A stretch of 64,000 nucleotides of DNA from Pseudomonas chlororaphis subsp. chlororaphis (GTDB taxonomy: Bacteria > Pseudomonadota > Gammaproteobacteria > Pseudomonadales > Pseudomonadaceae): contig NZ_CP027712.1 in the NCBI RefSeq assembly GCF_003945765.1, forward strand, positions 1,922,001 through 1,986,000, given 5' to 3'. Made by a program: the position numbers and the translations under genes. Below the pieces are notes generated by a model that made no database searches, was not told the DNA's origin, and saw only the letters and a list, made by a program, of their open reading frames with translations. How positions within the stretch are numbered: the first letter of the stretch is position 1; each line of letters opens with the position of its first letter. Positions 1-64,000 of the stretch are shown here, in pieces.

Positions 1-1
1 C

Positions 2-2683
2 GACGGCAGCACTGCCATCGATGTTTCGCACTCGACAATCCGCGATCATTTCGTGTTGCTGGCAAAGAACCAGCGCCGCGCCCAGCCGGTATCCGCCGGT
101 AGCGTGAGCAGCGAGCACGAGAAGAAGCAAGTTGAAGTGCTGCGATTGATCCAGGCCTACCGTATGCGTGGCCACCAGGCAGCCCAGCTGGACCCGCTGG
201 GGCTGTGGCAGCGTCCTGCACCTGCAGACCTGTCAATCAATCATTACGGCTTGACCAATGCCGATCTTGATACGACCTTCCGTGCCGGCGACCTGTTCAT
301 CGGCAAAGAGGAAGCGAGCCTACGCGAAATTCACGAAGCGTTGCAGCAGACATATTGCCGCACCATCGGCGCTGAATTTACGCACATCACCGATTCCGAG
401 CAGCGCCAGTGGTTCCAGCAGCGTCTGGAAAGCGTACGCGGCCGTCCGACCTACTCCACGGATATCAAGGGTCATCTGCTCGAGCGCGTCACCGCAGCTG
501 AAGGCCTCGAAAAATACCTGGGCACCAAGTATCCGGGCACCAAGCGTTTCGGCCTGGAAGGCGGCGAAAGCCTGATCCCGATGCTCGACGAGCTGATCCA
601 GCGTTCCGGTTCCTACGGGACCAAGGAAGTCGTGATCGGCATGGCCCACCGTGGTCGCCTCAACGTCCTGGTCAACACCTTCGGCAAGAACCCGCGCGAG
701 CTGTTCGACGAGTTCGAAGGCAAGAAGAAGGTCGAACTGGGTTCCGGTGACGTGAAATACCACCAGGGCTTCTCGTCCAACGTGATGACCACCGGCGGTG
801 AAGTTCACCTGGCCATGGCCTTCAACCCGTCCCACCTGGAGATCGTTTCGCCAGTGGTCGAGGGTTCGGTGCGCGCCCGTCAGGATCGCCGCAACGACCA
901 GACCGGTGACAAGGTTCTGCCAATCTCGATCCACGGTGACGCTGCTTTCGCAGGCCAGGGCGTGGTGATGGAAACCTTCCAGATGTCGCAGACCCGCGGT
1001 TTCAAGACCGGCGGCACCGTGCACATCGTGATCAACAACCAGGTCGGTTTCACCATCAGCAACCCGCTGGACTCGCGTTCCACCGAGTACGCCACCGACG
1101 TCGCGAAAATGATCCAGGCGCCGATCCTCCATGTAAATGGTGACGATCCGGAAGCCGTGCTGTTCGTGACCCAGCTGGCCATCGACTACCGCATGCAGTA
1201 CAAGCGCGATGTGGTGATCGACCTGGTCTGCTACCGTCGTCGCGGCCACAACGAAGCGGACGAGCCAAGCGGCACCCAGCCTCTGATGTACCAGCAGATC
1301 GCCAAGCAGCGCACCACCCGTGAGCTGTATGCCGATCGTCTGGTCCAGGCAAGCGTGCTCGACGCCGAGCGTGTTCAGGCGAAAGTCGACGAATACCGCA
1401 ACGCGCTGGACAACGGCCTGCACGTCGTGAAGAGCCTGGTCAAAGAGCCGAACAAAGAGCTGTTCGTGGACTGGCGTCCATATCTGGGTCACGCCTGGAC
1501 TGCACGTCATGACACCACCTTCGATCTGAAGACCCTGCAGGAACTGTCCGCCAAGCTGCTGGAGCTGCCGGAAGGCTTCGTGGTCCAGCGCCAGGTCGCG
1601 AAGATCTACGAAGACCGTCAGAAGATGCAAGCCGGCGGCCTGCCGATCAACTGGGGTTATGCCGAAACCATGGCATACGCGACCCTGGCGTTCGAAGGTC
1701 ACCCGATCCGCATGACCGGCCAGGATATCGGCCGCGGTACGTTCTCGCACCGTCATGCGGTCCTGCACAACCAGAAAGACGCCAGCACCTACATTCCGCT
1801 GCAGCACCTGTACGACGGCCAGCCACGTTTCGATCTGTACGATTCGTTCCTGTCCGAAGAAGCCGTACTGGCGTTCGAATACGGTTACTCGACCACCACG
1901 CCAAACGCGCTGGTGATCTGGGAAGCCCAGTTCGGCGACTTCGCCAACGGTGCCCAGGTGGTGATCGACCAGTTCATCACCAGTGGCGAGCACAAGTGGG
2001 GCCGTCTCTGCGGCCTGACCATGCTGCTGCCGCACGGTTATGAAGGTCAGGGTCCTGAGCACTCTTCGGCTCGCCTGGAGCGTTACCTGCAGCTGTGCGC
2101 CGAGCACAACATCCAGGTCTGCATGCCGACCACCCCGGCCCAGATCTACCACCTGCTGCGTCGTCAGGTGATTCGCCCGCTGCGCAAGCCGCTGGTGGTC
2201 CTGACTCCGAAGTCGCTGCTGCGTCACAAACTGGCCATCTCGACCCTGGAAGATCTGGCGGAAGGTTCGTTCCAGACCGTTATTCCGGAAATCGATGCCC
2301 AGGATCCAAAAGACGTGAATCGTCTGATTCTGTGCAGCGGCAAGGTCTACTACGACCTGCTGGAAAAACGCCGTGCCGAAGGCCGCGACGACATCGCCGT
2401 CGTGCGTATCGAGCAGCTGTACCCATTCCCTGAGGACGACTTGAACGAAGTCCTGGCTCCGTACACCAACCTCAAGCATGTCGTTTGGTGTCAGGAAGAG
2501 CCGATGAACCAGGGTGCCTGGTACTGCAGCCAGCACCACATGCGCCGCATCGTTGGCAATCACGACAAGTCGCTCGTACTCGAGTACGCAGGCCGTGAAG
2601 CCTCTGCTGCACCTGCATGCGGTTACGCGTCGATGCACGCCGAGCAGCAGGAAAAACTGCTGCAAGATGCTTTCACTGTTTAA
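2..2683 (+). CDS. sucA: 2-oxoglutarate dehydrogenase E1 component, 5' end cut by the window
   Basis: Thiamine-diphosphate-dependent E1 subunit that decarboxylates 2-oxoglutarate in the TCA cycle and passes succinyl to the lipoyl arm of SucB. The frame is open from base 2 with no stop, so the gene begins outside the window; 893 residues are visible against about 943 usual, so roughly 50 are missing. Seen motifs include MAHRGRLNVL, the HGDAAFAGQG stretch of the cofactor-binding core and GHNEADEP. The GTG at 53 is internal and not a start. sucB follows after 42 bases, and the five-gene order sucA-sucB-lpdG-sucC-sucD is the standard Pseudomonas arrangement. Confidence 0.98.
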   Translation, partial: DGSTAIDVSHSTIRDHFVLLAKNQRRAQPVSAGSVSSEHEKKQVEVLRLIQAYRMRGHQAAQLDPLGLWQRPAPADLSINHYGLTNADLDTTFRAGDLFIGKEEASLREIHEALQQTYCRTIGAEFTHITDSEQRQWFQQRLESVRGRPTYSTDIKGHLLERVTAAEGLEKYLGTKYPGTKRFGLEGGESLIPMLDELIQRSGSYGTKEVVIGMAHRGRLNVLVNTFGKNPRELFDEFEGKKKVELGSGDVKYHQGFSSNVMTTGGEVHLAMAFNPSHLEIVSPVVEGSVRARQDRRNDQTGDKVLPISIHGDAAFAGQGVVMETFQMSQTRGFKTGGTVHIVINNQVGFTISNPLDSRSTEYATDVAKMIQAPILHVNGDDPEAVLFVTQLAIDYRMQYKRDVVIDLVCYRRRGHNEADEPSGTQPLMYQQIAKQRTTRELYADRLVQASVLDAERVQAKVDEYRNALDNGLHVVKSLVKEPNKELFVDWRPYLGHAWTARHDTTFDLKTLQELSAKLLELPEGFVVQRQVAKIYEDRQKMQAGGLPINWGYAETMAYATLAFEGHPIRMTGQDIGRGTFSHRHAVLHNQKDASTYIPLQHLYDGQPRFDLYDSFLSEEAVLAFEYGYSTTTPNALVIWEAQFGDFANGAQVVIDQFITSGEHKWGRLCGLTMLLPHGYEGQGPEHSSARLERYLQLCAEHNIQVCMPTTPAQIYHLLRRQVIRPLRKPLVVLTPKSLLRHKLAISTLEDLAEGSFQTVIPEIDAQDPKDVNRLILCSGKVYYDLLEKRRAEGRDDIAVVRIEQLYPFPEDDLNEVLAPYTNLKHVVWCQEEPMNQGAWYCSQHHMRRIVGNHDKSLVLEYAGREASAAPACGYASMHAEQQEKLLQDAFTV

Positions 2684-2725
2684 CGCCTTCGCGCACCTGA
2701 AACCGAATTTAAGGAACCACAGATA

Positions 2726-3946
2726 ATGGCTATCGAGATCAAAGCCCCCACTTTCCCGGAATCGGTTGCCGATGGCACCGTTGCCACCTGGCACAAAAAA
2801 CCGGGCGACGCCGTCAAGCGCGACGAACTGATCGTCGACATCGAAACCGACAAGGTCGTGCTGGAAGTTCTGGCCACCGCTGACGGCGTGCTGGGCGCTA
2901 TCGTCAAGAACGAAGGCGACACCGTTCTGTCCGACGAAGTACTGGGCTCCATCGCTGAAGGCGCTGCCGCCGCTGCTGCTCCAGCCGCTGCCGCACCGGC
3001 TGCCGCCCAGGCCGCAGCGCCTGCTGCCGAAGGCGAAGACGATCCAATCGCTGCTCCAGCCGCGCGCAAGCTGGCCGAAGAGAACGGCATCAATATCGCT
3101 TCCGTTGCCGGTACCGGCAAAGGCGGTCGCGTGACCAAGGAAGACGTGGTTGCAGCCGTTGCCGCCAAGAAAGCCGCTCCGGCTGCCGCGCCTGCCAAGG
3201 CCGCTGCTCCTGCCGCCGCTGCTCCGGTATTCGCTGCTGGCGACCGCGTCGAGAAGCGTGTTCCGATGACCCGCCTGCGTGCCAAGGTTGCTGAGCGTCT
3301 GGTCGAAGCCCAGTCGAACATGGCGATGCTGACCACTTTCAACGAAGTCGACATGACCGAAGTCATGGCCCTGCGTTCGAAGTACAAGGATCTGTTCGAG
3401 AAGTCCCACAACGGCGTACGCCTGGGCTTCATGTCGTTCTTCGTCAAGGCTGCTACCGAGGCGCTGAAGCGTTTCCCTGCGGTCAACGCCTCGATCGACG
3501 GCTCCGACATCGTTTACCACGGTTACGCCGACATCGGTGTTGCCGTGTCCAGCGACCGCGGCCTGGTGGTTCCGGTTCTGCGTAACGCCGAACTGATGAG
3601 CCTGGCTGAAATCGAAGGCGGCATCGCCACCTTCGGCAAGAAAGCCCGTGACGGCAAACTGTCGATGGAAGAGATGACCGGCGGTACTTTCACCATCACC
3701 AACGGTGGTACTTTCGGTTCGATGATGTCGACTCCGATCGTCAACCCGCCACAAGCGGCGATCCTGGGCATGCACAACATTCTGCAGCGCCCTATGGCGA
3801 TCAACGGTCAGGTGGTTATCCGTCCGATGATGTACCTGGCCCTGTCCTACGATCACCGTTTGATCGACGGCAAAGAAGCAGTGACCTTCCTGGTTACCAT
3901 CAAGAACCTGCTGGAAGACCCGGCTCGTCTGCTGCTGGATATCTGA
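2726..3946 (+). CDS. sucB: 2-oxoglutarate dehydrogenase E2, dihydrolipoyl succinyltransferase
   Basis: Core subunit of the 2-oxoglutarate dehydrogenase complex, transferring succinyl to CoA. The 406 residues show an N-terminal lipoyl domain with the lipoylated lysine in ETDKVVLEV (K43), an Ala/Pro-rich swinging linker (about 80-108), a peripheral subunit-binding domain (about 110-145, [10 protein letters not shown]), a second Ala/Pro linker, and a catalytic domain ending with YDHRLIDG (H377, D381). A GGAACC ribosome site lies just upstream (about 2713-2718). It is one of the longest low-complexity linkers in the window, which explains the GC-skewed repeats at 2960-3230. Confidence 0.98.
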
Positions 3947-3959
3947 TTTCGTAGCATGG

Positions 3960-4032
3960 GCCGATCAGCGATGATCGGCCTTTCGCCGAAACGAACAGCT
4001 TCGTCCCACGACGGCCTCCACAAGAGGCCGTC
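3960..4032 (+). terminator. two intra-operon hairpins between sucB and lpdG
   Basis: Two perfect stems sit in the 112-base gap: an 8-bp stem (3960-3967 with 3972-3979) followed by a short T run, and a 9-bp stem (4010-4018 with 4024-4032). The first could act as a weak terminator or an RNA processing site, which would lower downstream expression; the second lacks a T tract. The role is inferred. Confidence 0.5.
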
Positions 4033-4055
4033 CGGTTTGATTCGAGAAGGAATGA

Positions 4056-5495
<1,440 letters not shown>

Positions 5496-5719
5496 GACAA
5501 TAAGAAACCACGGCGGATTGCCCGTCGTGAGCCTTGCGAGCAAGACTCACCGCGGAACGTCCGCTGGACTCGACCTCACGGGAATCTTCATGCGCTGTGC
5601 CGCAGCCCAGGCTGCGGATGCGGGGCAGGGGAGTCCGGTGAGGAGCGGTCACAGGTGGCGCGGCACTCATCAAGAGCGCAGCGCCGAATGCGCAGTACCT
5701 AACGAAGACGGTAAAAAGC

Positions 5720-6886
5720 ATGAATCTTCACGAGTATCAGGGTAAGCAGCTGTTCGCTGAATACGGCCTGCCAGTATCCAAAGGCTACGCGGTAGACACC
5801 CCGGAAGAAGCAGCAGAAGCTTGCGACAAGATCGGCGGCTCCGAGTGGGTTGTCAAAGCCCAGGTTCACGCCGGTGGTCGCGGTAAAGCGGGCGGCGTAA
5901 AGCTGGTTCGCAGCAAAGAAGACGCTAAAGCATTCGCTCAACAGTGGTTGGGCAAGCGTCTGGTGACTTACCAGACTGACGCCAATGGTCAGCCAGTCAC
6001 CAAGATCCTGGTTGAATCGTGCACTGATATCGCTAAAGAGCTGTACCTGGGCGCTGTCGTCGACCGTTCGAGCCGTCGCATCGTGTTCATGGCTTCCACC
6101 GAAGGTGGCGTGGACATCGAGAAAATCGCTCACGACACCCCTGAGAAAATCCTCAAGGCTACTATCGATCCACTGGTTGGCGCTCAGCCATTCCAGGGTC
6201 GCGAGCTGGCTTTCCAGCTGGGCCTGGAAGGCAAGCAAGTCACTCAGTTCGCCAAGATCTTCGTCGGCCTGGCCAAACTGTTCCAGGACCACGATCTGGC
6301 ACTGCTGGAAGTGAACCCGCTGGTGATCAAGGCTGATGGCGATCTGCACTGCCTGGACGCGAAGATCAACATCGACGCCAACGCCATGTACCGTCAGCCT
6401 AAGCTGAAGACTTTCCACGATCCGTCCCAGGACGATCCGCGCGAAGCGCACGCTGCCAAGTTCGAACTGAACTACGTAGCGCTGGAAGGCAACATCGGCT
6501 GCATGGTCAACGGTGCCGGCCTGGCCATGGGTACCATGGACATCGTCAACCTGCACGGCGGCAAGCCAGCCAACTTCCTCGACGTAGGTGGTGGTGCTAC
6601 CAAAGAGCGCGTGACCGAAGCCTTCAAGATCATCCTGTCCGACACCAACGTCGCTGCAGTACTGGTCAACATCTTCGGCGGCATCGTTCGTTGCGACATG
6701 ATTGCCGAAGGCATCATCGGTGCAGTGAAAGAAGTCGGCGTGAAAATCCCGGTTGTTGTTCGCCTTGAAGGCAACAATGCTGAACTGGGCGCTAAAGTAC
6801 TGGCAGAAAGCGGCTTGAACATCATCGCTGCTACCAGCCTGACCGACGCTGCTCAACAAGTTGTCAAAGCTGCGGAGGGCAAATAA
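5720..6886 (+). CDS. sucC: succinyl-CoA synthetase (ADP-forming) beta subunit
   Basis: ATP-grasp subunit of succinyl-CoA synthetase, which makes ATP while converting succinyl-CoA to succinate. The 388 residues start [11 protein letters not shown] and match the family length. The ATP-grasp domain is N-terminal and the C-terminal flavodoxin-like CoA-ligase part contains [11 protein letters not shown]. The 224-base gap to lpdG has no recognisable gene. The stop overlaps the sucD start by one base (TAATG), which indicates translational coupling. Confidence 0.98.
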
Positions 6887-7767
6887 TGAGCGTCCTGATC
6901 AATAAAGACACCAAAGTTATCTGCCAGGGTATTACCGGTTCGCAAGGTAGTTTCCACACCCAGCAAGCCATCGAATACGGCACCAAGATGGTTGGCGGCG
7001 TAACTCCGGGCAAAGGCGGCACCGAGCACCTGGGCCTGCCTGTCTTCAACACCGTGAAAGACGCTGTAGCTGCCACTGGCGCCACCGCCAGCGTGATCTA
7101 CGTTCCAGCTCCTTTCTGCAAGGACTCCATCCTGGAAGCGGCTTTCGGCGGCATCAAGCTGATCGTCTGCATCACCGAAGGCATTCCTACCCTGGACATG
7201 CTGGACGCTAAAGTTAAGTGCGACGAGCTGGGTGTTACCCTGATCGGCCCTAACTGCCCAGGCGTGATCACTCCAGGCGAATGCAAGATCGGCATCATGC
7301 CAGGTCACATTCACTTGCCAGGCAAGGTCGGTATCGTTTCCCGTTCCGGCACCCTGACTTACGAAGCCGTGAAGCAGACCACTGACGCCGGTTTCGGTCA
7401 GTCCACCTGCGTCGGCATCGGTGGTGACCCGATCCCAGGCTCCAACTTCATCGACATCCTGAAGCTGTTCCAGGAAGACCCGAAGACCGAAGCGATCGTG
7501 ATGATCGGTGAGATCGGCGGTTCGGCTGAAGAAGAAGCGGCTGCCTATATCAAGGCTAACGTGACCAAGCCGGTTGTTTCCTACATCGCTGGTGTGACTG
7601 CTCCTCCGGGCAAGCGCATGGGCCATGCTGGCGCAATCATCTCTGGCGGCAAAGGCACTGCAGACGAGAAATTCGCTGCTCTGCAAGACGCAGGCGTGAA
7701 AACCGTGCGTTCGCTGGCAGACATCGGCAAGGCCCTGGCCGAGCTGACTGGCTGGGCTGTCAAGTAA
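6886..7767 (+). CDS. sucD: succinyl-CoA synthetase alpha subunit
   Basis: Partner of SucC; it carries the CoA-binding Rossmann domain and the phosphohistidine intermediate. The 293-residue length is typical. The motif [10 protein letters not shown] contains the phosphorylated histidine (H247), and GITGSQG near residue 15 is the nucleotide-binding loop. It is coupled to sucC by a 1-base overlap and is followed by a strong terminator, so it closes the TCA operon. Confidence 0.98.
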
Positions 7768-7793
7768 GCCTCGCGCTTAGCTGACGCTCCACC

Positions 7794-7830
7794 AACAAAG
7801 GCCACCTTCGGGTGGCCTTTGTTCGTTAAG
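7794..7830 (+). terminator. Rho-independent terminator after sucD
   Basis: A perfect 13-bp stem (7794-7806 with 7811-7823) with a TTCG tetraloop is followed by a modest T-containing tail. It lies 26 bases after the sucD stop. Confidence 0.85.
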
Positions 7831-7892
7831 AGCAGTTGCAAGCCTCAAGCGACAAGCTGCAAGAGAAGCTTGTCGCTTGAAACTTGTACCTT
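7831..7892. repeat. long imperfect hairpin, likely intergenic REP-type element
   Basis: A perfect 14-bp inverted repeat (7845-7858 with 7867-7880) sits inside a wider near-palindrome (outer arms around 7831-7842 and 7881-7892) built on CAAGC/GCTTG words. It directly follows the sucD terminator. Such elements are common and mobile between genes in fluorescent pseudomonads. The rest of the 358-base sucD-brnQ gap holds a second hairpin (8061-8069 with 8078-8085) in the probable brnQ leader and no gene. Confidence 0.6.
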
Positions 7893-8125
7893 GCAGCTGC
7901 TTTTAATACGTAAACGCGACACGCAAATGTCGCTGATCGGACAGTTCGCCCTCTAACAGTGCGTTTGTCTTACAAATTCGGTAGTCTAGCCGCCTCTTTT
8001 GCGTCTGCGTCCCACAAGGAAGCCGCGCGCTAAACGGGTCAGTCCTATACGGACCGACAGCATTTCCCTCACCCATAAGGGAAATCCCTCTCTAAATTCC
8101 GATTCAGTAGTGTGGTATTTCCTTA

Positions 8126-9439
8126 ATGAAAGTGTTGAAAGGCCAGGACATTCTGGCACTGGGTTTTATGACCTTTGCCCTGTTCGTCGGGGCCGGCAAT
8201 ATCATCTTCCCGCCTATCGTCGGCTTGCAGTCCGGACCTAACGTCTGGATCGCGGCGCTGGGCTTTCTGATCACCGCTGTGGGGCTTCCGGTGGTGACTG
8301 TCATTGCGCTGGCCAAGGTCGGCGGGGCGATGGACGCGCTGAGCAGCCCGATCGGCAAGATCGCCGGTGGCCTGCTGGCGGCGGTCTGCTACCTGGCGGT
8401 CGGCCCGTTGTTCGCGACGCCGCGTACCGCGACCGTGTCCTTTGAAGTAGGCCTGGCGCCCCTGACCGGCGAAAGCCCGCTGGCGCTGTTCCTCTATAGC
8501 TCGGTGTATTTCCTGCTGGTGTTTTTCATCTCCCTCTACCCGGGACGCCTGCTGGATACCGTTGGACGTTTCCTCGCGCCGCTGAAGATCATCGCCCTGG
8601 CCGTACTGGGCATCGCCGCGTTCGCCTTGCCGGCCGGTGATATCGGTGTTGCGACGCCCGAATACGTCGCGGCGCCGTTCTCCCAAGGCTTCATCAATGG
8701 TTACCTGACCATGGATACCCTGGGCGCGCTGGTGTTCGGCATCGTCATCGTCAACGCCATCCGTTCCCGCGGTGTCGAGTCGCCACGCCTGATCACCCGT
8801 TACGCGATCATCGCCGGGCTGATTGCCGGTATCGGCCTGGCGCTGGTGTATGTCAGCCTGTTCCGCCTGGGTTCGGGCAGCCATGAAGTCGCGGCCGGTG
8901 CCACCAATGGCGCGGCGGTGCTGCACGCTTATGTGCAACACACTTTCGGCTCCCTGGGCAGCGGCTTCCTCGCCGTGTTGATTTCCCTGGCCTGCCTGGT
9001 GACCGCGGTCGGTTTGACCTGCGCTTGCGCGGAGTACTTCAGCCGCGTACTGCCGCTGTCGTACAAGACCCTGGTGATCATCCTGGCGGCGTTCTCGCTG
9101 CTGGTGTCCAACCTGGGCCTGACCAAGCTGATCGCCTTCTCCATCCCGGTGCTGACCGCCATCTACCCACCGTGCATCGCCCTGGTGGCCCTTAGCTTCT
9201 GCAAGGACTTCTGGCATGAGCAAGGCCGCATCGTCGGTCCGGTGATGCTGGTGTCCTTCCTGTTCGGCCTGATCGACGCCCTCAAGGGCGCCGGCCTGGC
9301 GGACTGGATGCCAACCCAGTTGATGCACCTGCCGCTGAGCGAGCAGGGCCTGGCGTGGCTGGTGCCTTCGGTCATGACCCTGGTGGTCGCGGTAGCCTGC
9401 GACCGCCTGCTGGGCAAGCGCAGCGAAGCGCTGGCCTAA
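8126..9439 (+). CDS. brnQ: branched-chain amino acid transport carrier (LIVCS family)
   Basis: Inner-membrane, cation-coupled uptake of leucine, isoleucine and valine. The 437-residue protein is almost wholly hydrophobic with about 12 membrane segments, and its N-terminus ([19 protein letters not shown] then GAGNIIFPP) is the BrnQ/BraB signature. It has its own leader with a short hairpin and ends at a strong terminator, so it appears monocistronic. In P. aeruginosa the same position after sucD holds braB, as I recall. Confidence 0.93.
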
Positions 9440-9486
9440 ACCGCTATCTGCCGGGGCCCGTCACAAACGGGCACCGAGTAGCCATG

Positions 9487-9522
9487 AAAATGCCCCGTAT
9501 CCAGCGATACGGGGCATTTTTT
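9487..9522 (+). terminator. Rho-independent terminator after brnQ
   Basis: The stem AAAATGCCCCGTATC (9487-9501) pairs with GATACGGGGCATTTT (9506-9520), followed by more T. The A and T flanks would also allow use from the other strand, but no minus gene ends here. Confidence 0.9.
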
Positions 9523-9613
9523 ATGGGCGGCCGATGGTGTCTTTTTTCCTCGATCAACGTCGAAGCAGTGCCAGTTGTATCCGCACTCTGCCAACGCCTA
9601 TCCGGGAACCTGC

Positions 9614-10351
9614 ATGTCGTTCGTCGAAGCCAACCTGATCCATCTCATCGCCGCCCTCTGGTTTGTCATCTGCTGGGGCGGCTACACCCGCTACGCCACG
9701 TGGAAGGGCCGTGACACCGCGTGCCTGGCCAGCGTGCTGCACCTGTACCGGGAAGACTGGATGCGCCGCATGCTGCTGCGCGACAACCGCATTGCCGACG
9801 CCAGCGTGATCGGCAACCTGGAACGCAATGCCTCGTTCTTTGCCTCCAGCACCCTGATTATCCTCGCCGGTATCCTCACCGTGCTTGGCGCTTCCGAGCG
9901 TGCGGTGTCGCTGCTGGCCGATATTCCCATGGTGCAGCAGGCCTCCCAGGGCATGTCGGAGATCAAGCTGCTGTGCCTGGCCCTGGTGTTCGTCTATGCC
10001 TTCTTCACCTTCAGCTGGTGCATGCGCCAGTACAACTTCGCGGCCATTCTCGTGGGCTCGGCGCCGATGATCGGTGAGCGGCATGTTTCCGAACAGGAAC
10101 GAAAAGCCTTTGCAATGCGGGCCGCGCGGGTGATTTCCATGGCCGCCAACCAGTTCAACTTCGGCCTGCGTTCCTATTACTTCGGCATGAGCATGCTGGC
10201 CTGGTTCGTCAGCCCCTGGCTGTTCATGCTGATGAGCGCGGGCGTGGTGCTGGTGCTGTACCGCCGGGAGTTTCATTCCGACGTGTTGGATGTGATGGTC
10301 TATACCCCTACAGAGGCGCCATTGCCCGAGGCGAACAAGGAGATAGCCTGA
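9614..10351 (+). CDS. DUF599 family membrane protein
   Basis: A 245-residue inner-membrane protein starting MSFVEANLIH. Membrane segments are visible near residues 5-22, 70-95, 115-135 and 195-220, with the conserved charged loop WMRRMLLRDNRIAD and the NFGLRSYYFG stretch typical of DUF599. Function is unknown. The start at 9614 is preferred because an upstream ATG at 9575 would add a non-membrane leader of 13 residues not usual in the family. Its TGA overlaps the next ATG by one base, so the two are coupled. Confidence 0.8.
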   Translation: MSFVEANLIHLIAALWFVICWGGYTRYATWKGRDTACLASVLHLYREDWMRRMLLRDNRIADASVIGNLERNASFFASSTLIILAGILTVLGASERAVSLLADIPMVQQASQGMSEIKLLCLALVFVYAFFTFSWCMRQYNFAAILVGSAPMIGERHVSEQERKAFAMRAARVISMAANQFNFGLRSYYFGMSMLAWFVSPWLFMLMSAGVVLVLYRREFHSDVLDVMVYTPTEAPLPEANKEIA

Positions 10352-10752
10352 TGAGTATTGCGTTCTGGTGTGTGTTTATCAGCGCGTTGTTGATTTACGT
10401 GGCGCGCATACCGGTAGCCAGGGCGATGAAAGAGCAGGGCGGCTACGACAATCACCTGCCACGCCAGCAACAGACACAACTCACGGGGTTCGGCGCCCGG
10501 GCAGTGGCGGCGCACCAGAACAGTTTCGAAGCCTTCATGTTATTCGCGGTGGGGGTCCTGATGGCCCATACCACCCAGACTCAGGGCTGGTTGATCGACG
10601 GCCTGGCGATCGTCTTCGTCATTACGCGGGTTATCTATCTGCTTTGCTATTGGGCGGATCTTGCCTGGCAGCGCAGTCTGGTCTGGTTTATCGGTCTGCT
10701 CTGCTCATTGCTGCTGATGCTTAGTCCGACTTTTCGCAGCCTGTTGGCTTAG
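10351..10752 (+). CDS. MAPEG family membrane protein
   Basis: A 133-residue protein with four predicted membrane helices and the motif QQTQLTGFGARAVAAHQNSFEAF, typical of bacterial MAPEG proteins (relatives of eukaryotic microsomal glutathione transferases). The N/E-rich loop is where glutathione binds in characterised members, but the activity of this bacterial group is not established. It overlaps the DUF599 gene by one base and is followed by a terminator, so the two form a short operon. Confidence 0.85.
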   Translation: MSIAFWCVFISALLIYVARIPVARAMKEQGGYDNHLPRQQQTQLTGFGARAVAAHQNSFEAFMLFAVGVLMAHTTQTQGWLIDGLAIVFVITRVIYLLCYWADLAWQRSLVWFIGLLCSLLLMLSPTFRSLLA

Positions 10753-10770
10753 CGTTATTGCAGACAAAGT

Positions 10771-10799
10771 AAAGCCCGCACTAGGCGGGCTTTCTTTTT
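10771..10799. terminator. terminator between convergent MAPEG and lipoprotein genes
   Basis: A 9-bp stem AAAGCCCGC (10771-10779) with GCGGGCTTT (10785-10793) precedes TCTTTTT. It serves the plus-strand operon and lies 18 bases from the end of the minus-strand lipoprotein gene. Confidence 0.85.
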
Positions 10800-10816
10800 G
10801 CTGCACTAAAACCGGA

Positions 10817-11068
10817 TTAGTTGGTTTTAGGAGCGGCTTCCTTGGCAGCTTCTTCAGCCGCTGCTTTGCTCGATTCAACCTGATCTTTGGCTGCTTCGGC
10901 GTTTTCTTTTGCAGCTTCGTTCACTTTATCCTGAGCTTCATTCATTTTCTGTTGAGCTTGCTCAGCATGTTGGTTGGCATCTTGAGCTTTGTCCTCGGAT
11001 TTTTTATCGCAGGCAGCGAGACCGAGGGAAGCGGTCAGCATCAGGGCAATAGCTAAAGTCTTACGCAT
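10817..11068 (-). CDS. small Ala/Glu/Lys-rich lipoprotein
   Basis: An 83-residue protein with a short signal peptide and lipobox (LGLAAC, Cys near residue 18), so it is a predicted lipoprotein. The mature part is almost entirely A, E, K, Q and D with regular heptad-like spacing (for example QQKMNEAQDKVNEAAK), which predicts one long amphipathic helix or coiled coil. The ATG at 11068 is chosen over an upstream frame extension because it follows GGAG and starts the signal peptide. The residue after Cys is Asp, which in enterobacteria favours inner-membrane retention; in Pseudomonas this is less certain. No specific function is assigned. Confidence 0.8.
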   Translation of the reverse strand: MRKTLAIALMLTASLGLAACDKKSEDKAQDANQHAEQAQQKMNEAQDKVNEAAKENAEAAKDQVESSKAAAEEAAKEAAPKTN

Positions 11069-11226
11069 GGGGTGTTTCTCCTTATTGAAGATATCTTCTG
11101 GCCTTTCGAGCATGGCTCTACAGGTTAAGTTCCTTGAAAGTTAAAGATATATAAAGTGCCAGCAATATGGAACTTTTACCTGCCGCGTTAACCGAGCGGT
11201 TTTGACACCAACTAGAGAGTTTCCTT

Positions 11227-11703
11227 ATGGAGCAAAACCCTGTTTTTGAGCGTGCGACGCGGTTTTTGTCGGCGCTGCGCCATTGCCAGGTATTGGCCAT
11301 GAGCGTGCACAGCGCCTCAAAAGACGGCATTACCCTGATGTTGCCTTACAGCCCGCAGATAGTCGGCAACCCCGAGACCGGAGTGATCCACGGTGGCGCG
11401 CTGACCTCGTTGATGGACACCGCCTGTGGCATGGCGACCTTGTGCGTCCTGCCGGAGTTCGAGGTCTGCCCGACCCTGGACCTGCGCATCGATTACATGC
11501 ACCCTGCGCAGCCGGGCAAGAGCGTGTATGGCTTTGCCCAGTGCTACCGGGTGACCACCGATGTGATTTTCACCCGTGGTTTTGCCTATCAGGATGACCC
11601 CGAGCACCCTGTTGCCCATGTGGTGGGCACCTTCATGCGCATGGGCAAGGGCATCAAGGGCAGCAAAGGTTTTGCCGGCGCCATCAAGGGTGAGCAGCCA
11701 TGA
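11227..11703 (+). CDS. PaaI-type hotdog thioesterase
   Basis: A 158-residue single hotdog-fold protein. The motif around NPETGVIHGGALTSLMDTACGMA (His in VIHGGAL, Asp in LMDTA) matches the acyl-CoA thioesterase PaaI/YbaW type. Likely substrate is an acyl-CoA, not determinable here. It overlaps the next gene, a second hotdog protein, by 4 bases (ATGA), so the two are coupled and may form a heteromer. Confidence 0.85.
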   Translation: MEQNPVFERATRFLSALRHCQVLAMSVHSASKDGITLMLPYSPQIVGNPETGVIHGGALTSLMDTACGMATLCVLPEFEVCPTLDLRIDYMHPAQPGKSVYGFAQCYRVTTDVIFTRGFAYQDDPEHPVAHVVGTFMRMGKGIKGSKGFAGAIKGEQP

Positions 11704-12152
11704 GCGATGATTTCCAGAAGCAAGTGCTGCATGCCCACCAGCAAGGCGATTACGCCGCGCTGCTGCAATTGATTCCCTACGCCAGACTGATTGGCATCGA
11801 GTGTTCGCGGCAGGGCGATGAGTTGCTGTTTCGCCTGCCCGCCAACCGCGACAATATCGGCAACCCGTTGCTGCCGGCCCTGCACGGTGGGGTGATCGCC
11901 GGATTCATGGAGCTGGCCGCGGCCCTGCATCTGCTGATTGGCACCGGCTCGCCGGGCGTGCCGAAGATCATCGACTTTTCCCTCGATTACCTGCGTGCCG
12001 GGCAATTTCGCGATACTTATGCCAAATGCCAGGTCTGCCGCCAGGGACGGCGGGTGGCGAATGTGGCCATCACCGCCTGGCAGAGCAGCGCGGAGGAGCC
12101 GATTGCCACCGCCCGCGCACATTTCAAGCTCGAAGAAAGTCCAGGGCCTTGA
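11700..12152 (+). CDS. second PaaI-type hotdog thioesterase
   Basis: A 150-residue hotdog protein: LPALHGGVIAGFMELAAALHL is the active-site loop, with HGG conserved but Glu-Leu in place of the Asp-Thr of the first copy. That difference suggests a diverged activity or a partner role. The stop codon lies inside the -35 element of the htpG promoter (see 12148-12175). Confidence 0.8.
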   Translation: MSDDFQKQVLHAHQQGDYAALLQLIPYARLIGIECSRQGDELLFRLPANRDNIGNPLLPALHGGVIAGFMELAAALHLLIGTGSPGVPKIIDFSLDYLRAGQFRDTYAKCQVCRQGRRVANVAITAWQSSAEEPIATARAHFKLEESPGP

Positions 12153-12175
12153 AATCTCAGGTATAGCCCCCAACT
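12148..12175 (+). promoter_or_regulatory. sigma-32 (RpoH) heat-shock promoter for htpG
   Basis: CTTGAAA at 12148-12154, a 13-base spacer, then CCCCAACT at 12168-12175. This matches the heat-shock consensus CTTGAAA / CCCCATnT closely and lies about 65 bases before the htpG start. The -35 box overlaps the stop codon of the upstream thioesterase. Confidence 0.85.
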
Positions 12176-12240
12176 CTGTGGACATCCCGCCGTAAGCCCT
12201 TCGGGCGCGGCTTATGCCATCTGATTGGAGTTTGATGACC

Positions 12241-14145
12241 ATGAGTGTGGAAACTCAAAAGGAAACCCTGGGCTTCCAGACCGAGGTAAAGCAACTGCTG
12301 CACCTCATGATCCATTCGCTGTATTCCAACAAGGAAATCTTCCTTCGCGAACTGATCTCGAACGCCTCTGACGCTGTCGACAAATTGCGCTTCGAAGCCC
12401 TGTCCAAGCCTGAGTTGCTGGAAGGTGGCGCGGAGCTGAAAATCCGTGTGAGCTTCGACAAGGACGCCAAGACCGTCACCCTCGAAGACAACGGCATCGG
12501 CATGAGCCGGGACGATGTGATCACCCACCTGGGGACCATCGCCAAGTCCGGCACCGCCGATTTCATGAAAAACCTCACCGGCGACCAGAAGAAGGATTCG
12601 CACCTGATCGGTCAGTTTGGCGTGGGCTTCTATTCCGCCTTCATCGTCGCCGACAAGGTCGATGTCTTCAGCCGCCGCGCCGGCCTTGACGCCAGCGAAG
12701 GCGTGCACTGGTCCTCCAAGGGCGAAGGCGAGTTCGAAGTCGCGACCATCGACAAGGCCGACCGCGGTACCCGCATCGTCCTGCACCTGAAGTCCGGCGA
12801 AGACGAGTTCGCCGACGGCTGGCGCCTGCGCAACATCATCAAGAAGTACTCCGACCATATCGCCCTGCCGATCGAGCTACCGAAAGAGGCCGCTGCCGCT
12901 GAGGGCGAGGAGAAGCCTGCGCAGGAATGGGAAACCGTCAACCGCGCCAGTGCCCTGTGGACCCGTCCGCGTACCGAAATCAAGGACGAGGAATACCAGG
13001 AGTTCTACAAGCACATCGCCCACGACTTCGAGAACCCGCTGAGCTGGAGCCACAACAAGGTCGAAGGCAAGCTGGAATACAGTTCGCTGTTGTACGTGCC
13101 GGCCCGTGCGCCATTCGACCTGTACCAGCGTGAAGCGCCGAAAGGCCTGAAGTTGTACGTGCAGCGCGTGTTCGTGATGGACCAGGCGGAATCCTTCCTG
13201 CCGCTGTACCTGCGCTTCATCAAGGGCGTAGTTGACTCCAACGACCTATCGCTGAACGTGTCGCGGGAAATCCTGCAGAAAGACCCGATCATCGACTCCA
13301 TGAAGTCGGCGCTGACCAAGCGCGTGCTGGACATGCTGGAAAAACTGGCGAAGAACGAGCCTGAGCAATACAAGGGCTTCTGGAAAAACTTCGGCCAGGT
13401 GATGAAGGAAGGCCCGGCCGAAGACTTCGCCAACAAGGAAAAGATCGCCGGCCTGCTGCGCTTCGCCTCCACCCAGGGCGACGACGGCGAGCAGAATGTT
13501 TCCCTGGCCGAGTACCTGGCACGCGCCAAGGAAGGCCAGGACAAGATCTACTACCTCACCGGCGAAACCTACGCGCAGGTCAAGAACAGCCCGCACCTGG
13601 AAGTCTTCCGCAAGAAAGGCATCGAAGTGCTGCTGCTGACCGACCGCATCGACGAGTGGCTGATGAGCTACCTGAGCGACTTCGACGGCAAGGGTTTTGT
13701 CGACGTGGCGCGGGGTGACCTGGACCTGGGCAACCTGGACTCGGAAGAGGACAAGAAGGCCGCGGAAGAAGTCGCCAAGAGCAAGGAAGGCCTGGTGGAG
13801 CGGATCAAGACCGCCCTGGGCGATACCGTCAGCGAAGTGCGGGTTTCCCACCGCCTGACCGACTCCCCGGCGATCCTGGCGATCGGCGAGCAGGACCTGG
13901 GCCTGCAGATGCGCCAGATCCTCGAGGCCAGCGGGCAGAAGGTGCCGGATTCCAAGCCGATCTTCGAATTCAACCCGGCTCACCCGTTGATCGAGAAACT
14001 CGACGGCGAGCAGAGCGACGAGCGCTTCGGCGACCTGTCGCACATCCTCTTCGATCAGGCGGCCCTGGCTGCCGGCGACAGCTTGAAAGACCCGGCCGCC
14101 TATGTGCGCCGCCTGAACAAGCTGCTGGTTGAACTGTCGGTTTAA
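12241..14145 (+). CDS. htpG: Hsp90 chaperone HtpG
   Basis: ATP-dependent cytosolic chaperone of the Hsp90 family. The 634-residue protein starts [13 protein letters not shown]; the N-terminal GHKL ATPase domain shows [19 protein letters not shown] and [11 protein letters not shown], followed by middle and dimerisation domains without the eukaryotic charged linker. The start at 12241 is preferred over an upstream in-frame ATG at 12214 because it gives the family N-terminus. A sigma-32 promoter lies upstream and a terminator downstream, so it is an independent heat-shock gene. Confidence 0.98.
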
Positions 14146-14156
14146 CTGCGTTGTAT

Positions 14157-14181
14157 AAAAACCCGCTTCGGCGGGTTTTTT
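14157..14181 (+). terminator. Rho-independent terminator after htpG
   Basis: A 10-bp stem AAAAACCCGC (14157-14166), TTCG loop, GCGGGTTTTT (14171-14180) and further T. Confidence 0.92.
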
Positions 14182-14212
14182 CATTCCGGTGTTTTTGAAT
14201 CAGGAGTCTGAA

Positions 14213-14941
14213 ATGAGCCAAGTCACTGTTCGTTCCCTGGTCTACCAGATTGATGGTCAATCCTATGAAAGCCGCCTGGCGTTCGATGCCAGCCAGCAGG
14301 GCCCGCGTCCGGGGCTGTTGATGGCGCCGAACTGGATGGGTGTCGGCGCCGGTGCCGAGAAGATCGCCGAGGCGGTCGCCGCCAAGGGGTATGTGGTGTT
14401 GATCGCCGACCTGTACGGGCAACAGGTCCGCCCGAGCAACGGCGACGAGGCGGGTGCCGCCATGATGCCGCTGAAGAATGACCGGGCCTTGCTGCGCAAG
14501 CGCATGCAGGCGGCCTTCGAGGCGCTGCAGAGCCAGCAGGAAGCGGCGGTGGACAAGGCCCGGCTGGCCACCTTCGGCTTCTGCTTTGGCGGTTGCTGCT
14601 CCCTGGAGTTGGCGCGCAGTGGTGCGCCGCTGAAAGCCGCGGTGTCCTTCCACGGCAGCCTGGATACGCCGAACCCGGCCGACGCCCGGAACATCAAGGG
14701 TTCGGTGCTGGTGCTGCATGGCGCCTCCGACCCGCTGGTGCCGAAAGAGCAATTGCCGGCCTTCGAAGAGGAAATGAATGCCGCGGGGGTGGATTGGCAA
14801 CTGCTGAGTTACGGCGGCGCGGTGCATTCCTTCACCGATCCGCACGCCAATGTACCGGGCAAGATGATGTACGACGCCAAGACCGCCCGTCGCGCCTTCA
14901 CCTCGATGCACAACCTGCTGGATGAAGTGTTCAAGGGCTGA
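14213..14941 (+). CDS. dienelactone hydrolase family protein
   Basis: A 242-residue cytosolic alpha/beta hydrolase. The nucleophile elbow is GFCFGG (Cys nucleophile as in dienelactone hydrolases), with the acid in GASDPLVP and the histidine in AVHSFTDP. The ATG at 14213 follows CAGGAGT. The natural substrate is unknown; the broad family cleaves lactones and esters. In P. aeruginosa a similar gene follows htpG, as I recall. Confidence 0.88.
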   Translation: MSQVTVRSLVYQIDGQSYESRLAFDASQQGPRPGLLMAPNWMGVGAGAEKIAEAVAAKGYVVLIADLYGQQVRPSNGDEAGAAMMPLKNDRALLRKRMQAAFEALQSQQEAAVDKARLATFGFCFGGCCSLELARSGAPLKAAVSFHGSLDTPNPADARNIKGSVLVLHGASDPLVPKEQLPAFEEEMNAAGVDWQLLSYGGAVHSFTDPHANVPGKMMYDAKTARRAFTSMHNLLDEVFKG

Positions 14942-14955
14942 GCCCCGGGAACCAC

Positions 14956-15020
14956 AAGCCCGCTTGGCGATGCAATGCGGCTCTCAGTGAGCCGCCTTGT
15001 GCGCCAGGCGGGCTTTTTTT
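14956..15020 (+). terminator. compound terminator (nested hairpins) after the dienelactone hydrolase
   Basis: The outer stem AAGCCCGC (14956-14963) with GCGGGCTT (15008-15015) is followed by seven T. Nested inside is a 7-bp stem (14977-14983 with 14989-14995). It ends 16 bases before the stop of the convergent transsulfuration gene. Confidence 0.85.
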
Positions 15021-15035
15021 GTGCCTGTCGGCCAT

Positions 15036-16214
15036 TCAGATCCGCGTCAGTGCCTGGGCCAGGTCGGCGCGCAGGTCCTCCACATCCTCGACGCCCACGG
15101 ACAAACGCACCAGCCCGTCGCCGATGCCGAGCTGCGCCCGGGTATCCGCGGGAATGCTGGCGTGGGTCATGATCGCCGGGTGCTCGATCAGGCTTTCCAC
15201 CCCGCCCAGGCTCTCGGCCAGGGCAAAGATCCGCACGCTCTCGAGAAAACGCCTGGCGCCGGCGAGGTCGCAGTCCAGGTCGAGGGAAATCATCCCGCCG
15301 AAACCGTGCATCTGCCGCCGTGCCAGTGCGTGCTGCGGGTGGGACGGCAGGCCCGGGTAGTAGACCCGCGCCACCTGTGGCTGGCGTTCCAGCCATTGCG
15401 CCAGCTCCAGGGCGTTGCTGCAGTGGCGTTCCATGCGCAGCGCCAGGGTCTTCACCCCGCGCAGGGTGAGGAAGGCGTCGAACGGCCCGGCGATCGCTCC
15501 CACGGCGTTCTGCAGGAAGCCCAAACGTTCGGCCAGGTCGAGGTTCTGCCCGACCACCGCGATGCCGCCGATCACGTCGGAATGGCCGTTGAGGTACTTG
15601 GTCGTCGAGTGCAGCACGATATCGAAGCCCAGCTCCAGCGGACGCTGGATCCGCGGGCTGGCAAAGGTGTTGTCGGCGACGCAGATGATGCCCCGTGCCC
15701 GGCAGATGCGCGCGATGGCGGCGAGATCGGTGAGGCGCAGCAGGGGATTGCTCGGGGTCTCGACCATCACCATCCGCGTGTCGTCCTGCAGCGCCGCTTC
15801 GAAAGCCGACAGATCGGTCAGGTCGACGAAGCTGAAGCGATGGCCGGCGCTGCGTTGGCGCACCTTGTCGAAGAGACGGAACGTCCCGCCATACAAGTCA
15901 TTGCCGGAAACGATATGCGCGCCTGCGTCGAGCAGTTCGAGCACGGTGGAAATCGTTGCCAGCCCGGAGGCGAAGGCGAAGGCCTGGGTGCCGCCCTCGA
16001 GGTCCGCCACGCAGCGTTCCAGGGCCCAGCGCGTGGGGTTGTGCGAGCGCCCGTAGTCGAGCCCCTTGTGCACCCCGGGGCTTTGCTGGGCATAGGTGGA
16101 GTTGGCGTAGATCGGCGGCATCAGCGCCCCGGTGGAAGGGTCCGGCGTTTGCCCGGCATGGATTACCCGGGTGGCGAAGGCGCGTGGCGCGCTGCTTTCA
16201 TCCTGTTGGCTCAT
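15036..16214 (-). CDS. cystathionine gamma-lyase/synthase-type PLP enzyme
   Basis: A 392-residue Cys/Met-metabolism PLP enzyme; the pyridoxal lysine is in [11 protein letters not shown] (K206), with DNTFASP and SNPLLR also conserved. The neighbouring cystathionine beta-synthase, overlapped by 4 bases (ATGA), makes gamma-lyase activity (cystathionine to cysteine) the likely role in reverse transsulfuration, although sequence alone cannot exclude gamma-synthase activity. The ATG at 16214 gives the family N-terminus (ATRVIHAGQ) and is coupled to the upstream gene; longer in-frame extensions lie within that gene. Confidence 0.88.
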
Positions 16215-17587
16215 GGCAGTGATCTCCGTAAGTGGTTGAGCATGTCGACCCGGGTAATCAAGCCGTGGAAGCCCGAAGCGTCGGCGATGATCGCCACGAA
16301 GCCACGGTCGAGTTCCGCCTCCAGTTCGGCCAGGCTGGCGCCGGGAGGCAGGGTTTCCAGCTGATCGGTCATGGCGCTGGCCACGGTCTTGCGAAAGTGT
16401 GAAGCATCTTCGTGCACACCCAGCAGGATGTCCGACTCGTCGATCACCCCGACCAGCCGCTGCCCATCCACCAGCACCGGCAGTTGCGAGACGTCGGCCA
16501 GGCGCATGCGCTGGAAGGCGGTGAGCAGGGTATCGTCCGGCCCCACGCTGATTACCCGGCCGTCCTCGAAGCGCCGCGCGATCAGGTCGCGCAGGTCGCC
16601 GTAGCCTTTGCGTTGCAGCAGGCCCTGGTCGTTCATCCATTGGTCGTTGTAGATCTTCGACAGGTAGCGGGTGCCGGTGTCGCAGACGAAGCTGACCACC
16701 CGCTTCGGCTCAGTCTGCTCGCGGCAGTAGCGCAGAGCCGCGGCCAGCAGGGTACCGGTCGAAGAGCCGCCGAGAATACCCTCGGCGCGCAGCAACTGGC
16801 GGGCGTGCTCGAAACTTTCCTCGTCGCTGATGGAATAGGCCTTGCGCACGCTGGAAAGGTCGGCGATGGACGGAATGAAGTCTTCGCCGATGCCTTCCAC
16901 CGCCCAGGAACCGGGCGTGCCGAGGGCGCCGCTGCGGCTGTATTCGGCCATCACCGAGCCGACCGGATCGGCCAGGACCATGGCCAGGTCCGGCTGCACC
17001 CGGCGGAAGAACCGGGTCAGGCCGGTCAGGGTGCCGGCCGAGCCGACGCCGACCACGATGGCGTCCACGTCATGCTGGGTCTGCGCCCAGATTTCCGGCG
17101 CGGTGCTGCATTCGTGGGCCAGCGGGTTGGCCGGGTTGTTGAACTGATCGGCGAAGAACGCGTTGGGAATCTCCTTGGTCAGTCGCGCGGCCATATCCTG
17201 GTAGTAGTCAGGGTGGCCCTTGCCGACATCGGAGCGGGTGATGTGCACTTCGGCGCCCATCGCCTTGAGGTGCAGGACTTTCTCGGTGGACATCTTGTCC
17301 GGCACCACCAGGACCACTCGATAACCCTTGGCGCGGCCGACCAGGGCCAGGCCGAGGCCGGTGTTGCCGGCGGTGGCTTCGACTATGGTGCCACCGGGTC
17401 GCAGGCGGCCATCACGCTCGGCGGCATCGATCATCGCCAGGCCGATGCGGTCCTTGATCGAGCCACCGGGGTTTTGCGATTCAAGCTTGAGAAACAGCGT
17501 ACAGGGGCCGGTATCGAAACGGCTGACACGCACCAGCGGCGTGTTGCCGATCAGTTCGAGCACGGCGGGACGGGAGTCGTTCGGCAT
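16211..17587 (-). CDS. cystathionine beta-synthase
   Basis: A 458-residue PLP enzyme that condenses homocysteine and serine to cystathionine. The PLP lysine lies in GGSIKDR (K45), the phosphate loop in GSAGT, and the C-terminal 120 residues form a pair of CBS domains (about 335-458) as in eukaryotic-type CBS, a likely regulatory module. The ATG at 17587 follows GAGGTGA. It is the first gene of the two-gene reverse transsulfuration operon, which lets the cell make cysteine from methionine. Confidence 0.9.
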   Translation of the reverse strand: MPNDSRPAVLELIGNTPLVRVSRFDTGPCTLFLKLESQNPGGSIKDRIGLAMIDAAERDGRLRPGGTIVEATAGNTGLGLALVGRAKGYRVVLVVPDKMSTEKVLHLKAMGAEVHITRSDVGKGHPDYYQDMAARLTKEIPNAFFADQFNNPANPLAHECSTAPEIWAQTQHDVDAIVVGVGSAGTLTGLTRFFRRVQPDLAMVLADPVGSVMAEYSRSGALGTPGSWAVEGIGEDFIPSIADLSSVRKAYSISDEESFEHARQLLRAEGILGGSSTGTLLAAALRYCREQTEPKRVVSFVCDTGTRYLSKIYNDQWMNDQGLLQRKGYGDLRDLIARRFEDGRVISVGPDDTLLTAFQRMRLADVSQLPVLVDGQRLVGVIDESDILLGVHEDASHFRKTVASAMTDQLETLPPGASLAELEAELDRGFVAIIADASGFHGLITRVDMLNHLRRSLP

Positions 17588-17795
17588 GTCGTCACCTCGC
17601 TGCGCAAAGCTGCGCTGGATGGGCGACCCACGGCGAATCATCGCGCGCCGGTCGCAGGCAATGCATCGCTTGGACCATAGGCCGGGATCCTGCTACCCGC
17701 AACCGCTCGCGCCGGCCGGTACCTGGTTGCGCAACCAGGCGGCGGGGGAAGCCTGGCCCGGCGCTTGACCTGTCCGGATCACCGAGCGCCCGGCG

Positions 17796-18683
17796 CTACA
17801 GGGGTGACGGCGAGCCTTTGCCCTTGGGCAGTTCGATTCTTTCGCTTTCCCCCGGCACCGTCGGCCAGTCGCCGGCGGCCCAGCGTTGGCGGGCTTCATC
17901 GATACGCGCCGGGTCGCTGGAGACGAAGTTCCAGTTGATCCGCCGTGGACCATCCAGCGGCGCGCCGCCGAACAGCACGGCATGGCAATCGCTGTCGGCG
18001 AACAGGGTGGGTGTGGTTCTGGCCGGCAGGATCACCAGCGAGTGCGGTTCGACGGGCTCGCCATCCAGCTGGGCGTCGCCTTCGAGCACGTACAGGGCGC
18101 GCTCTTCATGTTCGGCGGGGATCAGCAGGGTGGTCGCGGTCTGCAACTGTATTTCGGCATACAGGGTCGGGGAGAGCACTGGCACCGGCGATTCCAGGCA
18201 GAAACCACTGCCGGCGATCATGCGGATCTTGACCCCGAGATTATCGCTGACCGGCAAGGTCGCGGCCGGGTGATGGCTGTAGTGCCCAGGGCCTTGTTCA
18301 TGGGCTTTGGGCGAAGCCAGCCAGACCTGCAGGCCGTGCATGCTGAAGTCGCTGTCGATCAGCGCCTGCGGGGTGCGCTCGACATGGGCGATGGCGCTAC
18401 CGGCGGTCATCCAGCTGACATCCCCCGGGTTCACCACATGATCGGAACCGAGGCTGTCCTTGTGCTGGATCTGCCCCTGGAACAGGTAGGTCAGGGTCGA
18501 CAGGCCGATATGCGGATGTTGGCGGATATTCATGCCCTTGCCCGCGGGGTAGCGGGTTTGCAGCATATGATCGAAAAACACGAAGGGCCCCACGCTGCGG
18601 CATTGGGCCGAGGGCAGCGGACGCAGGATGGGTTGGCCTTCGACGTCCTCGGCGCGAGGGCGAATCACGAGCGGTGTGTTCAT
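17796..18683 (-). CDS. pirin family protein
   Basis: A 295-residue bicupin. The N-terminal cupin carries the metal ligands HPHIGL (H57, H59) and AHVERT (H101, E103), all present, so a metal site is expected. Bacterial pirins include quercetin 2,3-dioxygenases and redox-responsive regulators; this one cannot be placed further. It is separated by about 210 bases from the transsulfuration operon, with no gene seen in between, and reads in the same direction. Confidence 0.9.
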   Translation of the reverse strand: MNTPLVIRPRAEDVEGQPILRPLPSAQCRSVGPFVFFDHMLQTRYPAGKGMNIRQHPHIGLSTLTYLFQGQIQHKDSLGSDHVVNPGDVSWMTAGSAIAHVERTPQALIDSDFSMHGLQVWLASPKAHEQGPGHYSHHPAATLPVSDNLGVKIRMIAGSGFCLESPVPVLSPTLYAEIQLQTATTLLIPAEHEERALYVLEGDAQLDGEPVEPHSLVILPARTTPTLFADSDCHAVLFGGAPLDGPRRINWNFVSSDPARIDEARQRWAAGDWPTVPGESERIELPKGKGSPSPL

Positions 18684-18745
18684 GGTGCATTCCAGGCTGA
18701 TCGGGTTATGCCCGGGAGCATAACCCGCTTGTGCGAGCCGTGGCG

Positions 18746-19162
18746 CTATTGGCTGAAGGCGCCTTCGGAGAGGTGGGTCTCGATGCTCACCTCGGCGGTG
18801 GTCATCAGCTTGTGCACCGGGCAGCGGTCGGCGACGCGATGCAGTTCTTCACGTTGGGCGTCGGTGAGCACGCCCTTGAGGGTCAGCTTGACGTGCAGCG
18901 CATATTTGCCTTTCTGCTCCTGGCTGTTGTCGTGCTTGACCTCGACCGTGACGCCGGTGAGCGGAATCTCTTTTTTCTGCGCATACAGCTTGAGGGTCAG
19001 GGCCTTGCAGGCACCCAGGGCGGCATCGAAAAAGTCGTGGGGTTCCGGCGCGGAGCCTTCGCCGCCCAGGGTCTTGGGCAGGTCGGCGAACAATTGATGG
19101 TCATCGATCTGGATGCTGTGGCGGAAACCTTCGCTGGACTCGGTGTTGACGGTGATAGTCAT
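18746..19162 (-). CDS. OsmC family protein (peroxide reductase-like)
   Basis: A 138-residue OsmC/Ohr-fold protein. Both conserved cysteines are present: C52 in LGACKALTL and C114 in DRCPVHKL, the pair that reduces organic hydroperoxides in this family. The ATG at 19162 follows CCGAGGT; an upstream frame extension to 19201 has no ribosome site. It precedes the pirin gene on the same strand with a 62-base gap and may be cotranscribed. Confidence 0.88.
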   Translation of the reverse strand: MTITVNTESSEGFRHSIQIDDHQLFADLPKTLGGEGSAPEPHDFFDAALGACKALTLKLYAQKKEIPLTGVTVEVKHDNSQEQKGKYALHVKLTLKGVLTDAQREELHRVADRCPVHKLMTTAEVSIETHLSEGAFSQ

Positions 19163-19310
19163 GGCGGACCTCGGGCAGTGGTGAGCAGTCGGAACAGACA
19201 TTGAAAGGTGGTGCAGTTATAGAGCATTACGCTTGCCGTGCGTTCCCCTTTTTCTGAACCGTCACCTGCGGGGCAGGGTCTACCCAGCGTCAACCGACGG
19301 GAGCCCGCCC

Positions 19311-20312
19311 ATGCACTGGATCTACCTGAGCACCTTGCTGTTACTGCTGCCGAGCGCCTGGGCCCAGGCCCGCGACTACGCCTACAGCGATGCTCACTTG
19401 CATTACGTCGACTTCTTCCAGGAGTCGGCAGGCATGGACAAGCTGCTCAAGGCCATGGCCGACAATCGCATCGAACATGTGATGATTTCCGGTATCCCGG
19501 TGGCCAAGAAATGGCATGAAGACGAACCCAAGCGGCCGCGCTACTACGCCGGCGACGACGCCGATGCCTACTGGTACAGCGCCACCGATGTGATTGTCGC
19601 TGCCGCGGTGAACCGCCTGACGCCCGAGCAGCGCCAGCATTTTCATCCGTTCCTCTCTGGCTTCAACCCCAACGACAAGAACTCCGACGCCCATATCCAG
19701 CGCATGCTCGACCTCAATCCGGGGCTATGGCAGGGCATCGGCGAAGTGTTCACCCGCCACGACGACCTGACCGCGCTGACCTCCGGCGATACACCGCGGG
19801 CCAATAACGAGGCGATGACGCGGATCTATCACCTGGCGGCGGAAAACGACCTGCCGGTGATGCTGCATTCCAACATCACCTCCAAGCGCGAGAAGAACCC
19901 GCTGTACCTGGCGGAAATCGAAGAGCCGCTGCGCAATCATCCCCACACGCGCTTTATCTGGGCCCACGCGGGCACCAGCATGGAGATCCACCGGCATCAG
20001 GTGCAGCTGGATTTTCTCCTGCCGACCCTGGCGCGGATGCTCGAGTCTTACCCCAACCTGTACATCGACCTGTCCTGGAGCGTGCTCAGGCCATATCTGC
20101 TGGATGAGCAGGGCGTGCCTCGGGCGCAGTGGCTGAAGCTGGTGGAGCGCTTTCCCGAGCGCTTCATGCTGGGTTCGGACGTTGTCGGGCGTTTCAACAA
20201 GCTGGGGCGGGAAATGCGCGGCTTCGATCCCTTCCTCGATGCCTTGCCGGAGGCCGTGGCGCGTAAGGTGGCTCGGGACAACTTCCTCGCCGTGCTGCCG
20301 CGCGCACGTTGA
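19311..20312 (+). CDS. exported amidohydrolase family protein
   Basis: A 333-residue TIM-barrel metal-dependent hydrolase of the amidohydrolase-2 type. It begins with a Sec signal peptide (hydrophobic 5-16, cleavage near SAWAQA) and then YSDAHLHYVDFF, the HxH metal motif. Further candidates are the HSNIT, WAHAGTS and LGSDVVGRF segments with the late Asp. The periplasmic location is unusual for the fold. The ATG at 19311 is chosen because it begins the signal peptide. Substrate unknown. Confidence 0.82.
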   Translation: MHWIYLSTLLLLLPSAWAQARDYAYSDAHLHYVDFFQESAGMDKLLKAMADNRIEHVMISGIPVAKKWHEDEPKRPRYYAGDDADAYWYSATDVIVAAAVNRLTPEQRQHFHPFLSGFNPNDKNSDAHIQRMLDLNPGLWQGIGEVFTRHDDLTALTSGDTPRANNEAMTRIYHLAAENDLPVMLHSNITSKREKNPLYLAEIEEPLRNHPHTRFIWAHAGTSMEIHRHQVQLDFLLPTLARMLESYPNLYIDLSWSVLRPYLLDEQGVPRAQWLKLVERFPERFMLGSDVVGRFNKLGREMRGFDPFLDALPEAVARKVARDNFLAVLPRAR

Positions 20313-20424
20313 TCCTGGGTGGCTCCGGTTCGTGGGCGTTGCCAAGGCGCTGGTGATGCAGGTTTGTCATCAGCCTGTCATGCCTGCGTCATAGGCTCGC
20401 GCCATCTCAATCAAGGAGCGCGAT

Positions 20425-20901
20425 ATGCACCTCACCCGTTTAAGCGCATTGGCGGCGCTGATGATGCTCAGTGGCCTGGGCTATTCCGAAGCCCGTGCCG
20501 AAGTCCGTGTCGAAGGCCCGGTGGAATATGGTGTGTTCGAGGGGCCGAAGGCCGCGTTGCAGTCGGGTGAGAGGGTGCTGCGGCGCAGCAACGAAAACAT
20601 CGAGCAGACCGAGATCGTGCCCGCGCGGCTGGGCACCAAGTTCGGCCTGCGTTATCAGTTGGCCGGCAAGGTGGCCGAGGATGTGCCACTGACCCTGTTG
20701 TATTTCACGCCGGGCATCCGTACCCCGGATGGCCAGCGTCACGATAAGCTCGAAGTGACCCAGAAACTGGTGCCGGGCGCACCGCAGGACATCATGGCCT
20801 ATGAGTTCACCGAGAGTCATGAGGTGATCCCCGGCGAGTGGCGTTTCATGGTATTCCAGGGCGACCGTTTGTTGGTCCAGCAGCGTTTTACCGTACGCTG
20901 A
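20425..20901 (+). CDS. DUF3859 family exported protein
   Basis: A 158-residue protein with a cleavable signal peptide (MHLTRLSALAALMMLSG, cleavage near SEARA). The mature part is a predicted beta-sandwich containing LRYQLAGKVAEDVPLT and FTESHEVIPGEW, which I recognise as DUF3859. Function unknown. A ribosome site (AAGGAG) precedes the ATG. It ends at its own terminator. Confidence 0.78.
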   Translation: MHLTRLSALAALMMLSGLGYSEARAEVRVEGPVEYGVFEGPKAALQSGERVLRRSNENIEQTEIVPARLGTKFGLRYQLAGKVAEDVPLTLLYFTPGIRTPDGQRHDKLEVTQKLVPGAPQDIMAYEFTESHEVIPGEWRFMVFQGDRLLVQQRFTVR

Positions 20902-20908
20902 ATCGTTT

Positions 20909-20939
20909 ACGCCCAGGCATCGGAGTGCTTGGGCGTTTT
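20909..20939 (+). terminator. Rho-independent terminator after the DUF3859 gene
   Basis: ACGCCCAGGCA (20909-20919) pairs with TGCTTGGGCGT (20926-20936), with a T tail. Confidence 0.8.
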
Positions 20940-21038
20940 GATATCACGTTTTCGTCTTAAGCAAATTTTCCGCGACCCGATACCTTCAAGAGCAGCCCGC
21001 TGTATGGCGAATGCAGCGCTTTTGGAAGGAACCGGAGA

Positions 21039-22664
21039 ATGAGCATCAGGAGTCTCAACATTGCACCGCGCGCGGGCCTGGGCTTCGGCCTGCTGGCGTT
21101 GATGGTGTTCGGCCTGGGGGCGTTCGCCCTGCTGCAGATGTCGAACATGCGCGCGCAGTCCGACGAGGTCGACAATAACTGGCTACCCAGTGTGATGTCG
21201 GTGGGCGAAATGAATCAGGACCTGCTGCGGGTCCGGGCGCTGACCATGCGCTTGCTGATCAACCGCAGCCCCCAGGCCCTGGCGCAGAACGAAAGCAAAC
21301 TCAATGAGATCAAGCGCGGCATGACGGTGGCCCAGGAGCGCTATAACGCGCTGATTGTGCTACCGGAAGAGCGTGTGCTGTTCGATCGCTACAAGGCCGC
21401 CGAGAAGCGCTACCTCGAGCATCAGAACCAGGTGATGGCGCTGTCGCAGCAGGGGCGGGTCGAGGATGCGGTTGCGGTGGTCAATGGCGAGATGAGCCAG
21501 CTGGCCGATGAGCTGGCGGGCACCCTCAATGAGCTGGTGGCCCTTAACCGGCACAACGCCAACCTGGCCACCGAGCTGGCCAGGGCGGTGTTCAGCAACG
21601 CCAAGGTCTGGGTGGTGGTGATGATCGTGGTGGCGGGCCTGATGACCATTGTCCTGGCCCTGTTGCTCACCCGCAGCATCGTGCTGCCGCTCGCGCAATC
21701 GTTGAACGTGGCCGAGGTGGTGGCCGGCGGCGACCTGACCGAGGACATTCGTATCAGCGGCAAGGATGAGCCGGCGCGCCTGCTGCAGGCGCTCAAGGCC
21801 ATGCAGCACAGCCTGCGGGAGACCATCCGGCGTATTTCCGAGTCCTCTAGCCAGCTGGCTTCCGCTTCGGAGGAACTCAGTTGCGTGACCGAGGATGCCA
21901 CCCGTGGCCTGCACCAGCAGAGCCAGGAAATCGAACAGGCGGCGACTGCGGTGAACCAGATGACCGCTGCGGTGGAGGAGGTGGCCAGCAATGCCGTGGC
22001 AACGTCCGAAGCCTCCCGCCAGTCCGACCTGATTGCCCAGCATGGGCGTGAGCAGGTGCGCCAGACGGTACAGTCCATCGAGTCCCTGGCCGACGACGTG
22101 ACTGCCAACGCCTCCCAGGTCGAAGAGCTGGCGCAGAAGGTGTATGGCATCAGCAAGGTGCTGGATGTGATTCGTTCGGTGGCCGAACAGACCAATCTGC
22201 TGGCCCTGAATGCCGCCATCGAGGCGGCGCGGGCCGGGGATGCCGGTCGCGGGTTCGCGGTGGTGGCGGACGAGGTGCGGGCGCTGGCGCATCGCACCCA
22301 GCAATCGACCCAGGAGATCGAGCAGATGATCGGCGGCATTCAGCTGGGCACCGAGCAGGCTGTCAGCTCCATGCAGCAGAGCAACAGTCGGGCCCGCTCG
22401 ACCCTGGAGCTGGCCAAGGCGGCGGGGGCGGCGCTGGAGGAAATCGCCGGAGCGATCACCCTGATCAACGAGCGCAACACGGTGATCGCCAGCGCCTCGG
22501 AGGAGCAGGCGGCGGTGGCCAGGGAGGTGGATCGCAACCTGATGAACATCCGCGACCTGGCCATGCAGACCTCGGCCGGGGCCAACCAGACCAGCGCCGC
22601 GAGCCAGGAGTTGTCACGGCTGGCGGTGGACCTGAACACCCTGGTGGCGCGTTTCTCGGTGTAA
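21039..22664 (+). CDS. methyl-accepting chemotaxis protein, 4HB sensor type
   Basis: A 541-residue chemoreceptor. Membrane segments at about 13-33 and 190-210 enclose a short (about 155-residue) four-helix-bundle periplasmic domain; a HAMP domain and the cytoplasmic signalling rod follow, with the tip [20 protein letters not shown]. Ligand unknown. It converges on fabB. A chemoreceptor next to fabB is also the PAO1 order (PA1608-PA1609) as I recall. Confidence 0.93.
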   Translation: MSIRSLNIAPRAGLGFGLLALMVFGLGAFALLQMSNMRAQSDEVDNNWLPSVMSVGEMNQDLLRVRALTMRLLINRSPQALAQNESKLNEIKRGMTVAQERYNALIVLPEERVLFDRYKAAEKRYLEHQNQVMALSQQGRVEDAVAVVNGEMSQLADELAGTLNELVALNRHNANLATELARAVFSNAKVWVVVMIVVAGLMTIVLALLLTRSIVLPLAQSLNVAEVVAGGDLTEDIRISGKDEPARLLQALKAMQHSLRETIRRISESSSQLASASEELSCVTEDATRGLHQQSQEIEQAATAVNQMTAAVEEVASNAVATSEASRQSDLIAQHGREQVRQTVQSIESLADDVTANASQVEELAQKVYGISKVLDVIRSVAEQTNLLALNAAIEAARAGDAGRGFAVVADEVRALAHRTQQSTQEIEQMIGGIQLGTEQAVSSMQQSNSRARSTLELAKAAGAALEEIAGAITLINERNTVIASASEEQAAVAREVDRNLMNIRDLAMQTSAGANQTSAASQELSRLAVDLNTLVARFSV

Positions 22665-22697
22665 GTGCTTTTGCGCGGGGGAAAACAGTCGCCCAAT

Positions 22698-22729
22698 AAA
22701 AAACGCCCCGAACCAGTCGGGGCGTTTTT
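22698..22729. terminator. bidirectional terminator between chemoreceptor and fabB
   Basis: AAAAAACGCCCCG pairs with CGGGGCGTTTTT around 22698-22729. A and T flanks on both sides fit use by both convergent genes. Confidence 0.9.
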
Positions 22730-22748
22730 CATGTGGCAAAGGCGGGGC

Positions 22749-23969
22749 TTACTTGCCCTGCCAGCGCTTCAGGACCAGGGTGGCGTTAGTGCCGCCGAAG
22801 CCGAAGCTGTTGCTCATCACGGTGTTGATGGTGGCGTCTTCGCGAGTCTTGGTCAGGATCGGCATGTCGGCCACTTCCGGATCCAGCTCGTCGATGTTGG
22901 CCGAACCTGCCATGAAGTTGCCTTCCATCATCAGCAGGCAGTAGATCGCTTCGTGAACGCCGGCGGCGCCCAGGGAGTGACCCGACAGGCTCTTGGTGGA
23001 GCTGATGGCTGGAGCCTTGTCGCCGAACACTTCACGCACGCCTTTCATTTCCGCGACGTCGCCGACCGGAGTCGAGGTGCCGTGGGTATTCAGGTAGTCG
23101 ATCGGTGCGTCGACAGTGGACATGGCCATCTGCATGCAACGGATTGCACCTTCGCCGCTTGGCGCCACCATGTCGTAGCCGTCGGACGTCGCGCCGTAGC
23201 CAACGATTTCGGCGTAGATCTTCGCGCCACGGGCCAGAGCGTGTTCCAGCTCCTCGACCACCACCATGCCGCCACCGCCGGCGATGACGAAGCCGTCACG
23301 GTCGGCATCGTAGGCGCGGGAGGCTTGTTCCGGGGTGTCATTGCGTTTGCTGGACAGGGCGCCCATGGCGTCGAACAGGAACGACTGGCTCCAGTGTTCT
23401 TCTTCACCGCCGCCGGCGAACACGATGTCCTGTTTGCCCATCTGGATCTGTTCCATGGCGGTACCGATGCAGTGAGCACTGGTGGCGCAGGCGGAAGCGA
23501 TGGAGTAGTTCAGGCCCTTGATCTTGAACGGAGTGGCCAGGCATGCGGAAACGGTGCTGCTCATGGTCCGCGTCACGCGGTATGGGCCGACGCGCTTGAC
23601 GCCTTTCTCGCGCAGGATATCCAGCGCTTCCATCTGGTTCAGGGTAGAGGCGCCGCCGGAGCCGGCGATCAGGCCGGTACGCGGGTTGGAAATCTGCTCT
23701 TCGGTCAGGCCGGAGTCGGCGATGGCGTCTTTCATGGCCAGGTAGGCGTAAGCCGCCGCGTGGCCGACGAAGCGATAGATCTTGCGATCGATCAGCTCTT
23801 CGAGATTGAGGTCAATGGAGCCGGAAACCTGGCTACGCAGACCCATTTCGGCATATTCCGGGTTGAAGCGGATGCCAGGGCGACTTGCACGCAGGTTAGC
23901 GGAGACGGTCTCTTTGTCATTGCCCAGGCACGAAACGATGCCCAGACCAGTGATAACGACGCGGCGCAT
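22749..23969 (-). CDS. fabB: 3-oxoacyl-ACP synthase I
   Basis: Condensing enzyme needed for elongating unsaturated fatty acids. The 406-residue protein starts [16 protein letters not shown]; the catalytic cysteine lies in [13 protein letters not shown] (about residue 163) and the two histidines in NTHGTSTP and [11 protein letters not shown]. It follows fabA after 11 bases, forming the fabAB operon. This pair is the anaerobic unsaturated fatty acid pathway of gammaproteobacteria. Confidence 0.97.
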
Positions 23970-23980
23970 GCGGATAACCC

Positions 23981-24496
23981 TTAGAAGTTGTCAGTGGAGG
24001 TGAAAACGCCGACCCGGAGGCCTTCGGCGGTGTAGATTTCGCGGCCGTCGACGCTGACCGAACCATCGGCGATGGCCATGTTCAGCTTGCCCTTGAGGAC
24101 GCGCTTGATATGAATGTTATAGGTGACTTTCTTGGCGGTCGGCAGCACCTGGCCAAAGAACTTCACTTCGCCCGAGCCCAGGGCGCGACCGCGGCCCGGC
24201 AGGCCTTGCCAGCCCAGGAAGAAACCGACCAGTTGCCACATGGCGTCAAGGCCCAGGCAGCCCGGCATCACCGGATCGCCTTCGAAGTGGCAGGCGAAGA
24301 ACCACAGGTCAGGGGTGATATCCAGCTCGGCGACCAATTCACCTTTGCCGTACTTGCCGCCCTCTTGGCTGATATGAGTGATGCGATCCACCATCAGCAT
24401 GTTCGGGGCGGGCAGTTGCGCGTTACCTGGGCCGAACAGCTCACCGCGACTGCAGCGCAGCAGATCTTCCCGAGTAAAGGCGTTTTGTTTGGTCAT
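23981..24496 (-). CDS. fabA: 3-hydroxydecanoyl-ACP dehydratase/isomerase
   Basis: Introduces the cis double bond at the C10 stage of fatty acid synthesis. The 171-residue length is exact for the family, and the catalytic residues are visible: H70 in [14 protein letters not shown] and D84 in [17 protein letters not shown] ribosome site precedes the ATG at 24496. First gene of fabAB; a promoter and candidate repressor site lie upstream (24631-24658). Confidence 0.97.
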
Positions 24497-24630
24497 GCGA
24501 GCTCCTCAATAGTCCCATGCGGCAGGGTGGGGCAAATCTTCCCGGCCGATCGAAGCGTTCATGCCTCGAGCCGGCAGCCTACTCATAGACTATTGCGTTG
24601 TGGTGAAAGTCACAGCACAAGGGACATGAA

Positions 24631-24658
24631 TGTACACTTGTGCACTGAAATTATTATA
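24631..24658 (-). promoter_or_regulatory. candidate fabAB promoter -10 with a DesT-like operator
   Basis: On the minus strand TATAAT (24653-24658) is followed within nine bases by a 14-bp imperfect dyad TGCACAAGTGTACA (24631-24644). Its core ACAAGTG resembles the DesT site I recall (GTGAACGCTTGTTGAC), and DesT is known to act on fabAB in P. aeruginosa. No good -35 box is seen, and the TATAAT also lies in the tail of the upstream terminator, so both calls are tentative. Confidence 0.45.
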
Positions 24659-24680
24659 CAGGCCCTGTGAGGGGCCTGTT
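24658..24680 (-). terminator. terminator of the receptor/kinase operon
   Basis: ACAGGCCC (24658-24665) pairs with GGGCCTGT (24672-24679). Reading on the minus strand, the stem is followed by ATAATAATTT. It lies 65 bases after the hybrid kinase stop. Confidence 0.6.
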
Positions 24681-24744
24681 CGGGTGCCTAAGACTGCCGC
24701 ACTTTCGCCCGCCACGCCAGTCGCAGATGGTCGATAAGTGGCCG

Positions 24745-26642
<1,898 letters not shown>

Positions 26643-26646
<4 letters not shown>

Positions 26647-27572
26647 GGGCGTTTTTCTCCTTCGGCCAGCTGGGTCGCCACCGATTGCTCGTCAATCGGT
26701 TCGACACCCAGGGAGCGTGCCACTTGCGGGTTGCTCAACACCTTGAACGGTTGTGGATACAGGGTACGCGGCCAGTGGGTCGTGGGCCGGTCCAGCAAAT
26801 CGTCGAGCACCTGCAGCCAGTCTTCCTGGTCGCTGTAGGTGCTGGCCAGGCTGCCGGCCTTGACGAAGCCGGCATTGGGGCCGATCAGCGCCAGTTGCCG
26901 GGCATAGCTGCTCAATAACAGGTTCTTCGCGGTTTTCGGGTTGTACAGCTGCGGATCGTCCAGCCCCAGCAGGACGTCGCTGCTTTTCAGCAGGCTTTGC
27001 AGCGGACGGCTGTCATTGGTGTCGTCCCAGCGTTCGGCGACGATTTCCAGCCCCAGGGGATGGGCGGCCTGGTGCAGCTCCTTGAGCAGGAATTCGCTGT
27101 CGACGCCGTAGAGCACGCCGATCCGCCGGGCCTGGGGCAGAATCTTGCGGATCAGCCGCAATTGCCGAGCCAGCGGCGGGTCGCTCCATAACAGGCTCAG
27201 CCGGGGCGAAGACGTTGCCCCCAGGCGCTGCTGAGCCTGAATCCGGCCGATGCGCAACACCAGCGTGGCCGGGCCCTGGGCCTCCTGCTGGCGCCATTCG
27301 AGGCTGGCCGGGTCGAGCAGGATCAGCCGGGTGCCCGCTGGCAATTGACCGGGGGCAGGCAGGTTGGCCAGGGGCTCGAAGCGCACGTCGTCCTGTGGCC
27401 GCTGTTGCGCCAGTGCCTGGGCAAAGGCCTGCACGCCGGCGCTGTCTTCGGCGCCGGTCAGCAACACCTGTGCCGCCCATGCGGGGAGTGCACCCCAGAG
27501 GCAACAGAACAGCAGCAGGCGAACCCGGAATCGGTTCAAGGCAGGCGTCATCCCTGACTGACGGTGGCTCAT
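26643..27572 (-). CDS. periplasmic ABC-type substrate-binding-like protein
   Basis: A 309-residue exported protein (hydrophobic signal near residues 17-33, ending PAWAA). Segments such as ARRIGVLYGVDSEF and SDVLLGLDDPQLYNPKTAKNLL suggest the ABC_sub_bind fold (periplasmic binding protein related to LacI-type sensors). No permease or ATPase genes are near, so it probably feeds ligand or ligand state to the coupled kinase downstream rather than to a transporter. The ATG at 27572 lies one base after the receptor stop; a second ATG at 27551 is possible. Confidence 0.7.
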
Positions 27573-27573
27573 G

Positions 27574-29697
27574 CTAGAACGTCAACTCCGCACTGAAGTA
27601 GAGGACGTGGTGCGAGTCATAGTTGTTGTCGACAAAGGTAGTGGGCTCGTCGTCGAGCCGTTGCTGGAGCACGCCGGCCAGCTCCAGGCTGCCCTTGCCC
27701 AAGGGGATACGCTTGGCGACGCGGGTATCGACCCGTTCGAAGCGATACCCGTTGAGCGCGCTGGAACCATAGTAGAAGAGCGCGCTGGACCAGCCCTGGC
27801 CCCAGTCGCGCAACCAGCCCGCCGAGCCGCTGTGGCGCGCGGTCAATTGCTCGTCCAGCGGGTTGCTGGCCTCGGCGTCGACATAGGCGTACGTCAGGCG
27901 CAGCCGGTCCGCCGGGTTCAGGCGCCAGTCCAGCTGGGTTTCAGTGCCGGCGAAGCGTGAGCTGTTGCTGTTACTGGCGATGTATTGGTTGTTGCGCAGC
28001 GGCTCGCTGATCATCCCGCTGATTTCGTCGTAGAACAGCTTCACATCGAGGTTCAGCCCGAGATCGGCGAAAAAGCCGTTGTAGCCCAGTTCCCGTGAAC
28101 GCATGCGTTCCTGGTCGAGGTTGCCCGGGCCGCGGGTCTTGACGAAGTACTGGGCGCTGGGCTGGCCGTAGGCGGTCGGGCTCAGCTTGGTGACCCGGTA
28201 GCTCCAGTTGACGTTGTTCTCGAACATGTCCGGCGAGCGGATTGCTTCCGAATACACCGCCCGCAGGCCGTGGCGCGGGTTGATCAGGTAGTTGACCGCC
28301 ACCCGCGGGGTCAGCGAGCTGCCGCTCAGTTGCGAGTCCTCGAACATGGCGCCGCCCTGCAACAGCCAGTGTTCGGTGGCGCGCCATTCCAGCTGGCCGA
28401 AGGCGCGCCAGGTGCTGTCGTCGAGGGTGCCGTTGAAATAGGTTTGCGAGTCGGCGCGGTCGTAGCGATAGTTCAGGCCGCTGACCAGGCGCACGCCATC
28501 GGACAGGCTCAGGGTGTCCTGCAGTTCGAGGTCGTAGCGCGATTCGCGGGCGCTCTGGTCGATATCCCCGCAGACCGTGCGCTTGGCGCCGTCCTTCCAT
28601 TGCGTCAGCACCTGGTTCGCCAGGGCCTGTTCGGCCGCGGTGCCTGGAGGGGCGCCGGAGCCGGTGAAATTGTCCATGTGCCGGGCCAGCAGTTCGGCGT
28701 AGTTCGGGTTGAGCTGCCAGAGGCGGGTCAGTTCCGGGCTGAACGACACTTCGGCGTCACAGGCGCGCCAGTTCTGCTGGCGGTCCCAGTGCTGGGCCGA
28801 GCCTTGTATATAAAGGCTGTGCTCCGGGTTGATGTCCAGGTTCCAGCGCAGCGAGCCGGCATAGTCCTTGGCAATCACGTCGGAGTTGTAGCCGGCCGAG
28901 GTGATACCGGAGAACACCGGGCGGTAGGTATAGGGGCGCTGGTTGCTGCCTTCCTTGGCGCTGAGCTGCCAGTCGATGCTCTGCTGCTCATTGAGCATCT
29001 GGCTGACCGACAGGCTGAAGCGGTTCAAGCGCCGGCTGTCGCGGTAGTCGGCGCCGTTGCGATCGCTGTCGAAGCCGTCGTCCTCCTGCCCGGACAGCGA
29101 CAGGCGCAGGTCGCCGCTGTCCCAGCCGGTGCCCTGGCTGGCGTACCAGTCGCTGATGCCGCGCTGGCCGCGGGTGACCTTGATCCGCGTGCCGTGGCTG
29201 TTGGCGGGCGAGCGGGTGATGATGTTGATCACCGCCATCAGCGCGTTGGCGCCGTAACTGACGGTATTGGGGCCGCGGAACACCTCGATGCGCTCGATGT
29301 CCTCCATGGCCACCGGAATGTCGCTCCAGTCCACGGTGGCCAGGCCTGCCCGGTACACCGAGCGCCCATCGATCAGCACCTGCATGCGGCGCGCTTCGCT
29401 GGCATTGGTGCCGTGATAGTTCACCGCGGCTTGGTTGCCGCTGATATTGCCGACCATCATCCCCGGCACCAGGCGCAGCAGCTCGCTGATATCGCGGGCG
29501 CCGCTGGCGTTGATCAGTTCGCTGTCGAGCACGGTCATGCTGCCGGGCACGGCCGCGGGGGATTGTTTCAGACGGGTGGCGGTGAGGATTTCCGGCAGCG
29601 GCTGGCTGTCCAGGAACAGATCGTCGGCCAGCACCGGGGTGCTGCAAAGCAGCGCCAGCAACAGGGATGGGCGGGAGAGGGGAGGGCCAGGATACAC
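27574..29697 (-). CDS. TonB-dependent outer-membrane receptor
   Basis: A 707-residue receptor with signal peptide (LLLALLCSTPVLA), an N-terminal plug domain (about 35-160: VLDSELINASGARDISELLRLVP, IERIEVFRGP, ANALMAVINIIT) and a 22-strand barrel ending HHVLYFSAELTF with terminal Phe. No iron-siderophore or cobalamin genes are adjacent. It uses a GTG start at 29697 after AAGG. Gene order receptor, binding protein, hybrid kinase, all touching or overlapping, suggests import and sensing of one ligand. Ligand unknown; BtuB-like size leaves vitamins open. Confidence 0.88.
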   Translation of the reverse strand: MYPGPPLSRPSLLLALLCSTPVLADDLFLDSQPLPEILTATRLKQSPAAVPGSMTVLDSELINASGARDISELLRLVPGMMVGNISGNQAAVNYHGTNASEARRMQVLIDGRSVYRAGLATVDWSDIPVAMEDIERIEVFRGPNTVSYGANALMAVINIITRSPANSHGTRIKVTRGQRGISDWYASQGTGWDSGDLRLSLSGQEDDGFDSDRNGADYRDSRRLNRFSLSVSQMLNEQQSIDWQLSAKEGSNQRPYTYRPVFSGITSAGYNSDVIAKDYAGSLRWNLDINPEHSLYIQGSAQHWDRQQNWRACDAEVSFSPELTRLWQLNPNYAELLARHMDNFTGSGAPPGTAAEQALANQVLTQWKDGAKRTVCGDIDQSARESRYDLELQDTLSLSDGVRLVSGLNYRYDRADSQTYFNGTLDDSTWRAFGQLEWRATEHWLLQGGAMFEDSQLSGSSLTPRVAVNYLINPRHGLRAVYSEAIRSPDMFENNVNWSYRVTKLSPTAYGQPSAQYFVKTRGPGNLDQERMRSRELGYNGFFADLGLNLDVKLFYDEISGMISEPLRNNQYIASNSNSSRFAGTETQLDWRLNPADRLRLTYAYVDAEASNPLDEQLTARHSGSAGWLRDWGQGWSSALFYYGSSALNGYRFERVDTRVAKRIPLGKGSLELAGVLQQRLDDEPTTFVDNNYDSHHVLYFSAELTF

Positions 29698-29891
29698 GGC
29701 ACAGCCTTGATAACGAGTAATTGCCGCGCATGTTAACCGAGATGACCGGGTTTTCCAGTCGATAACCCCGACATTCCCCGTCCTAATCGGTGTTTTCCCG
29801 GCATTTGTGCCTAATTGTTCACAGGGCTGGCCGCCGCAGGGGCGCCCCGTATAATGCCGCCATCGCCACTGTATGGATTGATGGATTGCAT

Positions 29892-30917
29892 ATGACTGAA
29901 CAGCGCCCTATCGCGGTCCTGGGAGGCGGAAGCTTTGGTACCGCCGTGGCCAATCTGCTGGCCGAGAACGGTCATCGGGTGCGGCAGTGGATGCGTGACC
30001 CGGAGCAGGCGGAGGCCATTCGCATTCATCGCGAAAATCCGCGTTACCTCAAAGGCATCAAGATTCATCCGGCGGTGGAGCCGGTGACCGATCTGTTGGC
30101 CACCCTGAACGACAGTGACCTGTGTTTTGTCGCCTTGCCCTCCAGCGCCCTGCGCTCGGTGCTGGCGCCCCATGCGCAGTTGCTCGCCGGCAAGCTGCTG
30201 GTCAGCCTGACCAAGGGCATCGAGGCGCAGACCTTCAAGCTGATGAGCGAAATCCTCGAAGACATCGCCCCGCAAGCGCGGATCGGCGTGCTGTCCGGGC
30301 CGAACCTGGCCCGTGAAGTGGCCGAACACGCCTTGACCGCCACCGTGGTCGCCAGCGAAGACGAAGAACTCTGCCAGCGTGTGCAGGCGGCCCTGCATGG
30401 CCGGACCTTCCGCGTCTATGCCAGCGCCGACCGCTTCGGCGTCGAGCTGGGCGGGGCGTTGAAGAATGTCTACGCGATCATTGCCGGCATGGCTGTGGCC
30501 TTGGGCATGGGGGAAAACACCAAGAGCATGCTGATTACCCGGGCGCTGGCGGAAATGACCCGTTTCGCCGTCAGCCAGGGCGCCAACCCGATGACCTTCC
30601 TTGGTCTGGCAGGGGTTGGCGATTTGATCGTCACCTGCTCGTCGCCCAAGAGCCGCAACTACCAGGTCGGTTTCGCCCTGGGCGAAGGCCTGAGCCTGGA
30701 AGAGGCGGTGGACCGGCTCGGCGAGGTGGCCGAAGGCGTGAATACCCTCAAGGTGCTCAAGGTCAAGGCACAGGAAGTGGGCGTATATATGCCGCTGGTG
30801 GCTGGATTACATGCCATCCTGTTTGAAGGTCGCACGCTGAACCAGGTCATCGAGCTGCTGATGCGTGGCGAGCCGAAAACCGATGTCGACTTTATCTCCC
30901 CCAGTGGTTTCAACTGA
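29892..30917 (+). CDS. gpsA: glycerol-3-phosphate dehydrogenase [NAD(P)+]
   Basis: Makes sn-glycerol 3-phosphate from dihydroxyacetone phosphate for phospholipid synthesis. The 341-residue protein has the N-terminal dinucleotide motif [18 protein letters not shown] and the catalytic-domain stretch [12 protein letters not shown] containing the active-site lysine. The ATG at 29892 gives the family N-terminus; an upstream frame extension is untranslated leader containing a TATAAT (29850-29855) that may be the -10 box. It diverges from the receptor operon and is followed after 18 bases by the DUF4389 gene. Confidence 0.96.
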
Positions 30918-30935
30918 GCAGGACAGGAGCGAGAC

Positions 30936-31283
30936 ATGAACGATACGAATTCCGAAGCCAAGTACGAATCCATCCTGCTGCGTGTGCTGTGGATGCTGGT
31001 GTTCGTGCTGGTCTGGCAAGTGGCGCAATTCATCCTCGGTGCGCTGGTGCTGGTGCAGTTGATCTACCGGCTGATCTACGGCTCGCCAAGTGCCAGCCTG
31101 ATGAACTTCGGCGACAGCCTGAGCCAGTTCCTGGCGCAGATCGGTCGCTTCGGCAGTTTCCACACCGACCAGAAGCCTTGGCCGTTTGCCGACTGGCCGG
31201 CCCCGCGGGCCCCTGAAGGTGAAGCGCCGCATGTGGTGCCACCGGCGCCCCATCCGGTGCGTGACGAGGAGCCCAAGCTGTGA
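30936..31283 (+). CDS. DUF4389 family membrane protein
   Basis: A 115-residue protein with one long or two short membrane helices (about 15-46), the motif RLIYGSPSASLMNFGDSLSQFLAQIGRF of DUF4389, and a Pro-rich cytosolic tail. Function unknown. It follows gpsA closely and overlaps sixA by 4 bases (GTGA), so the three look cotranscribed. Confidence 0.82.
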   Translation: MNDTNSEAKYESILLRVLWMLVFVLVWQVAQFILGALVLVQLIYRLIYGSPSASLMNFGDSLSQFLAQIGRFGSFHTDQKPWPFADWPAPRAPEGEAPHVVPPAPHPVRDEEPKL

Positions 31284-31729
31284 AGCTCTGGGTGTTGCGT
31301 CACGGTGAAGCCGAGCCTCATGCGCGCAGCGACGCCGAGCGCAACCTGACTGAGCATGGTCGCGAGGAGGCGCTGCGCAGCGCCGCGCACCTGATCGGCC
31401 AGCCGCTCAGCGCGATCATCGCCAGCCCTTATGCGCGGGCGCAGCAGACGGCGAGGCTGGTGCGCGAAGCCCTGGGCTTCGAAGCGGACATCCGCACCGT
31501 GTCCTGGCTGACGCCGGACAACAACCCGCTGTCGGTGGTCGCCCAGCTCGACTCGGCGGACAACGTGCTGCTGGTCAGCCACCAGCCGCTGGTGGGCAAC
31601 CTGATCGGCTTTCTGCAGCACGGTCATCTGCGCAATCCCCAGCCGATGCACACCGCGGGCCTGGCGGAACTCGAAGGCGACTGGCCGCTGGCCGGCCTGA
31701 TGACCCTCAACAGCATCAGGAATCCCTGA
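31280..31729 (+). CDS. sixA: phosphohistidine phosphatase SixA
   Basis: A 149-residue histidine phosphatase-superfamily protein with the RHG motif (LRHGEAEPHA) at the N-terminus, SPYARAQQTA and the second histidine in LVSHQPLVG. SixA dephosphorylates phosphohistidine in Hpt domains or phosphotransferase-system proteins in E. coli. It starts with GTG inside the end of the DUF4389 gene. Confidence 0.88.
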   Translation: MKLWVLRHGEAEPHARSDAERNLTEHGREEALRSAAHLIGQPLSAIIASPYARAQQTARLVREALGFEADIRTVSWLTPDNNPLSVVAQLDSADNVLLVSHQPLVGNLIGFLQHGHLRNPQPMHTAGLAELEGDWPLAGLMTLNSIRNP

Positions 31730-31740
31730 GCCCCTGAGCT

Positions 31741-31827
31741 GTAGGAGCGAGGCTTGCCCGCGAAGGAAGCGGCGTGGACTGTCTGAAGCAGCGCGTTCCT
31801 CTTATCGCGGGCAAGCCTCGCTCCTAC
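31741..31827. repeat. paired REP element (23-bp perfect inverted repeat)
   Basis: A perfect 23-bp inverted repeat (31741-31763 with 31805-31827) built on the words GTAGGAGCGAGG and GCCCGCGA, typical of pseudomonad REP doublets mobilised by REP-associated transposases. It sits just after sixA. The 41-base centre has no conserved feature. Confidence 0.9.
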
Positions 31828-31951
31828 CACGATCTGTTCTTTTCGCTACATTTCTTAACTTGCAGCGTTCCTTTGTGCGTGGAATAGTCGCCCGAGCAAG
31901 TGCTTGGTTGGCTAGCCTCACGATCAGAACAAAAACAAAGGAGCGAGTCGC

Positions 31952-33619
<1,668 letters not shown>

Positions 33620-33649
33620 GCGCGGATAACCACCCTAAAGGATGCAGTG

Positions 33650-34093
33650 ATGAGCCTATGGCGTACCACCCCGAACATCGAGCAACTGAACGCGATCCAG
33701 AAAAACACCATCGGTGAGGTGCTGGACATCCGCTTCGAGTCCTTCGACGACGAATCCTTGACCGCCAGCATGGTGGTCGACCATCGCACCCATCAACCCT
33801 ATGGCCTGCTGCACGGCGGCGCCTCGGTGGTGCTGGCGGAAACGGTCGGCTCCATGGCCAGCTACCTGTGCATCGACGCCAGCAAGTTCTACTGCGTGGG
33901 CCTGGAGATCAATGCCAACCATCTGCGCGGCCTGCGCTCCGGCCGGGTGACAGCGGTGGCCAGGGCGATTCATATCGGGCGTACCACCCATGTCTGGGAT
34001 ATTCGCCTCTGCAGCGACGAAGGCAAGGCCAGCTGCGTATCGCGCCTGACCATGGCCGTGGTGCCCCTGGGGCAGACGCCGCCGGCACGTTGA
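33650..34093 (+). CDS. hotdog thioesterase (PaaI/EntH-like)
   Basis: A 147-residue hotdog protein: QPYGLLHGGASVVLAETVGSMA is the active-site loop with the catalytic Glu in LAETVGS, as in the 1,4-dihydroxy-2-naphthoyl-CoA/EntH type. The ATG at 33650 sits at better spacing from AAAGGA than the GTG at 33647. Pairing with the adjacent acyl-CoA ligase suggests control of a specific acyl-CoA pool. Confidence 0.85.
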   Translation: MSLWRTTPNIEQLNAIQKNTIGEVLDIRFESFDDESLTASMVVDHRTHQPYGLLHGGASVVLAETVGSMASYLCIDASKFYCVGLEINANHLRGLRSGRVTAVARAIHIGRTTHVWDIRLCSDEGKASCVSRLTMAVVPLGQTPPAR

Positions 34094-34207
34094 GTGGCAC
34101 CCATAGGCTGAAGCGGAGTGTCATCATTCTTGACCGTTACTGTCATTGCCGCCGGGTAATGGCATGCGGACAATCAGCCATCGTTTTTTGTTCATGAGTT
34201 AGCCGGT

Positions 34208-35014
34208 ATGTCGCAACAGGTGTTTTTCACTCACGCCAACGGATTTCCCTCGGGTACCTATGGCAAGTTGTTCGCCGCCCTGGCACCCGAATATCAGGTG
34301 GCGCATTTGCAGCAGCACGCCCACGATCCGCGCTTTCCGGCGGACGACAACTGGCTGAACCTGGTGGACGAACTGATCCACCATCTGCAACAGCAGGCCG
34401 AGCCGGTGTGGGGTGTCGGCCATTCCTTCGGCGGCGTCCTGCATCTGCATGCGGCGCTGCGTTGTCCGGAGCTGTATCGCGGGGTGGTGATGCTCGATTC
34501 GCCGGTGCTGACCCGTGCCGATCAATGGGTGATTCGCGCGGCCAAGCGGTTCGGTTTCATCGATCGCCTGACCCCCGCCGGCCGGACCCTGGGCCGCCGC
34601 GAGGAGTTCAGCGACCTGGAGTCGGCGCGCAAGTATTTTGCCGGCAAGACCCTGTTCCGCGGCTTCGACCCCGAGTGTTTCGACGCCTACCTGCAACATG
34701 GCCTGCATCAGGTCGACGGCCGTTTGCGGCTGCGTTTCGACCCGGCCACCGAGATCAGCATCTATCGCGGTGTGCCGCACACCAGCCCGGGCCGCCCCCG
34801 GCAGTTGAAGGTGCCGCTGGCGGTGGTGCGCGGGCGCCAGAGCCGGGTGGTGATGAAGCACCACGCCAGCAGTGTCGGGCGCATGCCCCATGGTGAGTCC
34901 CTGAGCATGCCGGGCGGGCACATGTTCCCGCTGGAGCGCCCGCAGGACACTGCGGCCCTGCTGAAAAAACTCTTCAGCCGCTGGCAGGCCCGCGCCGAAC
35001 GGAGCTGCGCATGA
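34208..35014 (+). CDS. alpha/beta hydrolase
   Basis: A 268-residue alpha/beta-hydrolase: oxyanion region FTHANGFPSGTY, nucleophile elbow GVGHSFGG (Ser), and late histidine in MPGGHMFPLE. No signal peptide. It overlaps the next hydrolase gene by 4 bases, and the pair is also adjacent in other pseudomonads as I recall. Substrate unknown. Confidence 0.87.
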   Translation: MSQQVFFTHANGFPSGTYGKLFAALAPEYQVAHLQQHAHDPRFPADDNWLNLVDELIHHLQQQAEPVWGVGHSFGGVLHLHAALRCPELYRGVVMLDSPVLTRADQWVIRAAKRFGFIDRLTPAGRTLGRREEFSDLESARKYFAGKTLFRGFDPECFDAYLQHGLHQVDGRLRLRFDPATEISIYRGVPHTSPGRPRQLKVPLAVVRGRQSRVVMKHHASSVGRMPHGESLSMPGGHMFPLERPQDTAALLKKLFSRWQARAERSCA

Positions 35015-35865
35015 GCGCCGCGGTGGAAGAAGTCCGCCTGAGCCTGCCGCATATCGAGCTGGCGGCGCACCTGTTCGGCCCCGAGGACGGCCTGCCGGTC
35101 ATTGCCTTGCACGGCTGGCTGGACAACGCCAACAGCTTTGCGCGGCTGGCGCCCCGGCTGCGTGGCTTGCGCATCGTCGCCCTGGACATGGCCGGGCATG
35201 GCCATTCCGGACACCGCCCCCTGGGCGCCAGCTATGTGCTCTGGGATTACGTGTATGACGTCTTGCAGGTTGCCGAGCAACTGGGTTGGAAACGCTTTGG
35301 CCTGCTCGGGCATTCCCTGGGGGCGATCGTCTCGTTGGTGTTGGCCGGCTCGTTGCCCGAGCGAGTGAGCCATCTGGCGCTGATCGATGGGGTGATTCCG
35401 CCGACCGCCAGCGGGGAAAACGCCGCCGAGCGCATGGGCATGGCCCTGCAGGCCCAGTTGGACCTGCGGGGCAAGCGCAAGCCGGTCTACGCCACCCTGG
35501 ACCGCGCCATCGAGGCGCGGATGAAGGGCATGGTCGCGGTCAGCCGCGAAGCCGCCGAACTGCTCGCGCAACGCGGCCTGATGCCGGTCCCGGAGGGCTA
35601 TACCTGGCGCAGCGACAGCCGCCTGACCCTGGCTTCGCCGCTGCGCCTGACCCAGGAGCAGGCCCTGACGTTCGTCCAGCGCCTGGCCTGTCCGGCCCAT
35701 CTGGTGGTGGCGGCCGACGGCATGCTGGCCAAGCACACAGAGTTGCTGGAGCGGCTACCCTTCAGCCGGGAACAGCTGCCCGGAGGCCATCACCTGCACT
35801 TGAACGACGAAGACGGCGCGATCCTTGTTGCAGACTGTTTCAATAGGTTTTTCGCCGTTTCTTGA
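35011..35865 (+). CDS. alpha/beta hydrolase
   Basis: A 284-residue serine hydrolase: [12 protein letters not shown] (oxyanion region), LLGHSLGA (nucleophile Ser), and PGGHHLHL (catalytic His). It differs from its neighbour in the cap segment, so this is not a recent duplication. It is coupled to the upstream hydrolase by ATGA overlap and followed by a GST gene after 50 bases. Confidence 0.87.
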
Positions 35866-35915
35866 CTTGCAGCGGGCAACTGTCGAGGCTGGGCGGGTTG
35901 AAATGGGAGACAACC

Positions 35916-36575
35916 ATGATAGATCTCTATACCGCTGCGACCCCGAATGGCCACAAGGTCTCTATCGTGCTCGAGGAACTCGGCCTGCCCTATACGGTGC
36001 ATGCCCTGAGTTTCGACAAGAAGGAACAAAAGGCTCCAGGCTTTCTCAAGATCAATCCCAATGGCCGGATTCCGGCGATTGTCGACCGCGCCAACGGTGA
36101 TTTCGCGGTGTTCGAGTCCGGCGCGATTCTCATCTACCTGGCTGAACTCAGCGGGCAACTGCTGCCCAGCGATCCCCAGGGCCGTTCCCGGGTGATCCAG
36201 TGGCTGATGTTCCAGATGGGCGGCATCGGTCCGATGCAGGGCCAGGCCAACGTGTTCTTCCGTTATTTTCCGGAAAAGCTCCAGGGCGCCATCGATCGTT
36301 ACCAGCATGAAACCCGGCGCCTGTACGAGGTGCTCGACAGCCGCTTGCAGGAGGTCGAGTTCCTTGCCGGCGACTACAGCATTGCCGATATCGCCACCTT
36401 TCCCTGGGTGCGCGGCCATGAATGGTCCGGGGTTTCGGTGGACGGCCTGGCGGCCCTGCAACGCTGGATGGCGACCCTCGAGGCGCGGCCGGCGGTGCAG
36501 CGCGGGCTGCTGGTCCCGCAACGCACGGATGACGCCAGTGTCATCAAGGGCGCCCAGGCCATGCTGATCCGATGA
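35916..36575 (+). CDS. Nu-class glutathione transferase (YfcG/YghU-like)
   Basis: A 219-residue GST. The N-terminus [15 protein letters not shown] and the NPNGRIPAI and [12 protein letters not shown] motifs match the Nu-class YfcG of E. coli, which acts on disulfides using two bound glutathiones. The C-terminal helical domain shows [12 protein letters not shown]. The ATG at 35916 gives the family N-terminus; an upstream in-frame start at 35862 has no ribosome site. It overlaps the DUF4892 gene by 4 bases. Confidence 0.87.
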
Positions 36576-37390
36576 GAGCACCCATGCGTTTATTCAGTGT
36601 CCTGCTGTTGTCCGCTGTCAGCCCCTTGCTGTTCGCCGCCGATTTGCCCGGCAGCCATGACTTGCCGATCGTGCCGCGCATGCCTGACGCGCAGATCGTC
36701 GACTATCGTCCGGCGGCCGAGATGGAGCGGATCTACCCCATGGGCTCGATCCGCAAGATCAGCGGCCAGTTGCGTTTCGATGGCCAGGTCGGCGCTCGTG
36801 GCACCACGACTTCGGTGACCTACGAGTTGCCGCCGGAGCATTCCTCGACCGCAGCCTTTACCGCCGCCCGCGAAGCCTTGCAGGGGCAGGGCGCCGAACT
36901 GTTGTTCTGGTGCCAGGCCCGCGATTGCGGGGAAAGCAGCCTGTGGGCCAACGAGGTGTTCGGCAACGCCAAGCTGTATGGCGCCGATGCCCAGCAGGCG
37001 TACCTGCTGTTGCGCCTGGCCGCGCCCAACGACAATTCGCTGGTGGCCCTGTACAGCATTACCCGCGGCAACCGCCGGGCGTACCTGCATGTCGAGCAAT
37101 TCGACGCCAGCACCCCCCTGGGCGAGTTGTTGCCGACCTCGGCCACCCTGTTGCGCCAGCTCAAGGACACCGGCGAGCTGGACCTGCCCAAGCTCGGCGG
37201 CGAGCCCCAGCCGACCTGGCTGACCTTGCTGTCGCGCGGGTTGAACCTCGATACCACCTTGCGGGTCAGTGTTTCCGGGCCGAATGCCGAAGCCTGGCGC
37301 CAGGCCCTGATCGGCCAGGGCGTGCGGGCGGCACGCATGGAAACCGGCAGCAGCGAGGCGCCTGGCCTGCGTCTTGAGCTGCTGCGCTGA
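36572..37390 (+). CDS. DUF4892 family exported protein
   Basis: A 272-residue protein with a signal peptide ([21 protein letters not shown]), then a conserved domain with [20 protein letters not shown] (two cysteines) and a C-terminal OmpA-like or small alpha/beta segment ([13 protein letters not shown]). I recognise it as DUF4892; function unknown. The start may be 36572 (coupled, ATGA overlap with the GST) or 36584 (MRLFSVL), which begins the signal peptide more directly. Confidence 0.75.
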
Positions 37391-37472
37391 ACCGCTGCAT
37401 TGAACGGGCTTGGGCGAACGGGCATCCACCGTTCGCCTACGCTTGGTGAGTTGACCTTTCTCGAGATCCCAA

Positions 37473-38528
37473 ATGCTCAATAATGATCGCCTGTTGGTGC
37501 AGATCCTGCTTCTGGTGCTGTTCGGCGCCAGCTTCTGGGTCATGGCGCCGTTCTGGTCCGCGTTATTCTGGGGGGCGGTCCTGGCGTTTGCCAGCTGGCC
37601 GCTGATGCGCCTGCTGACCCGCTGGCTCAATGGCCGCGAGGCCCTGGCCGCAGCCGTGCTGACCCTGGGCTGGATGCTGCTGGTGGCGGCGCCGCTGGTC
37701 TGGCTCGGCTTCAACCTGGCCGACCATGTGCGTGACGCCACCGCCTTTATCAAGGATGTGCAGGTCGATGGCCTGCCCGCAGCGCCGAGCTGGCTGGCCG
37801 GCGTGCCCTTCGTCGGTGAACGGCTGGTGGGGCTGTGGAACAGCATCGACCAGCAGGGCGCGGCGATGATGCTGGCGATCAAGCCCTACCTGGGGCAGGT
37901 CGGCAACTGGCTGCTGGCCCGCAGCGCGCAGATCGGTGGCGGGATCCTCGAGCTGACCCTGAGCATCGTCTTCGTATTTTTCTTCTATCGCGACGGGCCG
38001 CGCCTGGCGGCGTTCGTCCACGGGCTGCTGGAGCGGCTGATCGGCGACCGCGCCGGCTACTACATCGAGCTGGTGGCCGGTACGGTGCAGCGGGTGGTCA
38101 ACGGAGTGATCGGCACCGCCGCGGCCCAGGCAGTCCTGGCCCTGATCGGGTTCCTGATCGCCGGCGTGCCGGGTGCGCTGGTGCTGGGGATCGTCACCTT
38201 CCTGCTCAGCCTGATTCCCATGGGCCCACCGCTGGTGTGGATTCCGGCCACCGCCTGGCTGGCCTGGAAGGGCGAATACGGGATGGCGGTGTTCCTCGGT
38301 ATCTGGGGCACCTTCATCATCAGTGGCGTCGATAACGTGCTCAAACCCTACCTGATCAGCCGCGGCGGCAACCTGCCGCTGGTGATCGTGCTGCTCGGGG
38401 TCTTCGGCGGACTGATCGCGTTCGGTTTCATCGGCCTGTTCATCGGCCCGACTCTATTGGCCGTGGCCTACAGCCTGTTGACCGACTGGAGCGCGAGCCA
38501 GGCGCGGGGCGAAGACAAGCGCCTGTAG
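37473..38528 (+). CDS. AI-2E family transporter (permease)
   Basis: A 351-residue inner-membrane protein with seven or eight helices and the family motifs (FFFYRDGPRL, GNLPLVIVLLGVFGGLIAFGFIGLFIGP). Despite the family name, members transport diverse small molecules or ions, and none of the sequence here predicts autoinducer-2. It is a separate unit 82 bases after the DUF4892 gene and converges on the histidine kinase gene. Confidence 0.88.
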   Translation: MLNNDRLLVQILLLVLFGASFWVMAPFWSALFWGAVLAFASWPLMRLLTRWLNGREALAAAVLTLGWMLLVAAPLVWLGFNLADHVRDATAFIKDVQVDGLPAAPSWLAGVPFVGERLVGLWNSIDQQGAAMMLAIKPYLGQVGNWLLARSAQIGGGILELTLSIVFVFFFYRDGPRLAAFVHGLLERLIGDRAGYYIELVAGTVQRVVNGVIGTAAAQAVLALIGFLIAGVPGALVLGIVTFLLSLIPMGPPLVWIPATAWLAWKGEYGMAVFLGIWGTFIISGVDNVLKPYLISRGGNLPLVIVLLGVFGGLIAFGFIGLFIGPTLLAVAYSLLTDWSASQARGEDKRL

Positions 38529-38647
38529 CCGCTGCTCGGCAGCAGCTACAGCGGTACGGTGGTGGCGGATGATCAGGCGGCGACGTCAACGCCGCCGGGG
38601 GCAAGGTTCGTGGACGGGAGCCGGGTACCGCCCGGCACACGGGCGAT

Positions 38648-39685
38648 TCAGGCGCGGGGCAGGCGCACCACGGTGGTCAGGCCACCACCGGGGGTTTCTT
38701 CCAGGTGCAGTTGCCCGCCCAGGCGTTCGGCGGCCTCGCGGGCGATGGTCATGCCCAGGCCGACGCCGCCGGAATTGCGGTTGCGCGAGCCTTCCAGCCG
38801 GTAGAAGGGTTCGAACACGGCTTCGCGCTGATCTTCGGCGATGCCCGGGCCATGGTCGATGACCCGGATCAGCACCTGCTCGCGGCTGTCCTGCAGGCTG
38901 ATGCGGGCATGCCCGGCATAGCGCAGGGCATTGTCCAGCAGGTTGTTCAGGCAGGAGCGCAGGGCCATCGGCTGCACTTGCAGGGGCGTGCAATGGCCGT
39001 CGGTCTGCACGTCGGCGCCCTGGTCCTGGGCGTTTTCGCAGAGCGACTCCACCAGCGCCTGCACATCCATCCACTGCACGGCTTCGCTGGTGCGCTGTTC
39101 GTGCAGGTAGCTCAGGGTCGCGTCGAGCATGCTGATCATGTCGTCGAGGTCCTGGCGCATCTGGCCCTGTAGCTTGTTGTCCTCGATCTGTTCCAGCCGC
39201 AGCTTGAGGCGCGACAAGGGCGTGCGCAGGTCATGGGAAACCGCGCCGAGCATGCGCCCGCGCTGCTTGACCTGCTCCTGGATACGCCGTTGCATCAGGT
39301 TGAAGGTATGGGCCGCCTGCCGCGCTTCCCGCGGGCCGGACTCGTCCAGCGGCGGGCTGTCGAGGTCTTCGCTGAGGCGCTCGGCGGCGTCGCTCAGGCG
39401 CTGGATCGGCCGGGTCAACAGCTTGGCGCCGTACCAGGCGGCGATGATCAGCGAGATGAACTGGAAGGTCAGCGGCACGATCGGGCCGCCGAACCAGGGA
39501 CGTGGTGGCCGCGGCTCGAAACGCCCGCCGCCGGGCTGTGACTGGCCGCTGAATTCGCTGGCCGGCGGGCGCGGAGGCGGGCCGTAGAGACGGAACCAGA
39601 AGAAGGCGAGCAGGTGGGCGAGCACGATCGCGATCAGCAGCACCCCGAACAGGCGGCCGAACAGCGTATCGAAGCGCCCACGCAT
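38648..39685 (-). CDS. sensor histidine kinase
   Basis: A 345-residue membrane kinase with two transmembrane segments (about 13-31 and 68-88) enclosing a short Pro/Gly-rich periplasmic loop of about 35 residues, too small for a classical ligand pocket. HAMP follows (about 88-140), then AVSHDLRTP (H151), NNLLDNALRY, DHGPGIA and GVGLGM. The ATG at 39685 overlaps the TGA of the response regulator (TGATG), so an upstream in-frame extension is rejected. Its likely partner is that regulator; the signal is unknown. Confidence 0.9.
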   Translation of the reverse strand: MRGRFDTLFGRLFGVLLIAIVLAHLLAFFWFRLYGPPPRPPASEFSGQSQPGGGRFEPRPPRPWFGGPIVPLTFQFISLIIAAWYGAKLLTRPIQRLSDAAERLSEDLDSPPLDESGPREARQAAHTFNLMQRRIQEQVKQRGRMLGAVSHDLRTPLSRLKLRLEQIEDNKLQGQMRQDLDDMISMLDATLSYLHEQRTSEAVQWMDVQALVESLCENAQDQGADVQTDGHCTPLQVQPMALRSCLNNLLDNALRYAGHARISLQDSREQVLIRVIDHGPGIAEDQREAVFEPFYRLEGSRNRNSGGVGLGMTIAREAAERLGGQLHLEETPGGGLTTVVRLPRA

Positions 39686-40449
39686 CAGCCGATGTCTCGG
39701 GCGTCGAACAGGTAGCCTTCGCCGCGCACGGTCTTGATCAACTGCGGCGATTTCGGGTCGTCGCCGAGCTTCTGCCGCAGGCGCGAGACCAGCAGGTCGA
39801 TGCTGCGATCGAAGGCTTCGATGGAGCGCCCACGGGCGGCGTCCAGCAACTGTTCGCGGCTCAGCACCCGGCGCGGGCGTTCGATGAACACCCAGAGCAG
39901 GCGGAACTCGGCGTTGGACAGCGGCACGACAAGACCGTCGGCGGAGATCAACTGGCGCAGCACGCTGTTCAGGCGCCAGTTGTCGAAGCGGATATTGGCC
40001 CGCTGCTCGGTGCGGTCGTCGCGGACCCGGCGCAGGATAGTCTGGATCCGCGCCACCAGTTCCCGGGGCTCGAAGGGCTTGGCCATGTAGTCGTCGGCCC
40101 CCAGCTCCAGGCCGATGATCCGGTCGGTGGGTTCGCAGCGGGCGGTGAGCATCAGGATCGGGATGTCCGATTCGGTGCGCAGCCAGCGGCACAGGGACAG
40201 GCCATCCTCGCCGGGCAGCATCAGGTCGAGCACCACCACGTCGAAGTGTTCCGCCTGCAAGGCCTGGCGCATCGCCGCGCCGTCGGTCACGCCGGTGGCG
40301 TGGATATTGAAGCGGGCCAGGTAGTCGATCAGCAGTTCGCGGATCGGTACATCGTCGTCGACGATCAGCGCCCGGGTGTTCCAGCGCTTGTCGTCACCCG
40401 TGCCAGGTGCTTTCTGATCGTCATTGAGGGGAGCTGGAATGTTGTGCAT
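39685..40449 (-). CDS. OmpR-family response regulator
   Basis: A 254-residue regulator. The receiver shows the acid pair LIVDDD, the phospho-acceptor Asp in VVLDLMLPG and the lysine in MAKPFEP; the C-terminal winged-helix domain shows LSNAEFRLLW and RGEGYLFD. A 24-residue polar N-terminal extension precedes the receiver. It is the first gene of the two-gene operon and is divergent from pyrF. Confidence 0.92.
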   Translation of the reverse strand: MHNIPAPLNDDQKAPGTGDDKRWNTRALIVDDDVPIRELLIDYLARFNIHATGVTDGAAMRQALQAEHFDVVVLDLMLPGEDGLSLCRWLRTESDIPILMLTARCEPTDRIIGLELGADDYMAKPFEPRELVARIQTILRRVRDDRTEQRANIRFDNWRLNSVLRQLISADGLVVPLSNAEFRLLWVFIERPRRVLSREQLLDAARGRSIEAFDRSIDLLVSRLRQKLGDDPKSPQLIKTVRGEGYLFDARDIG

Positions 40450-40764
40450 GCGTGCGATCGTCTGCCAGGTAGGCTGCCAACCACAAAGATGGGCGGCGAG
40501 GTGGTGGCTTCAGCATAGGCGTCCGGCCCTGGGGCTGGAAGTGCTGTTCGGGAGTGTTGCGGCTGGCGAGGGTAGCCGGGCGGGTTGTTGCCGGCGTGTC
40601 GGGAGTGTATCGGGCTCGACACAATTGCCGCCAGGGTCGGGCATTTGCACGGTTTTATCGATACGCAAGCTGCCGTTGGCGATGAATTACCGATCATCGG
40701 GTCCCGGAGCGCCGTCGCTTGCGCTACAATCCGCGCCGATTTCGACTTGCCTGAGAGCCCCTTC
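40450..40764. promoter_or_regulatory. divergent intergenic region between response regulator and pyrF
   Basis: A 315-base stretch without a convincing gene. A TACAAT at 40725-40730, about 35 bases before the pyrF ATG, is a likely -10 box, although no good -35 is seen at normal spacing. The open frame that extends pyrF upstream to 40585 is leader, because conserved homology starts at 40765. Confidence 0.45.
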
Positions 40765-41463
40765 ATGTCCGCCTGCCAGACTCCTATCATCGTCGCCCTG
40801 GACTTTCCCACCCGTGACGCCGCACTGAAACTGGCTGATCAGCTGGACCCCAAGCTGTGCCGGGTCAAAGTCGGCAAGGAACTGTTCACCAGTTGCGCTT
40901 CGGAAATCGTCGGCACCCTGCGCGACAAGGGTTTTGAAGTCTTCCTCGACCTGAAATTCCATGACATCCCCAACACCACCGCGATGGCCGTCAAGGCCGC
41001 CGCGGAGATGGGCGTGTGGATGGTCAATGTGCACTGCTCCGGTGGCTTGCGCATGATGGCGGCCTGCCGCGAAGTGCTGGACCAGCGCAGCGGCCCGAAA
41101 CCGCTGCTGATCGGCGTGACCGTGCTGACCAGCATGGAGCGTGAAGACCTGGCCGGCATCGGCCTGGATATCGAGCCGCAGGAGCAGGTGCTGCGCCTCG
41201 CCGCCCTGGCGGAAAAGGCCGGCATGGACGGCCTGGTCTGTTCGGCCCTGGAAGCCCAGGCGCTGAAGGCCGCGCACCCGTCGCTGCAACTGGTGACCCC
41301 GGGGATCCGTCCGGCAGGCAGCGCCCAGGACGACCAGCGCCGTATCCTCACCCCGCGCCAGGCGCTGGATGCCGGTTCCGATTACCTGGTGATCGGCCGT
41401 CCGATCAGCCAGGCGGCCGACCCGGCCAAGGCCCTGGCGGCCGTGGTGGCCGAGCTGGCGTAA
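40765..41463 (+). CDS. pyrF: orotidine 5'-phosphate decarboxylase
   Basis: Last step of de novo UMP synthesis. The 232-residue protein has the conserved active-site segment [12 protein letters not shown] (D62, K64, D67) and the phosphate-binding TPGIRP late in the TIM barrel. The ATG at 40765 fits the family N-terminus ([10 protein letters not shown]). It is monocistronic here, with a REP element following. Confidence 0.97.
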
Positions 41464-41480
41464 GCTGCGCCCGCAAGACC

Positions 41481-41552
41481 CATCGCGGGCAAGTCGCGCT
41501 CCACATCTTCATGTAGGAGCGCGCGGGCGGCGATCCGACTTGCCTGCGATGC
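41481..41552. repeat. REP-type nested hairpin after pyrF
   Basis: CATCGCGGGCAAGTCG at 41481-41496 is nearly complementary to CGACTTGCCTGCGATG at 41537-41552. Inside lies a second stem, GCGCTCCACAT with ATGTAGGAGCGC. The GTAGGAGCGC word is shared with the REP pair at 31741-31827. It lies between convergent pyrF and the oxidoreductase and may act as terminator. Confidence 0.75.
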
Positions 41553-41569
41553 GTTTCAGCCCTCGATGA

Positions 41570-42577
41570 TCAACTGACCTTCAATACCAGCTTGCCGAAG
41601 TTCTCGCCGCTGAACAGCTTCATCAGCGTTTCCGGGAAGGTCTCCAGGCCTTCGACGATATCCTCCTTGCTCTTGAGCTGCCCCTTGGCCATCCAGCCGG
41701 CCATTTCCTGCCCGGCGGCGGCGAACTGGGCGGCGTAGTCCATCACCACAAAACCTTCCATGCGCGCGCGATTGACCAGTAACGACAGGTAGTTGGCCGG
41801 ACCCTTGACCGCTTCCTTATTGTTGTACTGGCTGATGGCGCCGCAGATCACCACCCGCGCCTTGAAGTTCAGGCGGCTGAGCACCGCATCGAGAATGTCG
41901 CCGCCGACGTTGTCGAAATACACATCGACGCCTTTCGGGCATTCGCGCTTGAGGCCGGCATGGACGTCTTCGCTCTTGTAGTCGATCGCGCCATCGAAGC
42001 CCAGTTCGTCGATCAGGAACTTGCACTTGTCCTGGCCACCGGCGATGCCGACCACCCGACAGCCTTTGATCTTGGCGATCTGCCCGGCAATGCTGCCCAC
42101 CGCGCCGGCCGCGCCCGACAGCACCACGGTTTCACCGGCTTTTGGCGCACCGACGTCCAGCAGGGCGAAATAGGCGGTCATGCCGGTCATGCCCAGGGCC
42201 GACAGATAACGTGGCAGCGGCGCCAGTTTCGGATCGACCTTATAGAAGCCGCGCGGCTCGCCGAGGAAATAGTCCTGCACGCCCAGGGCGCCATTGACAT
42301 AGTCGCCGACGGCGAAGCCGGGGTTGTTCGAGGCGATCACCTGGCCCACGCCCAGGGCGCGCATCACTTCACCGATGCCCACTGGCGGGATGTAGGACTT
42401 GCCTTCGTTCATCCAGCCGCGCATGGCCGGGTCGAGGGACAGGTACTCATTCTTCACCAGGATCTGCCCGGCCGTGGGTTCGCCGACGGGAACCTGCTGG
42501 TAGGTGAAGGTTTCGCGGGTCGCCGCGCCCACCGGGCGTTTGGCGAGCAGAAACTGGCGATTGGTCTGGGTGGTCAT
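41570..42577 (-). CDS. NADP-dependent medium-chain oxidoreductase (CurA/leukotriene B4 dehydrogenase type)
   Basis: A 335-residue zinc-independent MDR protein. It shows LSLDPAMRGWM near the N-terminus, the nucleotide motif SGAAGAVGSIAGQIAK and YFDNVGG. Family members reduce alpha,beta-unsaturated ketones, for example curcumin in E. coli CurA. The ATG at 42577 is preferred to a GTG at 42586. It is monocistronic and divergent from the SDR gene across about 230 bases, which contain a small hairpin and no gene. Confidence 0.88.
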   Translation of the reverse strand: MTTQTNRQFLLAKRPVGAATRETFTYQQVPVGEPTAGQILVKNEYLSLDPAMRGWMNEGKSYIPPVGIGEVMRALGVGQVIASNNPGFAVGDYVNGALGVQDYFLGEPRGFYKVDPKLAPLPRYLSALGMTGMTAYFALLDVGAPKAGETVVLSGAAGAVGSIAGQIAKIKGCRVVGIAGGQDKCKFLIDELGFDGAIDYKSEDVHAGLKRECPKGVDVYFDNVGGDILDAVLSRLNFKARVVICGAISQYNNKEAVKGPANYLSLLVNRARMEGFVVMDYAAQFAAAGQEMAGWMAKGQLKSKEDIVEGLETFPETLMKLFSGENFGKLVLKVS

Positions 42578-42810
42578 GGCAGGCACTCAAGAATCGATGG
42601 AACCCTAGTTGATAGACCTTCAGCCCTGATGCCGCAAGGTTTGCCGCTGTAGCGAATAGGGGGCGATCCAGAGGCGTGATGGTGGTATTGCAGCCTTCAT
42701 CACCATCGCGGATAAGTGGGCAACCGGCCCTCTGATAGTGCTGCCGCGTGCTCGTTGCCTGTGCCTAGACTGGGCGAATACGATCCATGCATTCCATCGA
42801 GGGCATCACC

Positions 42811-43572
42811 ATGAGCATGACGTTTTCCGGCCAGGTCGTTTTGGTCACTGGCGCAGCGGCGGGTATTGGCCGGGCCACGGCCCTGGCGTTCGCCGCGCAG
42901 GGGCTGCAAGTGGTGGCGGCCGACCTCGACGTCGCCGGTGGCGAAGGCACGGTGCAATTGATTCGCGCCGCCGGTGGTGAGGCACTGTTCGTGCGCTGCA
43001 ACGTTACCGACGAGGCGGATGTGCAGAACCTGATGGCCCAGGTGGTAAGCAGCTACGGCCGCCTCGACTATGCCTTCAACAATGCCGGGATCGAAATCGA
43101 GAAGGGCAAGCTGGCGGACGGCACCCTGGACGAGTTCGACGCGATCATGGGAGTCAACGTCAAGGGCGTCTGGCTGTGCATGAAGCACCAGTTGCCGCTG
43201 ATGCTCGCCCAGGGCGGCGGGGCCATCGTCAACACGGCGTCGGTGGCCGGCCTCGGCGCGGCGCCGAAGATGAGCATCTATGCCGCCTCCAAGCATGCGG
43301 TGATCGGCCTGACCAAGTCGGCGGCCATCGAGTATGCGAAGAAGAAAATCCGGGTTAACGCGGTGTGCCCGGCGGTGATCGACACCGATATGTTCCGCCG
43401 CGCCTACGAGGCCGATCCGAAGAAAGCCGAATTCGCCGCGGCCATGCACCCGGTCGGGCGGATCGGCAAGGTCGAGGAAATCGCCAGCGCGGTGCTGTAT
43501 CTGTGCAGCGACGGCGCGGCCTTCACCACCGGCCATGCGCTGGCGGTCGACGGTGGCGCCACCGCCATCTGA
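42811..43572 (+). CDS. short-chain dehydrogenase/reductase
   Basis: A 253-residue SDR with the cofactor motif TGAAAGIGRA, the NNAG motif and the catalytic YAASKHA (Tyr-Lys). An Asp after the second strand (AADLDVAG) favours NAD(H). The ATG at 42811 follows GAGG at good spacing; an upstream ATG at 42787 has no ribosome site. Substrate unknown. Confidence 0.88.
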   Translation: MSMTFSGQVVLVTGAAAGIGRATALAFAAQGLQVVAADLDVAGGEGTVQLIRAAGGEALFVRCNVTDEADVQNLMAQVVSSYGRLDYAFNNAGIEIEKGKLADGTLDEFDAIMGVNVKGVWLCMKHQLPLMLAQGGGAIVNTASVAGLGAAPKMSIYAASKHAVIGLTKSAAIEYAKKKIRVNAVCPAVIDTDMFRRAYEADPKKAEFAAAMHPVGRIGKVEEIASAVLYLCSDGAAFTTGHALAVDGGATAI

Positions 43573-43779
43573 CGCTCGTCTGCCTTAGGGGCGGCCCTGG
43601 TGACCAAGCGTTGCCTGGGTTGTACCGGATCGACCTCGACCATTCTGAAAACGACCTGAACGTAGCTTTTTGCCATTATTCCGACGCCAGAGACTTGTGC
43701 TCCAGTGCAGCCCGTTGCGAACCTGCAAAACTGGACAATGGCCCTGTTGCCATTGGGGACTGGAAGGGGACTGAGCGCA

Positions 43780-45744
43780 ATGAATTCGGCCACGAACGGA
43801 CGTTTTGCCAACCTCGGCATGGCGAAAAAACTGGGTGTCGGCTTCACCCTGGTGCTGCTGCTGACGGCGCTGGTAGCCGCCATCGGCGTCTGGTCCCTGC
43901 AGACCATCAGCCAGCGTTTCGATGGCCTCAAGCAGATGTCGTCACTCAACAGCGGCTTGCTCAAGGTCCGCCTGCTCGAACAGAACTATGCCTTGCACGG
44001 TGACGCCAAAACCGCGGACGCCTTGCACGAGGGCATCGACGCCTTGCTGGCCCTGGCGGCGCAGCTCAAGGAACGTTCGGCGGCGAATGTGCCGGTGATG
44101 ACCGATGTCGAGCAGGCGCTGGGGGCTTACCGCAAGGCCTTCGACGAGTTCGTCGAGCTGACCCAGGCCAAGGACCTGGCGCTGGAAATGGCCAGTTGGT
44201 CAGTGTCCAGCGTGGCCAACAACCTCGACGTGCTGCAGGCCGGCCTGGCCGACGACGGTACCTATAGCCTCAAGGAGTCCGCCGGCAAGGAGGGCAGCGA
44301 GTTCGTCGAGCAGGCCAATCAGGTCAGCCAGGTCTCGCGCCTGATGCTGCAAGCGATGAACGAAGCCCGGGTGCGCCTGGACCAGAGCCGCAAGGGCGAG
44401 GAAGAGGTCGAGCAGGGCAAGATCGAGCAGGCCGACCAGGCCCTGGCCCAGGCCGAGCAGCTCAAGACCCTGGTCAAGGACGCCGGTTATCAGACGGTGC
44501 TCAACGAAGTGGTCGGGCATATCGGTGGTTTCAGCGAGAAGCTCGCCGAATACACCGGCTTGCTGGCGCAGGAGAAAAAGGTCTATCAGCAACTGCACGA
44601 GCGCGCCGCGCAGGTGATGGAGCGGGTCGACCAGGCGTACGGCGCGCAGGATCAGTCGATGCAGGCGGAGCTGAAAAAGAACTCGCTATTGATCGTCGCG
44701 TCTTCGGCCCTGGCGTTGCTGGTGGGCGTGTTGGCGGCCTGGATCATTACCCGTTTGATCGTCACTCCGCTGCGCAGCGTGATGCGCGTGGCGCAGCAGA
44801 TCGCCGCCGGTGACCTGAGCGCGACGGTGGAGGTGACGCGCCGGGACGAAATCGGCCAACTGATGCTGGCGATGCAACAGATGGGTAGCGGCCTGAGCGG
44901 TATTGTCAGCGGCCTGCAGGCAGGCATCGAACAGTTGGCCAGCTCGGCCCAGTCGCTGTCGGCGGTGACCGAACAGACCAATCTGGAAGTCAGCAGCCAG
45001 AAGGAAGAAACCGAGCAGGTGGCGACTGCGATGAACCAGATGACCGCCACCGTGCACGACGTCGCGCGCAACGCCGAAGAAGCCGCGCAGGCGGCGCAGA
45101 CCGCCGACGACAAGGTGGAAAGTGGCCAGCAGGTGGTGCGCCAGAGTATGCAGCGCATCGAACAGCTGGCGGATTCGGCCACCAGCGCCAGCTCCAGCAT
45201 CGAAAGCCTCAGCGCCGAGATCCAGAACATCGGCACCGTGCTCAGCGTGATCAAGAGTGTCGCCGAGCAGACCAACCTGCTGGCGCTGAACGCGGCCATC
45301 GAAGCGGCGCGTGCCGGCGAGCAGGGCAGGGGCTTCGCGGTGGTGGCCGACGAAGTGCGGGCCCTGGCCAAGCGCACCCAGCAATCCACCGAAGAGATCG
45401 AGCGCCTGGTCAGTGCCTTGCGCTCGGCGGCGCAGTCCTCGGTGCAGCAGATCCAGAGCAGCGGCGAACTGGTCAAGCTGGCGGTCAGCGATGCGCTGCA
45501 GACCGAAAGCGCGCTGGGCAGCATCGCCACGGCGGTGTCGCTGATTCAGCAGATGAACCAGCAGATCGCCGCGGCCGCCGAGCAACAAAGCTCGGTCGCC
45601 GAAGAGATCAACCGCAGCGTCACCAGCATCCGCGCCAGTGCCGATCAGTCGTCACTGGCCATGCAGGGCAATGCGGCGTCGAGCATCGAGCTGGCGCAGT
45701 TGGGGGTGGAGTTGAAGGGGATGGTCGGGCATTTCCGGTTGTAA
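43780..45744 (+). CDS. methyl-accepting chemotaxis protein with HBM-type sensor domain
   Basis: A 654-residue chemoreceptor with membrane segments near 18-37 and 301-323 and a long (about 260-residue) all-helical, Glu/Gln-rich periplasmic domain. That size and composition fit the helical bimodular (HBM) domain of P. putida McpS, which binds TCA-cycle acids at two sites. HAMP and the signalling tip [20 protein letters not shown] follow. The ATG at 43780 lies 9 bases after GGAAGGGGA; the frame is open to 43705 but lacks a signal there. Ligand unknown. Confidence 0.9.
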
Positions 45745-45831
45745 TGCCGCTGATGCTTGCTACAGGCTGCGCCGCCAGGGGCGCAGCCTTATAGACCGTG
45801 CCGTGCGAGTGGCTCGCGCGGCCGTTGCCGG

Positions 45832-46602
45832 TCAGTCGTAAATGGCTTTCTTCTTCCAGTCGGCGTCGGCTTCGACGACCTTCAGGCCTTCGGTCAATTG
45901 GTTGACCTCGCCTTCGACCGGCTGGGTGTTGGTCAGCACCATCGCGTTGGAGCGGGCCAGGAGTTTTTCCAGGTACTCCAGTTGTTCCCGATAGACCGCC
46001 GGGTCCGGCTGCTTGCGCAGGTATTGCACGCCGCGCTCGAACGCCAGGCGCGCCTGGCCGGGTTGTTCCTGCTGCAGGGCGTACTGGCCGAGGTTGTTGA
46101 AGAACTCGATGTGCAGCAGCACCAGGATGTGGCGGATTTCCCGGATCCAGTGCTTGGCTTCGTTGGTCGGCAGGAAGCCGTCCTGGGCGGCGCGAGTCAC
46201 CTGGCCATGCAGGGCTTCCAGGAGAAAGCGCACGTCCTTGGCCTTGGCTTCGGTCTGGATCGGGCAGGGCGGGTTGTTGACCGGAATCGATTCGCCCTGG
46301 CCGACCAGCGCGTTCAACTCGGCGATACGCGCCTTGAGCGCGGCATCGGTCTTGTTCAGGTTCAACAGACGCTGAACGACGTTGAGTTCCAGGCGGGTCA
46401 TCAGCAGCTTGAGCCCTGGCGACATGAACTGGCCGGGGAAGGTCTCGGTGATTTCGCCGCAGCGGCGCAGGCGGTCATTGAGTTCGACCTTGGTACGGGC
46501 CTTTTCCAGTTTGTTGTTTTCCACCACATGGTTCATGTAGCCAATGGCGATCAATATTACGATCCCGGCTACTACTAGCAGGGTGATCATGAGTGGTGTC
46601 AC
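45832..46602 (-). CDS. membrane-anchored helical protein of unknown function
   Basis: A 256-residue protein with one N-terminal membrane helix (about 5-23, ITLLVVAGIVILIAIGY) and a fully helical cytosolic or periplasmic remainder. The segment EFFNNLGQYALQQEQPGQARLAFERGVQYL looks like a TPR-type pair. I do not recognise a named family. It uses a GTG start at 46602, since GAGG lies nine bases upstream of it; the ATG at 46590 lies too far away. Confidence 0.72.
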   Translation of the reverse strand: MTPLMITLLVVAGIVILIAIGYMNHVVENNKLEKARTKVELNDRLRRCGEITETFPGQFMSPGLKLLMTRLELNVVQRLLNLNKTDAALKARIAELNALVGQGESIPVNNPPCPIQTEAKAKDVRFLLEALHGQVTRAAQDGFLPTNEAKHWIREIRHILVLLHIEFFNNLGQYALQQEQPGQARLAFERGVQYLRKQPDPAVYREQLEYLEKLLARSNAMVLTNTQPVEGEVNQLTEGLKVVEADADWKKKAIYD

Positions 46603-46851
46603 CGTGTAAGACCTCTTTCTGGGGTTCGCGTACGAGTGGCGAGTGTAGTGACTTAGCCTTGGGGCGCCTAGCGCAGGTCGACGAGCAGAAACAGGCCGAT
46701 TCTCTGCTTATATAGGAAATGTCTGGCTGGTTTCATATTGCCATCACCTAAGGATGTGGACTATAGCGTCTTGTCGAGTGTCAGAATATAGGCGTCAAGG
46801 CACAGGCTGCACAAATGCCCGAAAGGGCTCGCAAACCACCCCGAAGTCATT

Positions 46852-46906
46852 GATTTAAATAAATTTATATCAGGGGGTTGACGACCCTCCAATCCATCCA
46901 TAGAAT
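46852..46906 (+). promoter_or_regulatory. strong sigma-70 promoter with UP-like element for the tRNA array
   Basis: TTGACG (46878-46883), a 17-base spacer and TAGAAT (46901-46906) are followed by a GC-rich discriminator (GCGCGCC), the pattern of stable-RNA promoters under stringent control. Directly upstream is an AT-rich tract (46852-46870) that could act as an UP element. The rest of the 365-base gap after the membrane-anchored gene (46603-46851) shows nothing I can name. Confidence 0.85.
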
Positions 46907-46967
46907 GCGCGCCACTTGCAGCGTAAAGCACACAGCGAAACGCGGCAGGGAGTGAATGTTGTAGCGT

Positions 46968-47043
46968 GTCCCCTTCGTCTAGTGGCCTAGGACACCGCCC
47001 TTTCACGGCGGTAACAGGGGTTCGAGTCCCCTAGGGGACGCCA
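46968..47043 (+). tRNA. tRNA-Glu (TTC), copy 1
   Basis: A 76-base cloverleaf with encoded CCA. The acceptor stem GTCCCCT pairs with AGGGGAC, the anticodon loop CTTTCAC gives TTC, and the T arm contains GTTCGAGTC. Confidence 0.97.
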
Positions 47044-47045
47044 AT

Positions 47046-47121
<76 letters not shown>

Positions 47122-47225
47122 ATTTTAAACGGCACTGCTTTCGGGCGGGGCTGAGTGAAACCAGAACCGAGTCTTCGGAGGCGGGTCTGGACACCGAAAC
47201 ACACACCATGTGTTCCGGGTAGCGT

Positions 47226-47301
47226 GTCCCCTTCGTCTAGTGGCCTAGGACACCGCCCTTTCACGGCGGTAACAGGGGTTCGAGTCCCCTAGGGGACGCC
47301 A
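47226..47301 (+). tRNA. tRNA-Glu (TTC), copy 2
   Basis: Identical by eye to copy 1 including the GTAGCGT leader just before it. Anticodon TTC, encoded CCA. Confidence 0.97.
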
Positions 47302-47304
47302 TTT

Positions 47305-47380
<76 letters not shown>

Positions 47381-47386
47381 AACATA

Positions 47387-47450
47387 GAGCTACAGATTCT
47401 CAAAGGTCTGTAGCTCATCGAAAAAGGGTCCCATTCGGGACCCTTTTTTC
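47387..47450 (+). terminator. processing stem and Rho-independent terminator of the tRNA array
   Basis: A 10-bp hairpin (47387-47396 with 47407-47416) is followed by a second stem (AAAAAGGGTCCC at 47421-47432 with GGGACCCTTTTTT at 47437-47449). The second is a classical terminator; the first may be a 3' processing element. Confidence 0.88.
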
Positions 47451-47659
47451 GTTTCCGTCGGCAGTGGCCGAGTTTCGGTCCGTTGCTCCTCTGCAGTGCG
47501 GGATGACGCTGCTTTCCCCTTGTCCTGTACGCTGGCGCAGATCCTGTTCGGCGCCTACATGTTCCTGACCGTGCGCCCTGCCTTTGTGAGTGGGTGTTTG
47601 GCACAGGGTTTGCGAAGGTCTGGGCCTGATTGACCATCGATAGAGTGGTGCACCTTTAA

Positions 47660-48874
47660 ATGAGTATCTCCGTGGCGACAACTAAGGGTAATTGGCGGGC
47701 GGTCATCGCACTGACGTTGGCGGCCTTTGTGTTCAACACCACGGAGTTCGTCCCCGTCGGGCTATTGAGCTCGATCGGCAGCAGCTTCGACCTGTCGACG
47801 GCCCGGGTCGGTCTGATGCTCACTCTCTATGCCTGGATAGTGTCCCTGACTTCGCTGCCGGTCATGCTGCTGACGCGCAACGTCGAGCGACGCAAGCTGT
47901 TGCTCGTGCTGTTCGGGATGTTCATTGCCAGTCACATCCTGTCGGGGCTGGCCACGAGTTTCGGCATGCTGTTGCTGAGCCGGGTCGGTGTGGCCTTGTC
48001 CCATGCGCTGTTCTGGTCCATTACCGCGTCCCTGGCGGTGCGTCTGGCACCACCGGGAAAACAGGTCCAGGCCCTGGGTTTGCTGGCCACCGGTACTTCC
48101 CTGGCGATGGTGCTGGGTATTCCCCTCGGCCGGTTGCTGGGCGAGGCCATGGGCTGGCGGACCACCTTTATCGTGATTGCTGGCCTGGCCACCGCGCTGG
48201 TGTTCTGGCTGGCCAGGAGCCTGCCGTTGTTGCCCAGCCAGAACTCGGGTTCTCTCAGAAGCCTGCCGGTGCTGTTCAAGCGCCCTGCGCTGATGGCGCT
48301 CTATGTGCTGACGGCCCTGGTGGTCACCGCGCAGTTCACGGCCTACAGCTATATCGAGCCTTTCATCAAGGTGGTGGCCGGCTTGAGTGGCGATGTGGTG
48401 ACCCTCATCCTGCTGCTGTTCGGTGGCGCCGGTATCTTCGGCTCGCTGTTGTTCAGCAGGTTTCACCGCTACAGCCCGCAGCGCTTTCTGCTGGTGACGG
48501 TGGCGTTGCTCATTCTGTGCCTGGCATTGCTGTTGCCATTGAGCGGGGAGGTCTCGTACCTGGGCGGACTCAGCCTGATCTGGGGGATGGCGATCATGGG
48601 CTTCGGGCTGGCGCTGCAGTCCAGGGTCCTGGTGCTCGCTCCGGACGCTACCGATGTGGCAATGGCGCTGTTTTCGGGGATCTACAATATCGGCATCGGC
48701 GGCGGCGCGCTGCTTGGCAGCTGGGTAGGGGGCCAACTCGGGTTCGCCTATATCGGCTTGGCCGGCGGCTTGCTGGCGGCCTTGGCGCTGCTGTTCTACT
48801 GCGCATCCATCTATCGCCTGGCCCGGTCCAGCGTTCCGGGCGCCGATTGTGCTGATATTGCGACAGAGAAGTAG
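47660..48874 (+). CDS. sotB: sugar efflux-type MFS transporter
   Basis: A 404-residue major facilitator with 12 predicted helices. The N-terminus [22 protein letters not shown] and the [19 protein letters not shown] segment are those of SotB (YdeA) sugar/arabinose exporters. Its substrate here is unproven. It is the first gene after the tRNA array and starts what looks like an accessory block. Confidence 0.88.
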
Positions 48875-48909
48875 AGCACTGGAGTCGGGCGTCGAGCACA
48901 GTCATATAT

Positions 48910-48954
48910 AAAAAGGGGGCAATGACTCAGACGAATCATTGCCCCCTCTTTTTT
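48910..48954. terminator. bidirectional terminator between sotB and the TpsA gene
   Basis: The 11-bp stem GGGGGCAATGA (48915-48925) with TCATTGCCCCC (48936-48946) has A upstream and TCTTTTTT downstream. A further stem (AACCCTGC at 48978-48985 with GCAGGGTT at 49000-49007), reading TTTTATT on the minus strand, is a second candidate terminator for the TpsA gene. Confidence 0.88.
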
Positions 48955-49014
48955 CTCAAGCAGATAGCCAGAATAAAACCCTGCGCCCTTTTAACCGGGG
49001 CAGGGTTCCGGATT

Positions 49015-52000
49015 TCAGAGCTGCTTGCCGATCAGTGGAGCCTTGGCCGCCTCCCCGAAGACGCTGTTGAGGGATTGTTGGCCCGGTCCGAAGTTCATGC
49101 CGATCAGGCCGCCATAGATCTGGTTATAGGCGGGCGAGCCGTCGATCCTGCCGCCTGCCGACGACAGGCGCACATTGCCGAGATTCAACCCCACCAGCCC
49201 GCCCAGGCGCGCGCCATAGCCGCCACTGACGTTGCTGGTAGCCTTGGAGTTGCTGATCTGCCCGCTGTTCACACCGACCAGGCCGCCCACGTTGCTGTTG
49301 TTGCCACCTTTGACCGAGCCTCTGGCGGAGGAGTTGCTGATCTTGCCCAGCAGGGCACCGACTAGGCCGCCGACATTGCTATCGTTACCACTGGTCACTA
49401 TGGCGTCTGCCGAGGCGTTGCTGATGTCGGTATTTTGGCTATAGCCCACCAGGCCGCCGACACTGGACCCACTGCCTCCCGTGACAGTCGCGGAGGTGGA
49501 GGAAGCATTGGAGATGAAGGCCTTGTCGCTGTAGCCGACCAGACCGCCAATGTGGGCGTTTCTGCCGCCAGTCACGGTGCCGGAGGCCGAGGAGTTGGCG
49601 ATGCGACCGCCCAGGGTTTTACCAATCAGGCCGCCAACGCTACGACTGCTCAGGTCGGACACATTGCCGGTGGCCCGGCTGTTGGTGATCGACCCGTTAT
49701 GGTTCTTGCCCACCAGGCCTCCGATCGCTTCCGTACCATTGCCCGTTACCTGGCCGCTGGCGTGAGAGTTGGTCAGCGAACCTTGCCAGTTGAGCCCGAC
49801 CAGGCCGCCGACCCGAGCGAATTCGCCGCCCGAGACATGGCTGCTGGAGTGCGAGTTGACGATGCTGCCATTGTAGCTGTTCACTCCGACCAGGCCGCCG
49901 ACGTTCAGGTTGGCGCCCGAGAGGTTGGCGGTACCGGCGCTGGAGGAGTTGGCGATGATGCCGCCGTGGTTCGAACCCACCAGCCCGCCTGCGCCATAGG
50001 AGTCATACAGCATCTGGCCCAAAAGTCTGACATCGGCATGACTATTGGTGATTTTCGCCACGCCATCGGGGTTGGTGATGTTTTCCCCCACCAAGCCACC
50101 CATTGCATAGGTGTACTGGTTGCCGATCACCTGGCCGCTGGCCGAGGAGTTGGCGATGTCGCCGGCCAGGTTGAGCGCTACCAGGCCGCCCAGCGAGTTC
50201 AGGTGAGAGGCTCCGGTCACCCGCACGTCCTTGGCCTTGACGTTGCGGATGCTGCCCATGTTCACCGCGGCAAGTGTGCCGACCTGGGTGTTGTAGTGGG
50301 TGGAATAAGCGCCGCTGGCGGAAATGCGTTCCAGGTTCAGGTTGCTGATCTGCCCCAGGTTCGCGCCGAACAGCCCGACAAAGGCAGTGGTGCCATAGAT
50401 CGACAGGTCGCTGATGGTATTGCCCAGGCCATCAAGCTTGCCGGTGAAGGAGCTACCTTCGCCAAGCGTCCTGAAGCTGCCTTGGCCGGTGATCTGGTTA
50501 CCCAGTACATAGCGGCCATTCATGTCGTTTTCGATATCGCGCAACTGCTTCAGGTTCTGCACCACCTGGTAGGACTCGCCGTTGGCGCTGAAGCGGGCAT
50601 CCGTACCAGAGAGGGTGACGCTCTTGTCATTCTTGAGGCTGTGGCCGTTTTTGGAGTTCAGCTCCAGGCCCGCTCCCGTTCCGGTCAGCTCGACGTTGTC
50701 ATTCAGCTGGATGCCGCCCTGCGCGGCGTTCAGGGCCAGGGCTGCGCCGGTACCGGTGGCGCTCAATGCCGCATTCACCTGGACGTCGCCGCGTTCGGCG
50801 GTCAGGCCGAGCTTGTTACCGCTGTTCCAGGACACCGCCTTGTTGACCGACAGGTTGCCCTTGCTGCTCAGTTCGACGTTGGTCCGGGCCAGGTTCTGGG
50901 CCAGGGTATCGGCGTGCAGCGTCGGGACAGTGCCGCTATTGCCGCCCGTTCCATTGTTACCGTTGATACCGCCGCCAATGATCAATCCACGCGTGGACGG
51001 ATTCTCTGCCTTGGAAACGTTCACCTCGTCTGCGCTGATCTTCCAGGTACCGGTCGTGCCCTGGTCGGCGTGCGTATCCACTTGCGCAGCCAGTTGGACC
51101 TCGACCCGGGCGCCGCGGTTTTCCACCACGCCACCGTTACCCTGGCCACCCAGGGCGCTGGCGTCCTGGCGTCCGGCCACCTGGACGATGCCGTTGTCGC
51201 CACCGTCCAGGACAATCTTGCCGGCCTTGTTCTGCAAGGTCTTGGCCTCGATCACGCCCTGGTTGCTCACCACGTTTTTCAGAAGGCTGCTGGCGCTGCT
51301 GGCGGTCATCAACACCTGGCCGCCGTCGGCCTTGAGCAGGCCGCCGTTCTGCACCAGGGCATCCACCGCGGCACCGTTCACCTGCAGGTTGAGCAGGCCG
51401 TTACCGTCGAAGTTGACGCTGAAGTCCTTGCCCGCGCCCAGCGCGACACTGCCCATCTGCGCCTGGATCACCCCGCTGTTGCTGACCTGGGCACCTAGCA
51501 ACGCGACGCTGCCGCCCTCGCTGGCGGTGATCTGGCCGGCGTTGCTCACGGCAGAGCTGGAATTCCCGGTAAAGCGGTAAGTACCGTCGAGGAAATCCTT
51601 GTCGCTGATGTTCTGGGTGGAGGCCACCAGGCCGCCGACGTTGACCTGGGCGGACTTGCCGAAGACCACGCCATTGGGGTTGATCAGGAACACCTTGCCG
51701 TTGGCATCGATGCGGCCCTGGATATCGCTGCCATTGATGCCCAGTACCCGGTTGAGGGCGATCGATTGGCTACCGGGCTGGTGGAAGCTGACGCTTTCGT
51801 CGCCAGCGACGCTGAACTCGTTCCAGTTGGTGATCAGTTTGTTGCTCTGTTGGTCGACGGTCATGTGTTTGCCGTCGACAGTGGTATGGATGCCAGCATC
51901 GCCCGCGACTATCGCCGCTCCGTTCGGCAAGGCGAAGGCCGGGGCCTGGGCCAGCAGGCCCAGCAGCGAGAAGCCGGCGGCGATCACGACCTTGAGTCGG

Positions 52001-52089
52001 CTTGATTTGCCCCGGCGTCGGGTTCCTTCGCTGGCGACGTTCCAGCAACCAGTGGCCTGGTTCCAGATCAGTGCATAGCTTTTGTTCAT
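49015..52089 (-). CDS. filamentous-haemagglutinin-like TpsA exoprotein with GLUG repeats (CupB5-like)
   Basis: A 1024-residue predicted surface or secreted adhesin. Domains in order: extended signal peptide (ESPR, MNKSYALIWNQATGCWNVASE) with hydrophobic core and cleavage near A53; TPS/haemagglutination-activity domain (about 54-320) with the secretion motif NPNG (137-140); a low-complexity beta-helix region; and from about residue 600 at least 13 GLUG repeats (GGLVG or GGLIG every 25-30 residues). TpsA proteins need a TpsB or P-usher partner, and none lies in the window. Length, fold and the chaperone/tip adhesin next door recall P. aeruginosa CupB5. AGAGGAAG precedes the ATG at 52089. Strongly divergent, by a 1.07-kb gap, from the chaperone gene. 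Confidence 0.88.
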   Translation of the reverse strand: MNKSYALIWNQATGCWNVASEGTRRRGKSSRLKVVIAAGFSLLGLLAQAPAFALPNGAAIVAGDAGIHTTVDGKHMTVDQQSNKLITNWNEFSVAGDESVSFHQPGSQSIALNRVLGINGSDIQGRIDANGKVFLINPNGVVFGKSAQVNVGGLVASTQNISDKDFLDGTYRFTGNSSSAVSNAGQITASEGGSVALLGAQVSNSGVIQAQMGSVALGAGKDFSVNFDGNGLLNLQVNGAAVDALVQNGGLLKADGGQVLMTASSASSLLKNVVSNQGVIEAKTLQNKAGKIVLDGGDNGIVQVAGRQDASALGGQGNGGVVENRGARVEVQLAAQVDTHADQGTTGTWKISADEVNVSKAENPSTRGLIIGGGINGNNGTGGNSGTVPTLHADTLAQNLARTNVELSSKGNLSVNKAVSWNSGNKLGLTAERGDVQVNAALSATGTGAALALNAAQGGIQLNDNVELTGTGAGLELNSKNGHSLKNDKSVTLSGTDARFSANGESYQVVQNLKQLRDIENDMNGRYVLGNQITGQGSFRTLGEGSSFTGKLDGLGNTISDLSIYGTTAFVGLFGANLGQISNLNLERISASGAYSTHYNTQVGTLAAVNMGSIRNVKAKDVRVTGASHLNSLGGLVALNLAGDIANSSASGQVIGNQYTYAMGGLVGENITNPDGVAKITNSHADVRLLGQMLYDSYGAGGLVGSNHGGIIANSSSAGTANLSGANLNVGGLVGVNSYNGSIVNSHSSSHVSGGEFARVGGLVGLNWQGSLTNSHASGQVTGNGTEAIGGLVGKNHNGSITNSRATGNVSDLSSRSVGGLIGKTLGGRIANSSASGTVTGGRNAHIGGLVGYSDKAFISNASSTSATVTGGSGSSVGGLVGYSQNTDISNASADAIVTSGNDSNVGGLVGALLGKISNSSARGSVKGGNNSNVGGLVGVNSGQISNSKATSNVSGGYGARLGGLVGLNLGNVRLSSAGGRIDGSPAYNQIYGGLIGMNFGPGQQSLNSVFGEAAKAPLIGKQL

Positions 52090-53161
52090 GGTGCTTCCTC
52101 TATATGAATACTCTGCTGATCCCCCCAGCAGAACGGGTACAACGGATGCGGGCAGGCGCCGAGGCGATCACGCAAAGCCGCAGCGCCATTCCCTCCAGTC
52201 GGGAGGGCAAGTTGTTTGTCTCAATCCGCACTTGATTTCATGGTCTTCGAAGCAAGGGAGACTCATGAGTCTGTTTGTCAGGTGAAATCTGCTGCCTAGC
52301 GTCTAAAAAATTGCTGTTCGACGGTTTCGAATGACTATCTGATTTCGAGGGCAAATTGATCGCGAGCCTGTACACGGCAGAGTCGATGTCTGGAGTTTTT
52401 TTTGCATGTAAATACTTGGTTGCTCAGAGGGCTGTATTAATTAACAAAAGTAAATAAAAGAAAAAACCAGAACTTTCTTAACTGGTGTACGGCGCTTTCC
52501 CAGTTGAAGTAAAGCAGCAGGCTATTGCGCTCGTCATATTGAGGTCCTTGTTGTCTGATGCCCGATGGCGTGGCGAAATCTGAAGCGCGATTGCGTGGGG
52601 AGACCGCCGCTTTCTCTGCGTTTGGGGGCATCTCAAACCAGCGCTCCAGGGCTTTAAACCTGTCTGGCAGGCTTTCTCGATCGTCGAGCCTGGACCGTTT
52701 CGGACTGCAGTGCTTTTTTGTCCTGTGAGAGGGTTGTCTAAGTTAAAACCAGGATGTAAGAGGGCAGGGGGATACTTCATTCATGTCGGGAAGTATCAGG
52801 TTCATGAGGGGATAACATTTCGAATATCAGGGGGTGGAAATACCCGTCTGGAGTTTCTGGAACGACAACACTTGTTTTCCGCAACTACTGATGCGCAGAC
52901 AGATATCTGTCGATATGGGTTTTGAGGGTGGTACTGATTCCGTTCGCTCTTTTCTACTTTCGTATATGAGTGAGCATGTTGTTCCTTTTAGGAATCGTCC
53001 TACTGATTACGACGCCTATCTACTGTAGTTTTCCTGCCTCCTGACTTTCTCGAGCGTCACGAATACCCGAACGGTTCGCCCCGTCGAGTCATCGATGTTT
53101 TTGCATGGCGCGCAACAACGGGGGGCTGCCCTTCGACGCATACTGAGGTAAAGAATTTACC
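52090..53161. promoter_or_regulatory. 1.07-kb A+T-richer divergent region between TpsA and chaperone genes
   Basis: No convincing gene. It has lower G+C than its surroundings, with A/T tracts (for example 52431-52468) and T runs near 52395. Short open frames (longest about 70 codons, for example 52834-53028) lack both convincing ribosome sites and codon bias. It must hold the promoters of both adhesin transcripts, and its composition suits silencing by MvaT/MvaU-type proteins. It could also be the scar of lost pilin or usher genes. Both are inferences. Confidence 0.6.
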
Positions 53162-53878
53162 GTGAAGACTCCAGCCATCGCCGGATTGATTCTGGCCAGC
53201 TTCGCCCTGTTTTTTCCTGCTTTCTCCCAGGCCGGCATCAACCTGGAAAACACCCGTGTGGTGCTTGCGGCGCCGAGCAAGGAAGCGTCCCTGGTGATCA
53301 AGAACAGCGCGGCCGAGGACCTGATGTTCCAGGCCTGGGTCGAGTCGGCCGACAAGAGCGAGGATGTGCCCTTCGCCATCACCCCGGTGCTCAAGCGCCT
53401 GGCTGGCGAACAGCAGCAGGTGTTGCGCATCCTCTACAGCGGCAAGGGCCTGCCGACCGACAAGGAGTCGCTGTACTGGCTGAACGTGCGGGAGGTTCCG
53501 CAAAAGTCCCGGGAGGAAAATACCCTGCAAATCGCCGTGCAGCAGCGCCTCAAGCTGTTCTACCGGCCGGCCGGGCTACCCGGCAAGGTCACGGAGGCCC
53601 CGCAACAGCTGAAGTGGCGCCTGCTTGCCAAAGACGGCAAGCCCTATCTGGAGGTGACCAACCCGTCGGCTTTCCACCTGTCTTTTGCCGCGATCACGTT
53701 GCGGATGGGAAGCAAGGGTTTCACCGCGCCGATCGATATGGTCGCGCCGGCTGCCACTACTCAGGTCGAGATGGCGGACCTGCCGAGCGGCGTCCAGGCT
53801 AACGACCTCAAGGTTGAGTTCGAAGTCATCGGCGATTTCGGTGGAATCCTCAAATACGACGGCGCCATCTCTGGCTGA
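53162..53878 (+). CDS. periplasmic fimbrial chaperone (PapD-like, CupB4-like)
   Basis: A 238-residue chaperone. Signal peptide 1-24 (ending FSQA) and two Ig-like domains. The subunit-binding Arg lies in LENTRVVL and the Lys in QQRLKLFYRP, the two basic anchors of PapD chaperones. The loop before RLKLFYRP is short, as in FGS chaperones. GTG start at 53162 after GAGGTAAA. Next is a tip-adhesin-like protein; no usher or major pilin follows. Confidence 0.92.
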   Translation: MKTPAIAGLILASFALFFPAFSQAGINLENTRVVLAAPSKEASLVIKNSAAEDLMFQAWVESADKSEDVPFAITPVLKRLAGEQQQVLRILYSGKGLPTDKESLYWLNVREVPQKSREENTLQIAVQQRLKLFYRPAGLPGKVTEAPQQLKWRLLAKDGKPYLEVTNPSAFHLSFAAITLRMGSKGFTAPIDMVAPAATTQVEMADLPSGVQANDLKVEFEVIGDFGGILKYDGAISG

Positions 53879-53983
53879 GGCCTGGCGTCATATGGCAGAG
53901 ACGAGAAGCTTCTCGCTACTTCTCTTTGCTCATCATCGATTTGTACCCAGGCACTTCATAGGGCGTGGGAAGGAATCTTATAT

Positions 53984-54949
53984 ATGCGAAAACTGATCTT
54001 CATCTTGATGTTTTTATCCAGCCTTTTTGCTCGAAATGCGCTTGCAGCTTATTGCTCATTGCCCAATGGTACTCCGCTGATAAAGGACATCATTCTCCCT
54101 GCTCAAACCCTCATCAAGGCCGCCTCCATCGGGCAGGAGATTGCTAGACATCGGGTAACGAACCTCTGGAGCGGGGAGGTTAGGTGCATTGGACTGCAGA
54201 CTGTTTCTATTACTGCGGATACCGCACTGACCCCATCGGCACTTCCGGCGGTGTATGAGACGGGCATCAAGGGTGTTGGGGTCAAATTCTGTCTGGCGCT
54301 GGATCTGAGTAACGGCAGCTGGTGTACCCCATACTCCTGGACGCCTCCATCGGGGAATCCAGTCCTTCCCAGGTTTATGGATGTTGTATTCGTTCGCACC
54401 GGTCGCGGCGTGGCATCAGGAAATGCGCCGATGAAGTTCAGCGTAACCTGGGCTAGGGGGGACGTATCCGTTCAGGTCCGATCACAAGGCACTACCGAAC
54501 TGGTCAACGATATATTTTTCGCTGGCTGCGAATCGGTGGGGGCGGCGGTCAATGTCCAGATGGGTAAACAGACCATCGAAAATATTACCAAGGGTAGCGT
54601 CAGAGAAGTGCCATTCAACTTCGATGTCCGTTGCGAAGGCTTGAAGCCTGATACGAAAGTTCCGGTGAAAGCCTACTTCGAAGGCAACTCCCAGGCCGAC
54701 GGCCTGCTCAAACTTGTCAATCTAGGCCAGCCCGGCGTTGCATCGGGAGTTGGTATTTCCCTGGTCAATAACAAGGGCGTCAAGTTGCCATTCGATATCT
54801 CCAGGTCCGTCGCCCTCGATTGGAACCGGGAGATAGCGGAAGGCTCCATTTACCGGTTCTCCGGCAGCGCCAAATACGTTCCGACAGGTGGCGAGATAAA
54901 ACCGGGCAAGGGCGATGCGACCATGAGCTTCGTTCTCAACTACAACTGA
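53984..54949 (+). CDS. two-domain fimbrial tip adhesin (CupB6-like)
   Basis: A 321-residue exported protein, signal peptide to about residue 22 (LFARNALA). The N-terminal half (about 23-175, four cysteines) looks like a receptor-binding lectin-type domain. The C-terminal half (about 180-321) is a pilin domain: a Cys near GCESVGAAVNVQMG, VRCEG, and a last strand ATMSFVLNYN, as needed for chaperone/usher capping. Codon use is less GC-biased than the flanks. A ribosome site (AAGGAATC) precedes the ATG. 105 bases after the chaperone. It would need an usher supplied from elsewhere. Confidence 0.82.
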   Translation: MRKLIFILMFLSSLFARNALAAYCSLPNGTPLIKDIILPAQTLIKAASIGQEIARHRVTNLWSGEVRCIGLQTVSITADTALTPSALPAVYETGIKGVGVKFCLALDLSNGSWCTPYSWTPPSGNPVLPRFMDVVFVRTGRGVASGNAPMKFSVTWARGDVSVQVRSQGTTELVNDIFFAGCESVGAAVNVQMGKQTIENITKGSVREVPFNFDVRCEGLKPDTKVPVKAYFEGNSQADGLLKLVNLGQPGVASGVGISLVNNKGVKLPFDISRSVALDWNREIAEGSIYRFSGSAKYVPTGGEIKPGKGDATMSFVLNYN

Positions 54950-55265
54950 TCGTCATCGGTGGCGGGCACATATTCTTCTGCTCGCCGACCTGTTTCCTGC
55001 CCCGATCGGATGGCTATCGCGAGCCAGTTGCTGTCCAGCCTTCCCGAGCCCCCAGAGCACAAGGGCGCGATTAGTCGAGAAAGGCTCTCGCCGCTCGATG
55101 TCACAACCGCCGGCGCCCGGCTAGAATACCGACGGATCACTCTTGATCCATCCCCCATTGCCACAGATCAAAGCGGCACTCTCCGTAAGAGGGTGACGCT
55201 ATTGCTCGTGGGACAACGGCCCATTTGCGCAGGTTGCCGGGGTTCGATTCACAGGAAGGTATTCC
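54950..55265. other. 316-base gap between tip adhesin and hybrid kinase, no gene seen
   Basis: No plausible protein gene, hairpin terminator or repeat stands out. An open frame from 54959 has codon use unlike neighbours and runs into the kinase gene. It presumably holds the kinase promoter, but no clear -35/-10 pair was found. Confidence 0.5.
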
Positions 55266-58142
55266 ATGATTCCAGCGTGTTGTCGGATGGTCGCTCTCTG
55301 CCTGTTACTTGTTCTGTCACCCGCCCTGGTCGCACAGGAGCCTGACATCTCCCTTGTCGCAAGGGTGGCAGTGATCAGCCGGCCATGGCTGAGTGAAGTG
55401 GATCGACAGTGGCTGGCGAGCAGAGGCCCACTCACGATCGGGGTGGCATTGCCCGACTATCCGCCGCTGGGCATGCTCGACGTCAATCGTTTTCAGGGCG
55501 TCACCGCGGATTACCTCGCCCTGCTGTTCGAGATCCCCCCCAAAGTCCGTCAGTTCCCTTCCCGGCAGGCGGCATTGATCGCGCTGCACAAGGGTGAGAT
55601 TGACCTGGTCGGCGGTGGCTCCGCGATGGATGCCGAGGATAACGGTCTGCTCCTGACCCAGGCCTATGAGCCGAATCAACCGGTGCTGGTAACCGCCGAA
55701 GGCCGTCCTTTCGACCCACAAGCAACCGGCACCCGGCTGGGGGTGTTTGCCGGCTATCGTGTCGAGGAAAAGGTCTCCGCGGTTTATCCGAACAGCCAGA
55801 TCCTGCCATTCGCCTCGCCGCTGCGCGCGCTCGAGGCGTTGAGCCTGGGAGAGGTCGATGGGGTGATCGATGACGCGGTGTCCGCCCACTATCTGCTCAA
55901 CATCAACTACTTGCTGGACCTGCACATCGAAAACTTCGCGCCGGTGGAAAGCCGTGGTTTCGGCTTCCTGGTGCGCGCCTCCGATACTCGCCTGCATGCC
56001 GTGATCGAACGAGCCATTCCGACCATTCGCTCACGCCATAGCGAAAGTATTCTGCGCAATTGGAGTGCGGGGAGCAGCCTGCGCCTGACTCAGCAGCGCG
56101 TGACGCTGACGCCCGCCGAGAACCGTTGGCTGGACGCCCATCCGGAAATCCCGGTGACTGTCCATGACTCTCTCGGCGCCTTGGGACAATTGGACAACAG
56201 TGGGCAGGTGCGGGGTATCGGCCCCGACTATCTCAAATTGCTCAGCCAGCGCAGCGGCCTGACGTTCCGCTTTGTCCGCGCGCAGAACTATGCCGAGATG
56301 AACGCGCAGATAACCGAGGGCAAGACCCTGATGACCTCGGTTACGTCTGCCGACACCGACACCGAGGCCTATATGGATATCCTTCTTCCTTATCTGAGGA
56401 GCTCGGTGGTACTGATGGCCGGACCCAAGGCAGCCCGTACCCAGGGCAGTCCTTTCCATAGCCTGAATGACCTGCAAGGCAAGCGCCTGGCCAGTGTCCC
56501 GGGTTATTTCGTCAATCAGATCATCCAGCAGAACTATCCGGATATCCGCTTACAGATCTATCCCAACTTTCTGGAGGCCATGCGCAGTGTCGACGACGGG
56601 CGTAGCGACGCGTTCATCGGCAGTGACTACACCGGTCGTTTCCTGTCCGCCCAGCGTTTCAACAACCGCTTGCGCGTAATAGGCATTCTTGACGAGTTCT
56701 CCCGACCGGTCAGCCTTGGGGTGCTGAAGGGGCAGGAAGAACTGCGCAGCATCCTGGAGAAGGCCCAGGTGGCGATCACCCCGGAGGAAGTGGCGGACAT
56801 CGTGGAACAGTGGGAGCCGCGTATTTCTACCTTGGGCAGCCATTTCTGGCGGGATCATCGCAGCAATATCCTCCGGCTTGGCGGTGTCTTCGGCTTGCTG
56901 GTCCTGTTGTCGCTGATCTGGGGTTTCTACCTGACCCGGCAGGTGCGCAAGACCCGCCAGGCCGAAGGCGAGCTGGCGCTGGCGCGGGAGAAGGCCGAAG
57001 CGGCCAACGAGGCCAAGAGCATCTTTTTGTCCACCATGAGCCATGAGATCCGTACCCCGCTGAACGCCATCATCGGCCTGCAGGAAGTGGTGCAGCAGAA
57101 GGCCGAACGGGGCGAGCTGGACCTGGCGTCGCTGGCCGTCGCGCAGGAGGCGGCACAGGGGCTGCTGCTGTTACTCGGCAATGTGCTCGACCTGAACCGG
57201 ATCGAGTCGGGGATGATCGACTCGGCGCCCGAGGCGGTGCAGCTCAAGGCCCAGATCGAAGCGATCGCGCCCCTGGTAGTCGGCATGGCGCGACAGAAGC
57301 AGCTGGCGTTCGAGATGCGGTTCACTGGTGACATGGAGCAATGGGTGCTGATCGACCCGCTGCATTTGAAACAGGTGCTGTTCAACCTGCTGAGCAATGC
57401 CATCAAGTTCACCGAGCGCGGCCGGGTGACGCTGCATGCCTCGGGCAGCCGGGAGGCAGAACATCTGCACCTGTTGCTGGAGGTCATCGACAGCGGTATC
57501 GGCATCTCGGAGCAGGACCAGGCCAGATTGTTCCAGCCATTCTCCCAGGTCAGTTCGGCTCAGGCCGGGCAAACCTTTGGCAGTGGGCTGGGGCTGAATA
57601 TCACCCGGCGGCTGGTCGAACTCATGGGCGGCACTATCGTCCTGAGCAGCGAACCGGATATAGGCTCCTGCTTCAGCGTGACCCTGCAACTGCCTCTGGC
57701 CGAGGCGCCTGCCGAAGCGGCGGCAGAAGTACCGCAGGCGAGCACGGAGCCGCTTTCGCTGAATATCCTCGTTGCTGAGGACAATGCGTTCAGCCGGCTG
57801 ACGCTGGAAGAGCAATTGCTGGTTCTGGGGCATCGCGTGACGCTGGTCGAGGATGGGCAGGCGGCGTGGGAAGCCTGGCTGGCCGCCGAGTACGATGTGT
57901 TGATCACCGACAGCCAGATGCCACGCCTGGGCGGCTATGACTTGACCGTGCGCATCCGCCAGATGGAGCGCGAGGAGGGGCGCCGGCGCTGCTGGATCCT
58001 GGGGGCGACCGCCAGTGCCGAGGACGCGGAAATCCAGCGCTGCCTGGCCGCCGGGATGGATGAGGTGGTGTTCAAGCCCCTGACCCAGCAGGTGCTGAGG
58101 CAGGCCCTGGAGAATACTCAACGAGCCCCTGCACGGGCTTGA
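55266..58142 (+). CDS. BvgS/RocS-like hybrid histidine kinase with two periplasmic binding domains
   Basis: A 958-residue sensor. Signal peptide, then two SBP_bac_3 (Venus flytrap) domains in tandem (about 50-265 and 290-520), one membrane helix (about 537-557), HisKA with MSHEIRTP (H593), ATPase boxes [15 protein letters not shown] and SGLGLN, and a receiver domain with acceptor Asp in VLITDSQMP (D882). It ends right after the receiver, so the Hpt domain present in BvgS and RocS1 is absent. No response regulator is adjacent. Placement beside the CupB-like genes suggests it controls them, as Roc kinases do for cup genes in P. aeruginosa. Phosphate would have to leave via an Hpt encoded elsewhere. 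Confidence 0.88.
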
Positions 58143-59416
<1,274 letters not shown>

Positions 59417-59495
59417 TCGTGGATCGGAACTGAGCAAGCCTGTGTCGAGCCGCCAGTTGCTGGCGGCTCGCTTGAGCAGGGCGTTGGGATGCGGC

Positions 59496-60134
59496 TTACA
59501 TCGACAGGATCAGGCGCCCGGCGAACAGAATCAGGATCACTCCCATGGTTCGCTCGAACCAGTGGCCCATGCGCATGAACAGCAAGCGCACCCGCGGGCT
59601 GGAAAAGAACAGCGCGACGATCACGAACCACAGCGCGTTCACACAACACATCCATACACCGTAGAGCGCCTGCACCTTGAGGGGCGTGGTGGCGCTGATC
59701 ACCGTGGTGAAAATCGCCAGGAAGAACAGCGTGGCCTTGGGGTTGGTGGCGTTGGTCAGGAAACCGGTCATGAAGGCCTTGGGCAAGGTCTGCCGCTGCA
59801 CCTGATCGTTGTTCGTGTCGCTGCCCTCGATCGATGTCTTGGGTTTGCTGCGCAACAGGCTGACCCCGAGATAAAGAATGTAGGCGCCGCCCACCACCTT
59901 GGCCACGCTCAGCAGCCATGGCGTGGTATGCATCAGCGCACCGACCCCCAGCAGGGTGTACAGCACATGCACGGAAATCCCCGCGCCGATGCCGATGGCC
60001 GTGCACAGCCCGACCACCCGGCCAAAGCGCACGCTCTGGCGGATGGTCACGGCAAAGTCAGGCCCGGGAGCCACCACGGCGAGAAAGTGGATGGTCGCCA
60101 GGGCCAGGAATTCGCCTAGATAGTTGGAAAGCAT
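59496..60134 (-). CDS. LysE/RhtB family amino-acid exporter
   Basis: A 212-residue inner-membrane protein with six predicted helices, the N-terminal PGPDFAV motif and the GFLTNATNPKATLFFLAIF stretch of the LysE superfamily, which exports amino acids (lysine, threonine, homoserine) or analogues. It is the last gene of an apparent minus-strand operon, one base after a 2-oxoglutarate oxygenase gene, so its substrate may be the product of that enzyme. Confidence 0.88.
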   Translation of the reverse strand: MLSNYLGEFLALATIHFLAVVAPGPDFAVTIRQSVRFGRVVGLCTAIGIGAGISVHVLYTLLGVGALMHTTPWLLSVAKVVGGAYILYLGVSLLRSKPKTSIEGSDTNNDQVQRQTLPKAFMTGFLTNATNPKATLFFLAIFTTVISATTPLKVQALYGVWMCCVNALWFVIVALFFSSPRVRLLFMRMGHWFERTMGVILILFAGRLILSM

Positions 60135-60135
60135 T

Positions 60136-60906
60136 TCAACTCCAGAAGGTCAGGGGGGACGAGCTGCCGCGATAGCCGACAAAAAAGGAAAGACTCAGGC
60201 GCGGGTTGGCCACCCCCGGGGTGACTGCGTGCATGCGCCTTGAGTTGAACATGATGAAATCCCCGGGCTCCGGGCGGATCTCCAGTGAGGGGGTGCCGAG
60301 CAGGGCGGGGTCGATGCCGTAGCTGTCGCCGCGCATGTCGTCGAACTGGTCCGGGGAAATATCGTGATTCCACATCTGCAGGGCGCCGCCTGCGTCGGGC
60401 ATGTTCAGGTAGAGGTTGCAGGCGAACTGCGCCTCCAGGCTGTGGGCCTGGAAGCTGTCGGGGGCGTCCTTGGCGAAAATGTCATGATGGGCAAGGAAGC
60501 ACACCCCGGGTTTCACCACCCGCGACAGGCCAACGTACATTTTGCGCCCGTACAGGTTTTCCAGGTGGGCGCCGGCCGGCCAGGACTCGTCGAGCATGCA
60601 GCGCAGGGTGTCGACGGGAGACGCATAGGGCGCGCAACGTGTGCGCAGTTCGGCGATGTTGGCGGTGGCGCGTTCGAAATAGTCCTCGATCAGCAGCGGC
60701 TGGTTTTCCGCCTCATAAAACGCCATGCCGATCCGCCCGATGCTGGGGGCGTTGATGTAGCCCTCGAAGCCGGGAGCGAGAATCTTGTCACCCAGCTGGA
60801 TCGCCTGGATGTGCGGCAGGAAATTCTTGATGCGCAGGGCGAGCACTTGTTCCTGGGCCAGTTTTTTTATGCACGTCTCATCGAGACGCTCGACGTCAAG
60901 CATCAT
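60136..60906 (-). CDS. 2-oxoglutarate/Fe(II)-dependent oxygenase
   Basis: A 256-residue double-stranded beta-helix oxygenase. The iron facial triad appears as HHD at 140-142 (H140 and D142) and a distal His at H226 (RRMHAV), and the 2-oxoglutarate-binding Arg about ten residues later (R236, NPRLSLS). With Asp in the triad it should hydroxylate or desaturate rather than halogenate. It is preceded 101 bases upstream by an AlaX-type editing enzyme and followed at one base by a LysE exporter, which suggests a free amino acid substrate. That substrate cannot be read from sequence. Start at 60906, RBS GAGGG. Confidence 0.8.
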   Translation of the reverse strand: MMLDVERLDETCIKKLAQEQVLALRIKNFLPHIQAIQLGDKILAPGFEGYINAPSIGRIGMAFYEAENQPLLIEDYFERATANIAELRTRCAPYASPVDTLRCMLDESWPAGAHLENLYGRKMYVGLSRVVKPGVCFLAHHDIFAKDAPDSFQAHSLEAQFACNLYLNMPDAGGALQMWNHDISPDQFDDMRGDSYGIDPALLGTPSLEIRPEPGDFIMFNSRRMHAVTPGVANPRLSLSFFVGYRGSSSPLTFWS

Positions 60907-61007
60907 CTGCAGATCCCTCTATCCGATAATCGTCGAACCCGCGCACGCGGGTTTCCCCTGTGTCAGGCGATGCGTCGCGTGATGTGCAAGGCGACACCGC
61001 CGATGAA

Positions 61008-61634
61008 TCAGTCCACGTGGTAGTGAACCGAAAGCATTCCTTTTTTCTGCGAGAGGGAGGCGATGGTGACGTTGCCCAATTCCTTCAGGCGCTTCACGTG
61101 GGTCCCCCCGCAGCCATAGGCGGGAAGCTCGCCGAAACCGATTTCCCGCGAGCCTTCACGCAGCGAGATCAGGCGCGGCAGGTCGGCGGCAATCCAGTGA
61201 TCGATGCCACTCTGCAGGCTGTCGACGTCGAGTTCCTGCGGGCTGTCCCCGGGCTTGAAGGACACGCGGCCCTCGCCAGGCCAGTGATGGGCCTTGACCG
61301 GGACCCAGCCGCGGGTTTCGCCGAAATGACCGATCAGGTGCCCGGCCGAGTGCATGCGGGTATTGAACTGGCGGCGCTGTTCATCGACCTGGACCTGGAC
61401 CATGCCTGGTTGCACCGGCTGGCTGACGTAATGAATGATTCGCTCGGGTTCCTGGACCACGCGCAACACCTGGCTTTCGCCGATCCAGCCGGTGTCGCAG
61501 GGTTGGCCGCCGCCTTGGGGATGAAAGATCGTGGCACGCAGGATCACCGCGAATTCGTTGTCCTGCGGGGTGCATTCGAGCACTTCAACGTTGGCCTTGA
61601 GTTCATCATTATGAAAAAAGAGGCGAAGCGTCAT
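61008..61634 (-). CDS. AlaX-type alanyl-tRNA editing protein (trans-editing deacylase)
   Basis: A 208-residue stand-alone homologue of the AlaRS editing domain. The zinc ligands are all visible: H95 and H99 (MHSAGHLIG) and C175 with H179 (YGCGGTHV), as well as the FHPQGGGQPCDTG motif. Such enzymes remove wrongly attached serine, glycine or non-protein amino acids from tRNA-Ala (or other tRNAs). It is the first gene of a probable operon with the 2-oxoglutarate oxygenase and exporter, divergent from a LysR regulator. Confidence 0.88.
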   Translation of the reverse strand: MTLRLFFHNDELKANVEVLECTPQDNEFAVILRATIFHPQGGGQPCDTGWIGESQVLRVVQEPERIIHYVSQPVQPGMVQVQVDEQRRQFNTRMHSAGHLIGHFGETRGWVPVKAHHWPGEGRVSFKPGDSPQELDVDSLQSGIDHWIAADLPRLISLREGSREIGFGELPAYGCGGTHVKRLKELGNVTIASLSQKKGMLSVHYHVD

Positions 61635-61647
61635 ATTCCGTGCCCTT

Positions 61648-61667
61648 ATTAAAATACCTTTTTTAAT
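61648..61667. promoter_or_regulatory. candidate LysR operator between AlaX and LysR genes
   Basis: A perfect dyad ATTAAAA (61648-61654) with TTTTAAT (61661-61667), six-base centre, lies in the 91-base divergent region and shows the T-N11-A form expected of LysR-type regulators. It is A+T-rich, so it might also be part of a -10/UP region. Confidence 0.5.
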
Positions 61668-61725
61668 TATATGGCGCGGCGGAATTGCGTGATAATCCGT
61701 TCAAACCTCAAAGGACTGTTGTGCT

Positions 61726-62709
61726 GTGAGCATAAATCTCCCCCTTCCGCTGCTGGGCGAAATGGCGATTTTCGTCAAGGTCGTCGAGGTCGGCAGCTTC
61801 TCCGAAGCCGCCCGCCAGCTGGGTTCGTCACCCTCGGCGGTGAGTCGCAGCATTTCCCGTCTGGAGAAGGCGCTGGCGACTCGCTTGCTGCAACGCACCA
61901 CGCGCAAGTTGCGCTTGAGCGAAGGGGGCGAGGAGGTGTTCAAGCGCTGCAGCGAAATGGTCAGCGCCGCCAAGTCGGTGATGGAAATCAGCGGTCAGTT
62001 TACCCACGAGGCCGAAGGGCTGGTGCGGGTCAGCGTGCCCAAGGCCGTGGGGCGTTTTGTCGTGCATCCGTACATGCCCGAGTTTCTGCGGCGTTACCCC
62101 AAGGTCGATGTCGAGTTGTTATTGGAAGATCGCAACATTGATCTGATCGACGACAACGTGGACCTGGCCATCCGCATCACCGATCGGCCGCCGGCGGGGC
62201 TGGTTGGCCGCCAGTTGCTGACCATCGATCACATGCTGTGCGCCACGCCGCAGTACCTGGCCGAGCACGGGACGCCGAGCCATCCCCATGATCTGCTCAA
62301 CCACAGTTGCATTTACCTGGGTGAAACCCCCAGCGATGCGCGCTGGAAGTTCAAGAAGGGCAGCAAGTCGGTGACGGTTGGCGTGCGTGGGCGTTATGCG
62401 GCCAATCACACCGGGGTACGGCTGGGGGCGGTGTTGGAGCATATCGGCATCGGCAGCTTGCCGTACTTCACCGCGCGGCATGCCCTGGAGCAGGGCTTGC
62501 TGGTGCAGGTTCTACCGGACTGGACGTTTCTCGCTTCCTACCATGGCGGTGCCTGGCTGTTGCATTCGCCGACCCGTTACCTGCCGCCGAAGCTGCGGGT
62601 ATTCATCGATTATCTGGTGGAGTGCCTGGCCAAGGAGCCGACCTTGAGCCGGCAGGGCAAGCAGGAGGCGAAAGGCTACGAGTTGCCCGAAGGCGATGGC
62701 GCGGGTTGA
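61726..62709 (+). CDS. LysR-type transcriptional regulator
   Basis: A 327-residue LTTR. The HTH is at about 12-70 (FVKVVEVGSFSEAARQLGSSPSAVSRSISRLE), followed by the effector domain; a C-terminal tail of about 20 residues is polar. GTG start at 61726 with AAGGA ten bases upstream; an ATG at 61762 would cut into the HTH. Divergent from the AlaX-oxygenase-LysE operon, so probably its regulator, responding to an amino acid or a related effector (inference). Confidence 0.9.
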   Translation: MSINLPLPLLGEMAIFVKVVEVGSFSEAARQLGSSPSAVSRSISRLEKALATRLLQRTTRKLRLSEGGEEVFKRCSEMVSAAKSVMEISGQFTHEAEGLVRVSVPKAVGRFVVHPYMPEFLRRYPKVDVELLLEDRNIDLIDDNVDLAIRITDRPPAGLVGRQLLTIDHMLCATPQYLAEHGTPSHPHDLLNHSCIYLGETPSDARWKFKKGSKSVTVGVRGRYAANHTGVRLGAVLEHIGIGSLPYFTARHALEQGLLVQVLPDWTFLASYHGGAWLLHSPTRYLPPKLRVFIDYLVECLAKEPTLSRQGKQEAKGYELPEGDGAG

Positions 62710-62734
62710 GCCAGCCGCTCATGGGTAGAAAAAA

Positions 62735-62764
62735 GGCCCGCCGGTTCAACCGTGCGGGCCTTTG
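62735..62764. terminator. bidirectional terminator between LysR gene and the PA2814-like gene
   Basis: GGCCCGC (62735-62741) pairs with GCGGGCC (62754-62760), with A-rich 5' and T-containing 3' flanks. Confidence 0.8.
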
Positions 62765-62781
62765 TAGTGTCCGGGCCGGAC

Positions 62782-63189
62782 TCAGTGCTTGCTGTCCTGG
62801 GCGGAGAGCGCCAGCAGCTGCTTTTCCTGGTTCCAGTCGAACGGTTCATCATTCTGCTCGGCCTCGTAGCGACGTTCTTCGAGCGCCTGGTACAGGTCGA
62901 TTTCCTCGTCGGGCATGTAGTGCAGGCAATCCCCAGCGAAGAACCACAGCAGGTCGCGCGGTACCAGATGGGCGACCTGTGGATAACGCTGCATCACCTG
63001 GCACAGCAGATCCTGGCCCAGGTACTGGCTTTCGATCGGGTCGATCGGCAGCGAGGCGCGCAGTTCGTCGAAGCGTTCCAGGAACAAGGCATGGCTTTCT
63101 TCGGGAACCTGCTCGGCTTCACCCACGGCGACCAGGATACTGCGCAAATGGTCGAGCAGGACGAGATGATCGGCGACGACGTTGGACAT
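62782..63189 (-). CDS. conserved hypothetical protein downstream of fadE
   Basis: A 135-residue acidic cytosolic protein starting MSNVVADHLVLLDHLRSIL, mostly helical, containing RDLLWFFAGDCLHYMPDEEI. I recognise the gene as a neighbour of the fadE acyl-CoA dehydrogenase in other pseudomonads (PA2814-like) but no function is known. The ATG at 63189 is chosen because GAGGAC lies 9 bases upstream. A terminator-like palindrome separates it from fadE. Confidence 0.75.
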   Translation of the reverse strand: MSNVVADHLVLLDHLRSILVAVGEAEQVPEESHALFLERFDELRASLPIDPIESQYLGQDLLCQVMQRYPQVAHLVPRDLLWFFAGDCLHYMPDEEIDLYQALEERRYEAEQNDEPFDWNQEKQLLALSAQDSKH

Positions 63190-63208
63190 GACATGAGTCC
63201 TCAACAGC

Positions 63209-63247
63209 AAAACGGGCGCGGGAGTATATAGCTCCCGCGCCCGGTTT
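63209..63247 (-). terminator. strong palindrome/terminator after fadE
   Basis: A near-perfect palindrome: AAAACGGGCGCGGGAG (63209-63224) with CTCCCGCGCCCGGTTT (63232-63247). Reading on the minus strand it ends the fadE transcript (stem then TTTT) between the stop at 63274 and the next gene. Confidence 0.8.
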
Positions 63248-63273
63248 CATAATCCGCCTGACGGTCCTGCGCC

Positions 63274-63999
63274 TTAGCGGGTTTTCCCTTCGCTCAGGGT
63301 CAGCTCTTCCTTGGCGAAGTCATCGACATCGATGACTTCGCGGCGGGCGGCTTCAGCCTCGCGCAGGGTCTGGGCTTCCACCGGCTGCAACACGCCGGCC
63401 TCCAGCGCGGCGTCGATGGCATGTTCGCCGGCCACCGGCTTGACCTGGCCACTTTTCAGCGCCTCGTGCAGTTTTTTCTGCAGCGGGTGACTGGCGCTCA
63501 ACAAGTCGAAGGCGTGTTGCAGGGCGCCGACAGGGTCTTGCGTCGATTGTGGGCGGTAGCAGCCGGCCAGCAGCTCTTCCAGGGTCGGGTCGCCCTTGGC
63601 CCGGCCGATGATCGCGGCGACCTCGGCATCCAGCTGGTCGGACGGACCTTTGTGACGGCGGCCGAACGGAAATACCACCACCCGCAGCAGGCAGCCCAGC
63701 ACCCGGTTCGGGAAGTTCTCGAGCAGTTCGTCCAGGGCTCGTTCCGACTGGCCGAGGCTTTCTTCCATGGCCCAGGTGAACAGCGGCCGCAGATGCTCCG
63801 GCGAATCCAGGTCGTGGTAGCGCTTGAGTGCGGCGGAAGCGAGGTACATATGGCTGAGCACATCGCCGAGGCGTGCCGAAAGGCGTTCGCGACGCTTCAG
63901 CTCGCCGCCCAGCAACATCATGCTCAGGTCGGCCAGCATGGCGAAGGCCGCGGCCTGGCGGTTGAGGGCGCGGAAATAACCCTGGCTGAGCTTGTCCCC
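63274..63999 (-). CDS. fadE: acyl-CoA dehydrogenase FadE, C-terminal part (5' end beyond the window)
   Basis: Large bacterial acyl-CoA dehydrogenase (about 815 residues in full) for fatty-acid beta-oxidation. Only the C-terminal 241 codons are visible. They include the segment LGDVLSHMYLASAALKRY, the helical DUF1974 region (ALDELLENFPNRVLGCLLRVVVFPFGRRHKGPSD) and the usual end (VIDVDDFAKEELTLSEGKTR). The frame is open to base 63999 and reads GDKLSQGYFRALNRQAAAFA before the first internal Met. Confidence 0.9.
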   Translation of the reverse strand, partial: GDKLSQGYFRALNRQAAAFAMLADLSMMLLGGELKRRERLSARLGDVLSHMYLASAALKRYHDLDSPEHLRPLFTWAMEESLGQSERALDELLENFPNRVLGCLLRVVVFPFGRRHKGPSDQLDAEVAAIIGRAKGDPTLEELLAGCYRPQSTQDPVGALQHAFDLLSASHPLQKKLHEALKSGQVKPVAGEHAIDAALEAGVLQPVEAQTLREAEAARREVIDVDDFAKEELTLSEGKTR

Positions 64000-64000
64000 C

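What the first reader, a model, noticed from the sequence alone, without database searches (positions are those of the whole stretch)
49015..54949. A CupB-like adhesin module without usher, pilin or TpsB
Seen: a 1024-residue TpsA/FHA-type exoprotein (minus strand), a PapD-type chaperone and a two-domain tip adhesin (plus strand), grouped within 6 kb and facing apart. Known: in the P. aeruginosa CupB locus, a chaperone (CupB4), a TpsA-like protein of similar size (CupB5, about 1018 residues) and a tip adhesin (CupB6) follow the pilin CupB1, chaperone CupB2 and the P-usher CupB3, which handles both fimbriae and CupB5. Here the three distal genes are present while CupB1-3 are absent, and the TpsA gene is inverted. 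Either they borrow an usher/TpsB encoded elsewhere, or the cluster has decayed, or this is a new minimal arrangement.
Basis: partly seen in the sequence, partly recalled or inferred. Interest (0 to 1): 0.82.

Follow-up and report, generated by a model that had tools for sequence, protein, structure and literature searches.

The report
Usher-less pilus tip with swappable head
A stretch of a Pseudomonas genome carries a secreted adhesin-like protein and a pilus-tip protein with its helper but no export gate for either; fitting gates sit elsewhere in the same genome, and a near-copy of the tip gene keeps the same plug while its surface-binding head has been exchanged.

Summary
The three genes are real and intact, but they are not a CupB module. 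The TpsA falls with TpsA4/LepA-type exoproteins, apart from CupB5 (100/100). The chaperone falls with CupC-type chaperones (97/93), apart from CupB2/CupB4. The gene behind them is a RocS4-like sensor kinase. A CupB-like operon with its own TpsB lies about 340 kb away, and a CupC-like pilin-chaperone-usher-adhesin operon lies at 5.86 Mb. In this genome 6 of 8 long fimbrial-domain genes lie outside any usher operon. In relative G416 the CupC-like operon at the same place has no adhesin, while the window site has two. So the genes most likely feed a shared CupC-type usher and a shared LepB-type TpsB (inferred). One TpsB carrying two TpsA proteins is already reported for LepB. The new part is the tip gene. 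Against a second copy at 1.55 Mb, the chaperone is 95% identical, the pilin domain 93%, but the head only 64%, with synonymous divergence 0.14, 0.34 and 1.26 and breakpoints at the chaperone stop and near the domain border. Homologues show the same mosaic. Assembly through the shared usher is not shown.

The parts
46968..47380 (+). tRNA-Glu, tRNA-Gly, tRNA-Glu, tRNA-Gly cluster next to the block; the same four tRNAs stand beside the block in G416
   Evidence: ARAGORN on L031 and L079; Rfam RF00005 x4
49015..52089 (-). TpsA exoprotein, 1024 aa (ESPR, TPS domain with NPNG, GLUG repeats), TpsA4/LepA clade; no local TpsB
52958..54974 (+). segment present as a second copy at genome 1.546 Mb (84.7% DNA identity over 2035 columns): upstream region, chaperone and adhesin
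   Evidence: blastn L031 8958-10974 vs L026 5889-7904
53162..53878 (+). PapD-type periplasmic chaperone, 238 aa, CupC-type clade; 95% identical to the copy at 1.546 Mb
53879..54487 (+). exchanged cassette: intergenic stretch, signal peptide and most of the receptor-binding domain (63% DNA identity to the second copy, against 94% upstream and 91% downstream)
   Evidence: maximum-likelihood breakpoints on a 3-base grid
53984..54949 (+). two-domain fimbrial tip adhesin, 321 aa; head residues 23-177, pilin domain 179-321
55266..58142 (+). hybrid histidine kinase (SBP_bac_3 x2, HisKA, HATPase_c, Response_reg), RocS4-like
   Evidence: PMC12051241 section 2.5 read

Best explanation
The block is an accessory adhesin island beside a tRNA cluster, made of parts whose machines lie elsewhere in the same chromosome. 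(1) Shown: the chaperone and tip adhesin are CupC-type, and the only CupC-type usher among the three usher matches of this genome is in the operon at 5.86 Mb. Inferred: the local chaperone delivers the tip adhesin to that usher, which caps a CupC-like pilus with an alternative head. (2) Shown: the TpsA is of the TpsA4/LepA clade and the genome holds one LepB-family TpsB, in the CupB-like operon. Inferred: that TpsB secretes both its own TpsA and the window TpsA. (3) Shown: the downstream kinase groups with the kinase beside the cupC-like operon in PA7. Inferred: it controls these adhesins through a Roc-type relay. (4) Shown by sequence: copies of the tip gene share chaperone and pilin domain but differ in the head, with recombination-type breakpoints. 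Inferred: heads are exchanged by homologous recombination through the conserved chaperone gene and pilin domain, giving a repertoire of binding heads for one pilus machine.
For: Own-genome comparison: window chaperone 51% to the CupC-like operon chaperone, 29-31% to the two CupB-like ones; adhesin 36% to the CupC-like adhesin, no hit to the CupB-like adhesin; C-terminal strand KPGKGDATMSFVLNYN against KPGKADATMTYVLDYN in the CupC-like adhesin. Trees: TpsA, chaperone; kinase; usher, quick method. G416: the operon at the same place as the CupC-like hub has pilin, chaperone and usher but no adhesin, by tblastn and by the PF00419 list, while the window site holds one chaperone and two adhesins. 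Three of the 6 usher-less long fimbrial genes of the window genome also have no PapD_N match nearby. TpsA genes outnumber LepB-family TpsB genes in 10 of 22 genomes (9 if a weaker TpsB beside the second TpsA of G219 is counted) and are fewer in none. One TpsB serving LepA and CupB5 is reported for LepB (PMC12051241 passage). Mosaic. Purifying selection: dN/dS about 0.10 pilin domain, 0.17 chaperone, 0.21 head (from dN and dS).
Against: No experiment shows cross-assembly. Window and hub chaperones are only 51% identical, so usher compatibility is not assured. G416 has a second CupC-clade usher (L141) with its own adhesins, so pili there may be capped in another way. Satellites like the window pair were found only in G000 and G416 among 398 genus genomes (5 candidates scored a genome; three weak matches, G032, G399 and G446, not examined), so co-occurrence with the hub usher could not be tested over many lineages. 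The TpsB tree does not resolve LepB from the CupB-like TpsB proteins, and a lone TpsB at 780 kb with no TPS gene near it (23% to the CupB-like TpsB) could be the partner instead. Best-ranked Foldseek match of the adhesin is CupB6, and CupB2 is among the best solved chaperones by sequence. The groups in the incongruence test were chosen after seeing the identity matrix. Gene conversion that keeps chaperone and pilin domain alike would leave much the same pattern as head exchange.
Confidence: 0.6

Rival explanations
1. A rearranged or relict CupB module: the distal cupB genes (chaperone, TpsA, adhesin) moved away from cupB1-3 and the TpsA gene turned round.
For: TpsA length (1024 aa) close to CupB5 (1009 aa as called in PA7), similar gene set, 50% identity to the TpsA of the CupB-like operon, CupB6 as best-ranked fold match of the adhesin.
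Against: TpsA and chaperone trees exclude CupB5, CupB2 and CupB4; a CupB-like operon with its own second chaperone, TpsA and adhesin is present at 1.63 Mb; the G416 site shows no usher.
Confidence: 0.04
2. A decayed or non-functional cluster kept by chance.
For: No usher, pilin or TpsB in place; some homologous adhesin proteins in the database are short (P0014, P0017, P0023, P0024, P0040, P0044).
Against: All frames are open; dN/dS between copies about 0.1-0.2; chaperone, adhesins, TpsA and kinase are kept in G416 at the same site.
Confidence: 0.1
3. The satellite adhesins are exported by the CupB-like usher or another pathway, not by the CupC-like usher.
For: Usher promiscuity is known in other systems (recalled); the CupB-like operon is nearer on the chromosome.
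Against: Adhesin sequence, C-terminal strand and chaperone match the CupC-like set.
Confidence: 0.15
4. Head diversity is ordinary fast evolution under relaxed or positive selection on one domain, without recombination.
For: Head below pilin-domain identity in 902 of 903 pairs, as for many adhesins; in the second homologue set the contrast is weaker (median head identity 0.72 where pilin is 0.85 or more, 9 of 192 such pairs under 0.60).
Against: Synonymous divergence also differs: 1.26 head, 0.34 pilin, 0.14 chaperone (Fisher p 1.5e-6 head against pilin, 4e-18 head against chaperone); tree incongruence p-AU 0.0022 and 3e-77.
Confidence: 0.12

Closest known systems
P. aeruginosa LepBA (Tps4) two-partner system with CupB5
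   Same: Database proteins named TpsA4 are among the TpsA's homologues; it shares a clade with the PA7 TpsA of the TpsB-TpsA pair beside clpB; a TpsB of the same family is in the genome; one TpsB for two TpsA is reported for LepB.
   Different: Here the TpsB sits in the CupB-like operon with another TpsA, and the LepA-type TpsA stands alone beside fimbrial genes.
P. aeruginosa/P. paraeruginosa cupC operon with RocS4 and HptA
   Same: Chaperone, usher hub and the neighbouring hybrid kinase match the PA7 locus that has the described cupC surroundings (PMC12051241 section 2.5).
   Different: No pilin or usher in place; chaperone and adhesin are a satellite pair with further copies in the genome.
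P. aeruginosa CupB operon (CupB1-6)
   Same: Contains a chaperone, a TpsA of similar size and a two-domain tip adhesin (CupB6 is the best-ranked fold match).
   Different: Different clades for chaperone and TpsA; no sequence match of the adhesins; the CupB equivalent is elsewhere in this genome and carries a TpsB.
Two-domain tip adhesins FimH, LpfD, CupB6, Abp1D/Abp2D
   Different: Encoded outside an usher operon, with exchanged heads on a near-constant pilin domain.

Membership tests
CupB module | TpsA groups with CupB5 | tested here: not met
   Window TpsA in 6-row clade 100/100; PA7 CupB5 in the other 17-row clade
CupB module | Chaperone groups with CupB2 or CupB4 | tested here: not met
   Window chaperone in the CupC-type clade 97/93
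CupB module | Local P-usher and pilin | tested here: not met
   Three usher matches in the genome, none in the window block
TpsA4/LepA-type TpsA | Same clade as the P. aeruginosa-group TpsA beside clpB | tested here: met
   database proteins named TpsA4 match at 71% over a stretch covering 35% of the query. That the PA7 pair beside clpB is lepBA is recalled from its place
TpsA4/LepA-type TpsA | Cognate TpsB next door | tested here: not met
   The only LepB-family TpsB of the genome at 48% or more is in the CupB-like operon
TpsA4/LepA-type TpsA | Protease activity as reported for LepA | not testable with these tools
   No assay; no GDSG motif in any of four TpsA proteins scanned
CupC-type chaperone and adhesin | Chaperone in the clade of chaperones next to CupC-type ushers | tested here: met
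CupC-type chaperone and adhesin | Pilin and usher in the same operon | tested here: not met
RocS4-like hybrid kinase | Two SBP_bac_3 stretches, HisKA, HATPase, one receiver, no Hpt match; groups with the kinase next to hptA/cupC | tested here: met
   PA7 kinase lies beyond an Hpt-like gene (38% over 77 aa to another kinase, no profile search) at the cupC-like operon, as described for P. paraeruginosa in PMC12051241
Chaperone-usher tip adhesin | N-terminal receptor-binding domain plus C-terminal pilin domain | tested here: met

The most novel reading that the evidence does not exclude
Pseudomonas of this group run a hub-and-satellite pilus: one CupC-type usher operon, in G416 without any adhesin of its own, is served by many tip adhesins scattered over the chromosome, whose binding heads are exchanged as cassettes between a constant chaperone gene and a constant pilin domain. 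This would be a fimbrial counterpart of cassette-based antigenic variation, missed by surveys that start from ushers.
Probability: 0.4. Interest if true: 0.78.

Novelty: new variant of a known kind. Interest (0 to 1): 0.6.

Why it matters
Chaperone-usher pili are normally counted by their ushers and treated as closed operons with one tip. If usher-less tip genes supply alternative heads to a shared usher, the binding range of a strain is larger than its operon count suggests, and it can change by recombination of a 0.6-kb cassette. It also gives orphan TpsA proteins of the LepA/CupB5 family a simple explanation: one TpsB, several exported proteins. All predictions can be tested by single gene deletions in a plant-associated Pseudomonas.

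Tried and rejected
CupB membership: rejected by trees. Decay: disfavoured by intact frames and dN/dS. Window block at the PA2583 (rocS4) hotspot of P. aeruginosa: window flanks were searched in 20 stretches of PA7 (2.60-2.78 and 2.82-3.04 Mb); no flank match above 45% identity was printed. The tRNA-Gly, Cys and Leu genes seen in PA7 there resemble the tRNA-Leu/tRNA-Cys surroundings of another satellite pair (L027, 3.93 Mb), not the window site. A G416 stretch meant to show the place of the 1.55-Mb copy (L148) gave no match to that place. Promoter and terminator scans gave no more than shuffled sequence (2 against 2.1; 6 against 6.6). Rfam found only the four tRNAs in 45000-60000. Solved-structure sequence search with the adhesin gave 7 weak pilin-domain hits (E 0.03 to 0.15).

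Literature: 10 searches. No title or shown start of an abstract in these listings was about usher-less tip adhesins or head exchange in Pseudomonas; searches returned no paper. The E. coli and Salmonella surveys report no orphan ushers (passages), which does not bear on orphan adhesins. Only open-licence papers are held, so absence is weak evidence. An older view, that the P-usher CupB3 carries CupB5, is told in PMC3031594 (passages). Papers: PMC12051241 passages and the whole of section 2.5; PMC3031594, PMC5422565, PMC3559732, PMC3373541 passages; all others search listings only; PMC4420518 not held.

Weak points of counting: gene calls on fetched stretches came from a simple GC3-based script, which sometimes picks antisense ORFs and wrong starts; key genes were checked by tblastn or profile search. 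One search scored only 2 candidates a genome, so TpsA counts use. That the 8 long fimbrial genes are two-domain adhesins was modelled for the window protein alone; for the others it rests on length and similarity. The domain borders 22-160 and 165-321 used were set before the structure; searches use 22-177 and 179-321. One search used 20 of 48 sequences; one search dropped 5 of 48 that lack a domain; one search used 35 of the 57 rows, chosen by hand. One of the strong TpsB matches (G257) has a stop inside.
Full report
OBSERVATION. The window is 1,922,001-1,986,000 of a single 6.81-Mb contig. Most of the nearest named homologues of the adhesin are from Pseudomonas chlororaphis, and relative G416 has the contig length of Pseudomonas sp. 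MRSN 12121, so the host is probably P. chlororaphis or close to it. The block also contains a hybrid sensor kinase, 55266-58142, and lies beside four tRNA genes.

WHAT ELSE THE GENOME HOLDS. There are 3 usher matches, 7 PapD_N matches, 6 TPS-domain matches and 6 POTRA_2 matches. Around 1.63 Mb lies a CupB-like operon: pilin, chaperone, usher, second chaperone, TpsB, TpsA, adhesin. Around 5.86 Mb lies a second operon: pilin, chaperone, usher, adhesin, between an NADH-dehydrogenase-like gene and clpB (these two names are recalled). The third usher is distant from both (22-23% identity).

RELATIONSHIPS. Window TpsA is 50% identical to the CupB-like TpsA but falls in a different, fully supported clade with two PA7 TpsA proteins outside cupB, a Cupriavidus basilensis TpsA and two G416 TpsA proteins; PA7 CupB5 is in the other clade. 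Database proteins named TpsA4 are among its homologues. In C. basilensis the order is TpsB, TpsA, then a kinase 57% identical to the window kinase. The window chaperone is 51% identical to the chaperone at 5.86 Mb and 29-31% to the CupB-like chaperones, and groups with CupC-type chaperones. The usher at 5.86 Mb groups with the G416 usher at the same place (100) and then with a PA7 usher (SH-aLRT 92, quick tree). That PA7 operon has an Hpt-like gene and a hybrid kinase upstream, the arrangement described for cupC in P. paraeruginosa (PMC12051241). The window kinase groups 100/100 with that PA7 kinase, the C. basilensis kinase and the G416 kinase. So the block joins a LepA-type TpsA, a CupC-type chaperone and tip, and a RocS4-like kinase.

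SYNTENY. In G416 the same chromosomal place, with matching flank genes 84-100% identical, has TpsA (69%), an autotransporter-like gene of 1140 aa, the chaperone (60%), two tandem adhesins (53%) and the kinase (79%). Its operon at the clpB place has pilin 61%, chaperone 71% and usher 71%, but no adhesin by tblastn or by the PF00419 list. G416 also has a second CupC-clade usher operon with its own adhesins (L141).

USHER-LESS ADHESINS. PF00419 matches: 11 in the window genome, 18 in G416, 7 in PA7. Of the 11, 8 lie in open frames of 319 aa or more and 3 in pilin-sized frames. Two of the 8 are in usher operons; 6 are not. Three of the 6 follow a chaperone (window, 1.55 Mb, 3.93 Mb) and three have no PapD_N match nearby (0.995, 4.01, 4.03 Mb). 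G416 has at least seven long ones outside usher operons: two at the window site, L082, L083, L197, L198 and L199, the last two behind a chaperone. PA7 has two (6.27 and 6.49 Mb), one of them 43% identical to the window genome's gene at 4.03 Mb. With the window adhesin as query, 2 of 144 genomes matched at 1e-20 (own included) and 10 of 398 at 1e-8 (own included, 5 candidates scored a genome). In 5 of these 10 (G073, G258, G314, G327, G406) the match lies in a CupC-like operon; G000 and G416 carry the satellites; three weak matches (G032, G399, G446) were not examined.

MOSAIC TIP GENE. A 2-kb segment (upstream region, chaperone, adhesin) has a second copy at 1.55 Mb, 84.7% identical. Identity is not even: chaperone 95% protein identity and dS 0.14; head 64% and dS 1.26; pilin domain 93% and dS 0.34. 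Counts of synonymous change differ between head and pilin domain (Fisher p 1.5e-6), head and chaperone (4e-18) and, less, pilin domain and chaperone (0.002). The best three-segment split, on a 3-base grid, breaks at 53879, the base after the chaperone stop codon, and at 54487 (residue 169), close to the modelled head/pilin border at 177-180. The tandem pair in G416 shows the same contrast (dS 2.03 head, 0.67 pilin). Among 43 of 48 adhesin sequences with both domains, the head is less alike than the pilin domain in 902 of 903 pairs; 62 of 83 pairs with pilin identity of at least 0.85 have head identity below 0.60. One homologue (P0007) is 99% identical to the window protein in the pilin domain and 46% in the head, while its head is 75% identical to that of P0011. 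The head clade of P0007 with four others (100/100) is rejected by pilin data (p-AU 0.0022), and pairing P0007 with the window protein is rejected by head data (p 3e-77) but not by pilin data (0.51) (groups chosen after seeing the identities). In the orphan-adhesin class the contrast is weaker. dN/dS of 0.1-0.2 argues against decay.

TPSB SHARING. Counting TpsB matches of 48% identity or more (E below 1e-160) and TpsA genes of this family in 22 genomes, TpsA exceeds TpsB in 10: window genome 2:1, G416 3:1, PA7 3:1, P. spelaei 2:1, G061 3:2, G409 3:2, G073 2:1, G327 3:1, G432 at least 3:1, and G219 2:1, where a weaker TpsB (40%) lies beside the second TpsA. It is below it in none (split hits of one gene counted once). 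PMC12051241 states, citing Garnett et al. 2015, that LepB transports both LepA and CupB5 (passage). So sharing of one TpsB is known; the window TpsA is a likely further case. The TpsB tree is unresolved and a lone TpsB at 780 kb remains a possible partner.

MECHANISM. Shown: gene content, clades, adhesin-less hub in G416, mosaic. Inferred: satellites load onto the CupC-like usher; the CupB-like TpsB exports the window TpsA; the kinase regulates them; heads move by homologous recombination, or flanks are kept alike by gene conversion.

VERDICT. Observation confirmed; CupB reading not supported; the borrowing option is supported, from two other systems. New variant of a known kind, with a testable and more novel reading.

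Noticed in passing
L023 (genome 1,622,001-1,641,000), also L144, L084, L085, L086, L090, L094, L095, L096: CupB-like operons with an in-operon TpsB: 9 of the 11 cupB-like operons with an usher that I read have one; PA7 cupB (L145) has none, and in P. spelaei (L041) the TpsB lies beside the operon on the other strand. P. aeruginosa CupB, on which the P-usher idea rests, may be the odd one out.
   Followed up: partly
L084, L085, L086, L089: Some cupB-like loci carry two or three tandem TpsA genes behind one TpsB.
   Followed up: partly
L079:12745-16167 (G416): An autotransporter-like gene of 1140 aa sits between TpsA and chaperone at the window-equivalent site, so the site may collect adhesins of three secretion types. 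Judged by eye from the sequence, not by a profile search.
   Followed up: no
L024, L026, L027, L031, L038, L039: These cup and TpsA loci lie within about 2.5 kb of tRNA genes, while stretches with adhesin-only genes (L098, L099, L196, L082, L083, L200, L201) show none; the clpB-tRNA site holds TpsB-TpsA in PA7 but the CupC-like operon in the window genome. No chance estimate was made.
   Followed up: partly
L201:6433-7488 and L200:6802-7821 (PA7): PA7 carries two long fimbrial genes outside any usher operon; relatives of the first are named in the P. aeruginosa group.
   Followed up: partly
L081:6113-9580 and L040:10001-12976: Further LepA-clade TpsA genes without a neighbouring TpsB in G416 and PA7.
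   Followed up: yes
L028:4393-6159 (genome about 780 kb): A TpsB gene with no TPS-domain gene near it.
   Followed up: no
proteins P0014, P0017, P0023, P0024, P0040, P0044: Short relatives of the adhesin in the protein database, one losing the frame inside the pilin domain; could be decayed copies, wrong starts or silent cassettes.
   Followed up: no
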